Source: Acidimicrobiaceae bacterium
GTDB lineage: Bacteria; Actinomycetota; Acidimicrobiia; Acidimicrobiales; RAAP-2
Length of the DNA: 64,000 nt
NCBI GenBank assembly: GCA_003162395.1
Contig: PMON01000052.1
Location: 26,435 to 90,434 of the forward strand
Direction: 5' to 3'
The notes under the pieces are model-generated. The model was given only the letters and a program-made list of their open reading frames with translations, ran no database searches and was not told the DNA's origin. Below, piece after piece: positions 1-64,000 of the stretch (within the stretch, counting starts at the first letter, position 1; each line of letters opens with the position of its first letter). The position numbers and the translations under genes are program-made.

Positions 1-1689
1 GCAGCCGGTGCGATCGCGACGACCGGGACACTCGCCGCGGGGGTGTACACGGTGTCCGGTACGGCGAGCGACCCCAACGGCGACAGCGGGACGTTCACGT
101 ACACCCTCACGGTCACAATTTCCCAGATCGCGCCCACGGCGGGCTCGGCAACCGTCACCGGCTCGTCGGCCTTCGCCGACCAGCTCGCCGTCACCGGCAA
201 TGCCGGAGCGGTGACCTTCGCCAAGACCGGCGGCAGCGCCTTCGTGACCGTGTCGGCAAGTGGTGCGATCGCGACGACGGGGACCCTCGCGGCGGGCCCG
301 TACACCGTGACCGGCACGACGAGCGATACCAGTGGCGGAGGTGGGACGTTCACCTACACCCTCACCGTCACGGCCGCCACGATCACGCAGTCCGAGCCCA
401 CTGCGGGCTCGTCGACCGTGACCGGATCGTCGGGTTTTACCGATCAGTTGGCCGCCACCGGCAGCAACGGGGCGGTGACCTACACCAAGTCCGGCGGTGG
501 CCCAAAGCTGAGCGTGTCGGCAAGTGGTGCGATCGCGACGAACGGCACCCTTTCGGTGGGTGTCTACACCGTGACCGGCACGACGAGCGACCCCTTCGGG
601 GACGGCGGGACGTTCACCTACACCCTCACGGTGACGCCAGGCACGATCACACAGTCCGCGCCCACGGCGGGTTCCGTCACAGTGGCGGCATCATCCGGCT
701 TCACCGACCAGCTCGCCGTCACCGGCAACACCGGAGCGGTGACCTACGCCAAGACCGGGGGCAGCACACGCCTCACTGTGTCCGCAGGTGGTGAGGTCGC
801 GACGACCGGCCTCCTGCTGCCCGGCGTGTACACCGCCTCCGGCACGACGAGCGATCCCTACGGCGACAGCGGGACGCTCACCTACGCCCTCACCGTGGGC
901 ACGATCACCCAGGCCGCACCCACTGCGGGCTCGTCGACGGTGGCGGGGTCCTCCACCTTCACCGCGCATCTCGCCGTCACCGGCAACAACGGAGCGATGA
1001 GCTACGCCAAGACCGGCGGCAGCGCGTCCCTCGCCGTGTCGGCAACCGGCACGGTCGCGACCACCGGGACACTCCCGGCCGGGCCGTACACGGTCACCGG
1101 CACGACGAGCGACCCCAACGGCGACAGCGGGACGTTCACCTTCGCCCTCACGGTGACGGCAGGCAAGATCGCACAGGCCGCGCCGACTGAGGGCGGAGCA
1201 TCCGTGCCCCGCTCGTCGGCATTCAACGCCCAGCTGGCCGTCACGGGCAGCACCGGAGCGGTGACCTACGCCAGGACCGGCGGCAGCTCGAAACTGACGC
1301 TGTCAGCACGCGGCAAGGTCTCGACGACCGGCATCCTTGCGGTGGGTGCCGACACAGTGACGGGCACGACGAGCGATTCCTACGGTGACAGCGGAGCGTT
1401 CACCTTCACCCTCCGCGTCACTGCGGTCCCGATCACCCAGACGGGGTCGATCGCGGGTTCGTCGACCGTGGCAGGAGCGCGCACCTATCGGCACCAGCTG
1501 ACCGTCACCGGCAACCTAGGGGCGGTGACCTACACCAAGACAGCCACCAGCACGCACCTGAGGGTCTCGTCGCACGGCGTGATCACGACGACCGGCACCC
1601 TGGCAGCGGGCTCGTACAACGTCCGGGGGACGACGAAGGATCGGTACGGCGACCACGGGACGTTCAGGTTCACCGTCACCGTTCATTAG
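1..1689 (+). CDS. Secreted/surface protein of 88-residue tandem Ig-like repeats (5' partial)
   Basis: The frame is open at the left edge, so the true start and any signal peptide lie outside the window; 562 residues are visible. The protein is almost wholly repeats. Units begin with an I(T/S)Q.APTAGS-type segment at nucleotides 118, 382, 646, 904, 1168 and 1432, a period of 264 nt (88 residues) with one 258-nt unit. Each unit contains DQLAVTGN.GAVTYAKTGG and a GTLAAGPYTVTGTTSD-type stretch. Composition is rich in Thr, Gly, Ser, Ala and Val with no cysteine, typical of extracellular Ig-like or cadherin-like beta-sandwich repeats. The last unit diverges most and ends at the stop, with no LPxTG sorting signal. 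A role in adhesion or matrix is inferred only from architecture. Confidence 0.8.
   Translation, partial: AAGAIATTGTLAAGVYTVSGTASDPNGDSGTFTYTLTVTISQIAPTAGSATVTGSSAFADQLAVTGNAGAVTFAKTGGSAFVTVSASGAIATTGTLAAGPYTVTGTTSDTSGGGGTFTYTLTVTAATITQSEPTAGSSTVTGSSGFTDQLAATGSNGAVTYTKSGGGPKLSVSASGAIATNGTLSVGVYTVTGTTSDPFGDGGTFTYTLTVTPGTITQSAPTAGSVTVAASSGFTDQLAVTGNTGAVTYAKTGGSTRLTVSAGGEVATTGLLLPGVYTASGTTSDPYGDSGTLTYALTVGTITQAAPTAGSSTVAGSSTFTAHLAVTGNNGAMSYAKTGGSASLAVSATGTVATTGTLPAGPYTVTGTTSDPNGDSGTFTFALTVTAGKIAQAAPTEGGASVPRSSAFNAQLAVTGSTGAVTYARTGGSSKLTLSARGKVSTTGILAVGADTVTGTTSDSYGDSGAFTFTLRVTAVPITQTGSIAGSSTVAGARTYRHQLTVTGNLGAVTYTKTATSTHLRVSSHGVITTTGTLAAGSYNVRGTTKDRYGDHGTFRFTVTVH
118..1689 (+). repeat. Tandem 264-bp coding repeats (six units)
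   Basis: Six consecutive units start at 118, 382, 646, 904, 1168 and 1432. Most are 264 bp; the third is 258 bp, two codons shorter. Nucleotide identity is high in the first four units and lower in the last, and the bases before 118 are the tail of a further unit, so the array continues to the left of the window. Confidence 0.85.
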
Positions 1690-2079
1690 GAAGGTCGGAG
1701 TCCGAACCCCGTAGGCACTCCTCATGCCGACACCCCTGCGGCCGCTCACGACACCCCGACGTCGCGCTCGACCTCGCGTGGTCGAGCGGCACGGCACTCG
1801 GTCCACGACCTCTCTACGACGACGTGCCCTGAGCCAGGAGCTTCTGGCCATCGACGCTCTCGGATCGGCGAGTTCTCAGACGGTCCAAGCGATCGTCACC
1901 ATAGGGCCAGGAACGAGACCCGGCTCGTGGCGCACTCGTCGCCGACGAGCCGGCACTCGTGAAGACTCCCTCGTCAAATATTCGTCCACTTTGTCGCAAG
2001 CATTGCGTGAGCGTAGGGACAGCGTTGGGCTCGCAGAGTGCGCACGTCAGTACGGTGCTTTGCAAAGCGGGGTGAGTCC
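1690..2079. other. Gene-free interval upstream of the c-di-GMP enzyme
   Basis: The short open frames here have no recognisable protein similarity. The right half should hold the promoter and leader of the gene starting at 2080. No strong hairpin terminator was seen after the repeat protein gene. Confidence 0.5.
1991..2019 (+). promoter_or_regulatory. Possible sigma-70-type promoter for the GGDEF/EAL gene
   Basis: TTGTCG (1991-1996) and TAGGGA (2014-2019) are separated by 17 bases and lie about 60 bases upstream of the start codon at 2080. The match to consensus is partial, so this is only a candidate. Confidence 0.3.
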
Positions 2080-4257
2080 ATGGACAGCAAGGGAACGCTG
2101 GAGCACGCGGAACGGATGCTGCCTCAGGTGCCGACCACGGTGCCACGACCACTCTCGGATCGGATCATCGCTTCGATCACCCTGATGGATCTGTCCGCGC
2201 CGATGGCCGTCCTGGTCATTGCGCTGTTGACCTTCTTCTCGTGGGTCGCGGCGTACTTCCTCGGCGGCGGTACGAACGTCGCCCCGCACTGGTTTTACGT
2301 TCCGGTCTTCCTGGCTGGTGTCAGATTCGGGCCGTTCGGGGCACTTCTGACCGCGGTGATATCGACGTTCGTGGCCGGTCCGCTCCTCCCCGCAGACGTC
2401 GCCACCCACACACCTCAGGCGATGAGCGACTGGGTGAGTCGGGGCATTTTCTTCGTGGTGATCGGCCAGTTCGTGACCCAGCTCTTTCGTGGCGCGCGGC
2501 GGATGTCAGTGCGCGAGATCCATCTGCAGGCAGAAGTGGCGCTGGGCACGACTGAGCTGCAGGCTCGTGAAGCCCGCTTCTCAGCGCTCGTCGAGAACTC
2601 CTCGGACCTCGTCACCATCGTCGACCGAGACGGGCTCATCTTGTTTCAGAGTCCCTCGGTGGCGCGAGTCATGGGCTGGGACGCGGACGGGACCGAGGGA
2701 ACCAACTTTGTCGACGCCCTCCACGACTTCGATCAGGAGCGGTGGCGCACCATTGTCGGTCTCCTCATGGAGGAGTCGGACCACGAGATGGTTGCGGAGT
2801 GGCCGGTCCGTCATGCCGATGGCTCATGGCGCTTCCTGCAGTCCGTCATCACCAATCTCGTCAGCGAGCCCAGCGTCGGCGGGTTGGTGCTCAACAGTCG
2901 AGACGTCTCCGACCAGAAGGCACTCGAAGATCAGCTCCGCCACCAAGCGTTCCACGATCAGCTGACTGGTTTGGCCAACCGTGCCCTCTTCGCAGAGAAC
3001 CTCGATCAGGCACTCCGACGTCAGAGCCGGACCGGCACGGAACTCGCCGTGCTCTTCATCGACCTGGACGAGTTCAAGACCGTCAACGACGTCCATGGCC
3101 ACATGCTTGGCGACGAGCTGCTCAAGCAGGCAGCTGAGAGGCTACGAGCAACCCTGCGTGATGCCGACGTGATTGCACGAATTGGTGGCGACGAGTTCGC
3201 GGCGCTCTTCGAGGGAATCGCGCTCGGCCACGATGCGAGTGCAGCGGCCGAACGCGTCATCGAGTCCTTCGCCCAGCCCTTCATCATCGAGTCATCGGAG
3301 GTCATCGTGACGGCCAGCATGGGGTTGGCGCTCAATGAGACTGGCACTGAGAGCGCCGAGGATCTCATTCGAAACGCCGACCTGGCGATGTACGCCGCAA
3401 AGACGGCGAACAAGGGCCGCTACGAGGTCTTCTCCACCGACATGCACTCGACCATCCTCGACCGCATGAAAATGGAGCGCGATCTGCGACAGGCACTCGT
3501 CCAGAGTGAGTTCGAGGCGTACTACCAGCCCATCGTCACCCTTCCTTCTGAAACCATCGTCGGCGCTGAGGCGCTGATCCGGTGGAACCATCCCGTGCGT
3601 GGCCTGGTCATGCCAGACGAGTTCATCGGCGTCGCCGAGTCTTCGGGGATCATCGTCCAGATCGGTGCCTGGATACTCCATCACGCCTGCAAGGAGTTCG
3701 AGGTCTTGACGCGGGGAGTAGCCGGCGGCCAGAGCCTTGGCCTCAGTGTCAATCTGTCGACTCGCCAGCTCAGCGATCCACTGCTCCTCGGCACCGTCCG
3801 CGACGCTCTCACCAGGTCCGGCTTGGATGCGAGTCGTCTCACGCTTGAGCTCACCGAGAGCGCCATCATGGAGGATGTGGCGAACACATTCCGCGTGCTG
3901 TCCGAACTGAGAAGCTCCGGTGTGAAGATCGCCATCGACGACTTTGGGACCGGGTACTCCTCACTGAGCCTGCTCTGCGAGATTCCTGTCGACACGATCA
4001 AGATCGACCGATCCTTCGTCACCGACGTCGCCACGCGCCCTGAGCCTGGCCGACTGATTCGCGCAATCCAGTCGCTGGCTGGTGACTTTGGCCTCTGCAC
4101 GGTGGCCGAAGGGGTGGAAGACCTCGATCAGCTAGAGGCGATTACGGGGTTGGGATGCGAGGCAGTCCAGGGCTTCTACTTCGCGAGGCCGCAGCCTGCA
4201 TCCAAACTGGCCGAGCTCCTCGAACGTGATGCATCGTTCTCCGTGTCCGTCACCTGA
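2080..4257 (+). CDS. Membrane PAS-GGDEF-EAL cyclic-di-GMP enzyme
   Basis: A bifunctional c-di-GMP synthesis/breakdown protein of 725 residues. Residues about 30-130 hold several hydrophobic segments forming a membrane sensory region, followed by a PAS domain (about 165-285), GGDEF (about 300-455) and EAL (about 465-720). The GGDEF motif is intact at residues 369-373, and an RxxD inhibitory site (RDAD) sits five residues before it. The EAL domain keeps EALIRW (from residue 497), ELTES, DDFGTGYSSL, IKIDRSFV, AEGVED and VQGF, so both activities may be present. ATG 2080 was chosen over the upstream GTG at 2038 because GGGGTGAG lies just before it. It stands alone, so the sensed signal is unknown. 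Confidence 0.95.
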   Translation: MDSKGTLEHAERMLPQVPTTVPRPLSDRIIASITLMDLSAPMAVLVIALLTFFSWVAAYFLGGGTNVAPHWFYVPVFLAGVRFGPFGALLTAVISTFVAGPLLPADVATHTPQAMSDWVSRGIFFVVIGQFVTQLFRGARRMSVREIHLQAEVALGTTELQAREARFSALVENSSDLVTIVDRDGLILFQSPSVARVMGWDADGTEGTNFVDALHDFDQERWRTIVGLLMEESDHEMVAEWPVRHADGSWRFLQSVITNLVSEPSVGGLVLNSRDVSDQKALEDQLRHQAFHDQLTGLANRALFAENLDQALRRQSRTGTELAVLFIDLDEFKTVNDVHGHMLGDELLKQAAERLRATLRDADVIARIGGDEFAALFEGIALGHDASAAAERVIESFAQPFIIESSEVIVTASMGLALNETGTESAEDLIRNADLAMYAAKTANKGRYEVFSTDMHSTILDRMKMERDLRQALVQSEFEAYYQPIVTLPSETIVGAEALIRWNHPVRGLVMPDEFIGVAESSGIIVQIGAWILHHACKEFEVLTRGVAGGQSLGLSVNLSTRQLSDPLLLGTVRDALTRSGLDASRLTLELTESAIMEDVANTFRVLSELRSSGVKIAIDDFGTGYSSLSLLCEIPVDTIKIDRSFVTDVATRPEPGRLIRAIQSLAGDFGLCTVAEGVEDLDQLEAITGLGCEAVQGFYFARPQPASKLAELLERDASFSVSVT

Positions 4258-4822
4258 ACATCCGAGACTGGTCGATGCAACAAGCGATCAGAACGACCGC
4301 TGCACCCACGGACGACCCCAGTTCGGATGGTATGCCCCGATTGCCAGAGCGTCAACGGCTCCCGTCGATGCCACGACAGTCGCCGAGGTCCGTCCTCTCA
4401 GCACCCCAGCTCATCTCAGGCTCGACCCGCCACGGCAACGAGGCGTCGCCTCCTGGGAGTGCCCATGTCTCGCGGGTCGGCATCGGCCGTGACGCCGATC
4501 GCGGAGCTGGCGTGCGCCCACCGACAGGGCATGGCCGCCTCTCCGAGTCACGACGCTCGGAGGCTGAGCGGCGTCGTGGTCCACCAGCGAGGCGAGCCGT
4601 CCCGAGGGGCTCGTCCAGGGGCGCGAGGTACACAGGCTCTGGTCAAGCTTGACGCGGTCGACGACGATCGCGTGGTCGTGTGCCCACGTCGCGGAAGCTG
4701 ACGGCGGCTGTCCGTAGACGGCACCACCCCACGCTTGCTCAAGCTCGTACCCAGCCGCAGGCGCGCCAACGGCGTCTTCGAACTCGCGCTGCGCCATGGC
4801 TGACCGTGATCGGGTGTTGACG
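4258..4822. other. Gene-free convergent interval
   Basis: About 565 bases lie between two convergent genes. Several open frames exist on both strands, the longest on the minus strand running into the aldehyde dehydrogenase, but none gives a recognisable protein or a good ribosome binding site. It may hold a decayed gene that I cannot identify. Confidence 0.45.
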
Positions 4823-6268
4823 CTACGAGACCAGCCCGGCAATGCCGATGTTGAGGTCGTCGGCGGTCCGCGAACGGTAGACCGCCTGGACCTCGGTGAA
4901 CTCCGAGAGTCCCCACGGACCGTTCTCGACGCCGATGCCACTCCACTTGGCACCGCCGAACGGCTGGGCGGGGCCGAGCGCGAGGTGCGTATTGATCCAC
5001 GCCGTGCCGCACTCGAGCTTGGCGGCAACCGCCGCGGCCCTGTCCGGATCTGCGCTCCAGACCGATCCCGACAGGCCGAAGTGCGTGGCGTTCGCCCGCT
5101 CGATCGCGTCGTCGAGCGAGGTGTAGGCGAGCACGGGCAGGGCCGGCCCGAACTGCTCCTCGGCGACGATGCGGGTGGCGTCGGTTAGCCCCGTCAGGAT
5201 CGTCGGCTCGAAGAAGTAGCCCGGGCGGTCCATGGCGCTGCCACCGGTGACCGCGGTCGCCCCGCCAGAGATGGCGTCGGCGACGAGCTCTTTCACGCGC
5301 TCGTACTGAGGAGCGTTGTTGATGGGGCCGAGCTTGGAATCCGGCTCGGTCCCGTCCCCCACCTTGGTGGCCCTCGCGTGCGCGGCGAGGGCGTCGACCA
5401 CCTCGTCATGGATCGACGCGGGGACGTAGACGCGCTTGATCGCGCTGCAGACCTGACCGTTGTTGTTGAACGCCCCGGCGAAGATCGCCCTGGCGACGAG
5501 CGCGGGGTCTGCGTCGTCCAGCACGATCGCTGGATCGTTGCCCCCGAGCTCGAGCGTCACCCGCTTGAGGTCGGGCGCGGCCGCGAGGGCGACCTTCTTG
5601 CCCGTCTCGATCGAGCCCGTGAAGCTGACCTTGCGCGGCGCGGGGTGCGAGGTCATCCACGCACCGAGGTCGTCGCCGCCGCTCACGGCGCTCAGCACGC
5701 CGGCTGGCACGGTGTCCTGGAGAAGCTCGACCGCCTTCAGGGTGGTGAGAGGGGTGAACGGCGACGGCTTGATCACGAGGGTGTTCCCGGCGAGCAGCGC
5801 GGGGGCGATCTTCCAGAACGCGAGGATGAGCGGGAAGTTCCAGGGCGTGATCGCCGCCACGACGCCAAGCGGGCGTCGCACGACCTGGACAAAGGCGTCC
5901 TGGTCGTCCTGGATGGTCTGCGCAGGCGTCTCGAGATTCGCGAAGTACTGGCACCACATGCCCGCGGCGAACACCTCGAACTGCGCATCAGCGAGCGGCT
6001 TGCCCTGCTCGGAGGTGAGCAGCGGTGCGAGTTCCCCGATGGAGCCCATCAGCACGTCCGCCATGACGAGGAGCGCCTTGCGCCGCTGATCTTCGTCGTC
6101 CCGCCACGCGTCGAAGGCCCTCTGGGCCGAGTCGAACGCGGCGTCGAGCTGGGACCTCGAGCACTCCGGTGCCTGTGCGAACACCTCGCCGGTCGCCGGA
6201 TTGATGACCCCGAACGTTGCCTCTGCGTCGGCCGTCGAACCGCCGATTGACATCACGAAATCGGACAT
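4823..6268 (-). CDS. NAD(P)-dependent aldehyde dehydrogenase
   Basis: ALDH superfamily, 481 residues, the normal length. It oxidises an aldehyde to the acid with NAD(P)+; the substrate cannot be read from sequence. The general base Glu is at residue 240 in LELGGNDP and the catalytic Cys at residue 274 in NNNGQVCSAIKR. The cofactor-binding stretch TPWNFPL and the C-terminal segment FGGAKWSGIGVENG are also present. The ATG at 6268 follows GAGGAGG with good spacing; the open frame continues upstream without homology, so longer starts were rejected. It stands alone on the minus strand, separated from the upstream secreted-protein gene by a strong hairpin. Confidence 0.93.
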   Translation of the reverse strand: MSDFVMSIGGSTADAEATFGVINPATGEVFAQAPECSRSQLDAAFDSAQRAFDAWRDDEDQRRKALLVMADVLMGSIGELAPLLTSEQGKPLADAQFEVFAAGMWCQYFANLETPAQTIQDDQDAFVQVVRRPLGVVAAITPWNFPLILAFWKIAPALLAGNTLVIKPSPFTPLTTLKAVELLQDTVPAGVLSAVSGGDDLGAWMTSHPAPRKVSFTGSIETGKKVALAAAPDLKRVTLELGGNDPAIVLDDADPALVARAIFAGAFNNNGQVCSAIKRVYVPASIHDEVVDALAAHARATKVGDGTEPDSKLGPINNAPQYERVKELVADAISGGATAVTGGSAMDRPGYFFEPTILTGLTDATRIVAEEQFGPALPVLAYTSLDDAIERANATHFGLSGSVWSADPDRAAAVAAKLECGTAWINTHLALGPAQPFGGAKWSGIGVENGPWGLSEFTEVQAVYRSRTADDLNIGIAGLVS

Positions 6269-6501
6269 CACACCTCCTCGCTTCGCGCCTCGCGGCAGCC
6301 AGACCCTACTGCCGGCACCGGTGGCTGACCAAGGGGCGAACGGCCTCGTCGTCGTGGCGTCGCTGACAGCACGAGCGGTCGGTCCCCGACACCGACATGG
6401 TGGCTGCTCGCGAGACGTAGGCCTGGACGGCTCGTGCGACCCGACGTTGGCCATCACGGCGGTCACCGTTCCCTCGCCAATGCCTTGTCCGCGCATGCCG
6501 C

Positions 6502-6531
6502 AGGGCCGCGCCCAATGAAGGGCGCGGCCCT
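6502..6531 (-). terminator. Strong GC hairpin, probable terminator
   Basis: AGGGCCGCGCCC (6502-6513) and GGGCGCGGCCCT (6520-6531) form a perfect 12-bp stem with a 6-base loop. It lies about 30 bases past the stop of the secreted His-rich protein gene. There is no clear U-tract, as is common in high-GC actinobacteria. Confidence 0.6.
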
Positions 6532-6561
6532 TGCACCGCATGGCGCGCGCGTGGCGCGTGC

Positions 6562-7962
6562 TCACATGATCGCGAGGTACTCCTTGATCCGCAGCGTTCC
6601 CGAGGGCTCGTCGTGGTTGTTGAACGTGCCGCCGCCGGCAAGCGTCGACAGGGAGCCGGGCGCGGGACCACCACCCGACGAGACGAGGAACGTCCCTTGG
6701 AGCCAGCCGCTCGGCGCGATCGTGCCGTAGGCACGCAGCGTGATCATCCCGGACTGGCCGCCGAAGCTGCACGCGCACGTGAGGTACGCGGTGAACGTCG
6801 ACCAGCCATCGGGGAACGTCGTGGCCAGGACCGCCTCGCCAGTGGCCCCCGGCGGCTTCGTCGGGTCGTAGGTGCCGGTCCCCGTGAGGCCCCCACCGGA
6901 AATGGTGAAGTCACTGATCGACGCGCTGATCGTGTCGCCGGAGCTGGTCGTGACCGATGGCAGGGTTGCCTCGGTCGTCGACGTCGTGGTCCCGTGGGAC
7001 TTCGAGAGCTTCCTCAGGGGCACGCTGATGTGCTCAGCGACGCCAGCGGTCACGCCCGGGCCGGGCGCCGGGTTCGGAGCCGTCACCTTGAAGCCGCACT
7101 CACCAACGGCGTGCCCGCCGACGAGGTTCGTACCAGATCCCCCGTCACCGAACTGCACGGCGGGCGTGTTGTGCACACAGGCCATGTTGCCCTGCACGAA
7201 GTTGCTGTTGACCTCCATCGCGTCAGGGTCCCCGAAGCTGTTGTGGAAGAAGCGTGCGCTTCCCTGGATCTGGTTGCGCAGCGTGCCGAGCCAGCACGTG
7301 TCCAGTCCCACGACGGTGAGGTTCCCACCGATCGTGGTGTCCTCGACGTCGGTGTACACCGGCGTGAAGTTGAGGATCGGGTCCTCCGACCACGGCTCGA
7401 GGTTCGTGACCAGCGGTGCGCCGGCGACCTGGGAGTTGCAGGTGTCCGCGGCCGTGCCGCCACCCCCGCCGATCACCGACACGCTGCCGCCGACGGACGC
7501 TGAGTGCAGCACGACGCCCTGCGCGCCGTATGCCGTCACGTTGCCGCGGATCGAGTCGTACGTGATGGCGGGCGGGGCCGTGCACGTGATGTTGGGCGAG
7601 CAGCCGAACAGCAGCACGCCGCCCTTCCCGACGACGACGTTGCCACCGACGCTGACCGTCGCGGGCACGATCGGACTCGACGTCGGGTCGCCCGCAGTGA
7701 TCGTGTCGAACAGTGCCCCGGGGGCCACGCTCAGGTCGCCTCGAATCGAGACGTTGCCCGCTGACGCGTAACACAGGCCTTTGATGACGACCGACCGGTA
7801 GTTGCCGGCCGGAACGGCGCCGCCCGAGCACACGTAGGTGTGACCGTGACCGTGGTGGTGGTGGTGGTGCCCAGGCGAGGTCGTGGCAGCGGCGATGCCC
7901 GGTGCAGCCAGCAGTCCGGAGAGCGCCAGCCCCACGACCGGTACGAGTTTCAGAAACTTCAT
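6562..7962 (-). CDS. Secreted His-rich, beta-helix-like protein of unknown function
   Basis: 466 residues. The start MKFLKLVP at 7962 follows a GGGGG-type ribosome binding site and gives a classic Sec signal peptide (hydrophobic core to about residue 27, ending GIAAATT). A natural histidine cluster HHHHHHGHGH follows directly, encoded by six successive GTG triplets on the plus strand (7852-7869), and could bind metal or just reflect slippage. The next 180 residues have short repeating segments such as GNVSIRGDLSV, VSVGGNVVV and ASVGGSVSV, like a right-handed beta-helix or a carbohydrate-layer protein. The C-terminal part is a beta-rich domain without a known motif. I do not recognise the family. 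The extracellular location is well supported. Confidence 0.8.
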   Translation of the reverse strand: MKFLKLVPVVGLALSGLLAAPGIAAATTSPGHHHHHHGHGHTYVCSGGAVPAGNYRSVVIKGLCYASAGNVSIRGDLSVAPGALFDTITAGDPTSSPIVPATVSVGGNVVVGKGGVLLFGCSPNITCTAPPAITYDSIRGNVTAYGAQGVVLHSASVGGSVSVIGGGGGTAADTCNSQVAGAPLVTNLEPWSEDPILNFTPVYTDVEDTTIGGNLTVVGLDTCWLGTLRNQIQGSARFFHNSFGDPDAMEVNSNFVQGNMACVHNTPAVQFGDGGSGTNLVGGHAVGECGFKVTAPNPAPGPGVTAGVAEHISVPLRKLSKSHGTTTSTTEATLPSVTTSSGDTISASISDFTISGGGLTGTGTYDPTKPPGATGEAVLATTFPDGWSTFTAYLTCACSFGGQSGMITLRAYGTIAPSGWLQGTFLVSSGGGPAPGSLSTLAGGGTFNNHDEPSGTLRIKEYLAIM

Positions 7963-8257
7963 GATTGCCCCCCGGCAACGACGTCGGGCCACGCATCGCA
8001 GCAAGCTGCGCGTGGCAGGTGGTGTGTGGAATCCCTAATGGACCGTAAAGATGAATGGACAGTTTGTCAACCGGCCATCAGTGGTTACTCGCGATGACGC
8101 AGTGAAGCCGCGTCCGTCGCTACTTGACACACCATTCGCTGAGTTCGACGAGGTTCGCGATCCACGACCGCAGCCTCGTCGGTCTCGTCTCGCATCCCGG
8201 AGAGCTGGTGTCGTCATCCACGTACCGTCAAGAGGTGCGCGCAGCGGAGAACCCAAC

Positions 8258-9154
8258 GTGAAGAAGATTGTTGTCACCGGCGCCACCGGCCTAATCGGCC
8301 GGCACCTGGTCGCAGCGCTGCGCGCCCGCGGCGACGAGGTGGTCGCGTTGAGTCGACACGCGGCTGGACTCGGCGGCGCGACCGCGACGCGCTGGGATCC
8401 ATCGACAAGCCCGCTCCCCGATGCGGCGATCGAGGGTGCCGAGGCGCTGGTCAATCTTGCCGGCGAGCCCATCGGCAAGGGCAGGTGGACCGCCGATCGC
8501 CGGCGACGCATCGATGCGAGCCGCGTGATCGTCACTCGGCGGTGCGTCGACGCCCTCGCTCGTCACGAGACGCCCGTCCTCGTGAACGCGAGCGCGATCG
8601 GCTACTACGGCAGCACCGAGGTTCCCGTCGCCGAGACCGCGCCAGAGGGCGCCGACTTCCTCGCCGGGGTCTGCGGTCGATGGGAGTCCGCCTCGCAGCG
8701 GGGCGATGACCTCGCACGGGTCGTGCAGGTCCGCACCGGCATCGTCCTCGCACGTGACGGGGGTGCCTTCCCGCGGCTGCTCCGGGCAACGCGGCTCGGC
8801 GCCGCGGGCCCACTCGGCTCGGGCCGACAGTGGATGTCGTGGATCCACCTCGACGACGAGGTCGCCGTGCTGCTCGAGTGCATCGACAGCGACACGATGC
8901 GCGGTCCGGTGAACGCGGTTGCGCCAACGCCGATCCGCCAGCGCGAGTTCGCGCGCACACTTGCGCGGCTCGTGCACCGTCCAAGCATCGTGCCCGCTCC
9001 CGCCGCGCTGCTGCGCCTCGTGCTCGGAGAGATGTCGGACCTCCTCCTCGTGGGCCAGCGAGTGGTGCCCGCGGTCCTCACTGCGCGTGGGTTCGTGTGG
9101 GACTTCGTGACACCCGAACAGGCGTGCAGGGACCTAATCGCTCGGGCCCCGTAG
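8258..9154 (+). CDS. TIGR01777-family NAD(P)-binding epimerase-like protein (SDR39U1 type)
   Basis: 298 residues, the usual length for this family of extended-SDR-like proteins. The N-terminus KKIVVTGATGLIGRHLV is a Rossmann GxxGxxG dinucleotide site, followed by the family-typical VNLAGEPI and VNASAIGYYG stretches and a C-terminal LLGQRVVP-like region (here LVGQRVVPA). The GTG at 8258 was selected because homology begins there and GGAGA lies nine bases upstream. Biochemical substrates for TIGR01777 proteins are not known; some are linked to cell division or isoprenoid-like nucleoside chemistry. No operon partner. Confidence 0.9.
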   Translation: MKKIVVTGATGLIGRHLVAALRARGDEVVALSRHAAGLGGATATRWDPSTSPLPDAAIEGAEALVNLAGEPIGKGRWTADRRRRIDASRVIVTRRCVDALARHETPVLVNASAIGYYGSTEVPVAETAPEGADFLAGVCGRWESASQRGDDLARVVQVRTGIVLARDGGAFPRLLRATRLGAAGPLGSGRQWMSWIHLDDEVAVLLECIDSDTMRGPVNAVAPTPIRQREFARTLARLVHRPSIVPAPAALLRLVLGEMSDLLLVGQRVVPAVLTARGFVWDFVTPEQACRDLIARAP

Positions 9155-9164
9155 GGCAACGGGG
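9147..9164 (+). terminator. Weak hairpin at the end of the epimerase gene
   Basis: CCCCGT (9147-9152) can pair with ACGGGG (9159-9164), overlapping the stop codon. The stem is short and lacks a U-tract, so termination here is only possible. Confidence 0.3.
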
Positions 9165-9183
9165 ACCGACCCTTGGCCCATCT

Positions 9184-9331
9184 CAGAAACCCGAGGCTGG
9201 TGTCGATGGTGCCGTAGACCCCGTAGCCGCCCTCGTCGGAAGTGCCCTTGTCGCCCATCCCGCTCGCGCTCTCACCGACGACGCCCGTGCCGAGGGCCGA
9301 CACGCCGTGGACGCCCGTGTTGGTGTCCGGC
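9184..9331 (-). pseudogene. Remnant of a GVxG-repeat (fibre/adhesin-like) protein
   Basis: Minus-strand translation of this short interval gives TNTGVHGVSALGTGVVGE, then GGYGVYGTIDTSLGF, the Gly-Val-x-Gly periodic pattern of large bacterial repeat proteins. It covers about 45 codons, has no start of its own and runs out at both ends between two convergent genes. It looks like the stub of a gene otherwise deleted. Chance repetition in GC-rich sequence cannot be fully excluded. Confidence 0.4.
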
Positions 9332-9383
9332 AGTGCCCGCTGACCTGGCCAAGGAGCCGAGTGGTCTCGCGAGCCACCGCGGG

Positions 9384-10802
9384 CTACCAGCACGCCGGCG
9401 TGCGATGTCCCCACGGCGCGGCGGCCTCCAGCTGCGCGGCGAGCGCGAGCAGCGTCACCTCGTCACCGGGCCTCCCCACGAGCTGGATGCCAATCGGCAG
9501 CTCCTCGCTCGTCCAGTGCAGCGGCACCGACATCGCGGGCTGACCGGTCAGGTTGTAGAAGGCGGTGAATGGCGTGAAGCGCTTCTGATTCTCGAAGTCC
9601 TGCGCAGGATCGGCGTCGTCGCGGAGGCCCCCCACGTTGGCCGGCGGCTGCGCGAGCGTTGGGGTGAGGACGACGTCAAATGTCGACGTCCGATCGAGCT
9701 CTTCTCGGGCCTTGGCCCGAAGCGCCCCGAGCGTCCCAAATGCCTCGGTCGCCGACAACCTCGCACCGCGCTCTCGGAGCCAGCGCGTGAGCGGCCGCAG
9801 ACCGGGTGTCACGGCGTCGGGAATCGGGAGGCACGCGAACTCGACCGCCCAGAGGTCCTCGAACTTGCGCACGAGCTCGGGGCCGCCGAAGGTGTTCTCG
9901 TAGTCCTCGACGCTGTGACCGAGCCGCTCGAGCAATGTCGACGCCAGCTCGTAGGCAGCGACGCACGCCGGATGCACCTCGGCGTCGGCGAGCGGCGGGG
10001 TGATGTAGCGCCCGACGCGAAGGGCCTTCGGATCCAGATCGCAGGCCGCGAGGAACGTACCTGTTCGAGGCGGCGCCTGCCACGTCCAGTCCATCGTCGT
10101 CGGCCCAGCCATGACGTCGAGCAACGCGGCGGCGTCGCGCACCGATCGTGCGAGCGTCCCGTGGACCGCGAGCCCGCTGATGTCCGGATTCCCCGGTGCG
10201 ACCGAGACGCGGCCGCGGCTCGTCTTGATCCCGACCAGCCCATTGACGCTCGCGGGGATCCGCACCGACCCCCCGCCGTCGCTCCCTGGTGCTGCGGGAA
10301 GGAGCCCTGCGGCAACTGCGGTGCCAGCGCCGCCACTCGAGCCGCCGGCAGACCGCGACAGGTCCCACGGAGTTCGGGCCGGTGGATGCCCCTCGGGCTC
10401 GGTGTAGCAAGGCGCGCCGAACTCCGGCGTCGCTGTCTTGCCGAGGCTGATCGTTCCCGCCGCTCGCAGTTTGGCGACGAACGCCTCGTCGAATCCTCCC
10501 GCCATCGGCGGGAACGCCCCGGTTCCGAAGCCGGTCGGCATGTCGGCGGTCATGTACAGGTCCTTGATGCCCGTCGGCACGCCGTGCAGCGCCCCGAGCT
10601 GCGCACCGTCGGCGACTGCCCGATCCGCGGCGCGCGCACCTTCGCGGGCCAGGTCAGCGTCGAGGTACACGAAGGCGCCGACGTCGTCGTTGAGACGGTC
10701 GATCCGCTCGAGGTAGTGGTCGACGAGCTCGACCGCTGAGACGGTTCTGTCGCGCACCGCCGCTGCCTGTTCGAGCATGCTCAGATCGTGCAGGTCGCCC
10801 AT
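9384..10802 (-). CDS. Amidase signature family hydrolase
   Basis: 472 residues. It hydrolyses an amide bond through a Ser-cis-Ser-Lys triad. The Lys is in PTGIKDLYMT and the serine pair is in the Gly/Ser-rich signature SAGGSSGGAGTAVAAG, followed by GSDGGGSVRIPAS. The C-terminus DVVLTPTLAQPP and YNLTGQPAMSVPL matches the subgroup containing 6-aminohexanoate-cyclic-dimer hydrolases and aryl acylamidases, but the substrate is not determinable. It lacks the GatA context (no gatB or gatC nearby). The start at 10802 (MGDLHDL) is where homology begins; its ribosome binding site is poor and a GTG three codons upstream is an alternative. Confidence 0.9.
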   Translation of the reverse strand: MGDLHDLSMLEQAAAVRDRTVSAVELVDHYLERIDRLNDDVGAFVYLDADLAREGARAADRAVADGAQLGALHGVPTGIKDLYMTADMPTGFGTGAFPPMAGGFDEAFVAKLRAAGTISLGKTATPEFGAPCYTEPEGHPPARTPWDLSRSAGGSSGGAGTAVAAGLLPAAPGSDGGGSVRIPASVNGLVGIKTSRGRVSVAPGNPDISGLAVHGTLARSVRDAAALLDVMAGPTTMDWTWQAPPRTGTFLAACDLDPKALRVGRYITPPLADAEVHPACVAAYELASTLLERLGHSVEDYENTFGGPELVRKFEDLWAVEFACLPIPDAVTPGLRPLTRWLRERGARLSATEAFGTLGALRAKAREELDRTSTFDVVLTPTLAQPPANVGGLRDDADPAQDFENQKRFTPFTAFYNLTGQPAMSVPLHWTSEELPIGIQLVGRPGDEVTLLALAAQLEAAAPWGHRTPACW

Positions 10803-11549
10803 TCGCGCCACGCTAACTGCAGCGCGAGCGGCAGACTCGACCTCGTCCCGGGACCGTGGGGCACGAGATCGTCTGCAGCAGCGCCCTCGTGAGCGAGCCC
10901 TCGGAGCGTGTCGACGCAGATCCGATGCCACGTCACGCCGCTGTCCAGGCCCTTGTGGGTCTGTAGGCCCGAGGTCGTGAGTCCGCCGGAGCCCTGGGCC
11001 GTTCCACGTAACCGCGCAGCAGGCGATCGCGCTCGGACAGTTGACGGCGGTGACAACCGACGCGTTGGCGGGCACCGCTCGGGCGTCCACGTGACCCCGC
11101 CGTTGCCGGGCCAGCGACGATGCCATCGCCGCTGGGGTGGTCATCCCCGGAGGCACTCCGTGGCGCTGGGTCATCTCGCCAATCCATCCTTGATGCCGGG
11201 CGTCGGTGCCGTGTCGAGGATGTGCCACGCATAGGACACGCGCGGCCGTCCAAAGGACGCGCCAGGGTCGCGATGCTCGTGATGAGGGCGAAGCACGCAC
11301 CTGCAAGGTGGAGCCGAAAACTCTCGAGCCCCCCCGCATCGCCCTCCCTCGCTCGTCGCCGGGGAGCGGTGTCGAGCGTGGCTCGCGGAGCGATCAGTAT
11401 CCACTGGTTGCGTCGGGCAATGACGGCTGAGCGGTGCGCCCCGTCGCCCGCGGCTGCGTCACTACGATGTGCGTGAGGACAAGGAGGTGAGATGAGAACA
11501 GCGTTCGTTTCCAGGACGAAGTGCACGACGACTTCAAGGGGAATGACGC
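10803..11549. other. Long gap between divergent genes, partly a decayed gene
   Basis: About 750 bases with no intact gene. The left half contains the BNR-repeat remnant described separately. The right half has open frames on both strands without recognisable similarity. The promoters of the amidase and of the TetM-like GTPase should lie at the two ends. Confidence 0.5.
10885..11125 (-). pseudogene. Frameshifted remnant of a BNR/YCF48-like repeat protein
   Basis: Reading the minus strand and switching frame gives a continuous match to the pattern of secreted BNR/YCF48-like beta-propeller proteins: GNGGVTWTP, then VPANASVVTAVNCPSA with IACCAV, then GTAQGSGGLTTSGLQTHKGL and DSGVTWHR. At least two frameshifts separate these pieces, and no start or stop context remains. 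The repeated xGGVTWT and TAVxCPSxxxCxAV elements are characteristic of propeller blades, so this is probably a decayed extracellular protein gene, now only about one and a half blades long. Confidence 0.5.
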
Positions 11550-13574
11550 TTGTCTCGAACTCTCAATCTCGGTGTCCTGGCGCACGTCGACGCCGGTAAG
11601 ACCACGCTCTCAGAGCACCTCCTCTTCGCAGCGGGCTGCATCGCCGAGCTCGGCAGCGTCGACGAGGGCACGACGCAGACCGACTCGATGTCCCTCGAGC
11701 GCCAGCGCGGGATCACGATCCGCTCAGCCGTGGCGACCTTCGCCATCGGCGAGCTCACGATCAACCTCGTCGACACCCCGGGCCACCCTGACTTCATCGC
11801 CGAAGTGGATCGCGTGCTCGGCATCCTCGACGGCTGCATCCTCGTGGTCTCCGCGGTCGAGGGGGTCCAGCCACAGACGCGAGTGCTGATGCGTGCGCTC
11901 CGGCGACTGCAGGTCCCGACGCTGATCTTCGTCAACAAGATCGACCGCTCGGGCGCTGCTTCCGAGCAGGTGCTCCGCGAGATCGAGACCCGGCTGACGA
12001 ACTCGATCGTCGCGATGGGATCGACCGTCGGCCTGGGCACGAGGGACGCTCGATTCGAGTCGTGGGCCGAGCATGACGACGCGGCGTGGCGTCGGCTCGC
12101 CGAGGTGCTGGCCGAGCACGACGATCGCATCTTCTTGGCGCTGGTCACGCCAGCAGCACGCCTCTCGGTGCCCGATCTCGCCGAGCAGCTCACGGCCCAG
12201 ACCCGACGCTCGCTCGTCTACCCCGTCTTTTTCGGATCGGCGATCACCGGCGCAGGGCTCGACGCGTTGATGGACGGCATCGCCGGACTGCTCGGCGAGG
12301 CGGACAGCGACCACGGGCTGGCGCTCGACGCGAGGGCCTTCAAGGTCGAGCGAGGTATGCGCGGTGAGCAGCTCGTCTACGTCCGGGTCCGCGCCGGCAC
12401 CATGCGTCTCAGGGAGCGCGTCCACTTCGGGCAGGCACGATCCGGCACGGTGACGTCGATCCGAGCGTGCGCAGTCGGCGGCGACGCTCCCTCGACGTCA
12501 CTCGTCGCCGGCGAGATCGGCAAGGTGTGGGGGCTGCGCGGCATCCGCGTCGGCGACGAGATCGGCGCGTCGGCAGCCCCACGCATCGTCCAGCACTTCG
12601 CGCCGCCGACCCTCGAGACCGTGGTGCTCGCGTCACGGCGAGTCGACCGCACGCGGCTCCACGCCGCCCTCGAGCGGCTCGCAGAAGAGGACCCCCTCAT
12701 CAACCTTCGATTCGACGAGTCCCGAGACGAGATTGCGGTCTCCCTCTATGGCGAGGTCCAAAAGGAAGTGCTGCAGGCACGCCTCGCCATGGACTTCGAC
12801 CTCGACGTGTCGTTCCGCGAGACGACCACGATCTACGTCGAGCGCCTGCTCGGGACCGGCTCGGCCGCCGAGTTCCTGGGCGTCGCGCCGAATCCGTTCC
12901 TCGCCACCGTCGGGCTGCGCGTCGAGCCTGGTGCGTCCGACACGGGCGTCGCCTACGACCGTGAGCCAGGCGTGCTGGGCCTCATGCCCATCGCGTTCTT
13001 CCGCGCGGTCGAGGACACCGTGCGCGAGGCGATGCGACACGGCCTCTTCGGGTGGGAGGTGATCGACTGCAGGATCACCATGACCCATGCGGGCTATCTC
13101 GGCAAGCACGGCCTCGGCCACCAGCGATTCAACAAGAGCATGTCGAGCACCGGCGAGGACTACCGCAAGCTCACCCCGCTCGTGGTCACCGCCGCCATGC
13201 GCGAGTCCGGCACCGAGGTGTGCGAGCCGATCCACCGATTCAGCATCGAGGCGCCCACGTCGACGCTCGACGTGGTCACCCCGACGTTGAAGCGACTCCG
13301 CGCCCGCACGACCGCTCAGGCGGCAGCCGGCGGCATGACGACACTCCTCGGTGACATTCCCGCGGGCCGCATCCACGAGCTGCAGCGACGCCTCCCCTCA
13401 CTCACCCAGGGCGACGGCGTGGCTGAGTTCGAGTTCGACGGCTACGAGCGGGTGCGAGGCGCCGTGCCAACCCGACCGAGGTCGGGTCCGGACCCGCGCG
13501 ATCGTCGCGAGTACCTCTTGGGTCTCTCACGACGCGGAGCACGCGTCGCTGAGTCTCGCGACCCCGACAGTTGA
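11550..13574 (+). CDS. Tet(M)/Otr(A)-like ribosomal protection GTPase
   Basis: 674 residues, an EF-G paralogue of the tetracycline ribosomal protection group. The N-terminus LNLGVLAHVDAGKTTLSEHL is nearly the Tet(M) start. G1 AHVDAGKT, switch I GTTQTDSMSLERQRGITI, G3 DTPGH and G4 NKID are all present, and the C-terminal domains follow Tet(M) to the end with a roughly 30-residue tail. Such proteins bind the ribosome and eject tetracycline. Domain IV loop III reads KSMSSTGEDYR where Tet(M), as I recall it, has YYSPVSTPADF, so the tip that contacts the drug site differs. The TTG start is supported by AAGGGG upstream and immediate homology. Resistance is inferred, not shown; a housekeeping ribosome factor is possible. 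Confidence 0.9.
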   Translation: MSRTLNLGVLAHVDAGKTTLSEHLLFAAGCIAELGSVDEGTTQTDSMSLERQRGITIRSAVATFAIGELTINLVDTPGHPDFIAEVDRVLGILDGCILVVSAVEGVQPQTRVLMRALRRLQVPTLIFVNKIDRSGAASEQVLREIETRLTNSIVAMGSTVGLGTRDARFESWAEHDDAAWRRLAEVLAEHDDRIFLALVTPAARLSVPDLAEQLTAQTRRSLVYPVFFGSAITGAGLDALMDGIAGLLGEADSDHGLALDARAFKVERGMRGEQLVYVRVRAGTMRLRERVHFGQARSGTVTSIRACAVGGDAPSTSLVAGEIGKVWGLRGIRVGDEIGASAAPRIVQHFAPPTLETVVLASRRVDRTRLHAALERLAEEDPLINLRFDESRDEIAVSLYGEVQKEVLQARLAMDFDLDVSFRETTTIYVERLLGTGSAAEFLGVAPNPFLATVGLRVEPGASDTGVAYDREPGVLGLMPIAFFRAVEDTVREAMRHGLFGWEVIDCRITMTHAGYLGKHGLGHQRFNKSMSSTGEDYRKLTPLVVTAAMRESGTEVCEPIHRFSIEAPTSTLDVVTPTLKRLRARTTAQAAAGGMTTLLGDIPAGRIHELQRRLPSLTQGDGVAEFEFDGYERVRGAVPTRPRSGPDPRDRREYLLGLSRRGARVAESRDPDS

Positions 13575-13601
13575 ACCGGCCCCGCCGTGCTCGTCGTGCC
13601 G

Positions 13602-14615
13602 CTAGGCCGTGGGCAGCGCATTGGCCTGCAGCTGGCGGAGCACCTGGCGGAACGTGGCGGTGAGCGTGTCCTCGCAGTAGCCGAGACCACCCTCGATACA
13701 AAAGGCGCGGACGATGCGCTGCGCCCGAGCAAGGTTCGGTCGAGGCATCGAGGGGAAGAGGTGGTGCTCGATCTGGTAGTTGAGGCCGCCCAGCATGAAG
13801 TTCGTCAGCGGGCCGCCGGCGATGTTCCGAGACGTCGACACCTGGCGCCGGGCGAAGCTCATCTCCTCGCCGGCGTCGATGACGGGCATCGCTTTGTGGT
13901 TGGGGGCGAAGCTGACGCCGAGGTACACCGAGAAGATCGCCTGTTGCACCGCGATGAAGGCGAGCGCCTTGAGCGGTGAGAGCACCCACAGCACGATCGT
14001 GAGGTAGAGCCCGACGTGCAGCGCGATCAGTGACGCCTCCACGGCTGCCGCACGGTCCCGGTTCTTCAAGAGCCGCTGGATCCCGTAGAAGTGGAGGCCG
14101 GTGCTGCGCAGCAGCATCAGGGGGAAGAAGAGCCATGCCTGCCAGCGTGCGAACGCCGCGGCGACGCCGTGCATCGGCATATCCTCGGCACCAGGTCGCG
14201 CGGGAACGAGTGCGGCGTCCAGGTCGGGGTCGAGCCCGACGGTGTTGGGGTTCGCGTGGTGCGCGCTGTGCTTCGGGACCCACCAGCCGAAGCTGAGCCC
14301 GATCAGCGCGTTGCCGACACCGAGGCCGAGGAGCCAGTTGGCGCGCCGGGATCGGAACACCTGCTGGTGGCCGACGTCGTGGCCCACGAAGCCGAGCTGG
14401 GTGAACATGAAGCCGAGAAACGCCGCGATCCCGAGCGCGCTCCACGAGTTGCCGACGAGGAACAGCCCGAACCAGCCGAGTGCGAACGCGAGGACCGTAA
14501 AGCCGATCTTCACGCCGTAGTAGGCGGGCCGGTATTCGAGCAGGCCGGCTCGGCGAATCTGCGTGGCAAGGATTCGGAAGTCGCCGTGCGTGCTCTCGAT
14601 GGTCGTTGCCGTCAC
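13602..14615 (-). CDS. Membrane fatty acid desaturase (front-end type)
   Basis: 337 residues with four or more membrane segments and the three di-iron histidine boxes: HDVGH, HSAHH and QIEHH (in NYQIEHHLFPSMPR). The Q in the third box is typical of front-end or acyl-lipid desaturases acting on membrane lipid acyl chains with O2 and an electron donor. No cytochrome b5 or ferredoxin partner is adjacent. The GTG at 14615 (VTATTIES) is preferred; the longer open frame upstream lacks homology. It converges with the TetM-like gene, 27 bases apart. Confidence 0.92.
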   Translation of the reverse strand: MTATTIESTHGDFRILATQIRRAGLLEYRPAYYGVKIGFTVLAFALGWFGLFLVGNSWSALGIAAFLGFMFTQLGFVGHDVGHQQVFRSRRANWLLGLGVGNALIGLSFGWWVPKHSAHHANPNTVGLDPDLDAALVPARPGAEDMPMHGVAAAFARWQAWLFFPLMLLRSTGLHFYGIQRLLKNRDRAAAVEASLIALHVGLYLTIVLWVLSPLKALAFIAVQQAIFSVYLGVSFAPNHKAMPVIDAGEEMSFARRQVSTSRNIAGGPLTNFMLGGLNYQIEHHLFPSMPRPNLARAQRIVRAFCIEGGLGYCEDTLTATFRQVLRQLQANALPTA

Positions 14616-14854
14616 GGCATCTCGTCTCGGTCTGTCCGAGTGCGGTGGGCGCCGGGGGCCGGGGCGCGAGTCACAACGCTCGTGCGAATTGCCCAACCTA
14701 GTCCTGATGCCACGCCTCGCGAGGTTGCTCGCGAGTCGGGACTCGCGTGAGCTCGAGTTGGCGACAAACCGCTGTTTTCAGTGCACGTGGCGCACCCGGG
14801 CCGGGGCGGGCGTGACGCCGGGGTCCCGCACGCCCCAGGGATAGCGTCCACTCG

Positions 14855-15589
14855 ATGGCGCAGACGACCGCAGCCGTCGTCGCGACGATGCTCGTCGTGC
14901 TCCTCGTCGCCGTCCAGCCGCTCCGGGGTCGCCAACGATACCGGCGGCTCCTCGTCGAGCTCGAGAAGAACCCCGATGCGAGACGGCGCTTCTACCTGCG
15001 CGGGATCGCGACTTCCTGGATCGCCGTCGGAGTCGTCGCGGTCATCGGCGCGCTCGCCGGGCGGGGTCCCGCGTCGATCAGGCTCACGCTCCAACACCTG
15101 CAACCAGACGCGACGCAGCTCATCGTCCTGTACGTCGGCGTCGCTGCGTTCGCGCTGGGCGCCTCGCTCATCGTGCTCTGGCGAGGCAACGAGCGCCAGA
15201 TCGACCGCTTCCGGCGCCAGCTCGGGGGGTTCGTGGCGATCATTCCCCGGACGCGCGTCGAGCGACTGACCTTTGCCCTGGTGGCGGTCACGGCCGGCAT
15301 CTGCGAGGAGGTCCTGTATCGGGGGTTCGGCATCGCCTACGTCAGGTGGCTGCACCCGAGCGCCGGGTCGGCTCTCCTCGTCGTGGTCATCGGGATCTGC
15401 TTTGGCATCGCCCACCTCTACCAGGGGCCGCGAGGCGTCGTGCTCACCGGGCTCATCGGCGGCTTCTTCACCTGGATCACGCTCCTCACCGGCACGCTGG
15501 CGCCCGCGATCCTGATCCACGTGCTGGTCGACCTGCGCGTCGTCGCGCTGCCGTCGACCCTCTCCGAACCCGTCGCGGCGCCTCGCTGA
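14855..15589 (+). CDS. CPBP-family intramembrane metalloprotease
   Basis: 244 residues, membrane-embedded with about six hydrophobic segments. The CPBP/Abi signature is complete: EEVLYRG (EExxxR), FGIAHLYQG (FxxxH) and a final HVLVDL (HxxxD-type), which together form the glutamate/histidine catalytic site in the membrane. Bacterial members are linked to bacteriocin immunity or membrane protein processing, but no substrate or bacteriocin gene is nearby. The start at 14855 has only a weak upstream AGGGA. Confidence 0.9.
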   Translation: MAQTTAAVVATMLVVLLVAVQPLRGRQRYRRLLVELEKNPDARRRFYLRGIATSWIAVGVVAVIGALAGRGPASIRLTLQHLQPDATQLIVLYVGVAAFALGASLIVLWRGNERQIDRFRRQLGGFVAIIPRTRVERLTFALVAVTAGICEEVLYRGFGIAYVRWLHPSAGSALLVVVIGICFGIAHLYQGPRGVVLTGLIGGFFTWITLLTGTLAPAILIHVLVDLRVVALPSTLSEPVAAPR

Positions 15590-15832
15590 GCCCAGCCAGC
15601 CAGCTCGAACCGCGCGGATGCACCGCGGGGACACGACGACACCGCGCTGCCACGGCGTCTCGAGCGGTCGGCAAGCGCCGCCGGGGCACCGTGCCCCAGG
15701 AGCGACGGCATGGCTGTTCACGGCCGATCACGACGGGCGCCGGCTCCCCCTGGGTCACGGGCAACCCTCCGGTAGCGTGGTGAGTACACCCAATCCACGT
15801 GCACGACACCCGCAGCTGGCCGAGGAGGCGCG

Positions 15833-16597
15833 ATGCCGTTCGTTGACCCTTCGATCCCGAAGATGAACTTCGACTCCCCCGACGAGGAGCGCCTTCACCG
15901 AAAGCAGCGGCTCGCGGCGGCATTCCGACTGTTCTCGAGGTTCGGTTTTGACGAGGGCATCGCCGGGCACATCACGGCCCGGGACCCAGAGCGGCTCGAC
16001 CACTTCTGGGTGAATCCCTTTGGCACCCATTTCGGGCACATCCGCGTCTCGGATCTGATCTTGGTCAATCACCTCGGCGAGGTCGTTGAAGGCGACAAGC
16101 CCGTGAACACCGCGGCGTTCGTCATCCACTCGCAGATTCACGCGGCACGCCCCGACGTCGTCGCCGCGGCGCACGCCCACTCGGTCTACGGGAAGTCCTG
16201 GTCGTCGCTTGGGCTCCTGCTCGATCCGATCACCCAGGACGTCTGCGCCTTCTACGAGGACCACGCGGTCTTCGACGACTACACGGGCGTGGTCCTCGAC
16301 CTCGAGGAGGGCAAGCGCATCGCCCACGCCCTCGGCGAGAACAAGGCCGCGATCCTGCGGAACCACGGGCTGCTGACCGTCGGACACTCCGTCGAGGAGG
16401 CAGCGTGGTGGTTCATCACGATGGAGCGCTCGTGCCAGGCGCAGCTCCTCGCGTCCTCGGCAGGCACACCGGTCCAGATCAGCCCGGACATGGCACGCCT
16501 GACGAGGACGCAGGTCGGGTCGCACCTTGCGGGCTGGTTCAGCTTCCAGCCCCTCTTCGACCGGATCTCGCGAGAGCAGCCCGACCTCTTCGACTGA
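15833..16597 (+). CDS. Class II aldolase/adducin family protein
   Basis: 254 residues. A member of the zinc-dependent class II aldolase/adducin fold (fuculose-1-phosphate aldolase and relatives). Metal ligands are visible in AAAHAHSVYGKSW and in the downstream RNHGLLTVG; the acidic residue expected near the first segment is consistent with the fold. The substrate is unknown, and the HxH form with SVYGKSW resembles the uncharacterised YgbL-like or decarboxylase members. GAGGAGG five bases before ATG 15833 fixes the start. It stands alone. Confidence 0.9.
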   Translation: MPFVDPSIPKMNFDSPDEERLHRKQRLAAAFRLFSRFGFDEGIAGHITARDPERLDHFWVNPFGTHFGHIRVSDLILVNHLGEVVEGDKPVNTAAFVIHSQIHAARPDVVAAAHAHSVYGKSWSSLGLLLDPITQDVCAFYEDHAVFDDYTGVVLDLEEGKRIAHALGENKAAILRNHGLLTVGHSVEEAAWWFITMERSCQAQLLASSAGTPVQISPDMARLTRTQVGSHLAGWFSFQPLFDRISREQPDLFD

Positions 16598-16680
16598 CGC
16601 GGCTCGGCCGACCCGCGAGCGCCGCCGCCGAGTGCGGCCGTCATGGCCGATCGCGGCGAGCGCCGACCTAACCTTGCGCG

Positions 16681-17469
16681 ATGTCGAACGCTGACGGTGA
16701 CGCCCCAGGGGCCACGGACATCTCTGAGCAGGTCCTCGGGCTCACTCGACGGACGCTGACCGCGCTCGCCGAGCGGGTCGAGGACTTCGAGCACGGCTTC
16801 GCCGCCCGAACCAGGTCGCTCCCCCAGGTCTGGACGCTCAATCAGGTCCGGATCGTCGGGCCGACCACCGCTGGCGAGGTCGTCGCGCTCGCTGATCGGT
16901 TCCAGGACGGCCTGCAGTTCCGTCATGTCGTCATCGACGGCGAGCGTGGGGCTGCGCTCGTCGACGAGCTGGTCGCCGCGGGCTGGCAGTCCGAGCGCGA
17001 GGTGGTCATGGCCATGACCCGCCCGGTCGCCCGGGGGATCGACACGAGCCAGGTCGTCGAGCTGAGCGAGGCCCAGATGCTGGCCCTGATGCGCGAGTGG
17101 CTGCTCGAGGAGCGCGATGGGATGGCCACCGACGCCCTCGACCAGGTGACCGAGTACAACCGGCTCGAAGGCGCCCTCTTCGACGAGACCAGGCTCGGTG
17201 TCGTCGTCGCCGAGACCCCGCTCGCGGTGACCAAGCTCCGATCGATCGACGGCATCGCGTGGGTCGAAGACGTCTACACGTCACCCTCGGCGCGTGGCCA
17301 GGGGCTCGCTCGAGCCCTCCTCGCAGAGGCGGTCCGGAGGGCGTGGGACCTGCGACCAGGGTTCGTCTACATCATCGCGGACGACAACGACTGGCCGAAG
17401 AACTTCTATGGCCGTGCTGGGTTCGCTCCCGTCGGGCTCGCCTACACGTTCCACCGAGACGTCGCCTGA
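16681..17469 (+). CDS. GNAT-family N-acetyltransferase
   Basis: 262 residues. The C-terminal half carries the acetyl-CoA pocket: VEDVYTSPSARGQGLARALL (motif A, with RGQGLA as the pyrophosphate loop), followed by IIADDNDWPKNFYGRAGF (motif B). The N-terminal half is a less conserved, possibly duplicated, GNAT-like domain. The acceptor is unknown. No clear partner; the next gene is convergent. Confidence 0.87.
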   Translation: MSNADGDAPGATDISEQVLGLTRRTLTALAERVEDFEHGFAARTRSLPQVWTLNQVRIVGPTTAGEVVALADRFQDGLQFRHVVIDGERGAALVDELVAAGWQSEREVVMAMTRPVARGIDTSQVVELSEAQMLALMREWLLEERDGMATDALDQVTEYNRLEGALFDETRLGVVVAETPLAVTKLRSIDGIAWVEDVYTSPSARGQGLARALLAEAVRRAWDLRPGFVYIIADDNDWPKNFYGRAGFAPVGLAYTFHRDVA

Positions 17470-17519
17470 ACGACCTGCGTCACGGCGCTCCTGGCTCGCC
17501 GACGGGATGAGCCGGTGGC

Positions 17520-18365
17520 CTACCCGATCTCGTCGAGCGCAGCCTGGTCGAGGATGACCTCGGCCGCGGCGAGGTTCTCCTCGAGGTGCGACGGCGAGGA
17601 CGTGCCGGGGATCAACAGCACGTTGGGGGCGAGGTGCACCAGCCACGCGAGTGCGACCTGGGCGGGCGTCACGCCGAGTCGTCGGGCGGCCCCGGTGACC
17701 GACGCGGCGCCGAGGACGGGATTCTCGGCGTTGAACGCCGAGCCCAGCGGGAAGAACGGGACGTAGGCGACGCCGTCGTCCCGGGTCGCGTCGAGCACGT
17801 CCTGCCCGGAGCGGTCCGCCAGGTTGAACGCGTTCTGCACGCAGGCGATCTCGGTGCGCGAGCGCGCGAGCCGGTACTCGTCGAGCGTGACGCTGCTGAG
17901 CCCGATGCCGCCGATCAACCCCTCCTCGCGCAGCTCGATCATGGCGTCGAGCTGCTCGTCGAGCGGCACGACCGACCCGGGGTGACGGCGAAGGTTGACG
18001 ACGTGCACCGACTCGAGGCCGAGCGACTTGAGGTTCGCGTGCACCCCGGCTCGCAGCTCCTCGGGTCGCTGCGCGGGCAGCCACGAGCCCGTCGCGTCCC
18101 GCGTCGCCCCGACCTTCGAGACGAGCACCAGGTCCTCGGGATACGGGTGCAGCGCGTCATGGATCAGGTCGTTCGCGACGTCGGGGCCGTAGAACTGGGC
18201 GGTGTCGATGTGGTTCACGCCCGCCGCGACGGCGCGGCGCAGCACGGCGACCGCAGTGTCACGATCCCTCGGCGGGCCGAACACGCCTGGCCCTGGGAGT
18301 TGCATCGCGCCGAAGCCCATCCGCCACACGGTGTTGCCGGCGAGGTCGTGCGTCGTGTTGTCCAT
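17520..18365 (-). CDS. Aldo/keto reductase
   Basis: 281 residues forming a TIM-barrel NADPH-dependent oxidoreductase. The expected tetrad regions are HIDTAQFYG (Asp and Tyr), LVLVSKVG (Lys) and the later VHVVNLRRH strand in the His region. The NADPH end shows IPGTSSPSHLEENL. The ATG at 18365 has AGGTGG upstream. It lies about 180 bases from the divergent VOC gene, so they may share a control region. The substrate is unknown. Confidence 0.92.
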   Translation of the reverse strand: MDNTTHDLAGNTVWRMGFGAMQLPGPGVFGPPRDRDTAVAVLRRAVAAGVNHIDTAQFYGPDVANDLIHDALHPYPEDLVLVSKVGATRDATGSWLPAQRPEELRAGVHANLKSLGLESVHVVNLRRHPGSVVPLDEQLDAMIELREEGLIGGIGLSSVTLDEYRLARSRTEIACVQNAFNLADRSGQDVLDATRDDGVAYVPFFPLGSAFNAENPVLGAASVTGAARRLGVTPAQVALAWLVHLAPNVLLIPGTSSPSHLEENLAAAEVILDQAALDEIG

Positions 18366-18545
18366 GCTGTCCACCTGACTGTTCGGCGTCGACGCGGACG
18401 CGAGTGCGAGCTCGCGGTCGTCGCATGCTTCGGCTCGTGGACAGTACCGGCGTGGCGCAAGGCTCGACGACAGTCCGCTGCGGGTCGACCTTGCGCGAGG
18501 GGCGGGACATGGCAATGCTGGGCGTCCGACTCCAGGGGGTGTCCG

Positions 18546-18962
18546 ATGCCAAGCGCCGCCTACCCGAGGCTCGTGCAGGTGGTCCTCGACGCCGTTGACG
18601 TTCGGGGGCTCGCCGAGTTCTATCGAGAGCTGCTCGGGTTCGCGTACCGTGCCGGCGACGAGCCGTCCGGCGACGCAGGGTCCGAGCTTGACTGGCTGGT
18701 CCTCGAGTCCGACGCCGGCGCACTCGCGTTCCAAGAGGTGGACGAGCTGGCTGGCGCGACCTGGCCGACGGGCGAGCGGCCCCAGCAGCTGCACCTGGAC
18801 CTCGCGGTCGCCTCGAAGGCGGACCTGGACGATCAGCACGAACGAGTCATGCAACTTGGCGGACGCCTGCTCGATGACCGCTCCGAGGATCCCGACGAGG
18901 CGCTCCGCGTCTACGCGGACCCAGCGGGCCATCCGTTCTGCATCTTCGTTGCTGCCAGCTAG
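18546..18962 (+). CDS. VOC/glyoxalase-like protein
   Basis: 138 residues with the beta-alpha-beta-beta-beta pattern of the vicinal oxygen chelate fold: VQVVLDAVDVRGLAEFYREL at the N-terminus and VYADPAGHPFCIF at the C-terminus. Actinobacterial glyoxalase-like domains of this type are common and mostly uncharacterised. GGGGGTG immediately upstream supports ATG 18546; the much longer frame upstream is only an antisense shadow of the aldo/keto reductase. Confidence 0.88.
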   Translation: MPSAAYPRLVQVVLDAVDVRGLAEFYRELLGFAYRAGDEPSGDAGSELDWLVLESDAGALAFQEVDELAGATWPTGERPQQLHLDLAVASKADLDDQHERVMQLGGRLLDDRSEDPDEALRVYADPAGHPFCIFVAAS

Positions 18963-19149
18963 CGACGTATCGCGGCGCGCCACGCGGGCGACGTCGACGT
19001 CACAACTGGCGCGGACATCACGGTCACGCTGCGCAACAATTGCTCATTCCCTAGGGATCCAAGATCTCGCACGTTACGGTTCGCCGGTGCGTGCAGGGCG
19101 CCGTCCTCAGACGATTCCTCGTCGAGCCCCAGCTTCAGGCGCGGGCCGG

Positions 19150-19665
19150 ATGATTGACGCGCTGGATGAGCACACGTCGAGCAACTAGCGGTTCGCTCGC
19201 CTCCTCGAAGAGCTGCCCGAGACCGTCGTCGTGCTCGACTCGGTGGGCACGCTGGTCTGGGCGAACGCCGCCGCCGAGTCGCTGTTCGGACGCTCCCTCT
19301 ATGAGGCGATCGGCGTCTCTGCGACCGACTTCGTCCACCCCGACGACCTCGAGCTCGCGCTGCTCTCGCTCGAGTCCGTGCAGGGCAGAGAGGTCGGCAA
19401 CAGCCTCGAGCTTCGCATCCGCGTGGGCGACGAGTTGGCGCCTGGTCGAGGTCATCGGGCACCCGATTGGTTCGAGGACGGCGGACTCGGCCCAGGGGAT
19501 CGTGCACCTGTCGCGGACCCTCGGGCTCAGAGCGATCGCCGAGGGCGTGGAGAGCGACGCCCAGGTCGACTGCCTGCTGCAGATGGGCCGCACGATGGCG
19601 TCCCGCTCGACGCCACCGCGACCGCCGCCCTGCTCGTCTCGAGGCGGCTCGCGCCGGCGCGCTGA
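19150..19665 (+). pseudogene. Broken PAS-(GGDEF)-EAL gene: nonsense, frameshifts and large internal deletion
   Basis: From ATG 19150, twelve codons run into an in-frame TAG (19186-19188). After it the same frame gives a clear PAS domain: RFARLLEELPETVVVLDSVG, LVWANAAAESLFG, DFVHPDDLELAL. Around 19430 the frame shifts, and the new frame reads WRLVEVIGHPIGS, then jumps directly to the end of an EAL domain (GIVHLSRTLGLRAIAEGVES and VDCLLQMG). A second shift restores the first frame for VPLDATATAALLVSRRLAPA and a stop at 19665. The whole GGDEF and most of the EAL are missing. It can no longer make or break c-di-GMP. The intact copy of this architecture is at 2080. Confidence 0.85.
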
Positions 19666-19667
19666 GC

Positions 19668-20729
19668 TCAGAGATTGAACGGTGCGTTGATCGCCGCCTT
19701 GCAGGCCGCGGTGATCGGCCGCCCGGTTGGTGCGAGGAGCCTCGAGAGCACGCCGCCCGCGGGCGCGAGCCCGCGCGGTGCGCGCTTCCCGATGCACCCG
19801 ACCAGCGACCCGAACGAGCGGGCAAGCGACTGGACGTAGGCAGCGGACAGATGCCAGCGGTCGGCATGGACCAGCGTGTTGTGCAGGACGTCCGGGCACG
19901 AGTTCCCGCACAGGAGCATCGAGACGTTGACCACGAAGGCGTGCGACCCCCGGACCGCCGAGGTGATCTTCATGTCGGCGGGCTTGGCGAACGCCTCGTG
20001 GAGCGGGGTATCGCACGCCTGCACGTCGCTCGCGTGCGCCGAAAGGCACTGACTCGGATCCACCTTCGCGGCGGGGAGCCCGACGATCACGCCGACAGGG
20101 AAGCGGTGCACGGCGAGCTGGCGCAGCGTGTGCCCGACGGCGGCCGCCCACTGCCTCGACGAGATGGAGGAGCCATCAGGTGCGGTGCGGTAGAAGTCCT
20201 CGGCGGCGAGCACGACCTGGGGAGCCGGTCGCAGCCCGTTGATCGCCGTGACCACGTTGCCCCTGAAGGAGAGACAACCGGTGTCGACCGAGCCGAGGAA
20301 GTCCCGCACCGACTTGTCCGCGAACGGGCAGCCGATGCGCACGAAGACGAGCAGCTTGAAGTGATCGGCGTCGGCCAATTGGCTGAGGGCCGGGACCCAC
20401 TGCAGCGCGAAGGAGTCGCCGTAGAGCACGACGGTCTGGGTCGCGGTCGTGTCCCCGAACGCGCACGCCGTCGCCGTCGACGATCCACCCGGGCCGGTGT
20501 CGCAGCTGTCGCCCCAGAACATCGACTTCGGCTCGGCGGGGAGCTCGCCCTGCAGCGAGGAGCTCAGGGACGTCGTGCTCGAGGAGTGCAGGATCCATGC
20601 CAGCACCGGGGGCACGCCCGGCAGCCTGCTGACCGTCGTGTAGGGCGACGCCGAGGCCAAGCCGGCCGACACGACGAGCGAGAGACCGACCCCGGCGACG
20701 ACCGCTCGCGCCTTTCGTCCGCATCGCAT
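19668..20729 (-). CDS. Secreted SGNH-hydrolase-like protein
   Basis: 353 residues with an N-terminal signal (AVVAGVGLSLVVSAGLASA). The mature part is an SGNH-type domain: VVLYGDSFALQWVPALSQL carries the block I Ser, and DRWHLSAAYV near the C-terminus carries the Asp and His. This form is usually found as the outer domain of membrane acyltransferases that decorate polysaccharide; here it is separate. Several Cys pairs suit an extracellular location. ATG 20729 has no good ribosome binding site, so the start could lie elsewhere. The stop lies two bases beyond the end of the converging pseudogene. Confidence 0.82.
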   Translation of the reverse strand: MRCGRKARAVVAGVGLSLVVSAGLASASPYTTVSRLPGVPPVLAWILHSSSTTSLSSSLQGELPAEPKSMFWGDSCDTGPGGSSTATACAFGDTTATQTVVLYGDSFALQWVPALSQLADADHFKLLVFVRIGCPFADKSVRDFLGSVDTGCLSFRGNVVTAINGLRPAPQVVLAAEDFYRTAPDGSSISSRQWAAAVGHTLRQLAVHRFPVGVIVGLPAAKVDPSQCLSAHASDVQACDTPLHEAFAKPADMKITSAVRGSHAFVVNVSMLLCGNSCPDVLHNTLVHADRWHLSAAYVQSLARSFGSLVGCIGKRAPRGLAPAGGVLSRLLAPTGRPITAACKAAINAPFNL

Positions 20730-21108
20730 TCGGTGGAGAGTACGCCGTACCCGCTGGTCGCTGCGAGCACCCCTCCGAGGTCGTGTCCTCGAGGGTCCAC
20801 GGGCCGTGCAATTCATGGCGTTCTGCGGACGTCGCGAGGCGAGGCGAGTGGGGTGCGTGGGCCGGTCGGCTTTCGGCTTCACAGCCTGGGCGATTGCGCT
20901 CAGAACATTCTTTCGATTCCCTCGGCACCCCAGCGCGCAGGCCGACGTGCGCGAGGGACCGACCCTCGGTATCGTCACCCGTTCGCGCCCGTCGCTCTTC
21001 TGCGAGGGTGTTGGCCTCGAGAGACCAGTTCGCCACCGCCCGCCAGTGGGATCGTGGAGCCGACTTTGCTGCCCGACGTCCCCCGCCACTTCTAGGAGGA
21101 CCGCTGCC
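20730..21108. other. Divergent intergenic region between SGNH and GH16 genes
   Basis: About 380 bases with no credible gene. It must hold the promoters of two divergently transcribed secreted-protein genes. I see no clear operator or hairpin. Confidence 0.45.
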
Positions 21109-21927
21109 ATGTCCCGTCGCATCGCGCTCGTCGGCACCCTGCTCGTCGCACTCACCGTCACGCTCCCCCACGCTGCCAGCGCCTCGGCCACCAAGAGCAC
21201 CGTGTCGAGGACGACGACGGTGTCCTGCTCCCCGCACACGCCATCGTCGAGCGAGCCCTCGCGCCTCGCCCCGCTTGCGGCGAACGCAGTCCCCGGCTAC
21301 TCCCTGGCGTACTGCAGTGACTTCACCGGCTCGCGTCTCCCGTGGGGATGGGAGAAGTTCAGCGGCGTTCCAGGGGGCGACCCGAGTGGCTACTTCGAGC
21401 CGTCGCACGTGGTGGTGCACGGAGGTGTCGTGCAGATCAAGACCTATCGGGACCCGAGCCGCGGCAAGTCCTGGGCAACGGGCGGCATCTGCCAGTGCGG
21501 TGCGCCTCGCACGCACGGGGCCTTCTTCGTGCGCTCGAAGTCGGTCGGCGCCGGCCCCGACGACGTCGAGCTGCTCTGGCCGGTCGCGCACGTGTGGCCC
21601 CCCGAGGTCGACTTCAATGAGTCCTCGGCCCACCCCCTGAGCTCGACGTGGACCGTGCACTTCACGACGAAGAACAAGACCAAAGAGCACACCGCACTGG
21701 TCAACCTCAAGCAGTGGCACACCTGGGGCGTCTTTTGGACGCCCACGACACTCATGTTCACTGTCGACGGCTTCATCTGGGGAAAGGTCAGGTCGTCGCG
21801 CGCGATCCCCACGGGCCCGATGACCCTCGACATCCAGTCGCAGACCTTCTGCGGCATCATGCCGGAGTGCCCGACCGCCCCCGCGTCCTTCGAGGTCGAC
21901 TGGGTGCAGGAGTTCACGAAGAAGTAG
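21109..21927 (+). CDS. Secreted glycoside hydrolase family 16-like enzyme (paralogue 1)
   Basis: 272 residues. A signal peptide (VGTLLVALTVTLPHAASA) is followed by a short Ser/Thr-rich linker and a GH16 jelly-roll domain. The catalytic signature ExDxxE is present as EVDFNE at residues 166-171, with the aromatic stretches FVRSK and WHTWGVFWTPTTLMFTVDG typical of the family. GH16 enzymes cut beta-1,3/1,4-glucans or galactans outside the cell. AGGAGG upstream fixes ATG 21109. A diverged paralogue lies at 32617. The exact polysaccharide is not predictable. Confidence 0.88.
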   Translation: MSRRIALVGTLLVALTVTLPHAASASATKSTVSRTTTVSCSPHTPSSSEPSRLAPLAANAVPGYSLAYCSDFTGSRLPWGWEKFSGVPGGDPSGYFEPSHVVVHGGVVQIKTYRDPSRGKSWATGGICQCGAPRTHGAFFVRSKSVGAGPDDVELLWPVAHVWPPEVDFNESSAHPLSSTWTVHFTTKNKTKEHTALVNLKQWHTWGVFWTPTTLMFTVDGFIWGKVRSSRAIPTGPMTLDIQSQTFCGIMPECPTAPASFEVDWVQEFTKK

Positions 21928-21937
21928 CCGCCAGCCC

Positions 21938-22165
21938 CTACTGCTGGTAGTGCTCGACGGTCTCGACGTCGCGGGACGACGCGGCCGACGCGTCGCGGTG
22001 GAACTCGCGCTGTGCGCGGCGCTGGCGCAGGAGGTCCCAGCACTGGTCGAGCGACGCTTCGAGGTGGGCGAGCCGCTCGGGGTCCCGCGCCTCGCCGGAC
22101 TGGCGGAGCGCCTGTTCTTCGTCCACCAGATTCCGGATCCGGTGCAGGATGTCCTCGTCAGTCAT
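21938..22165 (-). CDS. DUF2630 family protein
   Basis: 75 residues, matching the actinobacterial DUF2630 pattern: MTDEDILHRIRNLVDEEQAL at the start and LDQCWDLLRQRRAQREF in the middle. Highly charged and probably helical. Function unknown. Third gene of a minus-strand operon with GNAT and UBP genes; GAGAGGG precedes ATG 22165, 22 bases after the UBP stop. Confidence 0.88.
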   Translation of the reverse strand: MTDEDILHRIRNLVDEEQALRQSGEARDPERLAHLEASLDQCWDLLRQRRAQREFHRDASAASSRDVETVEHYQQ

Positions 22166-22187
22166 GGATGCCCTCTCTTCGGTGATC

Positions 22188-22487
22188 TCACGGATGTGAC
22201 GGTGCCGGCGGGGCCCCGTCCACGTCGAATCCAGTCTCGTCCACGTAGCACCACCACCAGTCCTCGCCCGGCTCGTAGGAGCGGATGAGCGGGTGTCCCT
22301 CGTCGCCGAAGTGGCCCGTCGCGTGCCTGCCCGGGGAGTTGTCGCAGCAGCCGACGTGGCCGCACCCGAGGCAGAGCCGCAGGTGCACCCAGCTCCCGCC
22401 CGAAGCGAGGCACTCCCTGCAGCCTGCCGAGGGCCGCGGCGTCGGGGCGGGGTCCACGCCGTCAAGGTGCGTACAGGTCGCGGTCAC
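22188..22487 (-). CDS. UBP-type zinc finger protein
   Basis: 99 residues. Cys and His spacing fits a ZnF-UBP: CTHLDGV, then CREC, LCLGCGHVGCCD, GRHATGHFGDEGHPL and the aromatic run EDWWWCYVDE. In eukaryotes this fold binds the C-terminus of ubiquitin; bacterial versions are widespread in actinobacteria with no known ligand. The GTG start at 22487 overlaps the stop of the upstream GNAT gene in a GTGA, so translation is probably coupled. This, rather than the long open frame reaching 23711, is the real gene. Confidence 0.87.
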   Translation of the reverse strand: MTATCTHLDGVDPAPTPRPSAGCRECLASGGSWVHLRLCLGCGHVGCCDNSPGRHATGHFGDEGHPLIRSYEPGEDWWWCYVDETGFDVDGAPPAPSHP

Positions 22488-22801
22488 GACCGCGACCCCG
22501 GCTGCCACTCGATGGTCGTGGCGCTCGCCACCGAAGGATTGCTGCGCAGCCAGCGGCGCGCGAAGGGGCACCGCGGCACGACCGTGCGTCCCTCGCCATT
22601 GGCACGAGCGACCGCCGCGGCGACCAGCGCGCCCCCGATGCCCCGCCGGCTGATCTCGTCGGGCACCACGACGTGCTCGATGACGAGCCGCTCGCCGGAA
22701 ATCTCGAAGGTGAGCACCGCGGTCGCGCCCTCCTCGACGAACACGTACCGGCCGGCCGCCTCGTCGAGCACCGGCTGTCCTTGGAGTATCTGGTCGACCA
22801 T
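22484..22801 (-). CDS. Small GNAT-like acetyltransferase (YjdJ/CG type)
   Basis: 105 residues, the short acetyltransferase form typified by YjdJ. ILQGQPVLDEAAGRYVFVEE leads to FEISGERLVIEHVVVPDEIS and the CoA loop RRGIGGALVAAAV. The C-terminal RCPFARRWL resembles the CPF segment of this group. GGAGGT precedes ATG 22801. First gene of the operon with the UBP finger and DUF2630. The acceptor is unknown. Confidence 0.87.
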   Translation of the reverse strand: MVDQILQGQPVLDEAAGRYVFVEEGATAVLTFEISGERLVIEHVVVPDEISRRGIGGALVAAAVARANGEGRTVVPRCPFARRWLRSNPSVASATTIEWQPGSRS

Positions 22802-22893
22802 GCGTACCTCCGCGCGAACCCGTCTCGCTGCACCGTATCGGCCCGTCGCGAGCGACGGCTCGAGCGGCCCCGCGCTCGGGTGACGCCGGTATC

Positions 22894-23211
22894 GTGCCGT
22901 TCGTGCAGATACCGATCGCGTGCACGCTCGACGCTCCCGGTCGAGCCGAGCGGGGTGCCGAGTGGCGCTCGTTCCAGCGAGAGGTCGTCGTCGAGCGCGA
23001 GCGGGTCTCGAACGAGCGACTCCGCCTCCGACTCGACCCCGACCTCGAGGGCGCCGTGCCGCGTGCCGTCGACCTCGCGCGTCGCGAGAAGGCGTGCTGC
23101 GGCTTCTTCGAGTTCTCCCTCGTGATCCTCGCCGACGCGACCTGGCTCGAGGTGGTCGTCCCGACCGAGGCATCGGACATCCTCGACGAGTTCGCGGTCC
23201 CCACGGCCTGA
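22894..23211 (+). CDS. Conserved actinobacterial protein with CCGFFEF motif
   Basis: 105 residues. N-terminus PIACTLDAPGRAERGAEWRS and a central AVDLARREKACCGFFEFSLV. Similar small proteins with a paired-Cys CCxFFxF motif are found in many actinobacteria, often near metal or redox genes, without an assigned function. GTG 22894 is the start that keeps the conserved N-terminus; the ribosome binding site is weak. It lies in the divergent orientation from the GNAT operon. Confidence 0.75.
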   Translation: MPFVQIPIACTLDAPGRAERGAEWRSFQREVVVERERVSNERLRLRLDPDLEGAVPRAVDLARREKACCGFFEFSLVILADATWLEVVVPTEASDILDEFAVPTA

Positions 23212-23238
23212 GCGCCCACGGGGCCCCGGCCAGCGCCG

Positions 23239-23388
23239 CTACGTCGAGGTGTCCTCCAGCATCGGCGCATCGTCGGCCGCGGTGCTCTCCAACGCGCGGA
23301 CGACGGCACCGTGTGCGACGAGCAGGTCGCGCACGACGAGGACGAGCAAGCTCGTCGCCACCACGAGCGTGCCGACGAGCTCAGGCAT
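23239..23388 (-). CDS. 49-residue single-pass membrane protein, last gene of mau-like operon
   Basis: A short reading frame on the minus strand: ATG at 23388 lies eight bases inside the end of the MauE-like gene and the frame closes at 23239. The product starts MPELVGTLVVATSLLVLVVR, one strong membrane segment followed by a charged cytoplasmic-type tail ending EDTST. Its overlap with the preceding gene and its clean membrane helix argue that it is real. Function unknown; probably an accessory to the MauE-like protein. Confidence 0.6.
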   Translation of the reverse strand: MPELVGTLVVATSLLVLVVRDLLVAHGAVVRALESTAADDAPMLEDTST

Positions 23389-23902
23389 CGGCCATCTCGG
23401 GGCGCGCGCGCGCCATCGGTCCGGAGAGGAACGACGCGGCGAGCAGGGCCGCGACGAACGCCACGGCGATCGACCCTGCGCCGAGTGACGGCGACAGCCG
23501 GACGAGTCGCGCCGCCGACGGTCCGTTGCCCGCAGCGGCAGTGACGAGTCCGGCCGCGAGCACCAGGTCGGTGACCACGTGGCGCCAGCCGATCACCGAG
23601 CCGCTGCGCCCGAAGCACCCGCACGGTTCCGCACGCCCCGCGCTGATCGCGACGATCGAGAAGGCGGCGAAGCCCAGGTAGGCAAGCGCGAGGGCCAGCC
23701 TCGCGAGCCACCCGTCAGTGGCGAGCACGAGCGCACCGAGTGCGACCTCGGCGAGCGCCGCGGCGCGGACCAGCGTGTCGCTCGCGGGGAGTCGAACCGC
23801 CCGCATCGCCTCGACCGCAGTCCGTGGGCTCGCGAGCTTCGCGACGCCTGCTCCGGCCGCGAGCAGCGCGGCGGTCAAGGTGAGGCCAACCGCAATGCTC
23901 AT
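23381..23902 (-). CDS. MauE/DoxX-like membrane protein
   Basis: 173 residues with about four to five membrane helices. PCGCFGR at residues 93-99 gives the CxC pair (Cys94, Cys96) characteristic of MauE-type proteins, which are thought to work with MauD to form or reshuffle disulfides in the methylamine dehydrogenase light chain. The N-terminus GAGVAKLASPRTAVEAMRAV matches the DoxX/MauE fold. GAGGCACG precedes ATG 23902. It lies 22 bases after the LGFP gene and overlaps the small membrane protein gene, so it belongs to the mau-like operon. Confidence 0.88.
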   Translation of the reverse strand: MSIAVGLTLTAALLAAGAGVAKLASPRTAVEAMRAVRLPASDTLVRAAALAEVALGALVLATDGWLARLALALAYLGFAAFSIVAISAGRAEPCGCFGRSGSVIGWRHVVTDLVLAAGLVTAAAGNGPSAARLVRLSPSLGAGSIAVAFVAALLAASFLSGPMARARPEMADA

Positions 23903-23924
23903 CGTGCCTCGACTGGTCGCGCGG

Positions 23925-25766
23925 TCATCCAGAGACCCCCTGGCCAGGCACGTAGGTCAGCGTGCCGAACTGGAACGTCGCCTGCTCGTCGCCGTTGCCC
24001 TCGACGATGACCGAGGAGGTGGGCAGGCCGAGCGAGCCCGCCGGTCCGCCTCGCTGCGCGTACGTCGTGAGGATCGGCCCGTACAGGACGCAGCCGCGAC
24101 CCACCGCGCTGTCGAAGAGCGCGCCGGTGGCGAACTGCTGGGAGCGAAGCGCCACGCCGCCGATGACGGGGTCGACCTCGTCGGCGACGGGGACGCCGAG
24201 CAGGCGCGGGCCCTCCTCATCGTCCCGCCACGCCCCATAGAAGGTCCCGAGCAGCGAGTGGGTCCCAAAGACCTTTGACGTCACGATGCCGCCCCCGGTC
24301 CTCACCTTCGCGCCGGTGAGCGGGCTGAACCTCTCGTAGCTCGCCTGGCCGTCGGACGTCGCGACGGGAGCGGCCGTCGGGAATCCGAGCGCGCCGTGCT
24401 CCGCACCGAGCACGACCCACTTCTCGTAGATCGGGCCGTAGACAGGCTGCGCGCCGAACTTGACGGTCGAGTAGATCGCCCCGCGAGACACCACGCTCGA
24501 CGAGTCGATCACCGAGAAGTCGTTGTACGTGGCGCCCGAGGCGCCGGCGTGCAACTCGTCGGACGCGGGGTAGCCGAGCGGGCCGGCCTCAGAACCCAGC
24601 TCGAGGTAGCGCTCGAGGATCGCCCCGCGAAGCCAGTGCGCGCCGACGACCGGATTGGCGTAGATCGCCCCGCGGTAGACAAGGCGACCGTGCGCGAGCT
24701 TCGAGAAGAAGCCGTACGAGCTCGTCTTGTCCGAGGTCGAACGGGTGTCGCGGGAGGGGTAGCCGAGCACGCCGCCTTGCGCGCCGAGCGCTCGCCACTT
24801 GGAGAGCACGGGCTGGGTGACGACGTGGGTGCCCAGGGCCGGGCTCCCGACGGCCACTGCCAGCTCGTCGACGCCGGACCCTCGCCGGTGCCCGAATGCC
24901 TGGGCCCAGCCGTCGCCCTCATGCAGCGTGACGCGGTCCTGGAGCGGATAGCCGATGCTCGTGGGCGTCGATCCGGTCCGCCCCCGAACCGATGCCCACA
25001 CCGGATCCTCGACGAACCTGACCCCGCCCCAGGCGAGGTCGAAGATCGCACCGTACCGGAAGGTCGCCCACGTGCCGTTGCCGAAGGGCAGGCGCTCGAC
25101 ACGTCCGACCTGCGGGCCGAGCGGGCTTCCCGGTCCGCCCAGGTCGGACCACTGCATGATGATCTTCGAGGGCCACGGGTCAGGGAGGCACGGCGCGCTC
25201 TGGTCCACGGTGAACTGGTCGGTGAACGAGGTCGTCGTGCACGACTCGTCCCACACCCACGGCGGCGTGCACGTCACGACCCGGCAGACGACGGGGCTCC
25301 CGTAGTGCTCGGGGATCTCGAGGTTGCAGTTGCCGTAGCGGAACTGCACGCACGCGACGTGGCGGCGGTCGCACGAGGCGGTGTCCGGGCAGTGGCAGTG
25401 CCACGGCCACCCGGCGTTGCCGTTGCAGTCGACGTAGTAGCGCGCCGCGTCCCTGCAGAACGCGGAGCGATCCGCCTTCCAGAACCCGCCGACGAACGTG
25501 CCTTCGGGGCAGACGTTCGCCCCGCGCTGAATCGTGCAGCAAAAGGCCGTGAACCCGCCGCTGCAGTCCGCCTCCGGGCCGCACACGGCCTCGTACGCGG
25601 TGCGGGGCTCGAGCGCGAAGCGCGCGGGATCCATCGCGAGGGCCGAGCCGAGCAGCGACGTGCGGACGAGGAACGACCGGCGTGACCACGTCGCACCACC
25701 GAGCGCGCAGGAGATCCCCCGCAGCACCGCGTCGGACGCCGTCGACAGCGTCGGCGTGACCTTCAT
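23925..25766 (-). CDS. Tat-exported MauA-like Cys-rich domain fused to LGFP repeats
   Basis: 613 residues. A twin-arginine signal (WSRRSFLVRTSLLGSALA, residues 27-44) is followed by a cysteine-rich domain (residues 62-193, 16 Cys) that includes DCSGGFTAFCCTI, CPEGTFVGGFWKAD and CHCPDTASCDRR. It resembles methylamine dehydrogenase light chains, including a Trp at 96 near the position of the first TTQ Trp. Residues about 205-613 are seven LGFP-type repeats (for example VLGYPSRDT, PLGYPASDE, ALGFPTAAP), which in actinobacteria attach proteins to the cell envelope. The second TTQ Trp is not evident. ATG 25766 overlaps the previous stop as ATGA. It is probably an extracellular disulfide-rich client of the adjacent Mau-type proteins. 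Confidence 0.87.
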   Translation of the reverse strand: MKVTPTLSTASDAVLRGISCALGGATWSRRSFLVRTSLLGSALAMDPARFALEPRTAYEAVCGPEADCSGGFTAFCCTIQRGANVCPEGTFVGGFWKADRSAFCRDAARYYVDCNGNAGWPWHCHCPDTASCDRRHVACVQFRYGNCNLEIPEHYGSPVVCRVVTCTPPWVWDESCTTTSFTDQFTVDQSAPCLPDPWPSKIIMQWSDLGGPGSPLGPQVGRVERLPFGNGTWATFRYGAIFDLAWGGVRFVEDPVWASVRGRTGSTPTSIGYPLQDRVTLHEGDGWAQAFGHRRGSGVDELAVAVGSPALGTHVVTQPVLSKWRALGAQGGVLGYPSRDTRSTSDKTSSYGFFSKLAHGRLVYRGAIYANPVVGAHWLRGAILERYLELGSEAGPLGYPASDELHAGASGATYNDFSVIDSSSVVSRGAIYSTVKFGAQPVYGPIYEKWVVLGAEHGALGFPTAAPVATSDGQASYERFSPLTGAKVRTGGGIVTSKVFGTHSLLGTFYGAWRDDEEGPRLLGVPVADEVDPVIGGVALRSQQFATGALFDSAVGRGCVLYGPILTTYAQRGGPAGSLGLPTSSVIVEGNGDEQATFQFGTLTYVPGQGVSG

Positions 25767-26245
25767 GACGTCACCGAGACCGCGTGGACACGCGTGCTCC
25801 ACAGCAGTGCGTTCACGTCGTCCAACCCGCGCTGGTACGCCGCTCGTCCGCCGAGGACCACGTAGAGGCAGAACGCCCGGTCCGCGGCGTGGAAGAACCG
25901 CTGGCACCCAGCCTGGCCTCGCAGCGACCGCTGGAGCGTCGACGCGGAGAAGTCGCTCGCCTCCAGGCGCACCGGGACGCCGTGCGAGCCGAACAGGGGC
26001 GTCGTGGCGCCCTCGGGCGCGTACTCGAGCAGCGCCACGAAGACGTGGGGCGGCGCCAACTCGCCGACGACGCCCCCGCCGAACGGTGCCCGGATCGCGG
26101 GGAGCGCGAAGTTCCCCGCGTGCAGGTACGGCTGTGCGTGCCCGCCGTCGTCGAGCCGTGCCGCGGGACCCGTGAACCGTGCCTCCCAGCCGACGGGCAC
26201 GAGCAGCGAGATGCCGTGCGACTCGAGGCGCCGCATGCCGGTCAT
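25763..26245 (-). CDS. Unknown protein in mau-like operon
   Basis: 160 residues from ATG 26245; starts at GTG 26269 or ATG 26236 are also possible. No membrane segment or signal. It contains ISLLVPVGWEARFTG, HAGNFALPAIRAPFGGG, VFVALLEYAPE and QAGCQRFFHAADRAFCLYVV. I do not recognise a family. It sits between the MauD-like and MauA-like genes, beginning about 30 bases after one and overlapping the next as ATGA, so it is part of the same transcript. The two Cys in the C-terminal third could be redox active, but nothing proves it. Confidence 0.75.
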   Translation of the reverse strand: MTGMRRLESHGISLLVPVGWEARFTGPAARLDDGGHAQPYLHAGNFALPAIRAPFGGGVVGELAPPHVFVALLEYAPEGATTPLFGSHGVPVRLEASDFSASTLQRSLRGQAGCQRFFHAADRAFCLYVVLGGRAAYQRGLDDVNALLWSTRVHAVSVTS

Positions 26246-26276
26246 CGGGGCTCTGACCTCGTCGTGCACCTCATGG

Positions 26277-27011
26277 TCACTCGATCCCCGGGGCATGGTT
26301 CGGGTAGAGCGACGGATCCCCCGGCCGGATGCCCGCGTCGAGCAGCAGGCGGTCGACGTCGGTTTCGCGCCGCAGGTCGCTCGCCGGCTTCCTCGCGTCG
26401 TGCCGCATGACCTCGGCGAGCGCGTCGTCGCCCGTGGCGACCGCCGCGAGGTCGAGGACACGAGGCCAGGTCAGCGCCGTGCCTTCGCCGAGCACCGTGC
26501 CCGTCGCCGCACCGACGAGGACGAAGTACGGCGAGCCGGGGACATTGAAGTCCGACCAGGCCTCGCTGGACATCACGACGTCGCACGCGTCAGGGGCGGC
26601 CTCAAGGATCGCGGACGGGCTCTCTTTGTCCGGGCCCTTCGGCACCACGACCAGGCGGAGCTGCGGCGGCAGGACCTCGCCCGAGCTGTCCTCAAGCTCG
26701 CTCCAGAAGCGCTGACACGACGTGCAGGTGCTCGAGAGGAATGCCAGCAGCGTGTCGCGCTCAACGCCGACGAGCGGGATGACCACGCCGTCGCCCCCCG
26801 GGGTCACGCCCGTGACCTGGTGCACCACGGGACCATCGGGCGCCGGGGGCCTCGACGCGGCCAGGCGCTGCGAAGCCACGCGTCGACGCGGCGGCGAGTC
26901 CGAGAGCTCCTCGACCTTGGCGACGAGACCCGCGTAGCTGTGGACGAGGGCGAGGACGAAGACCCCGAGCACGAGCAGGGCCAGCGCCTCGGCGATGACG
27001 AGCCAGATCAC
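26277..27011 (-). CDS. MauD-like membrane-anchored thioredoxin
   Basis: 244 residues. An N-terminal membrane anchor (residues about 2-25, IWLVIAEALALLVLGVFVL) and a thioredoxin-fold domain facing the outside. The active site is Cys96-Thr-Ser-Cys99 in LLAFLSSTCTSCQRFW, matching the FLSxxCxxC style of MauD and TlpA-like proteins, and the cis-Pro loop is NVPGSPYFVLV. MauD is thought to help disulfide formation in the MADH light chain. The GTG start overlaps the MauF-like stop in a GTGA. The C-terminal 40 residues extend beyond the fold. Confidence 0.85.
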   Translation of the reverse strand: MIWLVIAEALALLVLGVFVLALVHSYAGLVAKVEELSDSPPRRRVASQRLAASRPPAPDGPVVHQVTGVTPGGDGVVIPLVGVERDTLLAFLSSTCTSCQRFWSELEDSSGEVLPPQLRLVVVPKGPDKESPSAILEAAPDACDVVMSSEAWSDFNVPGSPYFVLVGAATGTVLGEGTALTWPRVLDLAAVATGDDALAEVMRHDARKPASDLRRETDVDRLLLDAGIRPGDPSLYPNHAPGIE

Positions 27012-27775
27012 CGCGCCGCCAGCGACATCGACGCCTCGGTGCGGGCTTGACGGAGCACGCCCAGGGCCAGGGCGCCGCTCGCGATCGCGCAGCCTGCAAC
27101 GACGGCCGGTTGCCCCGTTGCCGCCGAGAGGTAGAGCAGGATCGCCACCTGCGCACCCGTCGGTGCCGCGACGCTCCACGGGGCGATGCGCGCCACGCGC
27201 GCATGCAGGACGCGCAAGGACGCAGGGGTCGACACGGAGGCGCCGGCGAGCAGGCACGCACCGCGCACGATCCCGAAGACCGTGCCGACCGCGAACGCGG
27301 CCACGGGCGTCAGCGTGACGACCGAGGCGACGATCAGCGCGTAGATCGCATCGGTCATGACGTACGTCGCGATGCCCGTGCCAATCTGCCAGCCGTAGCC
27401 GCTCGAGTACACCCACGGCCGGAATCGGTCGAGCCAGCGCTCGTTCACCTGCCGGGGCCGGTCGGGCAGCCGGAGCCCGCCGAGCCGAGCGTCCCCCGCG
27501 AGGCAGAGGACGACGGCCACCGCGGTGACGACGTATCCCGGACCCTGATGCGAACCCACGAGCGCCACGGCCGCGGCGCCAGCAGACAGGCACGCGCCGA
27601 GGCAGGCACCGCCGGCAGTCGCCCCGACGAGGTACCAGCTCATCGACCACGCGTACGAGTGGCCCCGTGCGCGCTCGCCGAGAGGGGTAATCGTCGACAG
27701 CATGGACAAGCCACACGGCGACCACAGTCCGCGGAAGGCGCACGCGATCGCCAGCACGAGCACGAGCATCGTCAT
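27008..27775 (-). CDS. MauF/CcdA-like membrane protein, first gene of mau-like operon
   Basis: 255 residues with about six to seven membrane helices. The N-terminus AFRGLWSPCGLSMLSTITPL puts Cys21 in an SPCG motif like the SPC motif of CcdA/DsbD electron-transfer proteins, and further Cys lie in later helices (RGACLLAG, VAGCAIAS). MauF of methylamine utilisers is a related membrane protein; this one could pass electrons from the cytoplasm to the MauD-like thioredoxin. AGAGGTG precedes ATG 27775. All downstream genes overlap or nearly touch, so the operon promoter should lie upstream of 27775. Confidence 0.78.
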   Translation of the reverse strand: MTMLVLVLAIACAFRGLWSPCGLSMLSTITPLGERARGHSYAWSMSWYLVGATAGGACLGACLSAGAAAVALVGSHQGPGYVVTAVAVVLCLAGDARLGGLRLPDRPRQVNERWLDRFRPWVYSSGYGWQIGTGIATYVMTDAIYALIVASVVTLTPVAAFAVGTVFGIVRGACLLAGASVSTPASLRVLHARVARIAPWSVAAPTGAQVAILLYLSAATGQPAVVAGCAIASGALALGVLRQARTEASMSLAAR

Positions 27776-28001
27776 CGAGTCGCACCTCTCGGGCTTCCGG
27801 AAGCACTCGTCGCGGTCCCGCTCGGCACCCCGCGTTGTCTCGCGCGAGTGGACACGGCCCCGAGAGTACGACCATGAGCGCGCACCGGCGTGCGTCCTCG
27901 AGAATCTTGACCGGGTCCTCGCAAGGAAATGACCCCGGTGGGCGCCCTCTGGTGGCGAGTTCTCGACCACCTCGCTCGGCTCACTCGGGTGCGGACCGCG
28001 C

Positions 28002-28379
28002 TCAGTACGCCAGATCCTCGGGGCGTACGTCCCTGAAGTCGGGGTCCGGCTGGCTCTCGAACCGCACGGCCTCGACGGACGTTCGACCTTCGAGCAGTGC
28101 TCGAGCCACGCGGTGCATCCCGTCCATCACCTGGCCCGCGGCACCGAGGATGATCGGGTACGAGGGGTCCGCCTCGTTGATCAGCCTGAAGTGTTCGACC
28201 ATGATGCGCACCGTCGTCGGACCTCCATCCGCGCCGAACCAGAAGGCGGTGTCGAGCTCCTCGATCGACGAGAGCGGCACGTCGCGCACGGGGAGGTCCG
28301 CCGACAGCGCGACGAGGCGATCAACGTCCCAGGCGTCGAAGCCCCGCTCGGAGGGCACGAAGTGGTACTGCTTTCGCAC
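28002..28379 (-). CDS. ParB-like-nuclease-related conserved protein
   Basis: 125 residues from GTG 28379. KQYHFVPSERGFDAWDVDRL opens the protein, and the core VMDGMHRVARALLEGR resembles the GxHRxxA loop of ParB/Sulfiredoxin-fold proteins, where this loop binds nucleotide. The preceding stretch PIILGAAGQ is a predicted strand. No DNA-binding domain is present, so chromosome partitioning is unlikely. The ribosome binding site is poor. Divergent from the DinB-like gene at 28465. Confidence 0.75.
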   Translation of the reverse strand: MRKQYHFVPSERGFDAWDVDRLVALSADLPVRDVPLSSIEELDTAFWFGADGGPTTVRIMVEHFRLINEADPSYPIILGAAGQVMDGMHRVARALLEGRTSVEAVRFESQPDPDFRDVRPEDLAY

Positions 28380-28464
28380 GAGGAGAGTCTCGCGCCTCGT
28401 GCCAGTCGAACGAAAGCATGACCGATGAGTATCGTGCGGGCTGGCTCGAGACGAGGCTGGGCAC

Positions 28465-29091
28465 ATGAAGGCTGACGAGATCTGGACGCACATCCATGCC
28501 GAGCGGTCCGCGATGGCCGAGACCTGGTCCGCGCTCACGCCCGAGCAGTGGAGCACCCCGTCGTGGTGCACGGGCTGGTCGGTCAAGGAGACCGCCGGGC
28601 ACGTCCTCGCGGCCGCTGAGCAGACGACCTTCAACTTCTACAAGGAGCTTGCTGGCGCCGGCATGAAGTTCAACGTCTTCACCGAGCGCGGGGCCAAGCG
28701 GCTCGCCACGCTCGCCCCCCACGAGCTCGTCGAGCGCCTCATGGCTCGAACCACCACCACCAATCACCCGCCGGCACCTGTCATCGCGATGCTCGGAGAG
28801 GTCATCGTGCACGGCGGGGACATCCGCCGCCCCCTGGGCCTCGAGCACCGCACACCGGAGGCCGCGCTCCGGGCAGTGGTCGACAACTGGAAGAAGTCGA
28901 ACATCCTCATCGGCGCCAAGCGGCGAATCGAAGGGTTGCGGCTTCGAGCGACCGACGCCGACTGGGTGCACGGCGATGGACCTGAGGTTGCAGGTCCGCT
29001 CCAGTCGCTCGTGCTCGCGATGACGGGACGCAAGGGCTCGCACGCGGCGCTCAGCGGCGACGGCGTTGCCACGCTCGGGACGCGGCCCTAG
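28465..29091 (+). CDS. Maleylpyruvate isomerase/DinB-like mycothiol enzyme family (TIGR03083)
   Basis: 208 residues with a four-helix DinB-like fold. Typical actinobacterial signs are the opening IWTHIHAERSAMAETWSALT, W.TPSWCTGWSVKE, GHVLAAAEQ (metal His) and a second His in VIVHGGDIRRPLG. Members use or are predicted to use mycothiol with a metal ion. The substrate is unknown. GAGGCTGGG lies before ATG 28465. Confidence 0.87.
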   Translation: MKADEIWTHIHAERSAMAETWSALTPEQWSTPSWCTGWSVKETAGHVLAAAEQTTFNFYKELAGAGMKFNVFTERGAKRLATLAPHELVERLMARTTTTNHPPAPVIAMLGEVIVHGGDIRRPLGLEHRTPEAALRAVVDNWKKSNILIGAKRRIEGLRLRATDADWVHGDGPEVAGPLQSLVLAMTGRKGSHAALSGDGVATLGTRP

Positions 29092-29291
29092 CCACACCGC
29101 GGTCGATTGCTCGGCATCCGAGCTGCTCGAGCAGGGCTCGGACGCGGTGTCCCGCGCGGACAGGCCACGCGGTGGTGGTTGCTGCTGGTCCGCCTGGCAT
29201 GCACGTGAGGCCGCCGCAATGAGAACCCGGCTCGCGCTCGTGCTTCTGGTAAGACCGACGCCGTAGCGAAACGAAGCACCAGGGAGGCACG

Positions 29292-29705
29292 ATGTTGAAG
29301 GGTTTCCGCAGTTTCCTCCTCCAAGGAGAGCTCATTGTCATCGCCGTCGGACTCGTCGTCGCACTGGCGTTCAGCAACCTGATCAAGGCATTCACGACCT
29401 CGATCGTCACACCGCTCGTGGACGCCGCCGAGGGCGGTGGCCCCGTGAGCGGCGGGCTCGGCTGGACGGTCAACGGGCAGCACGTCGACCTGGGCGCATT
29501 CATCGCCGGCATCGTCTACTTCGTCATTTTCATGGTGGTTGTCTACTTCGCGCTCGTCGTCCCCTATCGGACCTACATGGCGCGGCGCGGGACGAGCGTG
29601 TTCGGTCCCCCGCCTCCGATGAAGACATGCCCGGAGTGCCTGTCGGACGACCTGCCGGTCGCCGCGTCCAAGTGCCGGCACTGCGCAAGCGTGCTGACCA
29701 GCTGA
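29292..29705 (+). CDS. mscL: Large-conductance mechanosensitive channel MscL with C-terminal zinc ribbon
   Basis: 137 residues. The N-terminus MLKGFRSFLLQGELIVIAVG is a clear MscL start, followed by TM1 (ALAFSNLIKAF) and TM2 (GIVYFVIFMVVVYFALVVPY). After the second helix there is a Pro-rich linker and a ribbon CPECLSDDLPVAASKCRHC (Cys113, 116, 128, 131), which is not part of the E. coli protein but is seen in some actinobacterial and archaeal relatives. It relieves osmotic downshock by opening under membrane tension. GGGAGG before the ATG supports the start. Confidence 0.93.
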   Translation: MLKGFRSFLLQGELIVIAVGLVVALAFSNLIKAFTTSIVTPLVDAAEGGGPVSGGLGWTVNGQHVDLGAFIAGIVYFVIFMVVVYFALVVPYRTYMARRGTSVFGPPPPMKTCPECLSDDLPVAASKCRHCASVLTS

Positions 29706-29725
29706 GCACTCGGCGCTGACGCGCG

Positions 29726-30778
29726 TCACGGGACGATGAGGTGGCTGTCCCCGAACTCGTGCCATCGATACCCCATCGCGAGCGCCGCGTCGTAGGAGCC
29801 GAGCAGCAGCTCGCGCCCCAGCATCGCCTCCAGCATGAACAGGTGGGACGACACAGGCTCGTGCCAGCCCGTGACCATGCCGTCGACTGCCAGCATCTCG
29901 TGGTCCGGGGTGATCACGAGGTCGGTCCAGCCGTCGTACGCATGGACCTGGCCGTCGGCCCCCACGGCGGTCTCGAGCCCCCGAACGACGGTCGTTCCGA
30001 CGGCAATGACGCGCCCACCCGCCACGCGAGTCGCGTTGACCCGCTCTGCGGTCGACGCCGCGAGCTCCAGCCGCTCCGGATAGGGCAGCTCATCACCCTC
30101 CAATGACGCGACGCCCGTGTGCAGCACGATCGGTGCGACGCCGACCCCAGAGGCCGCGAGCCTCGTGAGGATCGCGTCGGTGAACGGCCGGCCCGCGCTC
30201 GGCATCTCCGCGCTGCCCGGCTCGGTTGCGTAGACGTTCTGGTACATGCCGATCGGCCAGCGTCGGCTGACGTAGCCGTACCTGATCGGCCGCCCGTGGG
30301 TCGCCAGCCAGTCGAGCACGCGCTGGCCGACGTCGAGGCGAGCGATCCACAGCCGCTCCCCCGAACCGAGGGGCTCGTCGAGCCACGCGGTCGCCCCGCC
30401 TGCAAGGTGCAGGTGCGAGGTTGGCGGCGACCCGCGCCACCGAGTCGCGACGCCACGATCGAGTCGGCGTGGCTCCACGATCCACCGCCCGTCGTCCAGC
30501 AGGGACGACAAGTGGATCACGAGCCGCTCGCCGTCGTCGTCGGTCGCGTCGATCGCAGCAGGAATCGTCGCCGACGTGTTGATCACGACGAGGTCTCCCG
30601 CTTCGAGGAAGGACGGCAGGAGCTGAAAGGAGCTCGACACCAGCGCTCCGGTCCCTCGAGAGGTGACGAGCATCCGCACGGCGTCACGCGCGAGACCGTG
30701 TGCCTCAGGAGGCTCCGTGGCCTCGAGCGAGCTCGGGAGCTCGAACGCGAAGCGCTCGAGCGCAGCTGTCGCCGTCAC
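29726..30778 (-). CDS. queA: QueA-type S-adenosylmethionine:tRNA ribosyltransferase-isomerase
   Basis: 350 residues, the normal QueA length. It transfers the ribosyl moiety of SAM to preQ1 in tRNA to form epoxyqueuosine. The motifs GRPIRYGYVSR, IGMYQNVYATEPGSAEMPSA and MVTGWHEPVSSHLFML are in family positions. No tgt or queuosine biosynthesis genes are in the window, so the pathway cannot be checked. The GTG start overlaps the stop of the upstream SDR (GTGA), so the two are co-translated. Many QueA-like actinobacterial proteins are of uncertain role. Confidence 0.9.
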   Translation of the reverse strand: MTATAALERFAFELPSSLEATEPPEAHGLARDAVRMLVTSRGTGALVSSSFQLLPSFLEAGDLVVINTSATIPAAIDATDDDGERLVIHLSSLLDDGRWIVEPRRLDRGVATRWRGSPPTSHLHLAGGATAWLDEPLGSGERLWIARLDVGQRVLDWLATHGRPIRYGYVSRRWPIGMYQNVYATEPGSAEMPSAGRPFTDAILTRLAASGVGVAPIVLHTGVASLEGDELPYPERLELAASTAERVNATRVAGGRVIAVGTTVVRGLETAVGADGQVHAYDGWTDLVITPDHEMLAVDGMVTGWHEPVSSHLFMLEAMLGRELLLGSYDAALAMGYRWHEFGDSHLIVP

Positions 30779-31464
30779 GCGACCACCTCGCTGGAGCGAT
30801 AGCGACCGCTCGGAAGGTCCGACGCGAGGAGGGCTCGCAGCGCCGGGACGACTGACTCGGGCGTCGGCCGATCCGAGATGTCCTCGCCAGGGAACGCGGC
30901 TTGGTGCATGTCGGTGCGCATGTCGCCCGGGTCGAACACGTAGACCCGCAGCCTGGGCTCTTCGACGCCGAGGACCTGATGCAGCTGGTCGAGCGCCGCT
31001 TTCGACGAGCCGTAGCCGCCCCAGCCCTCGTACGCCTCGACGGCGGCGTCCGAGGAGACCGCGACCACGATGCCGCCGCTGCGCTGCAGGAGCGGAAGAG
31101 CCAGCTGCACGAGGGCGAGAGGAGCGATGACGTTCACCTCATAGACGTCCCGCAGCGCCTCGAGCGCCAGCTGCTCGAGCCGGGGCAGCGGCGAAGGACC
31201 GAGCGAGCTCGCGTTGTTGACCAGCAGGTCAAGCGAGCCGAGCTTCTCGGCCGCGCCGACGAGTGCTGCACGGTGCGCGGCCTTGGCGACGTCGCCCACT
31301 ACCGCCTCGACGGATCCACCGATCTCGGCGATCGCGACGCCCACCTCGTCGAGCGGACCGTGGGTGCGCCCGTCGATCACGAGGTCCCAGCCCTCTCCTG
31401 CGAGATCAAGGGCAACCGCTCGCCCTAGGCCCCGAGACGCTCCCGTCACGATCGCTACCGGCAT
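30775..31464 (-). CDS. Short-chain dehydrogenase/reductase
   Basis: 229 residues, classical SDR. TGASRGLG (NAD(P) loop, residues 7-14), VNNASS, and the active site YGSSKAALDQ with an upstream Ser in VVAVSSDAA. Probably reduces or oxidises a small carbonyl compound. GGAGAGGG lies before ATG 31464. It is the first gene of the SDR-queA operon and is divergent from soxR, with a promoter-like region between them. Confidence 0.92.
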   Translation of the reverse strand: MPVAIVTGASRGLGRAVALDLAGEGWDLVIDGRTHGPLDEVGVAIAEIGGSVEAVVGDVAKAAHRAALVGAAEKLGSLDLLVNNASSLGPSPLPRLEQLALEALRDVYEVNVIAPLALVQLALPLLQRSGGIVVAVSSDAAVEAYEGWGGYGSSKAALDQLHQVLGVEEPRLRVYVFDPGDMRTDMHQAAFPGEDISDRPTPESVVPALRALLASDLPSGRYRSSEVVA

Positions 31465-31496
31465 CTGGTCCCTCTCCTTCGCTGCGTCACCTGTCC

Positions 31497-31527
31497 ACGA
31501 TAGAAGTTAAAGTAAAGGTGAAGTCAA
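31497..31527 (-). promoter_or_regulatory. MerR-type long-spacer promoter for the SDR-queA operon
   Basis: On the minus strand TTGACT (31527-31522) and TATCGT (31502-31497) are separated by 19 bases, the spacer length favoured by MerR-family activators. The spacer contains two direct repeats read on the plus strand, GAAGTTAAAG (31503-31512) and GAAGTCAAGG (31520-31529), 17 bases apart. It lies between the SDR and the divergent soxR gene. SoxR control is inferred. Confidence 0.5.
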
Positions 31528-31545
31528 GGCGGGAGGCGAACTTTC

Positions 31546-31983
31546 TTGGAAGAGCATCTGACGATCGGGGAGATCGCGGAACGAAGCGGCCTCGCTCCGT
31601 CGGCGATCAGGTTCTACGAGCGGCGTGGCCTCCTCGCCGCCGAGCGAACCCTGGGGAACCAGCGGCGATATCGCAGGGACGTGCTGCGGCGAATCGCATT
31701 CGTCCGAATCGCACAGCGGGTGGGCTTGTCGCTGGAGGAGATCATCGAGGCACTCGCCTCGCTTCCGGTCGAGAAGGCTCCGAGCGCGCAGGAGTGGCAG
31801 CGCCTCACAAGGGGATGGCGCGAGCGGCTCGACGAGCGGATCGTGATGCTCGAAGCACTTCGTGGTGGGCTGACGAGCTGCATCGGCTGTGGATGCCTGT
31901 CACTTCGCACGTGCTCGCTGGCGAATCCAGGTGACGTCGTCGGCCGCGACGGCCCAGGACCCAGGTACCTGCTCAAGAACTGA
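31546..31983 (+). CDS. soxR: SoxR-like redox-sensing MerR regulator
   Basis: 145 residues. MerR winged-helix N-terminus (LTIGEIAERSGLAPSAIRFY, YERRGLL) and a coiled dimerisation helix, ending with the SoxR [2Fe-2S] ligand set at Cys112, 115, 117 and 123 (CIGCGCLSLRTC). It would be activated by redox-cycling compounds or superoxide and twist a long-spacer promoter. The TTG start at 31546 has GGGAGG ten bases upstream. Divergent from the SDR-queA operon, its likely target. Confidence 0.93.
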   Translation: MEEHLTIGEIAERSGLAPSAIRFYERRGLLAAERTLGNQRRYRRDVLRRIAFVRIAQRVGLSLEEIIEALASLPVEKAPSAQEWQRLTRGWRERLDERIVMLEALRGGLTSCIGCGCLSLRTCSLANPGDVVGRDGPGPRYLLKN

Positions 31984-32616
31984 CGCAGCCGTCTGTCAGG
32001 CGAGACCGGTCCGATCGAGGGCTCAGCGAGGCACTTGAGCACGCAGATGCGTCACGCCGATCGACGGAGCCACGCGCGCGCTTGAGGTGAGGCGTCGACC
32101 CCACGCCGTCTCCCGAGGCATCGCTGGGGGGCTGGTCGAGCCGGCGTCGTGTCCATGGTCGCGTTGGCGGGACTCGAGGCGCGGATGCTGCTGGCAACTC
32201 TCGTGGCCGAGGGAGCACGTGGCGACCTCGGCGTCGAGGGCCACTGCCGGCCCTTCCTGAGCCCGCATCGTCACGACCATTTCTCGGACTCGCCGGGACG
32301 CTCGCACCCATGCCTGCGAGCGTCATAGCTCCACCAATTGATGACCATGTGGTCAATGCGAGCTCTGAGAGCCACGCCGCACCGTCGATGCCGTGGCGTC
32401 CGAGACACGGGCAATACGCCGCGACCGGCATCGTGACACGCAACTCTCGGGGACACTGGAACGTGTTATTAGCGAACGCGCTTTTGACAAATGCACCACC
32501 GGTTACGGGCACTTTGAGTGCGCCATGTCTGAAGCAATTGGGCCAATTGGGGCCGCGTTGCCGTGTTTTTTCGATCCCTTGTGCTGGGCGTGTGACTGCT
32601 TTCTCATGATGCCCGC
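31984..32616. other. Gene-free region upstream of the second GH16 gene
   Basis: About 630 bases with no credible gene. GC content visibly drops around 32330-32600. A TTGACA (32484-32489) lacks a convincing -10. A CAATTG-containing 20-base element lies at 32531-32550, with a related copy at 32689-32708. Confidence 0.5.
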
Positions 32617-32708
32617 ATGCAACGGACCATGATCAAGAAGAACAAGGCAAGTGCAGTGACACCCTGTGTCGGTTCTGTCCCTGCGACGGAATCAATTGGC
32701 TCGATTGG
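32531..32708 (+). repeat. Two related CAATTGG direct elements
   Basis: GAAGCAATTGGGCCAATTGG (32531-32550) and GAATCAATTGGCTCGATTGG (32689-32708) match at 16 of 20 bases, 158 bases apart. The second lies inside the annotated N-terminus of the GH16 gene but would be upstream if translation starts at GTG 32713. They might be operators; not established. Confidence 0.4.
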
Positions 32709-33570
32709 CTCGGTGGTGCGTCGCCGCCTCACGAGGCTTCGGCCATTTCTGTCGAATGGCTTGGCACGCAGCCTTGCGGTGTGCTCCGTCTTCTCCTTCG
32801 CGATCGTGACGACGACAGCACCGCACGCCATGACATCGCACATCGTGCGTCACTGGGCGCCGTCGGGCTGCGGGACACAAGGCACGATGCGCAACGAGGT
32901 CTCCAGTCAGCTCCCTCCCCGACGCATGCGCGGGTACGCGCTCGCCTACTGCAACGATTTTCGAGGGTCGAACCTCTCGAGGGGCTGGGGCAGGTTCAGC
33001 GGTGTTCCGGGAGGCGATCCAAGCGGCATGTTCGAGCCCTCGCACGTCGTCGTGGAGAATGGCACGCTCATGCTCAACACCTACCGTGACCCTGCGCACA
33101 ACAACGGCTGGGCAACTGGTGGGCTCTGCCAGTGCGGTGTTGCGCGAACCTACGGGGCGTACTTCGTGCGCTCACGGGTGACGGGACCTGGGGATGACGA
33201 GGTCCAGCTCCTTTGGCCTGCGGCCCACGTGTGGCCACCTGAGGTCGACTTCAACGAGACAGGTCTGCAGTTGACCAAGACGGCCTGGTACGTCCACTAC
33301 CGATCCAGCAACGACCAGGTCGCAAAGACCCTGCACGTGAATCTGACGAAGTGGCACACCTGGGGCGTCATCTGGAAGGCGAGGTCGCTCACCTTCACCG
33401 TCGACGGCGTGGTGTGGGGCATCGTGAGGAACCAGGCGATCATCCCCCACGAAGGGATGACCCTGGACATCCAGCAGCAGACCTGGTGCGGCATTGCGCC
33501 TGAGTGCCCGACCAAGCCGCTGTCGATGCTCGTCGACTGGGTCGCTGAGTTCGTGCCAGCACGCCACTGA
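32617..33570 (+). CDS. Secreted glycoside hydrolase family 16-like enzyme (paralogue 2)
   Basis: 317 residues from ATG 32617. The GH16 domain keeps the ExDxxE catalytic set as EVDFNE and is clearly related to the gene at 21109 through FSGVPGGDPSG, FEPSHVVV, TYRDP, WATGG.CQCG, HVWPPEVDFNE and TLDIQ.QT.CGI.PECP. The N-terminus is longer and has a second hydrophobic stretch LAVCSVFSFAIVTTTA after Arg-rich residues; starting at GTG 32713 would give a conventional signal peptide. No good ribosome binding site is seen for either start. Role: extracellular beta-glycan hydrolysis, substrate unknown. Confidence 0.82.
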   Translation: MQRTMIKKNKASAVTPCVGSVPATESIGSIGSVVRRRLTRLRPFLSNGLARSLAVCSVFSFAIVTTTAPHAMTSHIVRHWAPSGCGTQGTMRNEVSSQLPPRRMRGYALAYCNDFRGSNLSRGWGRFSGVPGGDPSGMFEPSHVVVENGTLMLNTYRDPAHNNGWATGGLCQCGVARTYGAYFVRSRVTGPGDDEVQLLWPAAHVWPPEVDFNETGLQLTKTAWYVHYRSSNDQVAKTLHVNLTKWHTWGVIWKARSLTFTVDGVVWGIVRNQAIIPHEGMTLDIQQQTWCGIAPECPTKPLSMLVDWVAEFVPARH

Positions 33571-33873
33571 CCGACGCGGGCCTCGAGCGGGCGCGACACA
33601 CCTGGCAACGACCCCGCGTCGTGTGACCAGGTGTGGTCGCGGTTGCCGGTCGCACTCGGACACCCGAGCTTCGCGGCCCGGTGGCACTGGCCCCATCTGC
33701 GCTCTGCGTCGACAGTCCGGTCATCGGCCGTGCGCTCGCACCTCGAAGGAGTCGGTGCTCGCCTCGTTCGTGGTCGTGGGCTGTCAGCACCGCCGAGTCG
33801 CTCACCTGCCTGAGAAGCCGTCTCGGGGCAGTCGTCGAGCAGTGCAGCTCTCGATCGGCGGTGCTGATCGGCT
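33571..33873. other. Gene-free convergent interval
   Basis: About 300 bases between the GH16 and NDH-2 genes. The open frames here have no recognisable product. I see no clear terminator. Confidence 0.4.
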
Positions 33874-35175
33874 TCAATCAGCGTGCTCGGCGTCAGCCAT
33901 GATCAGTCGAGGACCGGACGGCCAGTCGAAGTACCGCCACGTCCAGTTGATGAAGACGCGGAGGCGGTTCCGGAAGCCAACCAGGTAGAAGAGGTGCAGG
34001 CCCATCCACGCGATCCATCCCAGAAACCCGGTGATCAGCGGACCTCGCGGCAGCTGCGCCACCGCGGCGTTGCGGCCGATCGTCGCCATAATGCCCTTGT
34101 CCTTGTAGCGAAACGGCGAGGTGGGCCTCCCTTCGACCACGTTCAGGATCTGCCGGCCGCAGTGGCGTCCCGATTGGATGGCGACCTGTGCGAGCTGCGG
34201 GCACGTCGCGCCGCCGGCCGCGGCCGGGACGGCCGCACTGTCGCCCACGGCCCACACGCCAGGGTGGCCGGGCACGGAGAGGTCGCCTCCGACACGTACT
34301 CGTCCCGAGGGCCCCGGATCAGGGCCAACACCCTGCACGATTGTGCCCGTCGCCGTGACGCCTGCTGCCCACACGACGACGCGCGTGGGAATGGTCTCGC
34401 CGCTCGCAAGTCGCACTGCGTCGGTCGTGACCTCCGCGACGGACGTTCCGAGACGGACCTCGACGCCCCGCTTGCGGAGCCGCGCCAGCGCGTAGTCGCT
34501 CGCCTTCACCGAGAAGCCGCCAAGCAGCCGAGGCGCCACGTCGAGGAGCACCACCCGGGTCGAGGCGCGATCGATCTGCATGCGGTCCCTCTCGAGGCAC
34601 ACCTCGAGCAGCTCGAGGACCGCCCCGGCGGTCTCGACGCCGGTCGGGCCGCCGCCCACGATCACGAACGTCAGCTTGCGCGCGTCGACGTCGCCCTCAG
34701 CCTCGGCTTCCTCGAGCGCAAGGAGGAGCTGGTCGCGGAGATGGCGCGCGTCTGCCAGCGTGTACAGGGGCTTTGCGAACTCGTCCGCGCCGGGGATGCC
34801 GAAGAAGTTCGCCACCGCCCCGCTCGCGAAGACGATGTGGTCGAAGGAAAGCTGGGCACCGTCGCTGAGCTGCGCGAGGCGCCGGTCGAGGTCGACCCGC
34901 GCCACCAGACCATGGCGGTACGCGACATTGCCGCTCTTTCGGAAGATCGTCCGAATCGGATACGCGACGTCGGCCGGCTCGAGCCCCGCTGTCGCGACCT
35001 GATAGAGGAGCGGGAGGAAGGTGTGGAAGTTGTGCTTGTCGACGATCGTGACGTGGACTGGCTGGCCGGCGAGCATCCGCACGACCTCGAGCCCCGCGAA
35101 GCCGCCGCCAACGACGAGCACCTCAGGACACACAGAGGCCGTCGGCTCGGCAGGAGCGCTCGGGGTGCCGCTCAC
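33874..35175 (-). CDS. ndh: Type II NADH dehydrogenase (NDH-2)
   Basis: 433 residues. Two Rossmann dinucleotide sites: VLVVGGGFAGLEVVR near the N-terminus for FAD and FVIVGGGPTGVETAGA for NADH. ILNVVEGRPTSPFRYKDKGI, the final aromatic membrane-anchor region FLGWIAWMGLHLFYLVGF and the interior AVGDSAAV are all typical of NDH-2. It oxidises NADH and reduces quinone at the inner membrane face without pumping protons. GTG 35175 is the most likely start; the ribosome binding site is weak. Stands alone. Confidence 0.93.
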   Translation of the reverse strand: MSGTPSAPAEPTASVCPEVLVVGGGFAGLEVVRMLAGQPVHVTIVDKHNFHTFLPLLYQVATAGLEPADVAYPIRTIFRKSGNVAYRHGLVARVDLDRRLAQLSDGAQLSFDHIVFASGAVANFFGIPGADEFAKPLYTLADARHLRDQLLLALEEAEAEGDVDARKLTFVIVGGGPTGVETAGAVLELLEVCLERDRMQIDRASTRVVLLDVAPRLLGGFSVKASDYALARLRKRGVEVRLGTSVAEVTTDAVRLASGETIPTRVVVWAAGVTATGTIVQGVGPDPGPSGRVRVGGDLSVPGHPGVWAVGDSAAVPAAAGGATCPQLAQVAIQSGRHCGRQILNVVEGRPTSPFRYKDKGIMATIGRNAAVAQLPRGPLITGFLGWIAWMGLHLFYLVGFRNRLRVFINWTWRYFDWPSGPRLIMADAEHAD

Positions 35176-35365
35176 GTCTCGATGTTAGGGAGCGGGCCTC
35201 AATCGGCCCGTCATGGCGCGGCGGTGCGGAAGGTCCCTGACCACGTCGTCGAGCCGTCCCCCTCGGCGCAGCCGCCGCCGTGCTGCTCTCGATCGTCGAC
35301 GACCAGCTGCTCGGCGCGCCATCGCGGCGCGGGGGCGCCAGCGTGAGAATAGGATTTTCGAGGTC

Positions 35366-35716
35366 ATGGCTGAGTCGATGAGTCCGATGGACGTCGTGAC
35401 GACGTTCGGAGCGGCGTGGGGCGCGCACGACCTCGACGCCGTCCTCGAGCTTGTGACCGACGACTGCGTGTTCGATGCCACGGGTCCCGCTCCAGACGGG
35501 ATGCGCCACGTCGGACGTGACGCGATCCGCGACGCATGGTCGCCCATCTTCATGGAGGCGTCATCGAGCTTCGAGCCCGAGGAGACCTTTTCGGCCGACG
35601 ACCGGGTCATCCAGCGTTGGCGGTACAGCTGGGCGGGCGGCCACATCCGCGGCGTGGACCTCTTTCGCGTCCGTGATGGCAAGGTCGTCGAGAAGTTCTC
35701 GTACGTGAAGGGCTGA
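35366..35716 (+). CDS. SnoaL/NTF2-like small protein
   Basis: 116 residues. The NTF2-like cone fold is suggested by VVTTFGAAWGAHDLDAVLEL, VTDDCVFDATGP and the end VDLFRVRDGKVVEKFSYVKG. Members are small ligand-binding or isomerase-like proteins. ATG 35366 follows GAGGTC closely; an in-frame ATG at 35378 is an alternative. No operon partner. Confidence 0.82.
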   Translation: MAESMSPMDVVTTFGAAWGAHDLDAVLELVTDDCVFDATGPAPDGMRHVGRDAIRDAWSPIFMEASSSFEPEETFSADDRVIQRWRYSWAGGHIRGVDLFRVRDGKVVEKFSYVKG

Positions 35717-35762
35717 CCGGCCGGCGCGAGCAACTTGCAGGTGGGCACACTTCGAGTTCCCG

Positions 35763-35990
35763 CTACGGGGCGACCGACTGCCGCCCGTGAGCCTCGAAGC
35801 GCCGGAACGCGATGAGCATCCAGATCGCCTCGACGACGCCGAACGGCCATGCGCCGGCAAGGAACCCGTAGACGCTCGACAGCCCGCACCCCGCGGCGAA
35901 CGCGAGAACGAACCTCGATCCCCGGCGCTCGAGGGCGTACATGGCCATCATGAACCCGAGTGCGAGAACTCCGTAGATCGTCAGCGCCAT
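35763..35990 (-). CDS. Small conserved membrane protein
   Basis: 75 residues with two membrane segments: IYGVLALGFMMAMYAL and a second around VLAFAAGCGLSSVYGFLAGA followed by WPFGVVEAIWMLIAFRRFEA. Small proteins of this pattern (ALERRG, SSVYGF, WPFGVVEAIW) are found in many bacteria; the function is unknown. ATG 35990. Confidence 0.72.
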   Translation of the reverse strand: MALTIYGVLALGFMMAMYALERRGSRFVLAFAAGCGLSSVYGFLAGAWPFGVVEAIWMLIAFRRFEAHGRQSVAP

Positions 35991-35999
35991 GGCGGCACG

Positions 36000-36515
36000 C
36001 TACGTCGCCCCCGGCGCGCCGCACTGGTCCAGGTATCCCCTGACGTCTGCGGTCGATCGCAGCTCGACGACGGCCGTGGACGACCGATAGGCATCGATCG
36101 CACCATCCAGTCTCGGGCGACTGTCCAGGGGATACCGCCAGACCCACTTGAAGAAGTGGAGGTCGATCCTTTCGGGACAACCGGCTGCTTGGACCACACG
36201 ACCGTGGTTCATCACCGATCGTCGGACAACCCGAAACAGGCATACCCACCTCGAGGGAGCCAGCACGACGATCGTGTCGGCTCGGTCGAAGCGGAGCTCG
36301 AACGTGCCGCCGTAGTTCCCGTCGACGATCCAGCGATCACCCAGAAGTGCGCGGCTCAGCACGTCCGCCCATTCTTCCTTCGGGGTCTCCACCCATCCGG
36401 GTCGCCAATGGAGCTGGTCGAGGTGGATGACCGGAAGCCCCGTGCGCCGTCCCAGCTCGACGGCGAGCGTCGACTTGCCGGCACCGCCCGATCCGACAAT
36501 CGCGACTCGCTGCAT
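36000..36515 (-). CDS. P-loop kinase/topology-modulation-like protein
   Basis: 171 residues. Walker A is RVAIVGSGGAGKSTLAVEL with the kinase-type start of adenylate-kinase-like proteins; HLDQLHW and WIVDGNYGGTFELR form the substrate region, and FKWVWRYP is characteristic of the FlaR/DNA topology modulation family. The biological substrate is unknown. GAGGCCGG precedes ATG 36515. Confidence 0.87.
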   Translation of the reverse strand: MQRVAIVGSGGAGKSTLAVELGRRTGLPVIHLDQLHWRPGWVETPKEEWADVLSRALLGDRWIVDGNYGGTFELRFDRADTIVVLAPSRWVCLFRVVRRSVMNHGRVVQAAGCPERIDLHFFKWVWRYPLDSRPRLDGAIDAYRSSTAVVELRSTADVRGYLDQCGAPGAT

Positions 36516-36748
36516 CGTCCGGCCTCGATCCATCGTGCCCGACTCGTCCTGCGCGTCGGTCCTCGCCCACACATCAAAGCGCAGCTGGCGACCCTGGCGG
36601 TGCGAGTGCCCGCTGGCGCGGGGAGAGGCTCTTGGGTCGCCACACGACCGCTTCGGCACGTCGGTCGATTCGGCAGTCGCAGCCTGTCTCTATAGGGTGC
36701 GATGCACCACCACGCGGGCCCAGTCCCGACCACTGCTGAAACGAGGAC

Positions 36749-37897
36749 ATGACGATGGCCACGGCGGAATCAACCTCAGGTCTTGAGTTGCGCTCACTGG
36801 TCACTGCCGAGCGGGTGCTCGAGATCTCCCTGGTCGAGGCCCCGCGACCCGAGCCCACGCCCAGCCAGGTGGTGGTCCGCGTCGAGGCCGCACCCGTCAA
36901 CCCGTCTGATCTCGGCCTCTTGCTCGCCGGTGCAGACATCCAGGCTGCGAGCTTCGAGGGACCGGCCGAGCGCCCGCTCGTCCGCATCCCAGTTGAAGAG
37001 CGCGCGATGCGGTCATTGGCGGGCCGTGTCGGCAAATCGCTGTCGGTGGGCAACGAGGGTGCGGGGGTCGTGGTCGCAGCAGGAGCCGATGCAGCAGCGC
37101 AAAACCTCCTCGGTCGAGTCGTGGCAGTCGCAGGCGGCGCGATGTACGCCGAGTACCGCTGCGTGGAGGCGGCGCAGTGCCTGGCCCTCCCCGAGGGCAT
37201 GACGCCGAAGATGGGCGCGTCGTCGTTCGTCAATCCGATGACGACGCTGGGGATGATCGGGACGATGCGCAACGAAGGCCACTCGGCACTGATTCACACC
37301 GCGGCTGCCTCGAACCTCGGACAGATGCTCGTCAAGCTGTGCGACAAGGAGCACGTCGCACTCGTCAACATCGTCCGCAAGCACGAGCACGAGGAGCTCC
37401 TCAGGTCGATCGGGGCAACCCACGTGTGCAACTCGACGGCACCATCGTTCATGCAGGACCTCATCGAGGCGATCGGCACGACCGGTGCGACCATCGCGTT
37501 CGACGCGGTTGGCGGCGGCCAGCTCGCCAGCCAGATCCTCACCTGCATGGAGGCCGCGTCCGTCGCTTCGATGACCGACTACAGCAGGTACGGCTCGACA
37601 ACCCACAAGCAGGTCTACATCTACGGCGGGCTCGACACGAGCCCGACGGTGCTGACGCGCAGCTTCGGCTTCGCATGGGGCCTTGGCGGCTGGCTGGTCA
37701 GCTCGTTCCTCCAGGGGATCGCACCCGAGGAGTTCCAGGCCCTGCGACAGCGGGTCGTCGCTGGGCTCCCCTCCACCTTCGCGAGCACCTACACGCGCGA
37801 GGTATCCCTCGCCGAGGCCCTGATGCCTGACTCCCTCGCCGGCTATACGAAGAAGGCGACCGGTGAGAAGTACCTCGTGACGCCCTGGAGACGATGA
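36749..37897 (+). CDS. Medium-chain (quinone-oxidoreductase-like) dehydrogenase
   Basis: 382 residues. MDR fold: VVVRVEAAPVNPSDLGLLLA near the N-terminus, GNEGAGVVVAAG in the middle, ALIHTAAASNLGQMLVKLC for the NAD(P) site with an AxxxxLG variant, and the substrate-binding C-terminal half. The catalytic zinc Cys/His set is not obvious, so it may be the zinc-free quinone-reductase type. Next gene begins one base after the stop, so they form an operon with the VOC protein. GAGGAC precedes the ATG. Confidence 0.88.
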   Translation: MTMATAESTSGLELRSLVTAERVLEISLVEAPRPEPTPSQVVVRVEAAPVNPSDLGLLLAGADIQAASFEGPAERPLVRIPVEERAMRSLAGRVGKSLSVGNEGAGVVVAAGADAAAQNLLGRVVAVAGGAMYAEYRCVEAAQCLALPEGMTPKMGASSFVNPMTTLGMIGTMRNEGHSALIHTAAASNLGQMLVKLCDKEHVALVNIVRKHEHEELLRSIGATHVCNSTAPSFMQDLIEAIGTTGATIAFDAVGGGQLASQILTCMEAASVASMTDYSRYGSTTHKQVYIYGGLDTSPTVLTRSFGFAWGLGGWLVSSFLQGIAPEEFQALRQRVVAGLPSTFASTYTREVSLAEALMPDSLAGYTKKATGEKYLVTPWRR

Positions 37898-37898
37898 C

Positions 37899-38309
37899 GT
37901 GGCCAGCAGGCTCACCGAGGTCATCGTCGACTGCCACGACCTCGAGGTCGTGGCTTCCTTTTGGTGCGAGGTGCTCGGCTACGAGCGAGCTGCCGCAGGC
38001 GAAGGCTGGCTCGCGATCCGCACGCCCGGACAAGAGCTCTCCGAGGACGCGCTCGCCGCCGACGCACAGCCTCCCGCGCTTGCGTTCGTGAACGTCCCCG
38101 AGGCAAAGGCAGGCAAGAATCGGGTGCACGTCGACGTCACGCCGACGGATCGCAGCCAGGCAGCAGAGGTCGATCGGCTGCTCGGCCTCGGCGCACGACG
38201 AGCCGACGTCGGCCAGGTCGAGACGCCGTGGGTCGTGCTGGCCGACCCCGAGGGCAACGAGTTCTGTGTCATGCCGGAGGCCGACGGGGCCGCGTTGATG
38301 CCCGGGTAG
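37899..38309 (+). CDS. VOC-family protein in operon with the MDR enzyme
   Basis: 136 residues, glyoxalase-like VOC fold: LTEVIVDCHDLEVVASFWCE, VHVDVTPTDRSQAAEV and VLADPEGNEFCVMPE. GTG 37899 starts one base after the dehydrogenase stop, so translation is probably coupled. Likely metabolic partner of the dehydrogenase; substrate unknown. Confidence 0.88.
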   Translation: MASRLTEVIVDCHDLEVVASFWCEVLGYERAAAGEGWLAIRTPGQELSEDALAADAQPPALAFVNVPEAKAGKNRVHVDVTPTDRSQAAEVDRLLGLGARRADVGQVETPWVVLADPEGNEFCVMPEADGAALMPG

Positions 38310-38398
38310 GACCTTCGGCACGCTCGCGTTCCTCGTCGTGACGTCGACTGACGGGGCGACCCAGATCTGGCGAGCACGTCAGACGACGGCGACACCGC

Positions 38399-38899
38399 TC
38401 ACTGCATGCTGCTCTCGATTGCTGCCTCAGCGAGTTCCCAGGTGAGCACTGGCTCGATTCCCGGTTTGCTCGATCGGTCCTGCGGACCGAAGAGGTACAG
38501 GTGCGGGACCAACCCGCGCAGCGACTCGAGGACCTGCGGCCGATCGTCGACGAAATGGGTGATCTGGAGCGCTCGGCAGACGGGCGCCTTGTCCTTGCGC
38601 CGCCGCACGAACCGGACGTTGGCCTGTGGAATCGAAGTCGCCGTGAAGAAGTCGTGGTGCGCTAGCCACTTCTCCGTATTCGCCTGGGTCCTCGCTCCTG
38701 CCTTCGAGACGATCCAGACCCGCCTCTCAAAGACGAGACTGAGCCGACCGAGGGAGTGGAAGGCGCCCTTCATGGCGGGCGTGGCGAGCATCACGTCTTC
38801 ATCGCCCTGCAAGAAGGACGTGTCGTCACCGGACGGATGCGACGACGCGTCGTTGATGACGCGACCGAAATCGACCCCCAGCGCGGGCAGCTCAGTCAC
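38399..38899 (-). CDS. HAD-like phosphatase
   Basis: 166 residues from GTG 38899. The N-terminus LGVDFGRVIND gives an atypical motif I in which the second acidic residue of DxDxT is lost, SKAGART may cover the mid Thr/Ser region, and FVDDRPQVLESL carries the DD metal motif. A substrate cannot be predicted. The start is weakly supported. Confidence 0.68.
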   Translation of the reverse strand: MTELPALGVDFGRVINDASSHPSGDDTSFLQGDEDVMLATPAMKGAFHSLGRLSLVFERRVWIVSKAGARTQANTEKWLAHHDFFTATSIPQANVRFVRRRKDKAPVCRALQITHFVDDRPQVLESLRGLVPHLYLFGPQDRSSKPGIEPVLTWELAEAAIESSMQ

Positions 38900-39110
38900 G
38901 GGGCCACGACGGCACGAACGCGGGAGCCCGGACGCACGTGCAAGGTCGTCCCTCGCACGGGTCGCCGGGGACCTGGTGACAGCTCGCGTCCGCCCACGCA
39001 CCCTCGCTGAGCCTCCGCACCTGCATCCACGCGGACACTACCAATGGCGTCGGAAGCAGATGGGCTCGTCGGCCACGTGCATCGTGCGAGATCGCGGGTC
39101 GTGCGCGACG

Positions 39111-39650
39111 CTAGGCCGGCCTCGCGGCAGCCCACTCGTGGGCGAGCAGTCCGTAGACGATGTCGTCGTGGAAACGCCCGCTCACCCAGGCCGACTCGCG
39201 CATGGTCCCCTCGGGCGCGAAGCCCACCGATCTCGCAGCACCAATCATCGCCTCGTTGTCCTCAAGGGTCTCGAGCTGGAGACGATGGAGCCCGCGCGTC
39301 TCGAAGGCGTAGGCGCAGAGCACCGCGAGCGCGTCGGTGCCGAATCCCTTACCGCGGGACCTCGGCCGGAGCGAGATGCCGATATGCGCCGATCGATTGT
39401 GCGTGTCGATCCCCCACAGCTGGGCCACGCCGAGCAGCTCGTCCGACGCTCGCTCGACCACCGAGAAGTCGACTCGGTCCTCGCGGGGCTCCTGCGGTCC
39501 GTACGGCGCGGGCTCGCCGACTCCGACGGGTCGCCACGGCGTGCCCCCGGCCCGTGAGCGTGTCGCGACGTCCTCGTGGAGCTCGGCGGTCAACACGTCG
39601 ACGTCGCTTGCGATGCGAGCCCGCAGTGTGACCCGCGCTCCGTGCAGCAT
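39111..39650 (-). CDS. RimJ/RimL-type GNAT acetyltransferase
   Basis: 179 residues. RVTLRARIASDVDVL at the start, GISLRPRSRGKGFGTDALAV as the CoA loop, and LQLETLEDNEAMIGAARSVGF at motif B are typical of the RimJ/RimL group that acetylate protein N-termini or small amines. AGGAAG precedes ATG 39650. Divergent from the phytanoyl-CoA dioxygenase-like gene. Confidence 0.9.
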   Translation of the reverse strand: MLHGARVTLRARIASDVDVLTAELHEDVATRSRAGGTPWRPVGVGEPAPYGPQEPREDRVDFSVVERASDELLGVAQLWGIDTHNRSAHIGISLRPRSRGKGFGTDALAVLCAYAFETRGLHRLQLETLEDNEAMIGAARSVGFAPEGTMRESAWVSGRFHDDIVYGLLAHEWAAARPA

Positions 39651-39721
39651 CCTTGCTTCCTACCAGGTTCCGCCTGCACGAGTATCCACGCGGTCCTACG
39701 ATCGACGCCAATGGAAGACCG

Positions 39722-40534
39722 ATGACTGACGAGCTCGCCGACCACCTTCGCGAAGTTGCCGAGGATGGCTTCACCATCCTCGAGGACGTCATCGAGCCGC
39801 CGCTCATCGATGCCATCTCAGGCGACCTCGAGCGCCTCGAAGTTGAGCTCGGCATCGTGCCCGCGGACAATCTCTTCGAGGGCGTCCGGACGGTCAGGAT
39901 CTACAACCTCCTCGTGCACGGCGCGACGTTCGAGTCCATCCCGGTCCATCCAAGGGTCCTCCCTGTCGTGGAGGGCGTCCTTGACCCCGGCCTCTTGGTC
40001 TCGTCGCTCTCCTCCATCGCCATCGGGCCGGATGAAGCGGCTCAGATGCTCCACGCCGACGATCAGCTGATCCCCCTGCCACGGCCGCACGTCCCGATCA
40101 TCTGCAACACGATGTGGGCGATCACGGACTTCACCGAGGCGAACGGCGCGACGCGCCTCGTGCGGGGCTCGCATCTCTGGGCGCACACCCCCGGCTATCC
40201 GGAACACCACAAGACGATTCCGGCGGAGATGTCGAAGGGCAGCGTGCTCGTGTGGGTTGGCAGCCTGTGGCACGGGGGTGGCGCCAACATGACGGGCGAA
40301 CGTCGGACGGGCATCGCGATGAACTACTGCGCTGGCTTCATCCGCCAGCAGGAGAACCAGCAGCTCGGGATCCCCACCGATGTCGCACGGCGATTCTCGC
40401 CCCGACTCCAAGAACTCGTCGGCTACTCCGTCTATCAGGGCCTCGTCGGCCACATCGACAAGGCACATCCACGCGAGGTGGTGCTGGGAGCACGCGCCGA
40501 GCCGAACCTCGTCTGGGACGCAGCGAGGCCCTGA
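39722..40534 (+). CDS. Phytanoyl-CoA dioxygenase family 2-oxoglutarate oxygenase
   Basis: 270 residues. Fe(II)/2-oxoglutarate hydroxylase with the expected HxD iron pair in QMLHADDQL and the distal His in LWHGGGANMTGERRTGIAM, where Arg can bind 2-oxoglutarate. Actinobacterial members hydroxylate varied small molecules, not only phytanoyl-CoA; substrate unknown. GGAAG before ATG 39722 supports the start. Confidence 0.9.
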   Translation: MTDELADHLREVAEDGFTILEDVIEPPLIDAISGDLERLEVELGIVPADNLFEGVRTVRIYNLLVHGATFESIPVHPRVLPVVEGVLDPGLLVSSLSSIAIGPDEAAQMLHADDQLIPLPRPHVPIICNTMWAITDFTEANGATRLVRGSHLWAHTPGYPEHHKTIPAEMSKGSVLVWVGSLWHGGGANMTGERRTGIAMNYCAGFIRQQENQQLGIPTDVARRFSPRLQELVGYSVYQGLVGHIDKAHPREVVLGARAEPNLVWDAARP

Positions 40535-40581
40535 GTCGGGTCGTGCGCCATGACGCCCGCGCCTCGTCGCAACTGCAGGAC

Positions 40582-41328
40582 CTACGCAGCCTGCGGGTCC
40601 GAGCCGGGAGGTAGCCGCACCTCGTCGATCCCGTCAATGGTTCGCCGAACCACGTACGCGCCGCGCTCCGGATCGGCATCTTTGTAGTCCGAGACGATCT
40701 CGGTCGGCTCGAGTCCTTCGTAGAGGATCCCGATGCCGTTGTCGGTCGCGTACGCGAGCTCGGGCAGGGTGCCGTTCATCATCAGCTCGTGCAGGAGCGG
40801 TCGACGCTGCGCCTCTGCGTCATAGTGGACGCCGTTGGCGTAGGGCAGGAAGCCAAGTCCGTTCGTGACGGGCCGCAGCTGCTGGCCGAAGGAGTCCGTC
40901 GTGCCGCCGACGTGCCAGCACACGCTGCCTGCGGAGACCCCGCCGAGGATCACGCCGTGCTCCCACGCCGCCCGCATCGCGTCGCCGACACCGTGCAGCG
41001 CCCAGACGGCTAGCAGATTGGCCACTGATCCGCCCCCGACCCAGACGAAGTCAGAGCCGCACAGGCGCTCTTCGGGATCGGCCGAGGGCTGGGGGAAGAG
41101 CCGCAGCTGAGTGACGTCGCAGCCCGCGGCGTTGAAGGCCTCGTAGCTCAAGGCGTAGTACAGGTTGTCGTCGCCGGTTGCCGTGTTCACGAGGCAGGCC
41201 CTCGGGCGCGTCTTCCTCGTCAGCTCAAGGCCCCGCAGCACCGTTGCGCCGAGACGCACCTGCTGTTGGACCCCCGAATCCACGAATCCGGCCGAGGTTG
41301 CCATGATCCTGCGTGTTGGTGTCGACAT
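40582..41328 (-). CDS. Peptidase family S51 (peptidase E-like)
   Basis: 248 residues. The nucleophile Ser is in GVSAGSVCWHVGGTTDS, with VWVGGGSVANLLAVW before it and a downstream acidic/His region, the pattern of peptidase E/cyanophycinase-like enzymes. These cleave alpha-aspartyl dipeptides or cyanophycin; which one is unclear here. AGGG precedes ATG 41328. Confidence 0.88.
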   Translation of the reverse strand: MSTPTRRIMATSAGFVDSGVQQQVRLGATVLRGLELTRKTRPRACLVNTATGDDNLYYALSYEAFNAAGCDVTQLRLFPQPSADPEERLCGSDFVWVGGGSVANLLAVWALHGVGDAMRAAWEHGVILGGVSAGSVCWHVGGTTDSFGQQLRPVTNGLGFLPYANGVHYDAEAQRRPLLHELMMNGTLPELAYATDNGIGILYEGLEPTEIVSDYKDADPERGAYVVRRTIDGIDEVRLPPGSDPQAA

Positions 41329-41395
41329 GGCGAAACCCTATCGATCGTGGCTCCGCGCGTCACCGACAATGGTGGCAGTAGGGCAGGAGCGGCAG

Positions 41396-41872
41396 TTAGG
41401 CCGATCTCGTGTACGCGGCCTCCGTCGCCTTCGCAGACTCGCCAGACGGCGTGATGTTCCAGGCGGTGATCACGAGCTCGTGTGGCGAGACGTCGATCGT
41501 CGTGCGCCAGCGCCATGGCTCATCAGGTGGCCCGTAGGTCCCTGCCACGTCGATCGCGCTCGTGCCCGTGCCCGTGCCCGTGCAGAACATGATCGAGTTC
41601 CCGCAGTGCCACGTGTCGATCCAGGCCACCTGCCACACGTCGTCGTCGGCATGGCCCACGAGTATGCTCCCCGACTCCGGCTCGTCGCCGTCGGTCCAGT
41701 CGTAGTCGAGCACCACGAAGCGCTCCCTGAGCTGGCACCGGGCGGTCAGGCTCGACGGACCTTCGGTTCGAAGTACTCCTGGCTCGAGCCAGAGGCGGTA
41801 CGTCCCGGACCACTCGCCCGCGAGCAGGCCAATCAGTTGCGCTGGTGTGGTGTCCTCACCCTGTGCGTGCAT
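41396..41872 (-). CDS. DUF1579 family protein
   Basis: 158 residues. GLLAGEWSGTYRLWLEPG is the typical DUF1579 opening, followed by RCQLRERFVVLDYDW and WRWRTTIDVS. Beta-barrel (lipocalin-like) fold expected; function unknown. It contains a Gly-Thr run TGTGTGTS encoded by about four CGTGCC units (41561-41583). ATG 41872 follows GGAG; the frame also contains an upstream TTG. Confidence 0.83.
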   Translation of the reverse strand: MHAQGEDTTPAQLIGLLAGEWSGTYRLWLEPGVLRTEGPSSLTARCQLRERFVVLDYDWTDGDEPESGSILVGHADDDVWQVAWIDTWHCGNSIMFCTGTGTGTSAIDVAGTYGPPDEPWRWRTTIDVSPHELVITAWNITPSGESAKATEAAYTRSA

Positions 41873-42582
41873 TGGCAAGGCTCCAGTCGCGCGTCCCTTC
41901 CGGCAAGCCTGGCACGACCTCGCGCCAACTCGACGGTTCGAACGCAGTCGACCGATGAACCGTGGCGCGTCGCCAGCTCCTGGCCCTTCAACTCCCCCGC
42001 TGCCCGGATGAAGGGGGGGTTCGACTGGTTGGGCGCTGGTCGCGGCTCAATCGGCTGGGGCCGAGGCGCCTCGCGGTACGTCCAAACGAGCCAGATCGAG
42101 CTCGCGCTTCCCTCGAGATCGCGTGATTCGTGCGCTTCTGGGGCGGGGCGCATTGCATTCGCGTGTGAAGCGCTCATACTGGGGAGAGTGGCTCTCGGAG
42201 GGGCCAGGAGGGGGGTGGCGGTCTGTTTGGATGTAGATGACGAGTCGCATCCAGGGTCGATCGCAAGGGGTTGTACGGGAGCGATCCCGGTAGGCCCACT
42301 GTCCTGACGGCAGGCGATCGTGCACGAGACGCTGCAACACCAGGGAGCGAGGACGCTTCCAGAGGCGCCATTCCCCCATCGCGAATCGACCTTGGAGTAC
42401 AAACAGCAGGAGGCGCCCGATCCCCGCGCGCGTGTGGGACGGGCGCCTTTGCACGTGTGGCGACGTGATGCCTCCGCATCCGCGCTGGCACACACGATCG
42501 GATTGTCAACTCTGTTGGTGGGCCGGTCGGAGTAGTGCCGTGCTTGTGAGTCCATTGACAGGCGTTCGGTACGGTCGAACTC
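41873..42582. other. Long gene-free region with a terminator-like hairpin
   Basis: About 710 bases with no credible gene. It contains a strong hairpin at 42411-42450, about 130 bases before the secreted golvesin-like protein gene, with no gene ending just upstream. A leader RNA with attenuation is possible. I could not match a known riboswitch. Confidence 0.5.
42411..42450 (+). terminator. Hairpin with U-tail in a leader region
   Basis: AGGCGCCCG (42411-42419) pairs with CGGGCGCCT (42440-42448), nine perfect bases, extended inside by TCCC/GGGA with one bulged base. TTT follows. It looks like a rho-independent terminator, but the nearest plus-strand gene upstream ends some 1.9 kb away, so it could be a leader attenuator of the gene at 42583. 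Confidence 0.55.
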
Positions 42583-44541
42583 ATGCGGAAGAGGGCGGTG
42601 GGCTTCGCCGTGGCCGCCCTGCTCGCCGCGGCGCTCCCGGCCCTGTTCGGCACCACGGGCGCACTCGCCGCGACGGAGTTTCCTGCCAACGGGCTGGCCA
42701 CGAACTACGACTGGGCGTACCTCGTGCTCCAGGACGGCGGCTGGCCCAGCACGGCGAACAACCTCACCGTGATCACCCGGTGGATGGACTCCGAGGAGCC
42801 CGCGACGGACTGGTGGGACCGCAACAACCCGCTCAACAACGGACTTGGCTCCGGCGGCGGCTCGGGGCTCGGCAGGTACGCGAGCGTCGTGGATGCCGCG
42901 TACTTCGTCGCGGCGAACCTTGAGTACCACGGCCTCGGGTACCCCGCGATCGCTGCCGACCTCGCGGCGTCGGCAGCCCCCGGGGTCACGGCGAGGGCGA
43001 TCTGGGACTCGTCGTGGGCATCAGGTCACTACGGGCACGGGAAGAACTGGTTCTCGGGCACCGTGGCAGCTGTCTCGGCGCCACCGCAGGCATGGGGCAG
43101 CGACGTGATCATCAGGTATCCCCCGCACACGATCGGTCCCGGCGCCGACGACGGCTTCACCTTGAACGGTCCACCGCAGTATTGGCACTCGAGCGCACCC
43201 TTCGGTCTCGAGGGTGACGCACGATGGACATACTCGAACGGCGCGACGGGTGCCAACGGCGCGACGTGGGCTCCAACCCTCGCCACGGGAAGCTACAGCG
43301 TGCTCGCCTACGTGCCCGGCAGCTTTGCTGACGCGGTCGTCACCTACGTCGTGACCGACACGAGCGGCACGCACAAGGTGCTGATCGACCAGGCACCGTA
43401 CGCAGGCAAGTGGGTACCGCTGGGGCTGTTCACCGCGGGTGCCTCGCGCTCGATCAGCGTTCACGTCGGCAACACCAGCTCGGACCACGTCGGATCGACC
43501 TACGTCGGCGTGGACGCGATGGAGTTCGAGAGGGCCAGCGGGTCGATGACCTACCCGATGGACATCGTCGGCCCCGGTGGTGCCGGCTTCGTCCTCAGCG
43601 GACCCTCCCAGCCGTGGCACGCGGGCGCTCCCTACGGACTGAAGGGCAACGTCCAGTGGGCGACCTCGGGAGGCGCGTCAGGCAATGCCGCGGCACGGTG
43701 GTCGCCCACGCTCTCGCCGGGCTCCTATGACATCCAGGCATTCGTGCCCGCGAAGTACGCGACCGCCCACGTCACCTACGTCGTGACCGACACGGTGGGG
43801 ATGCACGACGTCGCTGTCGACCAGGCCAAGTTCTCGAACCAATGGGTGAACCTGGGCAAGTTCTCCACAGGGATGAGCGGCGGCATCAGCCTCCAGCTCA
43901 CCAATGCGAGCAGCGATCCCTCTGGCGCCACCGACGTCGGTGCCGACGCGGTGAAGTTCGTCGCGGCGGGAAGGCTCGTCCTCCCCGCGTCGTCGACCTC
44001 GTTCGCCGCGACGCCTGTGCGCAGCCAGTACGGGGCCGAGGTCGCCTACGCCGCGAGCGTCCTGGGCACCGGTGGCGCCCCAGCCGGCACCGTCATCTTC
44101 TCGATCGGCCCTCGAATGCTGTGCCCGGCGCAGATCACGTCCGGCACGGCGCAGTGCCAGACGAGCTACACGCCGGTCGGTGCCCGCGTCGTCACCGTCA
44201 GGTACCTGGGCAGCTCGAGCTTCGCCCCCTCGATGACGACCGGTTCCGTGGTCGTCGTGCGGGCCCCGTCGACGACCACGGTGACTGTGCATCCCGGCGC
44301 CGTGCTCCTTGGTGCCAGCGTCACCTACGACGTCTCGGCCGGTGGCACTGACGCGATCCCGTCGGGTGCCGTGACCATCGGCGTTGACGGGAAGGTCGTC
44401 TGCACCGCGCATCTGGTCGCGGGTGCCGGATCGTGCGCCGCGGTCAGCTCGCAGCGTGGGCGCCACGTGGTCTTCGCTCGCTATGGCGGCGATGGGCACT
44501 TCCTGGCGTCCGCCGACAGGTCGACGCTGACGGTCAGCTGA
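42583..44541 (+). CDS. Large secreted protein with two golvesin-like domains and Ig-like repeats
   Basis: 652 residues. Signal peptide: MRKRAVGFAVAALLAAALPA with the cut near GALAA. The N-terminal domain (about 30-170) reads as a possible muralytic or lysozyme-like region (NGLATNYDWAYLVL, HGKNWFSGTV) but lacks a sure catalytic motif. Two repeats of about 140 residues follow, each with the golvesin C-terminal pattern (GFTLNGPPQYWHSSAPFGLE / GFVLSGPSQPWHAGAPYGLK, TYVVTDT, VGVDAMEFE / VGADAVKFV). The C-terminal third is Ig-like (VIFSIGPRMLC, VTIGVDGKVVC). Probably a cell-wall or matrix protein. Confidence 0.83.
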   Translation: MRKRAVGFAVAALLAAALPALFGTTGALAATEFPANGLATNYDWAYLVLQDGGWPSTANNLTVITRWMDSEEPATDWWDRNNPLNNGLGSGGGSGLGRYASVVDAAYFVAANLEYHGLGYPAIAADLAASAAPGVTARAIWDSSWASGHYGHGKNWFSGTVAAVSAPPQAWGSDVIIRYPPHTIGPGADDGFTLNGPPQYWHSSAPFGLEGDARWTYSNGATGANGATWAPTLATGSYSVLAYVPGSFADAVVTYVVTDTSGTHKVLIDQAPYAGKWVPLGLFTAGASRSISVHVGNTSSDHVGSTYVGVDAMEFERASGSMTYPMDIVGPGGAGFVLSGPSQPWHAGAPYGLKGNVQWATSGGASGNAAARWSPTLSPGSYDIQAFVPAKYATAHVTYVVTDTVGMHDVAVDQAKFSNQWVNLGKFSTGMSGGISLQLTNASSDPSGATDVGADAVKFVAAGRLVLPASSTSFAATPVRSQYGAEVAYAASVLGTGGAPAGTVIFSIGPRMLCPAQITSGTAQCQTSYTPVGARVVTVRYLGSSSFAPSMTTGSVVVVRAPSTTTVTVHPGAVLLGASVTYDVSAGGTDAIPSGAVTIGVDGKVVCTAHLVAGAGSCAAVSSQRGRHVVFARYGGDGHFLASADRSTLTVS

Positions 44542-44615
44542 CCGGCGGCACGTCGGTCTGGCCCATTTGCCAGCGGTCTTCGATCGCTCGGCCCGCACTC
44601 GGTAGCGTGCCTCGA

Positions 44616-45512
44616 GTGCCAGGTCTGTTGGAGCTCCAGGGTCTGGACCGGAGCTTTGGCACGATCCACGCGCTGCAGGACCTCACCTTTGCCGTGCCGA
44701 CCGGCAAGGTCGTGGGATTCCTCGGTCCGAATGGCGCCGGCAAGACGACCGCGATGCGCGCGATCTTCGGACTCGTCGACCTCGACGCGGGCGCCGTGCG
44801 GTGGAACGGGGACCCGGTCGATCAGGCCACCCGGCGCAGGTTCGGCTACATGCCAGAAGAGCGCGGCCTGTACCCGGGGATGCTCGTGGGCGAGCAAGTC
44901 GAGTACCTCGGCCGGTTGCACGGCATGACGGCGGTCGCCGCGATGACGGCCGCGACGACCTGGCTCGAGCGCCTCGGCATCGCCGATCGGTCCCGTTCCA
45001 AGCTCGAGGCGCTCTCCCACGGTAACCAGCAGCGCGTCCAGCTCGCGGGAGCGCTCGTGCACGGCCCTGAGATGCTGATCCTCGACGAACCGCTCGCGGG
45101 GCTCGACCCGCCGGGCATCGACGCCATCGGCGCCGTGCTGCGTGACGAGGCGCGCTCGGGCACCTGTGTGCTCTTCTCGAGCCACCAGCTCGATCAGGTC
45201 GAGGACCTCTGCGAGGAGGTCGTCATCATCGATCACGGCCACCTCGTCACCGCCGGGAGTGTCGACGAGCTCGCGACGAGTGGGTCGAGCCGACTCGTCG
45301 TGCGCGTCGACGAGGATCGGGACGGCGTCTGGGCTCGTGACCTGCCGGGCGCGACGGTGTCCGAGGTGGTGGGTGGCGAGGTGCGCCTCGTTCTCGGCGA
45401 GGCAGGGGATCCCCAGCTCGTGCTCCGTGCGGCGATGCGAGCCGGCACGGTCTCCGAGTTCGTCGTCGAGCGACGGCGGCTCTCTGAGGTGTTCCGAGAG
45501 GCGCTCGCGTGA
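44616..45512 (+). CDS. ABC transporter ATP-binding protein
   Basis: 298 residues, DrrA/NatA-type. Walker A GPNGAGKTTAMRAIFG, signature LSHGNQQRVQLAGALV, Walker B LILDEPLAGLDPPG, switch His in LFSSHQLDQVEDL. The signature LSHGNQQ is as in exporters. GTG 44616 was chosen; GTG 44607 is a possible alternative. It is followed by the permease with a GTGA overlap. Energises export of an unknown drug, lipid or ion. Confidence 0.93.
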   Translation: MPGLLELQGLDRSFGTIHALQDLTFAVPTGKVVGFLGPNGAGKTTAMRAIFGLVDLDAGAVRWNGDPVDQATRRRFGYMPEERGLYPGMLVGEQVEYLGRLHGMTAVAAMTAATTWLERLGIADRSRSKLEALSHGNQQRVQLAGALVHGPEMLILDEPLAGLDPPGIDAIGAVLRDEARSGTCVLFSSHQLDQVEDLCEEVVIIDHGHLVTAGSVDELATSGSSRLVVRVDEDRDGVWARDLPGATVSEVVGGEVRLVLGEAGDPQLVLRAAMRAGTVSEFVVERRRLSEVFREALA

Positions 45513-46810
45513 GCTTCCTCGTCATCGGTGCCGTCGTGGTGCTCGTCGCGATCCGGGTGTGGCTCCGCCGGCGGCGAACGCCACGGACGGTTGCGCCCTC
45601 CCCGCTCTGGCTCGGTCCCTTCACCGGCGACGTCGCGATGATCTCCGCGCGTGAGATACGAGAGCGTCTCCGAGGTCGCGTGCTCCGCGTCGGCACACTG
45701 ATCATCCTCGGGGTCATCGCCGCCGCGATCGTGATCCCGGTGCTCGACAAGTCCACCAGCACGCCCGAGCACGTGGGTGTCGTCGGGCCGGTTACCGCGC
45801 TGCAGGCCGAGCTGATCCGCTCTTCGTCCACCGAGGTCGGGACGGACTTCACCCTGCTCCATGTTGCCAGCGTCGGCGCCGCACGGGCCAAGCTGCGCGC
45901 CGGGCAGCTCGACTTCGCGATCGTCGACGGGCGCCAGCTCATGGTGCTGGCGGCGATCAGCCCGACAGACTCGTCCACCAACGCGCAACTCGTTGAGGCG
46001 CTCGCGAAGAACCTCGGTATCGCACGGGCGATCGTCGACGCGGGGATCTCACCTGCGCAGGCATCAGCGGTGCTGACGGCCAAGTCGCTCCCGGTGCTCG
46101 CGCTCGAGCGCGGGTCGCCAACGAAGTCGCCGGTCCACTCGGTGTCGATATTCGGGTTGGTCATTGTCTTCGTGATGCTGACGCAGTACAACACCTGGAT
46201 CCTCATGGGTGTCATGGACGAGAAGTCGAGCCGTGTCGTCGAGGTGCTGCTCGCGGCGGTCCGGCCGATGCAGCTCCTCGCGGGCAAGGTCCTCGGCATC
46301 GGGCTCGTCGCGTTCGCCCAGGCGACGCTCATCTTGGCGTTCGCCCTGCTGCTGGGCGACGCGGTCGGCTCGTCGTTCCTCCACGGCACGGGGTCCGCGA
46401 CGCTCGCGGCGACGCTGTTGTGGCTGGTGCTCGGCTATGCCTTCTACTGCTGGGTCTACGCCGCCGCGGGCTCCACGGTCGAGCGACAGGACCAAGTCCA
46501 GAGCCTCGCGTTCCCCCTCAGCCTGCCCATCATCTTCGGCTACATCATGGCGATCACCACGGTCTCGACCGGCAGCGCGTCGGGTCTCTTCAAGGTGCTC
46601 GCCTACGTGCCGCCGACCGCGCCCTTCGCGATGCCGGTCCTCGTCGGCTTCGGGGAGGTGACGTGGTGGGAGTTCGCCGGCTCCGCGCTGATCAGCATCG
46701 GCTGCACCGTTGTCGTTGCCAGGGTGGCCTCGACCATCTACCGACGGGCGATCCTGCGAACCGGTCGGCGGGTCCAGCTTCGCGAGCTCTTCAGCGCGAG
46801 TTCGCGCTGA
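45509..46810 (+). CDS. ABC-2 type permease (NatB-like)
   Basis: 433 residues with an N-terminal membrane segment, a large extracellular loop (about 90-215) and five or six later helices (IFGLVIVFVMLTQYNTWIL, MQLLAGKVLGIGLVAFAQAT). MDEKSSRVVEVLLAAVRPMQLL is the conserved ABC-2 sequence. The start overlaps the ATPase stop, so the two form an exporter. Drug resistance or sodium export are plausible; no regulator is adjacent. Confidence 0.9.
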   Translation: MSFLVIGAVVVLVAIRVWLRRRRTPRTVAPSPLWLGPFTGDVAMISAREIRERLRGRVLRVGTLIILGVIAAAIVIPVLDKSTSTPEHVGVVGPVTALQAELIRSSSTEVGTDFTLLHVASVGAARAKLRAGQLDFAIVDGRQLMVLAAISPTDSSTNAQLVEALAKNLGIARAIVDAGISPAQASAVLTAKSLPVLALERGSPTKSPVHSVSIFGLVIVFVMLTQYNTWILMGVMDEKSSRVVEVLLAAVRPMQLLAGKVLGIGLVAFAQATLILAFALLLGDAVGSSFLHGTGSATLAATLLWLVLGYAFYCWVYAAAGSTVERQDQVQSLAFPLSLPIIFGYIMAITTVSTGSASGLFKVLAYVPPTAPFAMPVLVGFGEVTWWEFAGSALISIGCTVVVARVASTIYRRAILRTGRRVQLRELFSASSR

Positions 46811-46814
46811 TCGA

Positions 46815-47215
46815 TCAGCACGAGCGCCAGCCGATCGAGTCGAAGAAGTCCCGGAGGACCGCGGCGCCCTCGGCAGGCACCTGGAGCGCCCACCAATGCC
46901 CCAGTCCCTCACGGACGTGGACCGTGGCGCCACGCGACGTCGCCGCGTCGCGCGTCGGGGGCACGTCGCCGAAGGGCTCCCCGGTCGCGATGAGGACGAG
47001 CCCGGGCGCCGATGGCTCCAGGTCGCGTAGGGATTCGGCATGGCCGAGCGACAGAGATCAAGGACGCAGGACGCCATGGCCTCGTCGATCCTCGACAGCA
47101 TCTCGACGGCCTCGGGGCCCCGAAGCCGGGGCAGGGACAGCGCGACCGACTCCAGCTCGAGGCTGGAACGAACCTGGTCCCAGATTGCCGCTGTCTCGGG
47201 AACACCGTGCACGAA
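46815..47215 (-). pseudogene. Decayed alpha/beta hydrolase: frameshifts and deleted centre
   Basis: The minus strand begins with a normal hydrolase N-terminus, TIAFVHGVPETAAIWDQVRS and ESVALSLP. An extra C in a CCCC run then breaks the frame (the other frame continues PGFGAPRP). The middle, including the nucleophile elbow, is missing, and sequence resumes at MASCVLDLCRSAMPNPYATW. After another shift the C-terminus is readable: APGLVLIATGEPFGD, VREGLGHWWALQVPAEG, AAVLRDFFDSIGWRSC and a stop at 46815. No active enzyme can be made. It lies downstream of the MscS gene on the same strand. Confidence 0.8.
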
Positions 47216-47268
47216 GGCGATCGTCGCGCGACGCTCGCGCCGGCGGCTCCGCGGTGGATTCCCGCTCG

Positions 47269-47898
47269 CTACGCGCCTTCCGCGTCAGATTCGACCGCGT
47301 CAACTCCTGGGAGCGTCTGCTGGGGGTCGGTCGCGCGGGGCAGCTGTCCGATGCCAGCGGCGAGCACGGCGGAGTTCGGCAGCTTCAGCAAGCCGTCCTC
47401 GGTCCGGACCGTCACGTAGGTCAGTCCGACCTCGAGGACCCACACGTCCAGCACGCCGCCCATCGCGCCGGACCTGATCTGTATGTGATCGCCGACTGTG
47501 AACGGCCTCGCGAAGAGCAGCACGATCGCGGCGAAGACGTTGCCGAGCGACTGCTGCGCGGCAATGCCCAGCACAATGCCGGCGAGTCCCGCGCCGATCA
47601 GGAGATGGCTGACCGACACGCCCAAGACGGCGAACACGCCGAACAGGACGAAGACAAAGCCCACGCCGGTCAGGACGAGACGAACAGCCGCGCCCGCCGT
47701 CGCGAACGTACGCCTGGTCGCGAGACCACCCAGTCCCGATGCCAGGCTGCGAGCGGCCACGATCCCGAAGACAAGGAGCACCGCCGCAGAGACCCAGGCG
47801 TAGATCTTGGGGTGGAGCGCCGGGCCGTTGAAGCCGCCTTCCTCGGAGCCGACGATCAACGCGGCAACGGCGACAGAGCCGGCACTCGCTCCGAGCAC
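47269..47898 (-). CDS. MscS-family mechanosensitive channel (possibly 5'-short)
   Basis: 209 residues from GTG 47898. TM segments at IYAWVSAAVLLVFGIVAA, VRLVLTGVGFVFVLFGVFAV and the pore helix GAGLAGIVLGIAAQQSLGN, followed by FTVGDHIQI, VWVLEVGLTYVTVR and PNSAVL, as in MscS. It is shorter than E. coli MscS. In frame upstream, homology-like RIREHEFVLGAS continues without a start codon until a TAA, so the N-terminus may be damaged or start unusually. It relieves osmotic stress. Confidence 0.83.
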   Translation of the reverse strand: MLGASAGSVAVAALIVGSEEGGFNGPALHPKIYAWVSAAVLLVFGIVAARSLASGLGGLATRRTFATAGAAVRLVLTGVGFVFVLFGVFAVLGVSVSHLLIGAGLAGIVLGIAAQQSLGNVFAAIVLLFARPFTVGDHIQIRSGAMGGVLDVWVLEVGLTYVTVRTEDGLLKLPNSAVLAAGIGQLPRATDPQQTLPGVDAVESDAEGA

Positions 47899-48154
47899 GA
47901 ACTCGTGCTCGCGAATGCGCTGCTGTCGGGAGATTCCGGCACGGGACTCGATCGTGCGATTTTACTGACGGATCCCGGCATCACCTTGATCCACCGTTCG
48001 ATCGCCTGTGCACTGGGCAGAATCGGGGGGCGCGACACGCCAGTGGTGCCAGAGTGGCAGCACCCGCGCCGCGGCGCGTCGGTCGAAGGTTGAGAACGGA
48101 GAGGCCCATGAGCGTGCAGCACGAGCGCCGCGACGAGCACCAGGCTGGTGCGCC

Positions 48155-48898
48155 ATGACCGACGCTCGACGAGTGGCGCTCGTCGCCAGCACTGCGGGCT
48201 ACGTCGGCCCAGATCTCGCACGGAGCCTCGCGGCACGTGGACACGACCTCGTCATCGGTGATCCCGTTGACGGTCTCGTCGACGAGCTCACTGGCCTCGG
48301 TGCGACGGTCGAAGCCGTCACCGGCGTCCACAACCTGGCATCGCTTGCGTCAGCGACTGCGCTCGTGGAGGCCGCGGTCAGCCGATTCGGACGGATTGAC
48401 AGCGCGGTCGCCGCGACCGGGCGGATCGTCGTCGGCCGGTTCTTGAAGTCGAGCGTCGAGGACCTGCGCGCAGCCGTGGTCGGATGCCTCGAGGCGCCCT
48501 ACAACTTCCTGCGCGCCGTGGTGCCCGAGATGGTCGCCAAGGGCGAGGGTCAGGTGCTCGTGATCACGAGCGCGTCGGCGGTGCGACCCACGCCCGGCGC
48601 GCCGCTCTACTCATCGGCCCGGGCTGGTGCCAACATGCTCGTGCGCAACGTGGCCGATGAGATCGCCTCGACCGGGGTGCAGGTGAACTCGGTCGGCACC
48701 AACTTCATGGACTTCCCCGAGTTCCTCGCCGCGAGCAAGGCGACGACACCAGAGGGTCGAGCTCGTGTGGAGGCCCAGGTGCCGATGGGCAGGCTCGGGA
48801 CGATGCAGGAGTTCGCGTCGTTCTGCATGCCGTACCTCGACGGGACCAGCCGATTCACCACGGGCCAGTTCGTCGCCTACGCGGGCGGGTGGGCCTGA
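48155..48898 (+). CDS. Halohydrin dehalogenase-like SDR
   Basis: 247 residues. An SDR in which the catalytic Lys is replaced: Ser139, Tyr152 and Arg156 fit S-x12-Y-x3-R (ITSASAVRPTPGAPLYSSAR), the signature of halohydrin dehalogenases, which lack NAD(P)H and use the loop to bind halide. The loop ASTAGYVG (residues 11-18) matches T-x4-(F/Y)-x-G except for Ala in place of the first Thr. The C-terminal QVPMGRLGTMQEFASF and GQFVAYAGGW are close to HheC as I recall it. These enzymes open epoxides with halide or anions. Enzyme activity is inferred. A CMD-family gene follows closely. Confidence 0.8.
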   Translation: MTDARRVALVASTAGYVGPDLARSLAARGHDLVIGDPVDGLVDELTGLGATVEAVTGVHNLASLASATALVEAAVSRFGRIDSAVAATGRIVVGRFLKSSVEDLRAAVVGCLEAPYNFLRAVVPEMVAKGEGQVLVITSASAVRPTPGAPLYSSARAGANMLVRNVADEIASTGVQVNSVGTNFMDFPEFLAASKATTPEGRARVEAQVPMGRLGTMQEFASFCMPYLDGTSRFTTGQFVAYAGGWA

Positions 48899-48941
48899 TC
48901 GCTCGCGAAGCCCCGAGGAGGTCTTCGTCGCGAGTCGACCG

Positions 48942-49577
48942 TTGACTGCGCGAGACTTGCACCAACGGCCGCAACCGGCCGAGATCGTCGAGGAGGCTGG
49001 CTTGGCACGGATCGACCCGCTCACTCCCCCTTACGAGCCCGACGTCGCCGAGCGACTCGAGTCGATGATGCCGCCGGGTGCCCCTCCGTTGCTGCTGTTC
49101 CGCACGTTCGTGCGGAACCTGCCCATGGCCACGGCAATGGGAACCTGGGGAGGCTACGAGCTGAGCAAGCGCCTGTCGCTCTCGATGCGGGACCGCGAGG
49201 TCCTGATCGACCGCACCTGTGCGCGGTGCGCGTGCGAGTACGAGTGGGGCGTCCACGTGGCGTTCTTCGCGGACCGTGTGGGGCTCACCGGCGCACAGGT
49301 CACGTCGCTGACCCATGGCGACTCGACGGACCCCTGCTGGGACGAGGAGCGTGACCGCGTGCTGATCGACGCGGCCGATGCGCTCCACGAGACCGCAGGG
49401 ATCGACGATGCCCTCTGGACGCGCCTCGCGGGAGTCTTGTCCGAGCCCGAGCTGCTCGATCTGCTCATGCTCTGCGGGTGGTACCACGCGATCAGCTTCA
49501 CCGCGAACGGCATCGGGCTCCAGCTCGAAGACGGCGTCCCTCGATTCGCCGACGTTCGCCAGGGTCCCGTGGCCTGA
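48942..49577 (+). CDS. Carboxymuconolactone decarboxylase-like (AhpD fold) protein
   Basis: 211 residues from TTG 48942 (start uncertain; a GAGGAGG lies at 48915-48921 but no close start codon follows it). RTCARCACEYEWGVHVAFFA carries a CxxCxC redox-like motif in the CMD/AhpD helical fold, with ELLDLLMLCGWYHAISFTANG downstream. Members decarboxylate small lactones or act as thiol reductases. It begins about 40 bases after the halohydrin dehalogenase-like gene, suggesting one transcript for degradation of a small molecule. Confidence 0.8.
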   Translation: MTARDLHQRPQPAEIVEEAGLARIDPLTPPYEPDVAERLESMMPPGAPPLLLFRTFVRNLPMATAMGTWGGYELSKRLSLSMRDREVLIDRTCARCACEYEWGVHVAFFADRVGLTGAQVTSLTHGDSTDPCWDEERDRVLIDAADALHETAGIDDALWTRLAGVLSEPELLDLLMLCGWYHAISFTANGIGLQLEDGVPRFADVRQGPVA

Positions 49578-50071
49578 GCGCGACCCGTCGATGCGACTCG
49601 TTCGCAACGGGTACTCGCCTGGGCGAGTCAACAGACTGTTCACGTGACCGCCCCAGAGGCACACGATCACGATCATCGGCATGACAACGACCACGACACC
49701 GCCCCGCGCGGCGTCCTCGGCATCCTGCGAGGAATCTTCGCCCCGCACGCAGCGCCGAGATCGGTCGCAGGGACGAGCGTGGCCTCGAGGCAGGATTGCA
49801 GCGCTCTGCCGATCGTGGTCGTCCCGGAGCTCGATCCGCCGTTGAGAACGAGGACATAGCCCGGCGAGACCGCGCTGCCCATCGCCCCTCGACGTCGGGT
49901 CACTGCGCAACGTCGGGACCCACGGATGGGTCACTGAGCGATGAGACCCGGCGACAGATTCTCCTCCGGGTCCTCGCTGCAAGCCTCGGAGCGCGAACTC
50001 CATCCGGTGGCTGACCGTGGTCGAACTACGATGGGAACCCCCACGCGGTGCGAAAACCGAGAGCTGGTGCG
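49578..50071. other. Gene-poor region with a phosphotransferase fragment
   Basis: About 490 bases. The minus strand holds the phosphotransferase stub described separately; the rest has no recognisable gene. A run of His/Asp codons on the plus strand near 49658-49695 is probably the antisense of that stub. Confidence 0.5.
49673..49903 (-). pseudogene. Truncated chloramphenicol-phosphotransferase-like fragment
   Basis: 76 residues. YVLVLNGGSSSGTTTIGRAL is a Walker A region like the chloramphenicol phosphotransferase family (LNGGSSAGKS type), but the lysine is Thr (GSSSGTTT), and after ALQSCLEATLVPATDLGA the similarity ends with a low-complexity tail. A broken, non-functional copy is the likely reading. 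Confidence 0.45.
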
Positions 50072-50782
50072 ATGGCCTCGATCGTGACTCAAGATCTGTC
50101 GCGAGTTGCCCTGGCGCCGCCAGCTCGGCGTCACCTCCTGATTCGACTCGCCGTCTCGTTGACGGCCCTGCTGTGCGGGGTGGTAACAGCCGCGATCGTG
50201 TCGATCTGGTTCCCGTGGACAGCGCATGCGCCGTACATGCTGGGGAACGGACTGGGCGGCGGATATGGCGCGCCCTTCGCTTCGGCGGGAGAGGGAGTCG
50301 CCTTTGGCTATCCCCTGACAAGTCCGACCGGCCCCTACCGCGTCCGCGTCACCGGCGTGCGGCTCATTGCCGAGGGTGACGCCCCTGTGCCGAGGCTGCT
50401 CGATGTCGGCCTGACACCCGAGGCGGCGCTTGCCCACGCGTCATCGTGCGACGTGTTGATGGGCTGCTCGCAGTTCGAAGGGGCGTGGCAGTACTGGCCG
50501 CCGCGCGAGGTACTCGGCCCTCACGGCACCGTCATCCACGTGCCGATCCTGGGCCTCGATCGCCAGATCGTGATCGGCAACGTGCCGGCGAGCGACTCGT
50601 GGAGCCTCGTCGTGAACGTCCTCGGGCCTCGGCCCAACACCACGTACCGGTTCCAGGTTGCGATCTCGGTGCTCTGGCGGGGCCAGGCGAGCGAGCAGCT
50701 GCTGCCGATGGATGGTTGGGTCCCGACCGGCGCCGGCTCCTGCCATGGGACGCTGACGTCTCCGAACTCCGCCTGCGCGTAG
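50072..50782 (+). CDS. Membrane-anchored/secreted protein of unknown function
   Basis: 236 residues from ATG 50072; the upstream GTG at 50048 would add eight. One hydrophobic segment near the N-terminus (LIRLAVSLTALLCGVVTAAI) and a long extracytoplasmic beta-rich domain (YRVRVTGVRLIAEGDAP, IHVPILGLDRQIVIG, YRFQVAISVLWRG) with few Cys. I do not recognise the family. It stands alone. Confidence 0.7.
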   Translation: MASIVTQDLSRVALAPPARRHLLIRLAVSLTALLCGVVTAAIVSIWFPWTAHAPYMLGNGLGGGYGAPFASAGEGVAFGYPLTSPTGPYRVRVTGVRLIAEGDAPVPRLLDVGLTPEAALAHASSCDVLMGCSQFEGAWQYWPPREVLGPHGTVIHVPILGLDRQIVIGNVPASDSWSLVVNVLGPRPNTTYRFQVAISVLWRGQASEQLLPMDGWVPTGAGSCHGTLTSPNSACA

Positions 50783-50853
50783 GGAGCGTTGCGTCCACGC
50801 GCCCGCGCCCCAGCTGCGCGTCGCTACGCACTTCCCTCCTCGAGCAGCGCCCG

Positions 50854-51765
50854 CTAGGTCGACTCCGAGACGAGGTCCTTGGCAAGCCTCAGAATGATCC
50901 CGGTTGCGTCGAGCTCACTCGAGATGGGACCGGCAGCCCGGGCGGGGAGATACTGCGGCCCACCGGGCCAGCCGTGTCCGCCGCCGTTCAGGCGATACAG
51001 CCAGACGGGGAGATGCCCATCGGCGGTCCAGCTCAGCAGCGTGCTAGGGACATGCCCGGGCCGACCTGGCACCGGCTGGACCAAGGGCGGCGTCTCGACG
51101 CCATTGGCTGCTGCCCACTCCCCGGCCAGTGTCTCGGCTGCGACCGCCACGGGCCGGTCCCTTAGACGACGATGGCTCCGACGGTCGACCATGCGGCCGA
51201 TGAGTCCTGTTCCTCCGATGGGACCTCCGAGATAGGGCGTCACCTTGTCGTTCGTGCCGGCGAAGCAAACGACCGCGGTCGCCTGCCCAGGCCGCGGGCA
51301 CGTGCGGCGGCTCTGCGCACTCGTCGTCCCCGAGACGAGGGCGAGCAACGTGACGGTCAAGATGGCGTGGCGAGCGAGGAACTCTGCGAACAGCGCGCCA
51401 TTTGACAGTCCCGCGACGATGACGGCTCCAGGACGAGCGACCTCGACGGCCGTCAGGTGCTGCACCAGCCCCGAGATGAATGCGGGATCGTCGACCCCTG
51501 CCCGTCTCGGGTCGTGCTGCTCGCCATCCCAGCGCTGCCCGCACCCGTCGGGGAACACGGTGGCGAATCCGGCTGCTAGACCCCGCTCCGCCAGGCCGGT
51601 GAGCGCGTCCATGTCAGGACCGGTCATGCCGAGTCCGTGCAGCGCGATCAGCAAGGGCGCCCGGGGCTCGGGTCGCGGTGCGAGCCAAAACGTCCGACGC
51701 AGGCCGTTCACCTCGAGGGACCCTCTCGTGAGACCAGTCGGCGTTCCCGGCTTTCGACTGGGCAT
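50854..51765 (-). CDS. PHB-depolymerase/LpqC-like esterase
   Basis: 303 residues, alpha/beta-hydrolase. The nucleophile is in IVAGLSNGALFAEFLA (GxSxG), the Asp in FAGTNDKVTPY and the His in GGGHGWPGG. LLIALHGLGMTGPDMDALTG at the N-terminus supports an esterase of the polyhydroxybutyrate depolymerase/feruloyl esterase group. No signal peptide is seen, so it is probably intracellular or lipid-associated. GGGAG precedes ATG 51765. Confidence 0.87.
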   Translation of the reverse strand: MPSRKPGTPTGLTRGSLEVNGLRRTFWLAPRPEPRAPLLIALHGLGMTGPDMDALTGLAERGLAAGFATVFPDGCGQRWDGEQHDPRRAGVDDPAFISGLVQHLTAVEVARPGAVIVAGLSNGALFAEFLARHAILTVTLLALVSGTTSAQSRRTCPRPGQATAVVCFAGTNDKVTPYLGGPIGGTGLIGRMVDRRSHRRLRDRPVAVAAETLAGEWAAANGVETPPLVQPVPGRPGHVPSTLLSWTADGHLPVWLYRLNGGGHGWPGGPQYLPARAAGPISSELDATGIILRLAKDLVSEST

Positions 51766-51881
51766 TGGACTCCCGCTCCCTGGCCGCTGATCGGCCCGGC
51801 GTGGCCCGTTCGCCTCCGACACACTCGAGCACTGCGAGATCGGGACGAGCTCGATGCCCGATCGCCGCAGCGGACCTCGAT

Positions 51882-52715
51882 CTAGGCCGTCTGGAAGTGC
51901 GCGGAGAACTCCTCGACAAACCCGTCGAAGAGATCGGGCGGCAAGTCGTGGCCCATGCCAGGCACGAGCTTCAGGCGCGCACCGGGGATCGCCGCGGCCG
52001 TTGCCTCACCGCCAGAGGGTGTCACGAGCGGATCGGCCGCACCGTGAATCACGAGGGTGGGAACCTTGACCCCACCCAGGGCCGCGGTCCGATCAGGCTG
52101 GGACATGATCGCTGCCAGTTGGCGTGCGAACCCTGCCGGATTGAACGAGCGGTCGTAGGTGGCCGCAGCTCGGTCCCTAACCGCTTCCTCGTCGTACGGG
52201 TAGCCCGGCGAGCCGATGAGGCGCCAGACCCTGAGGCCTGCCTCGATCGCCTCGTCGCGAGTGGCAGGGGCCGGTGCAAGGAGGGCGGCGAGGGCGTCCG
52301 GGGTGGGCTGCCCGACGGTCTGGTTCCCCGTCGTCGACATGATCGAGATGAGCGTCCGGGTCTTCGCAGGGTGCTCGATCGCGAACGTCTGGGCGATCAT
52401 CCCGCCCATCGACGCACCGACGATGTGCGCGGACTCGATCCCGAGCGCGTCGAGGAGGCCGGCTGCGTCGGTGGCCATGTCGCTCAGCGTGTAGGCAGGC
52501 GACGCCGTGGCATCCTCGAAGGTCGTCGAGAGGCCGACGTCGCGATTGTCGAACCGAATGACGTAGTAGCCAGCCTTCGCCAGGCCGGTGCAGAACCGCT
52601 CATCCCACATGGTGAGCTGCGCGCCGAGACCCATGATCAGCAGCACGGGCGGCGAGAACGCGTCACCGAAGGTCTCGTACTCGATGGTTATGCCATTGGC
52701 CTTGATAGCGGTCAT
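51882..52715 (-). CDS. Alpha/beta-fold hydrolase (RdmC/aclacinomycin-esterase-like)
   Basis: 277 residues. GITIEYETFGD, RFDNRDVGLST, the nucleophile IVGASMGGMIAQTFA, the Asp in IHGAADPLVTP and His in PGMGHDLPPDL are all in place. The RFDNRDVGxS segment is typical of this esterase group. Substrate unknown. The start has a GGAG about twelve bases upstream. Confidence 0.9.
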   Translation of the reverse strand: MTAIKANGITIEYETFGDAFSPPVLLIMGLGAQLTMWDERFCTGLAKAGYYVIRFDNRDVGLSTTFEDATASPAYTLSDMATDAAGLLDALGIESAHIVGASMGGMIAQTFAIEHPAKTRTLISIMSTTGNQTVGQPTPDALAALLAPAPATRDEAIEAGLRVWRLIGSPGYPYDEEAVRDRAAATYDRSFNPAGFARQLAAIMSQPDRTAALGGVKVPTLVIHGAADPLVTPSGGEATAAAIPGARLKLVPGMGHDLPPDLFDGFVEEFSAHFQTA

Positions 52716-52771
52716 ATCGTGACAGTACTCCGAGCCGCGACCTGACCTCTCCAGAGCCACAAGGAGGAGAC

Positions 52772-53503
52772 ATGAACACCTTCGTCGTCGAGATCCGCGA
52801 CACGATCTTTCCCAGCCTTTCGAGCAAAGATGGTCCGCTGCCCCCCCTGTTGGTGGCGATGACGCTCGTCACGGGTCTGGTGGACGCGTACAGCTACCTC
52901 GTGCTCGGGCACGTCTTCGTCGCCAACATGACGGGCAACGTCGTCTTCCTCGGATTCGCGCTGGCGGGGGCACGTGGCTTCTCCATTGGCGCCTCCGCGG
53001 CGGCGATGGCCTCCTTCTGCGCGGGAGCACTCGTCGGTGGGTGGCTTGCCCGGCGAGCAGAGTCGGACCGGGGAGTCCTGTTCACGAGGTCGACCGTCAT
53101 CCAGTCGCTCCTTGTGGCCGTGGCTGTCGCACTCGCGTGGCTCGGCGGGACCGAGGTCGCACCTGGCTATCGGTACGGCCTGATCGCGATGCTCGCGGTC
53201 GCGATGGGGCTGCAGAATGCAGCAGTGCGCAAGCTCGCGGTGCCCGACCTCACGACGACGGTGCTGACACTGACCATGACCGGGCTCGTGGCCGACAGTG
53301 CCCTCGTCGGCGGCCCGGGCTCCAAGGCCGGCCGCCGGCTCGTCGCGGTCTCGGCGATGTTCCTCGGTGCGCTTGCCGGGGCTGCGTGCGTCATCCACTC
53401 GCACGCCGCGATCTCGCTCTCATGTGCCCTCGCCGTGCTCGCCGCGTGTGGCGCGGCCGCGTTCATGCTCCTCAAGTCGCGTCCCGCGTGGGCGGGGGCC
53501 TGA
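52772..53503 (+). CDS. DUF1275 (YoaK-like) membrane protein
   Basis: 243 residues with about six membrane helices. VTGLVDAYSYLVLGHVFVAN and MTGNVVFLGFALAG are the DUF1275 hallmark, and LIAMLAVAMGLQNAAVRKL, VLTLTMTGLVADSA match its second half. Function unknown. AAGGAGGAG precedes ATG 52772. Confidence 0.92.
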   Translation: MNTFVVEIRDTIFPSLSSKDGPLPPLLVAMTLVTGLVDAYSYLVLGHVFVANMTGNVVFLGFALAGARGFSIGASAAAMASFCAGALVGGWLARRAESDRGVLFTRSTVIQSLLVAVAVALAWLGGTEVAPGYRYGLIAMLAVAMGLQNAAVRKLAVPDLTTTVLTLTMTGLVADSALVGGPGSKAGRRLVAVSAMFLGALAGAACVIHSHAAISLSCALAVLAACGAAAFMLLKSRPAWAGA

Positions 53504-53666
53504 GACGGGGCGTGCAAGGGCGACGAGATCGAGAAGAGGAGCACGAGATGAGCGATGAGGGCATCACGCCAGTAGTGGCCGATCGAGTCCGCTCCATGGC
53601 TCGGTGAGCTCGACGAGGCTCGCTCGCTCGGCGCCTGGCGTACACACCGATTCGATCCTCTAGCGT

Positions 53667-54395
53667 TTGAAGGTGGCAGACGCCTTTGGGACCGCCCTCG
53701 TGGACTGGGTCAAGGGCAGCACCATTCCCGAGACGATCCAGCGCGACGACGGCTACGTCGAAGAAGGTGCTGGGCCGGATGCCTACCTGGCCCAGCCCGC
53801 GGCCTGGCCCGCCGCGGAGCGCACGGCGCTGCGTCACGTCCGTGGACGCGTGGCCGATCTTGGCTGTGGTGCGGGCCGCGTCGCACTTGACCTGCAGCGG
53901 CGGGGCTTCGATGTCGTCGGCTTCGACGCGTCAGCGCTCGCGGTGCGCGCGGCCGGATGCTTCGGTGTCCTCGACGCTCGATGCGCCGCGGCGAGCACCT
54001 TTCATCGTGAGATCGATGACTTCGACTCGATCATCATGTTCGGCAACAACTTCGGGATGTTCGGCACGCCAGAGCGAGCGACGCGGCTCCTCTCGAGATG
54101 GGCGAAGCGCGCCGCCCCCGGCACTCGCATCTTCGCGGAGAGCACGAGTGCCTACGGCGGTGGCGCCCCGATCACTGACCGCGGGTACTACCGACGGAAC
54201 AAGGAGCTCGGGCTTGCGCCAGGGCACACTCGGCTTCGGATCCGGTACCAGGCGGTGACCGGACCCTGGATCAACTGGCTGTTCGTGTCTCGAGGCGAGC
54301 TGCAACGGATCGCTCGAGGCACGGGGTGGACCGTCGCGCGGATTGTCGGCGATGGATCCGCGGAGCCGTACGTGGCGGTGCTGGAGAGGTCGTGA
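53667..54395 (+). CDS. SAM-dependent methyltransferase
   Basis: 242 residues. GRVADLGCGAGRVALDLQ is motif I of a class I methyltransferase, DVVGFDAS the acidic end of strand 2, and FDSIIMFGNNFGMFG motif IV. Target unknown. The TTG at 53667 is the first in-frame start; GTG at 53673 is possible. The ribosome binding site is weak. Confidence 0.85.
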   Translation: MKVADAFGTALVDWVKGSTIPETIQRDDGYVEEGAGPDAYLAQPAAWPAAERTALRHVRGRVADLGCGAGRVALDLQRRGFDVVGFDASALAVRAAGCFGVLDARCAAASTFHREIDDFDSIIMFGNNFGMFGTPERATRLLSRWAKRAAPGTRIFAESTSAYGGGAPITDRGYYRRNKELGLAPGHTRLRIRYQAVTGPWINWLFVSRGELQRIARGTGWTVARIVGDGSAEPYVAVLERS

Positions 54396-54457
54396 GGGGG
54401 TCCCGTCGAGCTCGGTGTATGGGCTCCGCGCCACGTGCGTCGTGGTCCGCCGCCCAG

Positions 54458-54745
54458 TCAGTTGAGACGGACCGTCCGACCGGTCCGCAGATCCGTCGCA
54501 CAGAACGAAACCCGCGTGGATCCAGGCCTCGACGAGACGAGGCGCGTGATGCTGAACACGTCGTCACTGATGGTCCTCGACGTGACGTGCTCGACTTTGG
54601 ACGCCTCCGCATTCGTGCTGGGGAGCGGGGCGGCCGCGACTCGGGGGCTGGGAGTGGCGCCTGCAGTCGTGGTCGCCACAGCAGCGACGCCCACGGACAT
54701 CGCCCCTGCGACGGCGAGTGTCGTGACCGAGTGGATCCTCTTCAT
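54458..54745 (-). CDS. Small secreted protein
   Basis: 95 residues with a clear signal peptide (TTLAVAGAMSVGVAAVATTT, cut near AGA-TP) after GAGGAG. The mature part of about 65 residues has one Cys and no known motif. Unknown function. Two frames on the opposite strand are shadows. Confidence 0.72.
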   Translation of the reverse strand: MKRIHSVTTLAVAGAMSVGVAAVATTTAGATPSPRVAAAPLPSTNAEASKVEHVTSRTISDDVFSITRLVSSRPGSTRVSFCATDLRTGRTVRLN

Positions 54746-54946
54746 GGTTGCTCCTCTGGTTGGCTTGCGTCGTCAAGCACTCTGATGCCCCAGTCTGAGA
54801 TTGCGGCAAGGACGATCTAAGAAGCGTCGACATATGTGGTCCTCGGCGGCGCCGATAGACACCGACGTTCCGAACGGCTCCACGCGACCGGTCGCCTCTT
54901 GACCGCCCGCCGCACGTTCTCGGTCAGAAGCCGTGGCGAGAGCCGG

Positions 54947-55909
54947 TCACCTCGACTGTCGGGGGCTCGCGAGGTACGCGACCATCCCCTCTGCAATTGC
55001 GGTTGCAGCCTGACGTTGCCAGCGAGGATCGATGAGCAGTGCGGCGTCGGTGGCGTTGCGCATATTGCCGCACTCAATGAAGACCTTGGGCACTGTCGAC
55101 AGGTTCGTGCCTCCGAGGTCGTCTCGTGGCTCGATGCCGTCCGTGCCGTCGTACGTGGAGACGGGCATTCCCGTGCGAAGGAACGCGGTGCGAAGTGCCT
55201 GAGCGAAGTGGAGCGACGGCGCGATGATTCGGTTGTTGATGCCATCGGCAACGGGTGTGAGGATCGCGAAGCCACGGCCACTTGGAGGTCCCCCGTCGGC
55301 ATGGATCGAGATCGCGACCGACGCATGGGCGCGATTGCCGATCGCGGCACGCTGGGTGATGCAGGGGCCATAGGTGGTGTTGGAGGACCTGGTGAGCACG
55401 ACCGTGGCCCCCAGGTTGCGCAGGTCTGTCTCGAGGTCGAGCGCCACGTCCCAGTTGAACTGCGCCTCTGTGGAGCCAGCGTCCGTCGCGGTCCCCGTCG
55501 TGTCGCAGGCCTCGTCTTCTCGACCGTTCCAGACGAGATGGTTGATGTAGGTGGGATGTGCGTAGTTCTCCCCGTTGTGGCCAGGGTCGATCGCGATGAC
55601 GTCGCCCCGGAGGGGTCCTCGATGGCTCGACGAGAGCGTGATCGGCATCGCGAGCCCACCACCTGGACCATTGAGCCCCGGTGTCGTCGTCGTCGTGGAG
55701 CTCGTGGACGATGACGGTGGTGTCGAGGTCGTGCTCGACGTGGTGGGGGGCGGTCGCAAAGAGGACGTCGTCGTGGTCGACGCGGGGACAGCGGCAGGGA
55801 TGGTGACGAATGCCACGAGGGCCGCTGCGGCTACCAACGCCAAGAGCACGCTCGCAACGAGCACTCGCGACGCTCGTCGAGCTCTTCGACGTCGTCGCCC
55901 TTTACTCAC
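54947..55909 (-). CDS. Secreted N-acetylmuramoyl-L-alanine amidase (Amidase_3)
   Basis: 320 residues from GTG 55909 (GAGG upstream; GTG 55927 is a possible alternative). A strong N-terminal membrane segment or signal (RVLVASVLLALVAAAALVAF) precedes a Thr/Ser/Pro-rich linker. The amidase domain keeps the zinc ligands: IAIDPGHNGENYAHP, STEAQFNWDVAL (Glu), VAISIHADGG (His) and catalytic KVFIECGNMRN. It cuts the bond between muramic acid and the stem peptide in septal or wall remodelling. Probably membrane-anchored outside. Confidence 0.9.
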   Translation of the reverse strand: MSKGRRRRRARRASRVLVASVLLALVAAAALVAFVTIPAAVPASTTTTSSLRPPPTTSSTTSTPPSSSTSSTTTTTPGLNGPGGGLAMPITLSSSHRGPLRGDVIAIDPGHNGENYAHPTYINHLVWNGREDEACDTTGTATDAGSTEAQFNWDVALDLETDLRNLGATVVLTRSSNTTYGPCITQRAAIGNRAHASVAISIHADGGPPSGRGFAILTPVADGINNRIIAPSLHFAQALRTAFLRTGMPVSTYDGTDGIEPRDDLGGTNLSTVPKVFIECGNMRNATDAALLIDPRWQRQAATAIAEGMVAYLASPRQSR

Positions 55910-56437
55910 AGCCGCCTCTTTGCGCACGCTCTCGACTCAGGATTGATCCTTGCTGAGCGCTCGTTGGACGACGTCGCTCATCTCGCGCGCGCGCTTGGCA
56001 TGGAGCGCCAGCAACGCCACCGAGGCAGAGGAGGGATCCGAATTGCCATGCATTCAGCGTATCCGTGCTCTTCTTACAAGGACGTGCACGATCAGCGATC
56101 TCGACCGTCGACGACGGCGAGCCGTCTGACTCCATGCGCGTCGAGACTGTCGACGCCGCTCCTGGCACTGAGCCTGGATGGTGGCGCGGGACGCCTGCGT
56201 CCGCTCCTCGTCAGGGCTGGGTCGAACAACCGTGCTCCGATGCAGGTGTCGAAGGCCATGGAAGCGCCGCGTCCGCATCCGTCAGATTGGCCAACGAGTG
56301 AGGGTGGCACCGGGGGCAGGGTCGCCACACATGTCGGTGATCGCCAGTGGTCCCGGAAGGATCGTGGTGCCGCGCGTCAAGCGCTCGCCCACTCGGCCGT
56401 AGGATCGATCGATTGCCATCGCACCGAGAAGGAGATC
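55910..56437. other. Divergent intergenic region
   Basis: About 530 bases between the wall amidase and the phosphoesterase. No credible gene or known RNA motif was seen. The promoters of both genes should be here. Confidence 0.45.
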
Positions 56438-57664
56438 ATGGCGGAGCGAGATGACCACGATCGCCTGACACGACGTCACTTCCTAGGGGCGTCGGCCGCG
56501 ATCGCGGCCGGCGTTGCCGCGATGACCGGCGAAGGCGTCGCAGGTGCGCACGAAGGTCGGCGATCGGGACCGACGCTTCTTGGACGTGCGAGGCGGACAA
56601 GCCCGGTCAAGACGATCGTGGTCAGCTGTCAGGAGAACCACTCCTTCGACAACTACTTCGGGTCCCTCCCCAGGCTCCCCGCTGGCTTCGGCATTCCGAG
56701 GGGATGGCAGAACAGCGGCGTCAAGCCGTTCCACATCGCGACGCTGACCGACAATGGCTACGACCCGGACCACGGCTGGACCGCGACGCACGAAGCCTAC
56801 GCCGGCGGAAGGATGAACGGCTTCGTGAACAACGGCAACGGGAGTGGCGCGATGGGCTACTACACGTCCACCGACATCCCGTACTACTACTCCCTCGCCG
56901 AGAGGTACACGCTCTGCGCTGAGTACTTCTGCGGCGTGCTCACCGACACGGTACCGAACCGCATGGTGCTGTACGCCGGGACGAGCGGGGGCATCACCAG
57001 TGACACGGCACCGCCGCGGGGCGCGCTCAGGTGGCCGAACATCATCACGCTCCTCGATGAGGCAGGCATCACGTACGCCAACTACAACTTCCACTGCCCG
57101 GACGACTACTCCTGCCTCTCGCTCTGGAAGAACGCCTATCGCGCACCGCGAATGAACCAGTCCATGGCGGCCTTCTTCAAGGCCTGCAGGGACGGGACGC
57201 TGCCCCAGGTCGTGTTCATCGAGAAGCAGTCGCCGTGGGACGAGCACCCGCCCGCGAACATCCAGGCGGGCGAGAAGATGATGGAACAGATCTTCAATGC
57301 GATCGAGACGGGACCGCAGTGGGAGCACACGGCGATCCTGCACACCTACGACGAGGGCGGCGGCTTCTTCGACCACCGGGCGCCGGCCAGGCTCGACGCG
57401 TTCGGATCGGGCATCCGGGTTCCGATGATCGTCGCGTCCCCGCTGGCCAAGGAGCGTCACGTCAACACGGCGTACTCGGACCACGGCTCGGTCCTCAAGT
57501 TCATCGAGCACGTGTTCGGCCTGCCGACCCTGGCCTCCATCAACCACGAGTTCGACAGGTCGACGCCGAAAGGGGCTGGTCGAGGTCGCGGCGAGGCATT
57601 CCCTCCGCGTGACGGCAAGTTCAGGATCAGCAATCTGACCCAATGCTTCACGGTGGAGGTCTAG
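56438..57664 (+). CDS. Tat-exported phosphoesterase (phospholipase C-like)
   Basis: 408 residues. Twin-arginine signal RLTRRHFLGASAAIAAGVAA; the phosphoesterase family start VVSCQENHSFDNYFG follows, with TDTVPNRMVLYAGTS, KQSPWDEHPP and HTYDEGGGFFDH as later metal or substrate segments. This is the PF04185 family including acid phosphatases and phospholipases C. AGAAGGAG precedes ATG 56438. Substrate: phosphate ester or phospholipid, not resolvable. Confidence 0.92.
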   Translation: MAERDDHDRLTRRHFLGASAAIAAGVAAMTGEGVAGAHEGRRSGPTLLGRARRTSPVKTIVVSCQENHSFDNYFGSLPRLPAGFGIPRGWQNSGVKPFHIATLTDNGYDPDHGWTATHEAYAGGRMNGFVNNGNGSGAMGYYTSTDIPYYYSLAERYTLCAEYFCGVLTDTVPNRMVLYAGTSGGITSDTAPPRGALRWPNIITLLDEAGITYANYNFHCPDDYSCLSLWKNAYRAPRMNQSMAAFFKACRDGTLPQVVFIEKQSPWDEHPPANIQAGEKMMEQIFNAIETGPQWEHTAILHTYDEGGGFFDHRAPARLDAFGSGIRVPMIVASPLAKERHVNTAYSDHGSVLKFIEHVFGLPTLASINHEFDRSTPKGAGRGRGEAFPPRDGKFRISNLTQCFTVEV

Positions 57665-57722
57665 TCCCCGACTCGCAGGCCGAGCTGGCGTGAGGACCTG
57701 GAACACGCGTAGCGGCCCGAGA

Positions 57723-58316
57723 TCAGGACTGGCCGTTGGCGGCATGCCCAGGTTGGAGGAGCCTCCACTCGTTCTCCAGCATTGCGAAGTTCACCTCGTC
57801 GGTCCACTCGCCTCGCACCCAGTCGTTCTCGATGAGAAGCGCCTCGCGACGAAAGCCGAGGCGTTCGCTCAACGCGATCGACGGGCCATTGCGAGCATCG
57901 ATCCGGGTGATGACCCGGTGGAGGCCCAGCTCCGCGAACGCGAGGCGCAGTACCGCGACCGCGGCTTCCGTCGCGTAGCCACGACCTAGATGCGCGGGGT
58001 CAAGGACGTAGCCGATCTCGCCAGACCGGTTCTTGTTGCTCGTCCAGCGAAGCATCACGTCGCCGACGAGCTGGCTCGTGGCAGCCAGCTCGACACCGAG
58101 CATGATGATCTGCCCCTCCTCTTCGAGCGTCGACCGTGACCAGTTTCCCTTCGTCAAGCGCTCGAGGATGTTCGCGGCGTCCATCGCCTGCATCGGGAGA
58201 TAACGATGGACCTCGGGGCTCGAGTGGTACCCGAGCAGTGCGTCAAGATCGCCGGTCGTGAGGGGTCGGAGTCGCAGGCGGCTCGTGACGATCGGATAGC
58301 TCGGTCGAAGGTGCAC
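57723..58316 (-). CDS. GNAT acetyltransferase (RimJ/RimL-like)
   Basis: 197 residues from GTG 58316 with GGAGA upstream. PIVTSRLRLRPLTTGDLDAL at the start, GEIGYVLDPAHLGRGYATEA as the CoA loop, and RIDARNGPSIALSERLGFRR at motif B. Typical of enzymes acetylating N-terminal or small amine groups. Confidence 0.9.
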   Translation of the reverse strand: MHLRPSYPIVTSRLRLRPLTTGDLDALLGYHSSPEVHRYLPMQAMDAANILERLTKGNWSRSTLEEEGQIIMLGVELAATSQLVGDVMLRWTSNKNRSGEIGYVLDPAHLGRGYATEAAVAVLRLAFAELGLHRVITRIDARNGPSIALSERLGFRREALLIENDWVRGEWTDEVNFAMLENEWRLLQPGHAANGQS

Positions 58317-58708
58317 GGTGCAGTCTCCACGAGGTCGATTGGTGGCATCGAGGCCGGTTCTCCGTGCCAGTTTGCCCAACCAGTGACCCACGTGCACACC
58401 ATCCCGCATTGGGTCGACCGCGCGATGTTAGGGGGTTCCAGGCTGATCTGGGGGGTGGACTCGATAGCGTTCGGTCGACGAGGACCCCAGAGCGAGCTCA
58501 TGAGGCAGATCCGACTGGCCGTCACTATGCGTTCGATCGCTCGAGAGCCTCCGGCGCTCTCCTTGAGCCACGGTCGTCGCCAGCATGGCGGTGTTCTCCG
58601 CGTGCTTCCTTACCTGTGTGCGCATCGCTCCAGGAGGGTTGGGCCTCAACCTGGTGGAACACGAGGCTGTCTACGCTCTGATCAACCGCCGGCAGAAGGG
58701 GTCCAGAG
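58317..58708. other. Gene-free divergent interval
   Basis: About 390 bases. No recognisable gene in any frame; probably the regulatory region of the GNAT and DUF4232 genes. Confidence 0.4.
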
Positions 58709-59269
58709 ATGTTGAAGCCACGCCATGAGATGCGAGCCAGCAGACGGACAGTTGTGGCAGGAGCCATCACGGTCGCATTGATTTGTGGTCCCGTGCTCGC
58801 TGCCGCAGCCTCGTCGACACCGTCGGGCGCCACGCTGAACCCGCGAGTCCCCTCCTGCACAAGCGCTGAGCTGGTGGAGTGGCTCGACACGGATGCAAAC
58901 GGGGCGGCAGGGACGATCTACTACAAGGTCGAGTTCACGAATCTCTCGGGTCATTCCTGCACGCTCAGGGGCTACCCAGGCGTATCGGGCATCAGGCTTG
59001 GTGGCGCGCAGCTCGGTAGTGCAGCCTCGAGGAGCGTCGGCACACCGGTTAAGACGGTGACACTTGGGAACGGCAAGACGGCGATCTCGGCGCTTGGGAT
59101 CACGGAAGTTGGCAACTTCCCCGCGTCGTCGTGCCACCCAACCACGGCTGCCGGACTTCGGGTCTACGCGCCGAACCAAACCGCGGCCAAGACAATCCCG
59201 TTCCCGTTCGGCGCATGCGCGAAGCCAGGCGACCTTTACCTCTCCATCCAGGCAGTCAAGCTGTCCTAG
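58709..59269 (+). CDS. Secreted DUF4232 protein
   Basis: 186 residues. Signal peptide in TVVAGAITVALICGPVLAAAA; the mature domain has the DUF4232 pattern: CTSAELVEWL, YKVEFTNLSGHSCTLRGYPG and SSCHPTTAAGLRVYAPNQTA with disulfide-type Cys. Function unknown, common in actinobacteria. AAGGGG precedes ATG 58709. Confidence 0.87.
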   Translation: MLKPRHEMRASRRTVVAGAITVALICGPVLAAAASSTPSGATLNPRVPSCTSAELVEWLDTDANGAAGTIYYKVEFTNLSGHSCTLRGYPGVSGIRLGGAQLGSAASRSVGTPVKTVTLGNGKTAISALGITEVGNFPASSCHPTTAAGLRVYAPNQTAAKTIPFPFGACAKPGDLYLSIQAVKLS

Positions 59270-59414
59270 ATGGGCTGGACCCGAGGGTCGACGTTGGGTC
59301 GGGCGCCTGATCGGTGAGACGTTCGTCGGCAAGCGGACAGTTCGCCTTGACTTGAGGAACACCATCAACGCAGTGAGAACCACTCCCACACGACGAGGAC
59401 TGTTCTCTGCAGAT

Positions 59415-61031
59415 ATGTTGCAGCAGTGGAACCTCGGGAGGATGTCGCCTGTCTCCTCTGGGCGTGACCCGACACCAATGCCCTTGATCCCAGATGCGTT
59501 GCGGACGATGGCCGAGCGCTTCCCCCACAGAACGGCAGTGATGGTCGACGGGGGCGGCTCGATGACCTTCTCGGAGTGGGAGCGACGATCGAACGCGGTC
59601 GCCCGCGGATTCGTGGGACGAGGACTCCTGCCTGGTGACCGCGTGGCGATGTTGCTCGCCAACGACGACGCGATCCTCTGCTACGTCGCCTACATGGCTG
59701 CGCAGAAGGCTGGTGGTGTCGCGACGCCGATCAACGCGCGCCTTGCGCGATCCGAGATTGCCCACATATTGGCGATCGCCAAGCCCAAGGTGGTCGTTGC
59801 CTCAGGTCACCAGTTGACTCGTGCTCAAGATGCCGCAATCGGCCTCGACGGCTCCCCGTTCATCGTCGGACCTGACCAGCCAATGGGTCCTGCTGGCTCC
59901 GCCGACTCGCATGCTCTCGACTGGGAGGAGCTCGAATCGAGTGGAGGTGCCGCTTTCCAAGTGGCAACGTCTGCGTCCGACCTCGCAGACCTCCTGTTCA
60001 CTTCGGGCACCACCGGTCTCCCGAAGGGCGTCGCGTCCAACCACGAGAACGTGCTCAGCATCCCGGTGTCTCCATCAGAGCTTGAGAGTGCGTTCCTGCA
60101 TGCCGCACCGCTTGGCACGGCCCTGGGTACCTACGGAGCGATGATTGCGTGTCTCCGGCTGGCGCTCACCAACACCTGCCTGCCGAGCTTCTCCACGTCT
60201 CGATTTGCCGCACTGATCGAGGATCGACGGCCTGGATGGCTGATGGTGGTGCCGGCTCACGTCCACCTGTTGCGCGAGACCGCGGCGCTCGAGGTCACTG
60301 ACACGTCGTCGGTGCAGATCGTCTTGTGCGGCACCGCACCGATGCCGCACGAAACATTCAGGTGGCTCGCTACCACCTTCAGCGAGGCGATGGTCATGAA
60401 CGCGTACAGCTTGACCGAGGCGGGCGACTCGGCGTGCCTCATGTCGTTCGCCGACTCGATCGAGCATCCAGGCTCAGTGGGCAAGCCGATCGCCGGCGGC
60501 GCTGTCCGTGTCCTCGACGAGGCGGGCAGCGACCTCGCGCCCAACGAAGTCGGTGAGCTGACCCTCCGGATTCGCAGCGGCCGGAGGTTCTACTTCGATG
60601 ACCCGGACGCAACCGATGCAACGTGGCGCGACGGATGGGTGCACACCGGGGACCTGGGCTACGTCGACGCCGAAGGCTTCGTCTACCTAGTCGACCGAAA
60701 GAAGGACATGATCATCCGCGGTGGTTACAACGTCTACTCCGTCGAGGTGGAGAACGCCCTCCACGAGCACCCAGCGATCGCTGAAGCTGCCGTCTTCGGC
60801 ATCCCGCACCGGATCCTCGGCCAGGACGTCGCGGCGGTTGCGCGCCTCAAGGAAGGAGCTTCGCTCGATCTTGGGGCGCTCCACGAGTTCCTCGGTGATC
60901 GACTGGCCGACTACAAGCAGCCTCATCAGCTGGTCATCAGCGACGTGGCGCTGCCTCGCACGGCGTTGGACAAGGTCGACAAGATCGCGCTTCGGTCCTC
61001 GCTCGCGCTCGGCACCACGTCCCAGACGTAG
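59415..61031 (+). CDS. Acyl-CoA synthetase (AMP-forming)
   Basis: 538 residues from ATG 59415; ATG 59442 or 59478 are also possible. The AMP-binding loop LLFTSGTTGLPKGVASNHEN, the A5-type NAYSLTEAGD, YVDAEGFVYLVDRKKDMIIRG and RTALDKVDKIALR with the final catalytic Lys are present. It activates a fatty or aromatic acid as the CoA thioester. Downstream SDR may act on the same lipid. Substrate class not resolved. Confidence 0.88.
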   Translation: MLQQWNLGRMSPVSSGRDPTPMPLIPDALRTMAERFPHRTAVMVDGGGSMTFSEWERRSNAVARGFVGRGLLPGDRVAMLLANDDAILCYVAYMAAQKAGGVATPINARLARSEIAHILAIAKPKVVVASGHQLTRAQDAAIGLDGSPFIVGPDQPMGPAGSADSHALDWEELESSGGAAFQVATSASDLADLLFTSGTTGLPKGVASNHENVLSIPVSPSELESAFLHAAPLGTALGTYGAMIACLRLALTNTCLPSFSTSRFAALIEDRRPGWLMVVPAHVHLLRETAALEVTDTSSVQIVLCGTAPMPHETFRWLATTFSEAMVMNAYSLTEAGDSACLMSFADSIEHPGSVGKPIAGGAVRVLDEAGSDLAPNEVGELTLRIRSGRRFYFDDPDATDATWRDGWVHTGDLGYVDAEGFVYLVDRKKDMIIRGGYNVYSVEVENALHEHPAIAEAAVFGIPHRILGQDVAAVARLKEGASLDLGALHEFLGDRLADYKQPHQLVISDVALPRTALDKVDKIALRSSLALGTTSQT

Positions 61032-61120
61032 CGACGAGATCGCCCGATTGCCGCAACCGACGCGGGAGCCTCGAGGCCTCGCGCCATCTGCCGGTTCGGG
61101 CATTCGGCGCTTGCGTGTCC

Positions 61121-62065
61121 ATGCTCGACGTACGATCGATCGTGGGATTGCGCCGACTCGACCTTGACGAGCGACTCCGCGACACGGTGGCCGGCTCGGT
61201 CGTGATGGTGACCGGAGCCTCGTCGGGCATCGGGGCGGCGGCTGCCCGGTCACTCGGGCGCGCGGGAGCGACGCTGCTGCTCGTGGCACGCTCAGAAGAT
61301 CGCCTGCAGGCCGTGGCGCAGGAGATCGTCGAGGCGGGGGGGTCCGCCAAGGTCCTCCTGACCGACCTCGCTGACCCTGCAGCCACACAGTCCCTCGTCG
61401 ACGGCGTGCAGCGCGACCACGGCGGCGTCGACGTCCTCGTCAGCAACGCAGGACGATCGATCCGCCGCTCGATCGAGCTCTCCTATGGCCGGTTCCACGA
61501 CTTCCAACGCACCATCGACATCAACTACCTCGGGGCGGTGCAGCTCGTCCTCGGCCTCTTGCCCACCATGCGCGAGAAACGACGCGGGCACATCGTGAAC
61601 GTGTCGTCCCTTGGGGTGCTGTTCGGCGCGCCACGCTTCGCCGCCTACCTCGGCTCAAAGTCCGCCTTCGACGCCTTCTTGCGCTGCGTGGCGCCAGAGG
61701 TGCGGGGAGACGGGGTGGCGATCACCAGCATCTACATGCCGCTCGTCCGCACGCCGATGATCGAGGCGACCCAGGTCTATGGGTTGCTGCCAGGTCTGAC
61801 CCCCGACGAGGCGGCGCAGCGGGTCTGCCGCGCCATCGTCGAGCGCCCCGTCTGCATGGCGCCACGGCTTGCGAGGGCCGGGTGCCTCGCTCGAGACATG
61901 GCACCGGCGACCTTCGAGCGACTCCTCGAGTCCGTCTACCGGGTCTCCGACGACTCCGCCGCCGCCCGCGGTGACGGCGATGCCCGATTTGAGGTTCCCA
62001 GGTTTCAGTTCGTGCTCGAGCAGATTGGACGCGTCACGTCGCGTCTGCGATCGCAAGATGCCTAG
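61121..62065 (+). CDS. SDR-family dehydrogenase/acyl reductase-like
   Basis: 314 residues. MVTGASSGIGAAAARSL NAD(P) loop, VLVSNAGRSI, and active site AAYLGSKSAFDAFL (Tyr and Lys) with Ser in VNVSSLG. The C-terminal extension APATFERLLESVYRVSD is as in mycobacterial acyl-reductase-like SDRs. It starts about 90 bases after the acyl-CoA synthetase, so a shared lipid pathway is plausible. GTG 61115 is an alternative start. Confidence 0.87.
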   Translation: MLDVRSIVGLRRLDLDERLRDTVAGSVVMVTGASSGIGAAAARSLGRAGATLLLVARSEDRLQAVAQEIVEAGGSAKVLLTDLADPAATQSLVDGVQRDHGGVDVLVSNAGRSIRRSIELSYGRFHDFQRTIDINYLGAVQLVLGLLPTMREKRRGHIVNVSSLGVLFGAPRFAAYLGSKSAFDAFLRCVAPEVRGDGVAITSIYMPLVRTPMIEATQVYGLLPGLTPDEAAQRVCRAIVERPVCMAPRLARAGCLARDMAPATFERLLESVYRVSDDSAAARGDGDARFEVPRFQFVLEQIGRVTSRLRSQDA

Positions 62066-62553
62066 GTGCCTCGTACAACGACGACGTGGCCCGCTCCTCG
62101 ATGTCGAGGTGGTGGGTAACCACGCGTGCCACGCGCCCGGTGCGCGGCTTCCCTCGAGGCGTGTCAGCAGCCCAGCGAGCCGACTGCCGCCACCCCAACG
62201 GTCATGACATCGCCGGGCGGTCGTGGCGAGTGCGTCACCCGCATGGCAAGCCCCTGAGAGGTTCCGCCGATGCTGATCGAGACGTTGCTGTCCGCCGACG
62301 TCGCGGCCGAGCACGTGTGCTCTACCTCGATGAGGATCGTTGAGCCGCTCGAGTACTGGCTGGCCTTGTCCAGGTTGATCGAGTCGGCCGCTCCTCCTCG
62401 TCCAAGGCGCGGTCGACCAGACCGAGCGTCGGCAGTCGATGTGGGACCGCGTGCCCGCAAACTGGCGTGTCACCGCAACTCGCCAGCCGACTCGAGGTCC
62501 TCGCCAACATTGCCGCAGTGCCCCAGTGCTGCATCCTGTGATGGGATAACCCC
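62066..62553. other. Gene-free interval with a possible minus-strand fragment
   Basis: About 490 bases. A minus-strand frame (62164-62460) includes ILIEVEHTCSAATSADSNVS, which looks protein-like but has no clear start or similarity. I see nothing else. Confidence 0.4.
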
Positions 62554-63060
62554 ATGTACGAGACGCCAGAGGAGCTGAGCCGCCTCCAGAGACTGCTTGA
62601 TGCGAGCGCCGAGGCGGCGGGTGCCCACATGCGAGGAATCATCACGAGTGAGCATCGTCTGAGCGCCGAGCAGTTGTCCGGGTGTCTGGTCGGGATGGTG
62701 CTCCTTGCACTCGGAACGGTGACGGGCGACGGTCGGCCCCTCGTCGGTCCCGTCGACGGGTACCTGCTTCACGGGAGCTTCTACTTCAGTTCTGGCCGAC
62801 AGTCGGTGCGGATGCGTCACCTCGCGTCTCGGCCCGCGGTGAGCGCAACTCACCTGCCGAGCGAGGCGCTGGCTGTGACGGTGCACGGCACCGCAGACCT
62901 CTTTGAGATTGCTGACCCGCGTCGTCCGGAGCTTCGTCAGGCGATGCTCGACCACTACCTCCCGCTCCAAGGTCCGTCCTTTGAAGAGTGGCTGGATGCC
63001 GAGGACATCCTCGCGGCGCGCATCGATGCGCAGAAGATGTTTACGTTCCAACTTGCTTGA
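62554..63060 (+). CDS. PPOX-class flavin-binding split-barrel protein
   Basis: 168 residues. LGTVTGDGRPLVGPVDGYLL and GSFYFSSGRQSVRMRHLASR followed by PAVSATHLPSEALAVTVHGT are typical of pyridoxamine 5'-phosphate oxidase-like FMN or F420 binding proteins. The role is unknown. The upstream ribosome binding site is weak. Confidence 0.82.
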   Translation: MYETPEELSRLQRLLDASAEAAGAHMRGIITSEHRLSAEQLSGCLVGMVLLALGTVTGDGRPLVGPVDGYLLHGSFYFSSGRQSVRMRHLASRPAVSATHLPSEALAVTVHGTADLFEIADPRRPELRQAMLDHYLPLQGPSFEEWLDAEDILAARIDAQKMFTFQLA

Positions 63061-63261
63061 GCGGGCTGCATCCTGCCCGGCGCGATCGACGCCTGGGCGC
63101 CCTTGTCGCCCCGACTGCACTCCTCTCCGGGTCAGGATTCGACCGTGTACCAGCGAATGGCGGCGGCGCGGTGCTGTCAGGAGGTCGCCGATGTCCACTA
63201 GGCCGGATTTCTCTTGCGCGATCTGTGTTCAGGGCGCGCTGACGTGGGGGATGATGCGAAG

Positions 63262-64000
63262 GTGCGCCGCATCCACTACGAGGTCATCGGGGAGGGTCGC
63301 CCGCTCGTGCTCGTGCACGGCTGGGGCGCCAGCGCTCGGCGCAACTGGGTCGACCTCGGCTGGGTCGACGAGCTGGCACCGCTCCGCCGCCTCGTGCTGA
63401 TGGACTCGCGCGGGCATGGTCGCAGCGAGGCTCCAGCGTCCCAGTCCGGGTACGGCTACGCGGCCATGGGCGACGACGTGCTGCGGGTGATGGACGAGCT
63501 TGCCATCGCCGAGGCGGACCTCTTCGGCTATTCGATGGGCGCGTTCATCGGCGTGTCGCTCCTTGGCCACCACCGTGACCGATTCAGCTCGATGGTGCTC
63601 GGCGGCATCGGCGAGGAGACCGAGGAGAGCGCAGCGATGTGCCGCCTTATCGCCGAGTCGTTGCGCGCCGACGACCTCGACGAGATCGTCGACCCAGTTG
63701 GTCGCGCCTACCGGCGCTACGTCGACGCCGACCCGTCGAACGACCGCGAGGAGCTGGCGAGGTCAGCGCTGCAGATGTGGCCCGACGGACACCCCTTGGC
63801 CCTCGGGGGCGCCGGCCTCGCCGACGTCGACATCCCTGTGCTGCTCGTCGACGGCGCCGACGACTATCCCTACGTCGACACTGTCGGACAACTCGCGGCT
63901 GCGATCCCTGGGGCCGAGCTCGTGACGATCGCTGGCGCCGACCACCACACGGTTGTCGGCGACCCGCGCTTCAAGTCCGCTGTCGTGCGATTCCTCAGCC
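63262..64000 (+). CDS. Alpha/beta-fold hydrolase (3' partial)
   Basis: 246 residues visible; the frame stays open to the right edge. It has HGWGAS after the first strand, MDSRGHGRSEAPA, the nucleophile FGYSMGAFIGVS, the Asp in LLVDGADDYPYV and His in AGADHHTVV, so the catalytic triad is complete before the edge. GTG 63262 is the probable start. Typical small esterase or haloalkane/peroxidase-like hydrolase; substrate unknown. Confidence 0.85.
   Translation, partial: MRRIHYEVIGEGRPLVLVHGWGASARRNWVDLGWVDELAPLRRLVLMDSRGHGRSEAPASQSGYGYAAMGDDVLRVMDELAIAEADLFGYSMGAFIGVSLLGHHRDRFSSMVLGGIGEETEESAAMCRLIAESLRADDLDEIVDPVGRAYRRYVDADPSNDREELARSALQMWPDGHPLALGGAGLADVDIPVLLVDGADDYPYVDTVGQLAAAIPGAELVTIAGADHHTVVGDPRFKSAVVRFLS

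Follow-up and report, generated by a model that had tools for sequence, protein, structure and literature searches.

A Very Probable G-Type Halohydrin Dehalogenase without the Motif-1 Threonine in an Acidimicrobiaceae Bacterium, and the Genomic Setting of Its Relatives

The Candidate Gene and Its Surroundings

The DNA analyzed, referred to here as the window, is a stretch of 64,000 nucleotides of contig PMON01000052.1 from the Acidimicrobiaceae bacterium assembly GCA_003162395.1. On its forward strand, positions 48155–48898 (ATG to TGA, 247 codons plus stop) are predicted to encode a G-type halohydrin dehalogenase (HHDH). Residues 11–18 of the protein (ASTAGYVG; 48185–48208, forward strand) constitute motif 1, the nucleophile-pocket motif, with an Ala in the place of Thr, and residues 35–41 (GDPVDGL; 48257–48277, forward strand) form a short linker in the alignment to HheG (6I9W). 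The sequence and the alignment of homologues place the predicted catalytic Ser-Tyr-Arg of motif 2 (S139-x12-Y152-x3-R156) at 48569–48622 of the same strand. A putative nucleophile-binding loop, assigned by homology, follows at residues 178–190 (NSVGTNFMDFPEF; 48686–48724, forward strand); it aligns with the HheG segment NAIGTNYMDFPGF, and its N178, G181, N183, D186, F187 and F190 are invariant among 58 sequences. The first-pass annotation of this DNA had pointed to a triad with Arg for Lys and to a Y-x-G halide motif with Ala for Thr, both of which are found as described, the latter as A11-x4-Y16-x-G18.

The SDR dinucleotide motif TGxxxGxG is replaced in the window protein by A11-S-T-A-G-Y16-V-G18 and the SDR Y-x3-K by Y-x3-R; four true SDRs of the same genome have Y-x3-K. 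In an alignment of 95 rows, made up of the query together with 94 homologous loci, of which two duplicate the window gene or that of the congener, the Ser, Tyr and Arg of motif 2, the Gly of motif 1 and the motif-1 aromatic residue (Y16 in the query) are each present in 95 of 95 rows, so that the motifs are not attributable to chance. The window genome holds no other close copy of the gene, and its 20 other SDR-like matches score at most 54 bits vs 519 bits for the self-match.

Upstream of the HHDH gene, an MscS-like gene lies on the opposite strand. Downstream, a short forward-strand ORF ends at 49577 and may begin at 48942, its start codon being unclear; it has a weak NCBIfam match to a YciW-related protein (21 bits), with no Pfam family and no PDB match. 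An operon of the two genes was considered and rejected: ORFs homologous to the downstream one are found near the HHDH gene in only 2 of the 94 other loci, and the sequence that follows the HHDH gene in the congener (locus L009) is unrelated. Other genes in the window include those encoding a PhyH-family protein resembling Fe(II)/2-oxoglutarate dioxygenases (39653–40534, about 8 kb upstream of the HHDH gene), a protein with golvesin C-terminal and bacterial Ig-like domains (42583–44541), an N-acetylmuramoyl-L-alanine amidase (54947–55927, reverse strand) and a phosphoesterase-family protein (56438–57664, forward strand). The PhyH-family protein keeps the H-x-D motif and was therefore rejected as a candidate halogenase by this test; it looks like a dioxygenase.

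Relationship to G-Type Halohydrin Dehalogenases

In a phmmer search against the PDB, the window protein matched 7WKQ (362 bits), probably the protein of Wang et al. (2022), AbHheG (8H8Y; 339 bits) and HheG (195–198 bits), with identities of 69.7, 65.4 and 45.9%, respectively. HheC, HheA2, HheB and HheD2 scored 60–74 bits, no better than ordinary SDRs, which reached at most about 73–77 bits. In a phylogenetic tree of 74 rows, the query, 7WKQ, AbHheG and HheG fell into a G-type clade of 64 rows (support 100/99), within which the query, 7WKQ and AbHheG shared a branch (97/90) and HheG together with loci L020 and L021 formed its sister clade; locus L025 is the 7WKQ gene itself (tree distance 0). 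The HheA, HheB, HheC and HheD types and the four SDRs taken from the window genome were outside the G-type clade, these SDRs forming a clade of their own, though with long branches. This tree includes 6A41 and 8XXB without a subtype label, and subtypes E and F are not placed in it by name.

An AlphaFold2 model of the window protein built from 58 sequences (pLDDT 95.1, pTM 0.92) was compared with the PDB by Foldseek. The first 25 matches are all AbHheG, 7WKQ or HheG, of which the best has an E-value of 7.6e-37 and a TM-score of 0.97; the next match is an SDR (E-value 2.7e-19), and the E-values of SDRs trail that of the best G-type match by at least ten orders of magnitude and that of the last by eight. 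General SDR families are all that Pfam and NCBIfam return, and every NCBIfam match falls below its cut-off, which bears out the earlier remark that such a gene is easily annotated as an ordinary SDR.

The phylogeny and the structural comparison, which had been suggested as checks, thus agree with the motifs and support the candidate assignment: the window protein is predicted to be of the halohydrin dehalogenase type and not an NAD(P)-dependent SDR. Specifically, sequence and model indicate that the gene very probably encodes a G-type HHDH of the short-loop branch without the motif-1 Thr, of which 7WKQ and AbHheG are typical.

7WKQ and AbHheG both come from Acidimicrobiia bacteria. The former shares with the window protein the short loop, motif 2, the absence of the motif-1 Thr and the tree branch, but has Gly where the window protein has Ala; the latter, which superimposes on the window model with a TM-score of 0.97 and an rmsd of 1.0, also has the short loop, with Ser at that position. 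HheG of Ilumatobacter coccineus (5O30, 6I9W; TM-score 0.94) has the triad and the VGTN-MDFP loop in common with the window protein, but it possesses the motif-1 Thr and a long flexible loop (residues 39–47) instead of Ala11 and the short GDPVDGL linker; the flexible loop of HheG and a DPAE linker of a homologue have been described (PMC11536340). HheC, HheA2, HheB and HheD2 share the SDR fold, Ser-Tyr-Arg and the motif-1 aromatic residue and Gly, although their identity to the window protein is only about 29–34% over the aligned part. The reported likeness of the C-terminus to that of HheC holds in a general way but not in detail: identity to HheC is 29%, and the window protein ends directly after AGGWA and thus has no HheC-like C-terminal extension.

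Distribution and Neighbors of the Homologs

Of 395 genomes sampled from the class, 55, representing 34 of 184 genera, have a homolog at an E-value of 1e-40 or below, as do 14 of 61 relatives. These counts do not support the earlier supposition that such enzymes are rare. A scan of genome contigs retained 80 of 97 loci, most of them labeled Acidimicrobiia or Actinomycetota. The contigs of L039, L048, L054, L066, L093, L055 and L080 are labeled Bifidobacterium breve or Chloroflexi, and their HHDHs resemble the Acidimicrobiia branch, inside which those of L048, L055 and L066 group in the tree; these labels may be wrong.

Dereplication at 85% identity sorts the 94 HHDH loci into 60 groups. The ORFs surrounding the loci were called mechanically and clustered after an all-against-all comparison. 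The recurrent neighbors include formylglycine-type sulfatases (PF00884; 29 loci, 15 of the 60 groups), TetR regulators (18 loci, 13 groups), class-I haloalkane dehalogenases (14 loci, 10 groups), DinB-like genes resembling mycothiol transferases (13 loci, 9 groups) and DUF2855 (8 loci, 5 groups). The active site of the sulfatases reads CSPTR or CSPSR in 25 of 29. A representative haloalkane dehalogenase scores 465 bits against NF002043 (cut-off 265), and QDWGG, the second Trp, the Asp and the His are invariant among these neighbors. The DinB-like protein reaches only 37 bits against NF047843 (cut-off 170) and is thus a distant relative. Gene order and strand vary among the neighborhoods. In L056 the genes encoding the HHDH, the sulfatase and the DinB protein have overlaps of 4 bp each, and a TetR regulator, an MBL-fold protein and a haloalkane dehalogenase are encoded on the opposite strand; in L055 a haloalkane dehalogenase, DUF2855 and the HHDH are encoded on one strand. 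The 7WKQ locus (L025:7989–10189) has genes for a sulfatase and an SDR upstream of the HHDH gene on the opposite strand and, directly downstream of it, one of the Rv2466c-like mycothiol-dependent nitroreductase family and one encoding an MDMPI_N mycothiol-dependent enzyme. At many HHDH loci, none of the sulfatase, haloalkane dehalogenase and DinB genes is a neighbor.

Among 63 HHDH-positive genomes, 57 contain a haloalkane dehalogenase gene, mostly in one copy, and seven haloalkane dehalogenase-HHDH pairs lie within 10 kb, with about 0.4 expected at uniform placement. A sulfatase gene is found at most 6 kb from the HHDH gene in at least 18 genomes of at least about 11 genera (about 1.6 expected), and a DinB-type gene within 40 bp in seven genomes; the expectations presuppose that genes are placed at random, and the mean copy numbers and the genome size of 3 Mb that went into them are rounded. 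In the draw from the class, DinB is present in 37 of 55 HHDH-positive vs 37 of 340 negative genomes and the haloalkane dehalogenase, drawn from 390 genomes vs 395 for the HHDH, in 50 of 55 vs 167 of 335; several genomes share a genus and the counts are uncorrected for phylogeny, so that p-values mean only "far from random."

Neither a sulfatase nor a haloalkane dehalogenase gene lies beside the window HHDH gene, unlike at the 7WKQ locus, where sulfatase and mycothiol-enzyme genes adjoin; the best-scoring homologs are on contigs C56 and C45, respectively, and the HHDH gene is on contig C17, apart from the sulfatase, haloalkane dehalogenase and DinB partners. The single haloalkane dehalogenase of the window genome, on C45, scores 404 bits. 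The C56 sulfatase is 71% identical to the sulfatase beside the HHDH gene of L057, and its gene adjoins a DinB gene that is 77% identical to that of L032.

Catalysis, Motif-1 Variation and Possible Roles

By analogy to the established chemistry of HheC and HheG, Arg156 would lower the pKa of Tyr152, which would accept the proton of a substrate hydroxyl held by Ser139; the resulting alkoxide would displace the neighboring halide to form an epoxide, and the halide would exit into the pocket that motif 1 lines, which in an SDR holds the cofactor. In the reverse reaction a small anion would open an epoxide, and NAD(P) would be used in neither direction. The β-chloroalcohols tested were barely dehalogenated by HheG, HheG2 and HheG3, which do open cyclic epoxides (PMC10099379), and dehalogenation may for this reason not be the physiological direction. 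We infer a preference of the window enzyme for bulky internal halohydrins or epoxides.

The published motif-1 fingerprint of most HHDHs is T-x4-F/Y-x-G (PMC11976700), and its Thr, published in 2014, is absent from the window protein (Ala11). Across the 95 rows, this position is occupied by Ala in 48, Asn in 21, Gly in 7, His in 7, Ser in 5, Thr in 5 and other residues in 2. With Thr in only 5 of 95 rows and two natural HHDHs already known to vary there (PMC11976700), the Thr is no defining feature of the branch; it appears relaxed across the whole branch, since the residue varies while the aromatic residue and Gly are invariant in kind. Ala being the commonest residue there and the query lying inside the branch of 7WKQ and AbHheG, the possibility of a new subtype raised in the first-pass annotation is not upheld. 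Judged by its sequence, the window protein is a known kind of enzyme, one more G-type HHDH.

Nevertheless, when the Thr was mutated in HheC (T7) and HheG (T13), only Ser retained activity and the other mutants were inactive (PMC11976700), from which it could be argued, given the variability of the position in the branch, that the window protein is a degenerate or repurposed HHDH fold with no halohydrin or epoxide activity. We consider this very unlikely, as 7WKQ with Gly and AbHheG with Ser are reported as working HHDHs in literature cited by PMC11976700, none of the other catalytic positions varies, and the dN/dS of 0.08 between the window gene and its congener L009 (89% identical), indicative of strong purifying selection, argues against a dead enzyme. 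The alternative that the protein is an NAD(P)-dependent SDR of the ordinary kind, whose Lys changed to Arg by chance, would fit the general families found in Pfam and NCBIfam and the SDR fold, SDRs matching the model at a TM-score of about 0.83. The first two glycines of TGxxxGxG are both broken, however, the Arg is invariant throughout the homologous rows, and the nearest proteins are crystallized HHDHs at 65–70% identity, all of which makes an SDR extremely improbable.

For the cellular role of what is most probably a working G-type HHDH, two readings are to be weighed. We tentatively propose, with somewhat less than even confidence, that the G-type HHDHs of Acidimicrobiia are part of a catabolic module for degrading natural organohalogens, the other members of which would be a sulfatase of the formylglycine type, a haloalkane dehalogenase of class I and an enzyme that depends on mycothiol (DinB or MDMPI). 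In such a module, the sulfatase would cleave a natural sulfate ester that carries halogen and so free a β-halo alcohol, the HHDH would close this alcohol to an internal epoxide and the haloalkane dehalogenase would strip other halogens; because enzymes of the DinB family join mycothiol to electrophiles (review PMC4360819), mycothiol could serve to trap the epoxide. For the window gene itself, with the partners present in the genome but the HHDH gene apart from them, the module is deduced from relatives. It is also quite possible, if short of probable, that the enzyme is an HHDH that clears reactive epoxides or haloalcohols in general and has no connection with sulfate esters or haloalkane dehalogenases, and that its neighbors merely share catabolic islands. 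The dispersal of the partners in the window genome and the many HHDH loci without them are consistent with this role, as are genomes G026, G294, G042, G086, G298, G387, G399 and G428, in which no more than a few kb separate a haloalkane dehalogenase gene from a sulfatase gene and the HHDH gene lies elsewhere; the DinB-type genes within 40 bp and the 4-bp overlaps of L056, however, are tighter than a shared island needs.

Chlorosulfolipids are known from freshwater chrysophytes and have been found in coastal waters (PMC13413282), and algal chlorosulfolipids might, speculatively, be one possible substrate class of the proposed module. Our literature search found no publication in which HHDH is connected with haloalkane dehalogenase and sulfatase, and none of relevance to bacterial chlorosulfolipid degradation.

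The window enzyme would add a naturally occurring Ala variant to the branch that lacks the Thr; the same substitution killed activity in the mutagenesis of HheG and HheC. The HHDH literature cited here deals mainly with synthetic use, and the natural role is only presumed to be detoxification or degradation of haloalcohols. A point larger than the single enzyme is that the genomic setting of the branch hints at its natural function: this context suggests that the branch may serve the breakdown of natural halogenated, perhaps sulfated, compounds. With genes for sulfatases, haloalkane dehalogenases and mycothiol enzymes recurring beside those of the branch, the question of the natural substrate becomes testable, even for the crystallized 7WKQ enzyme.
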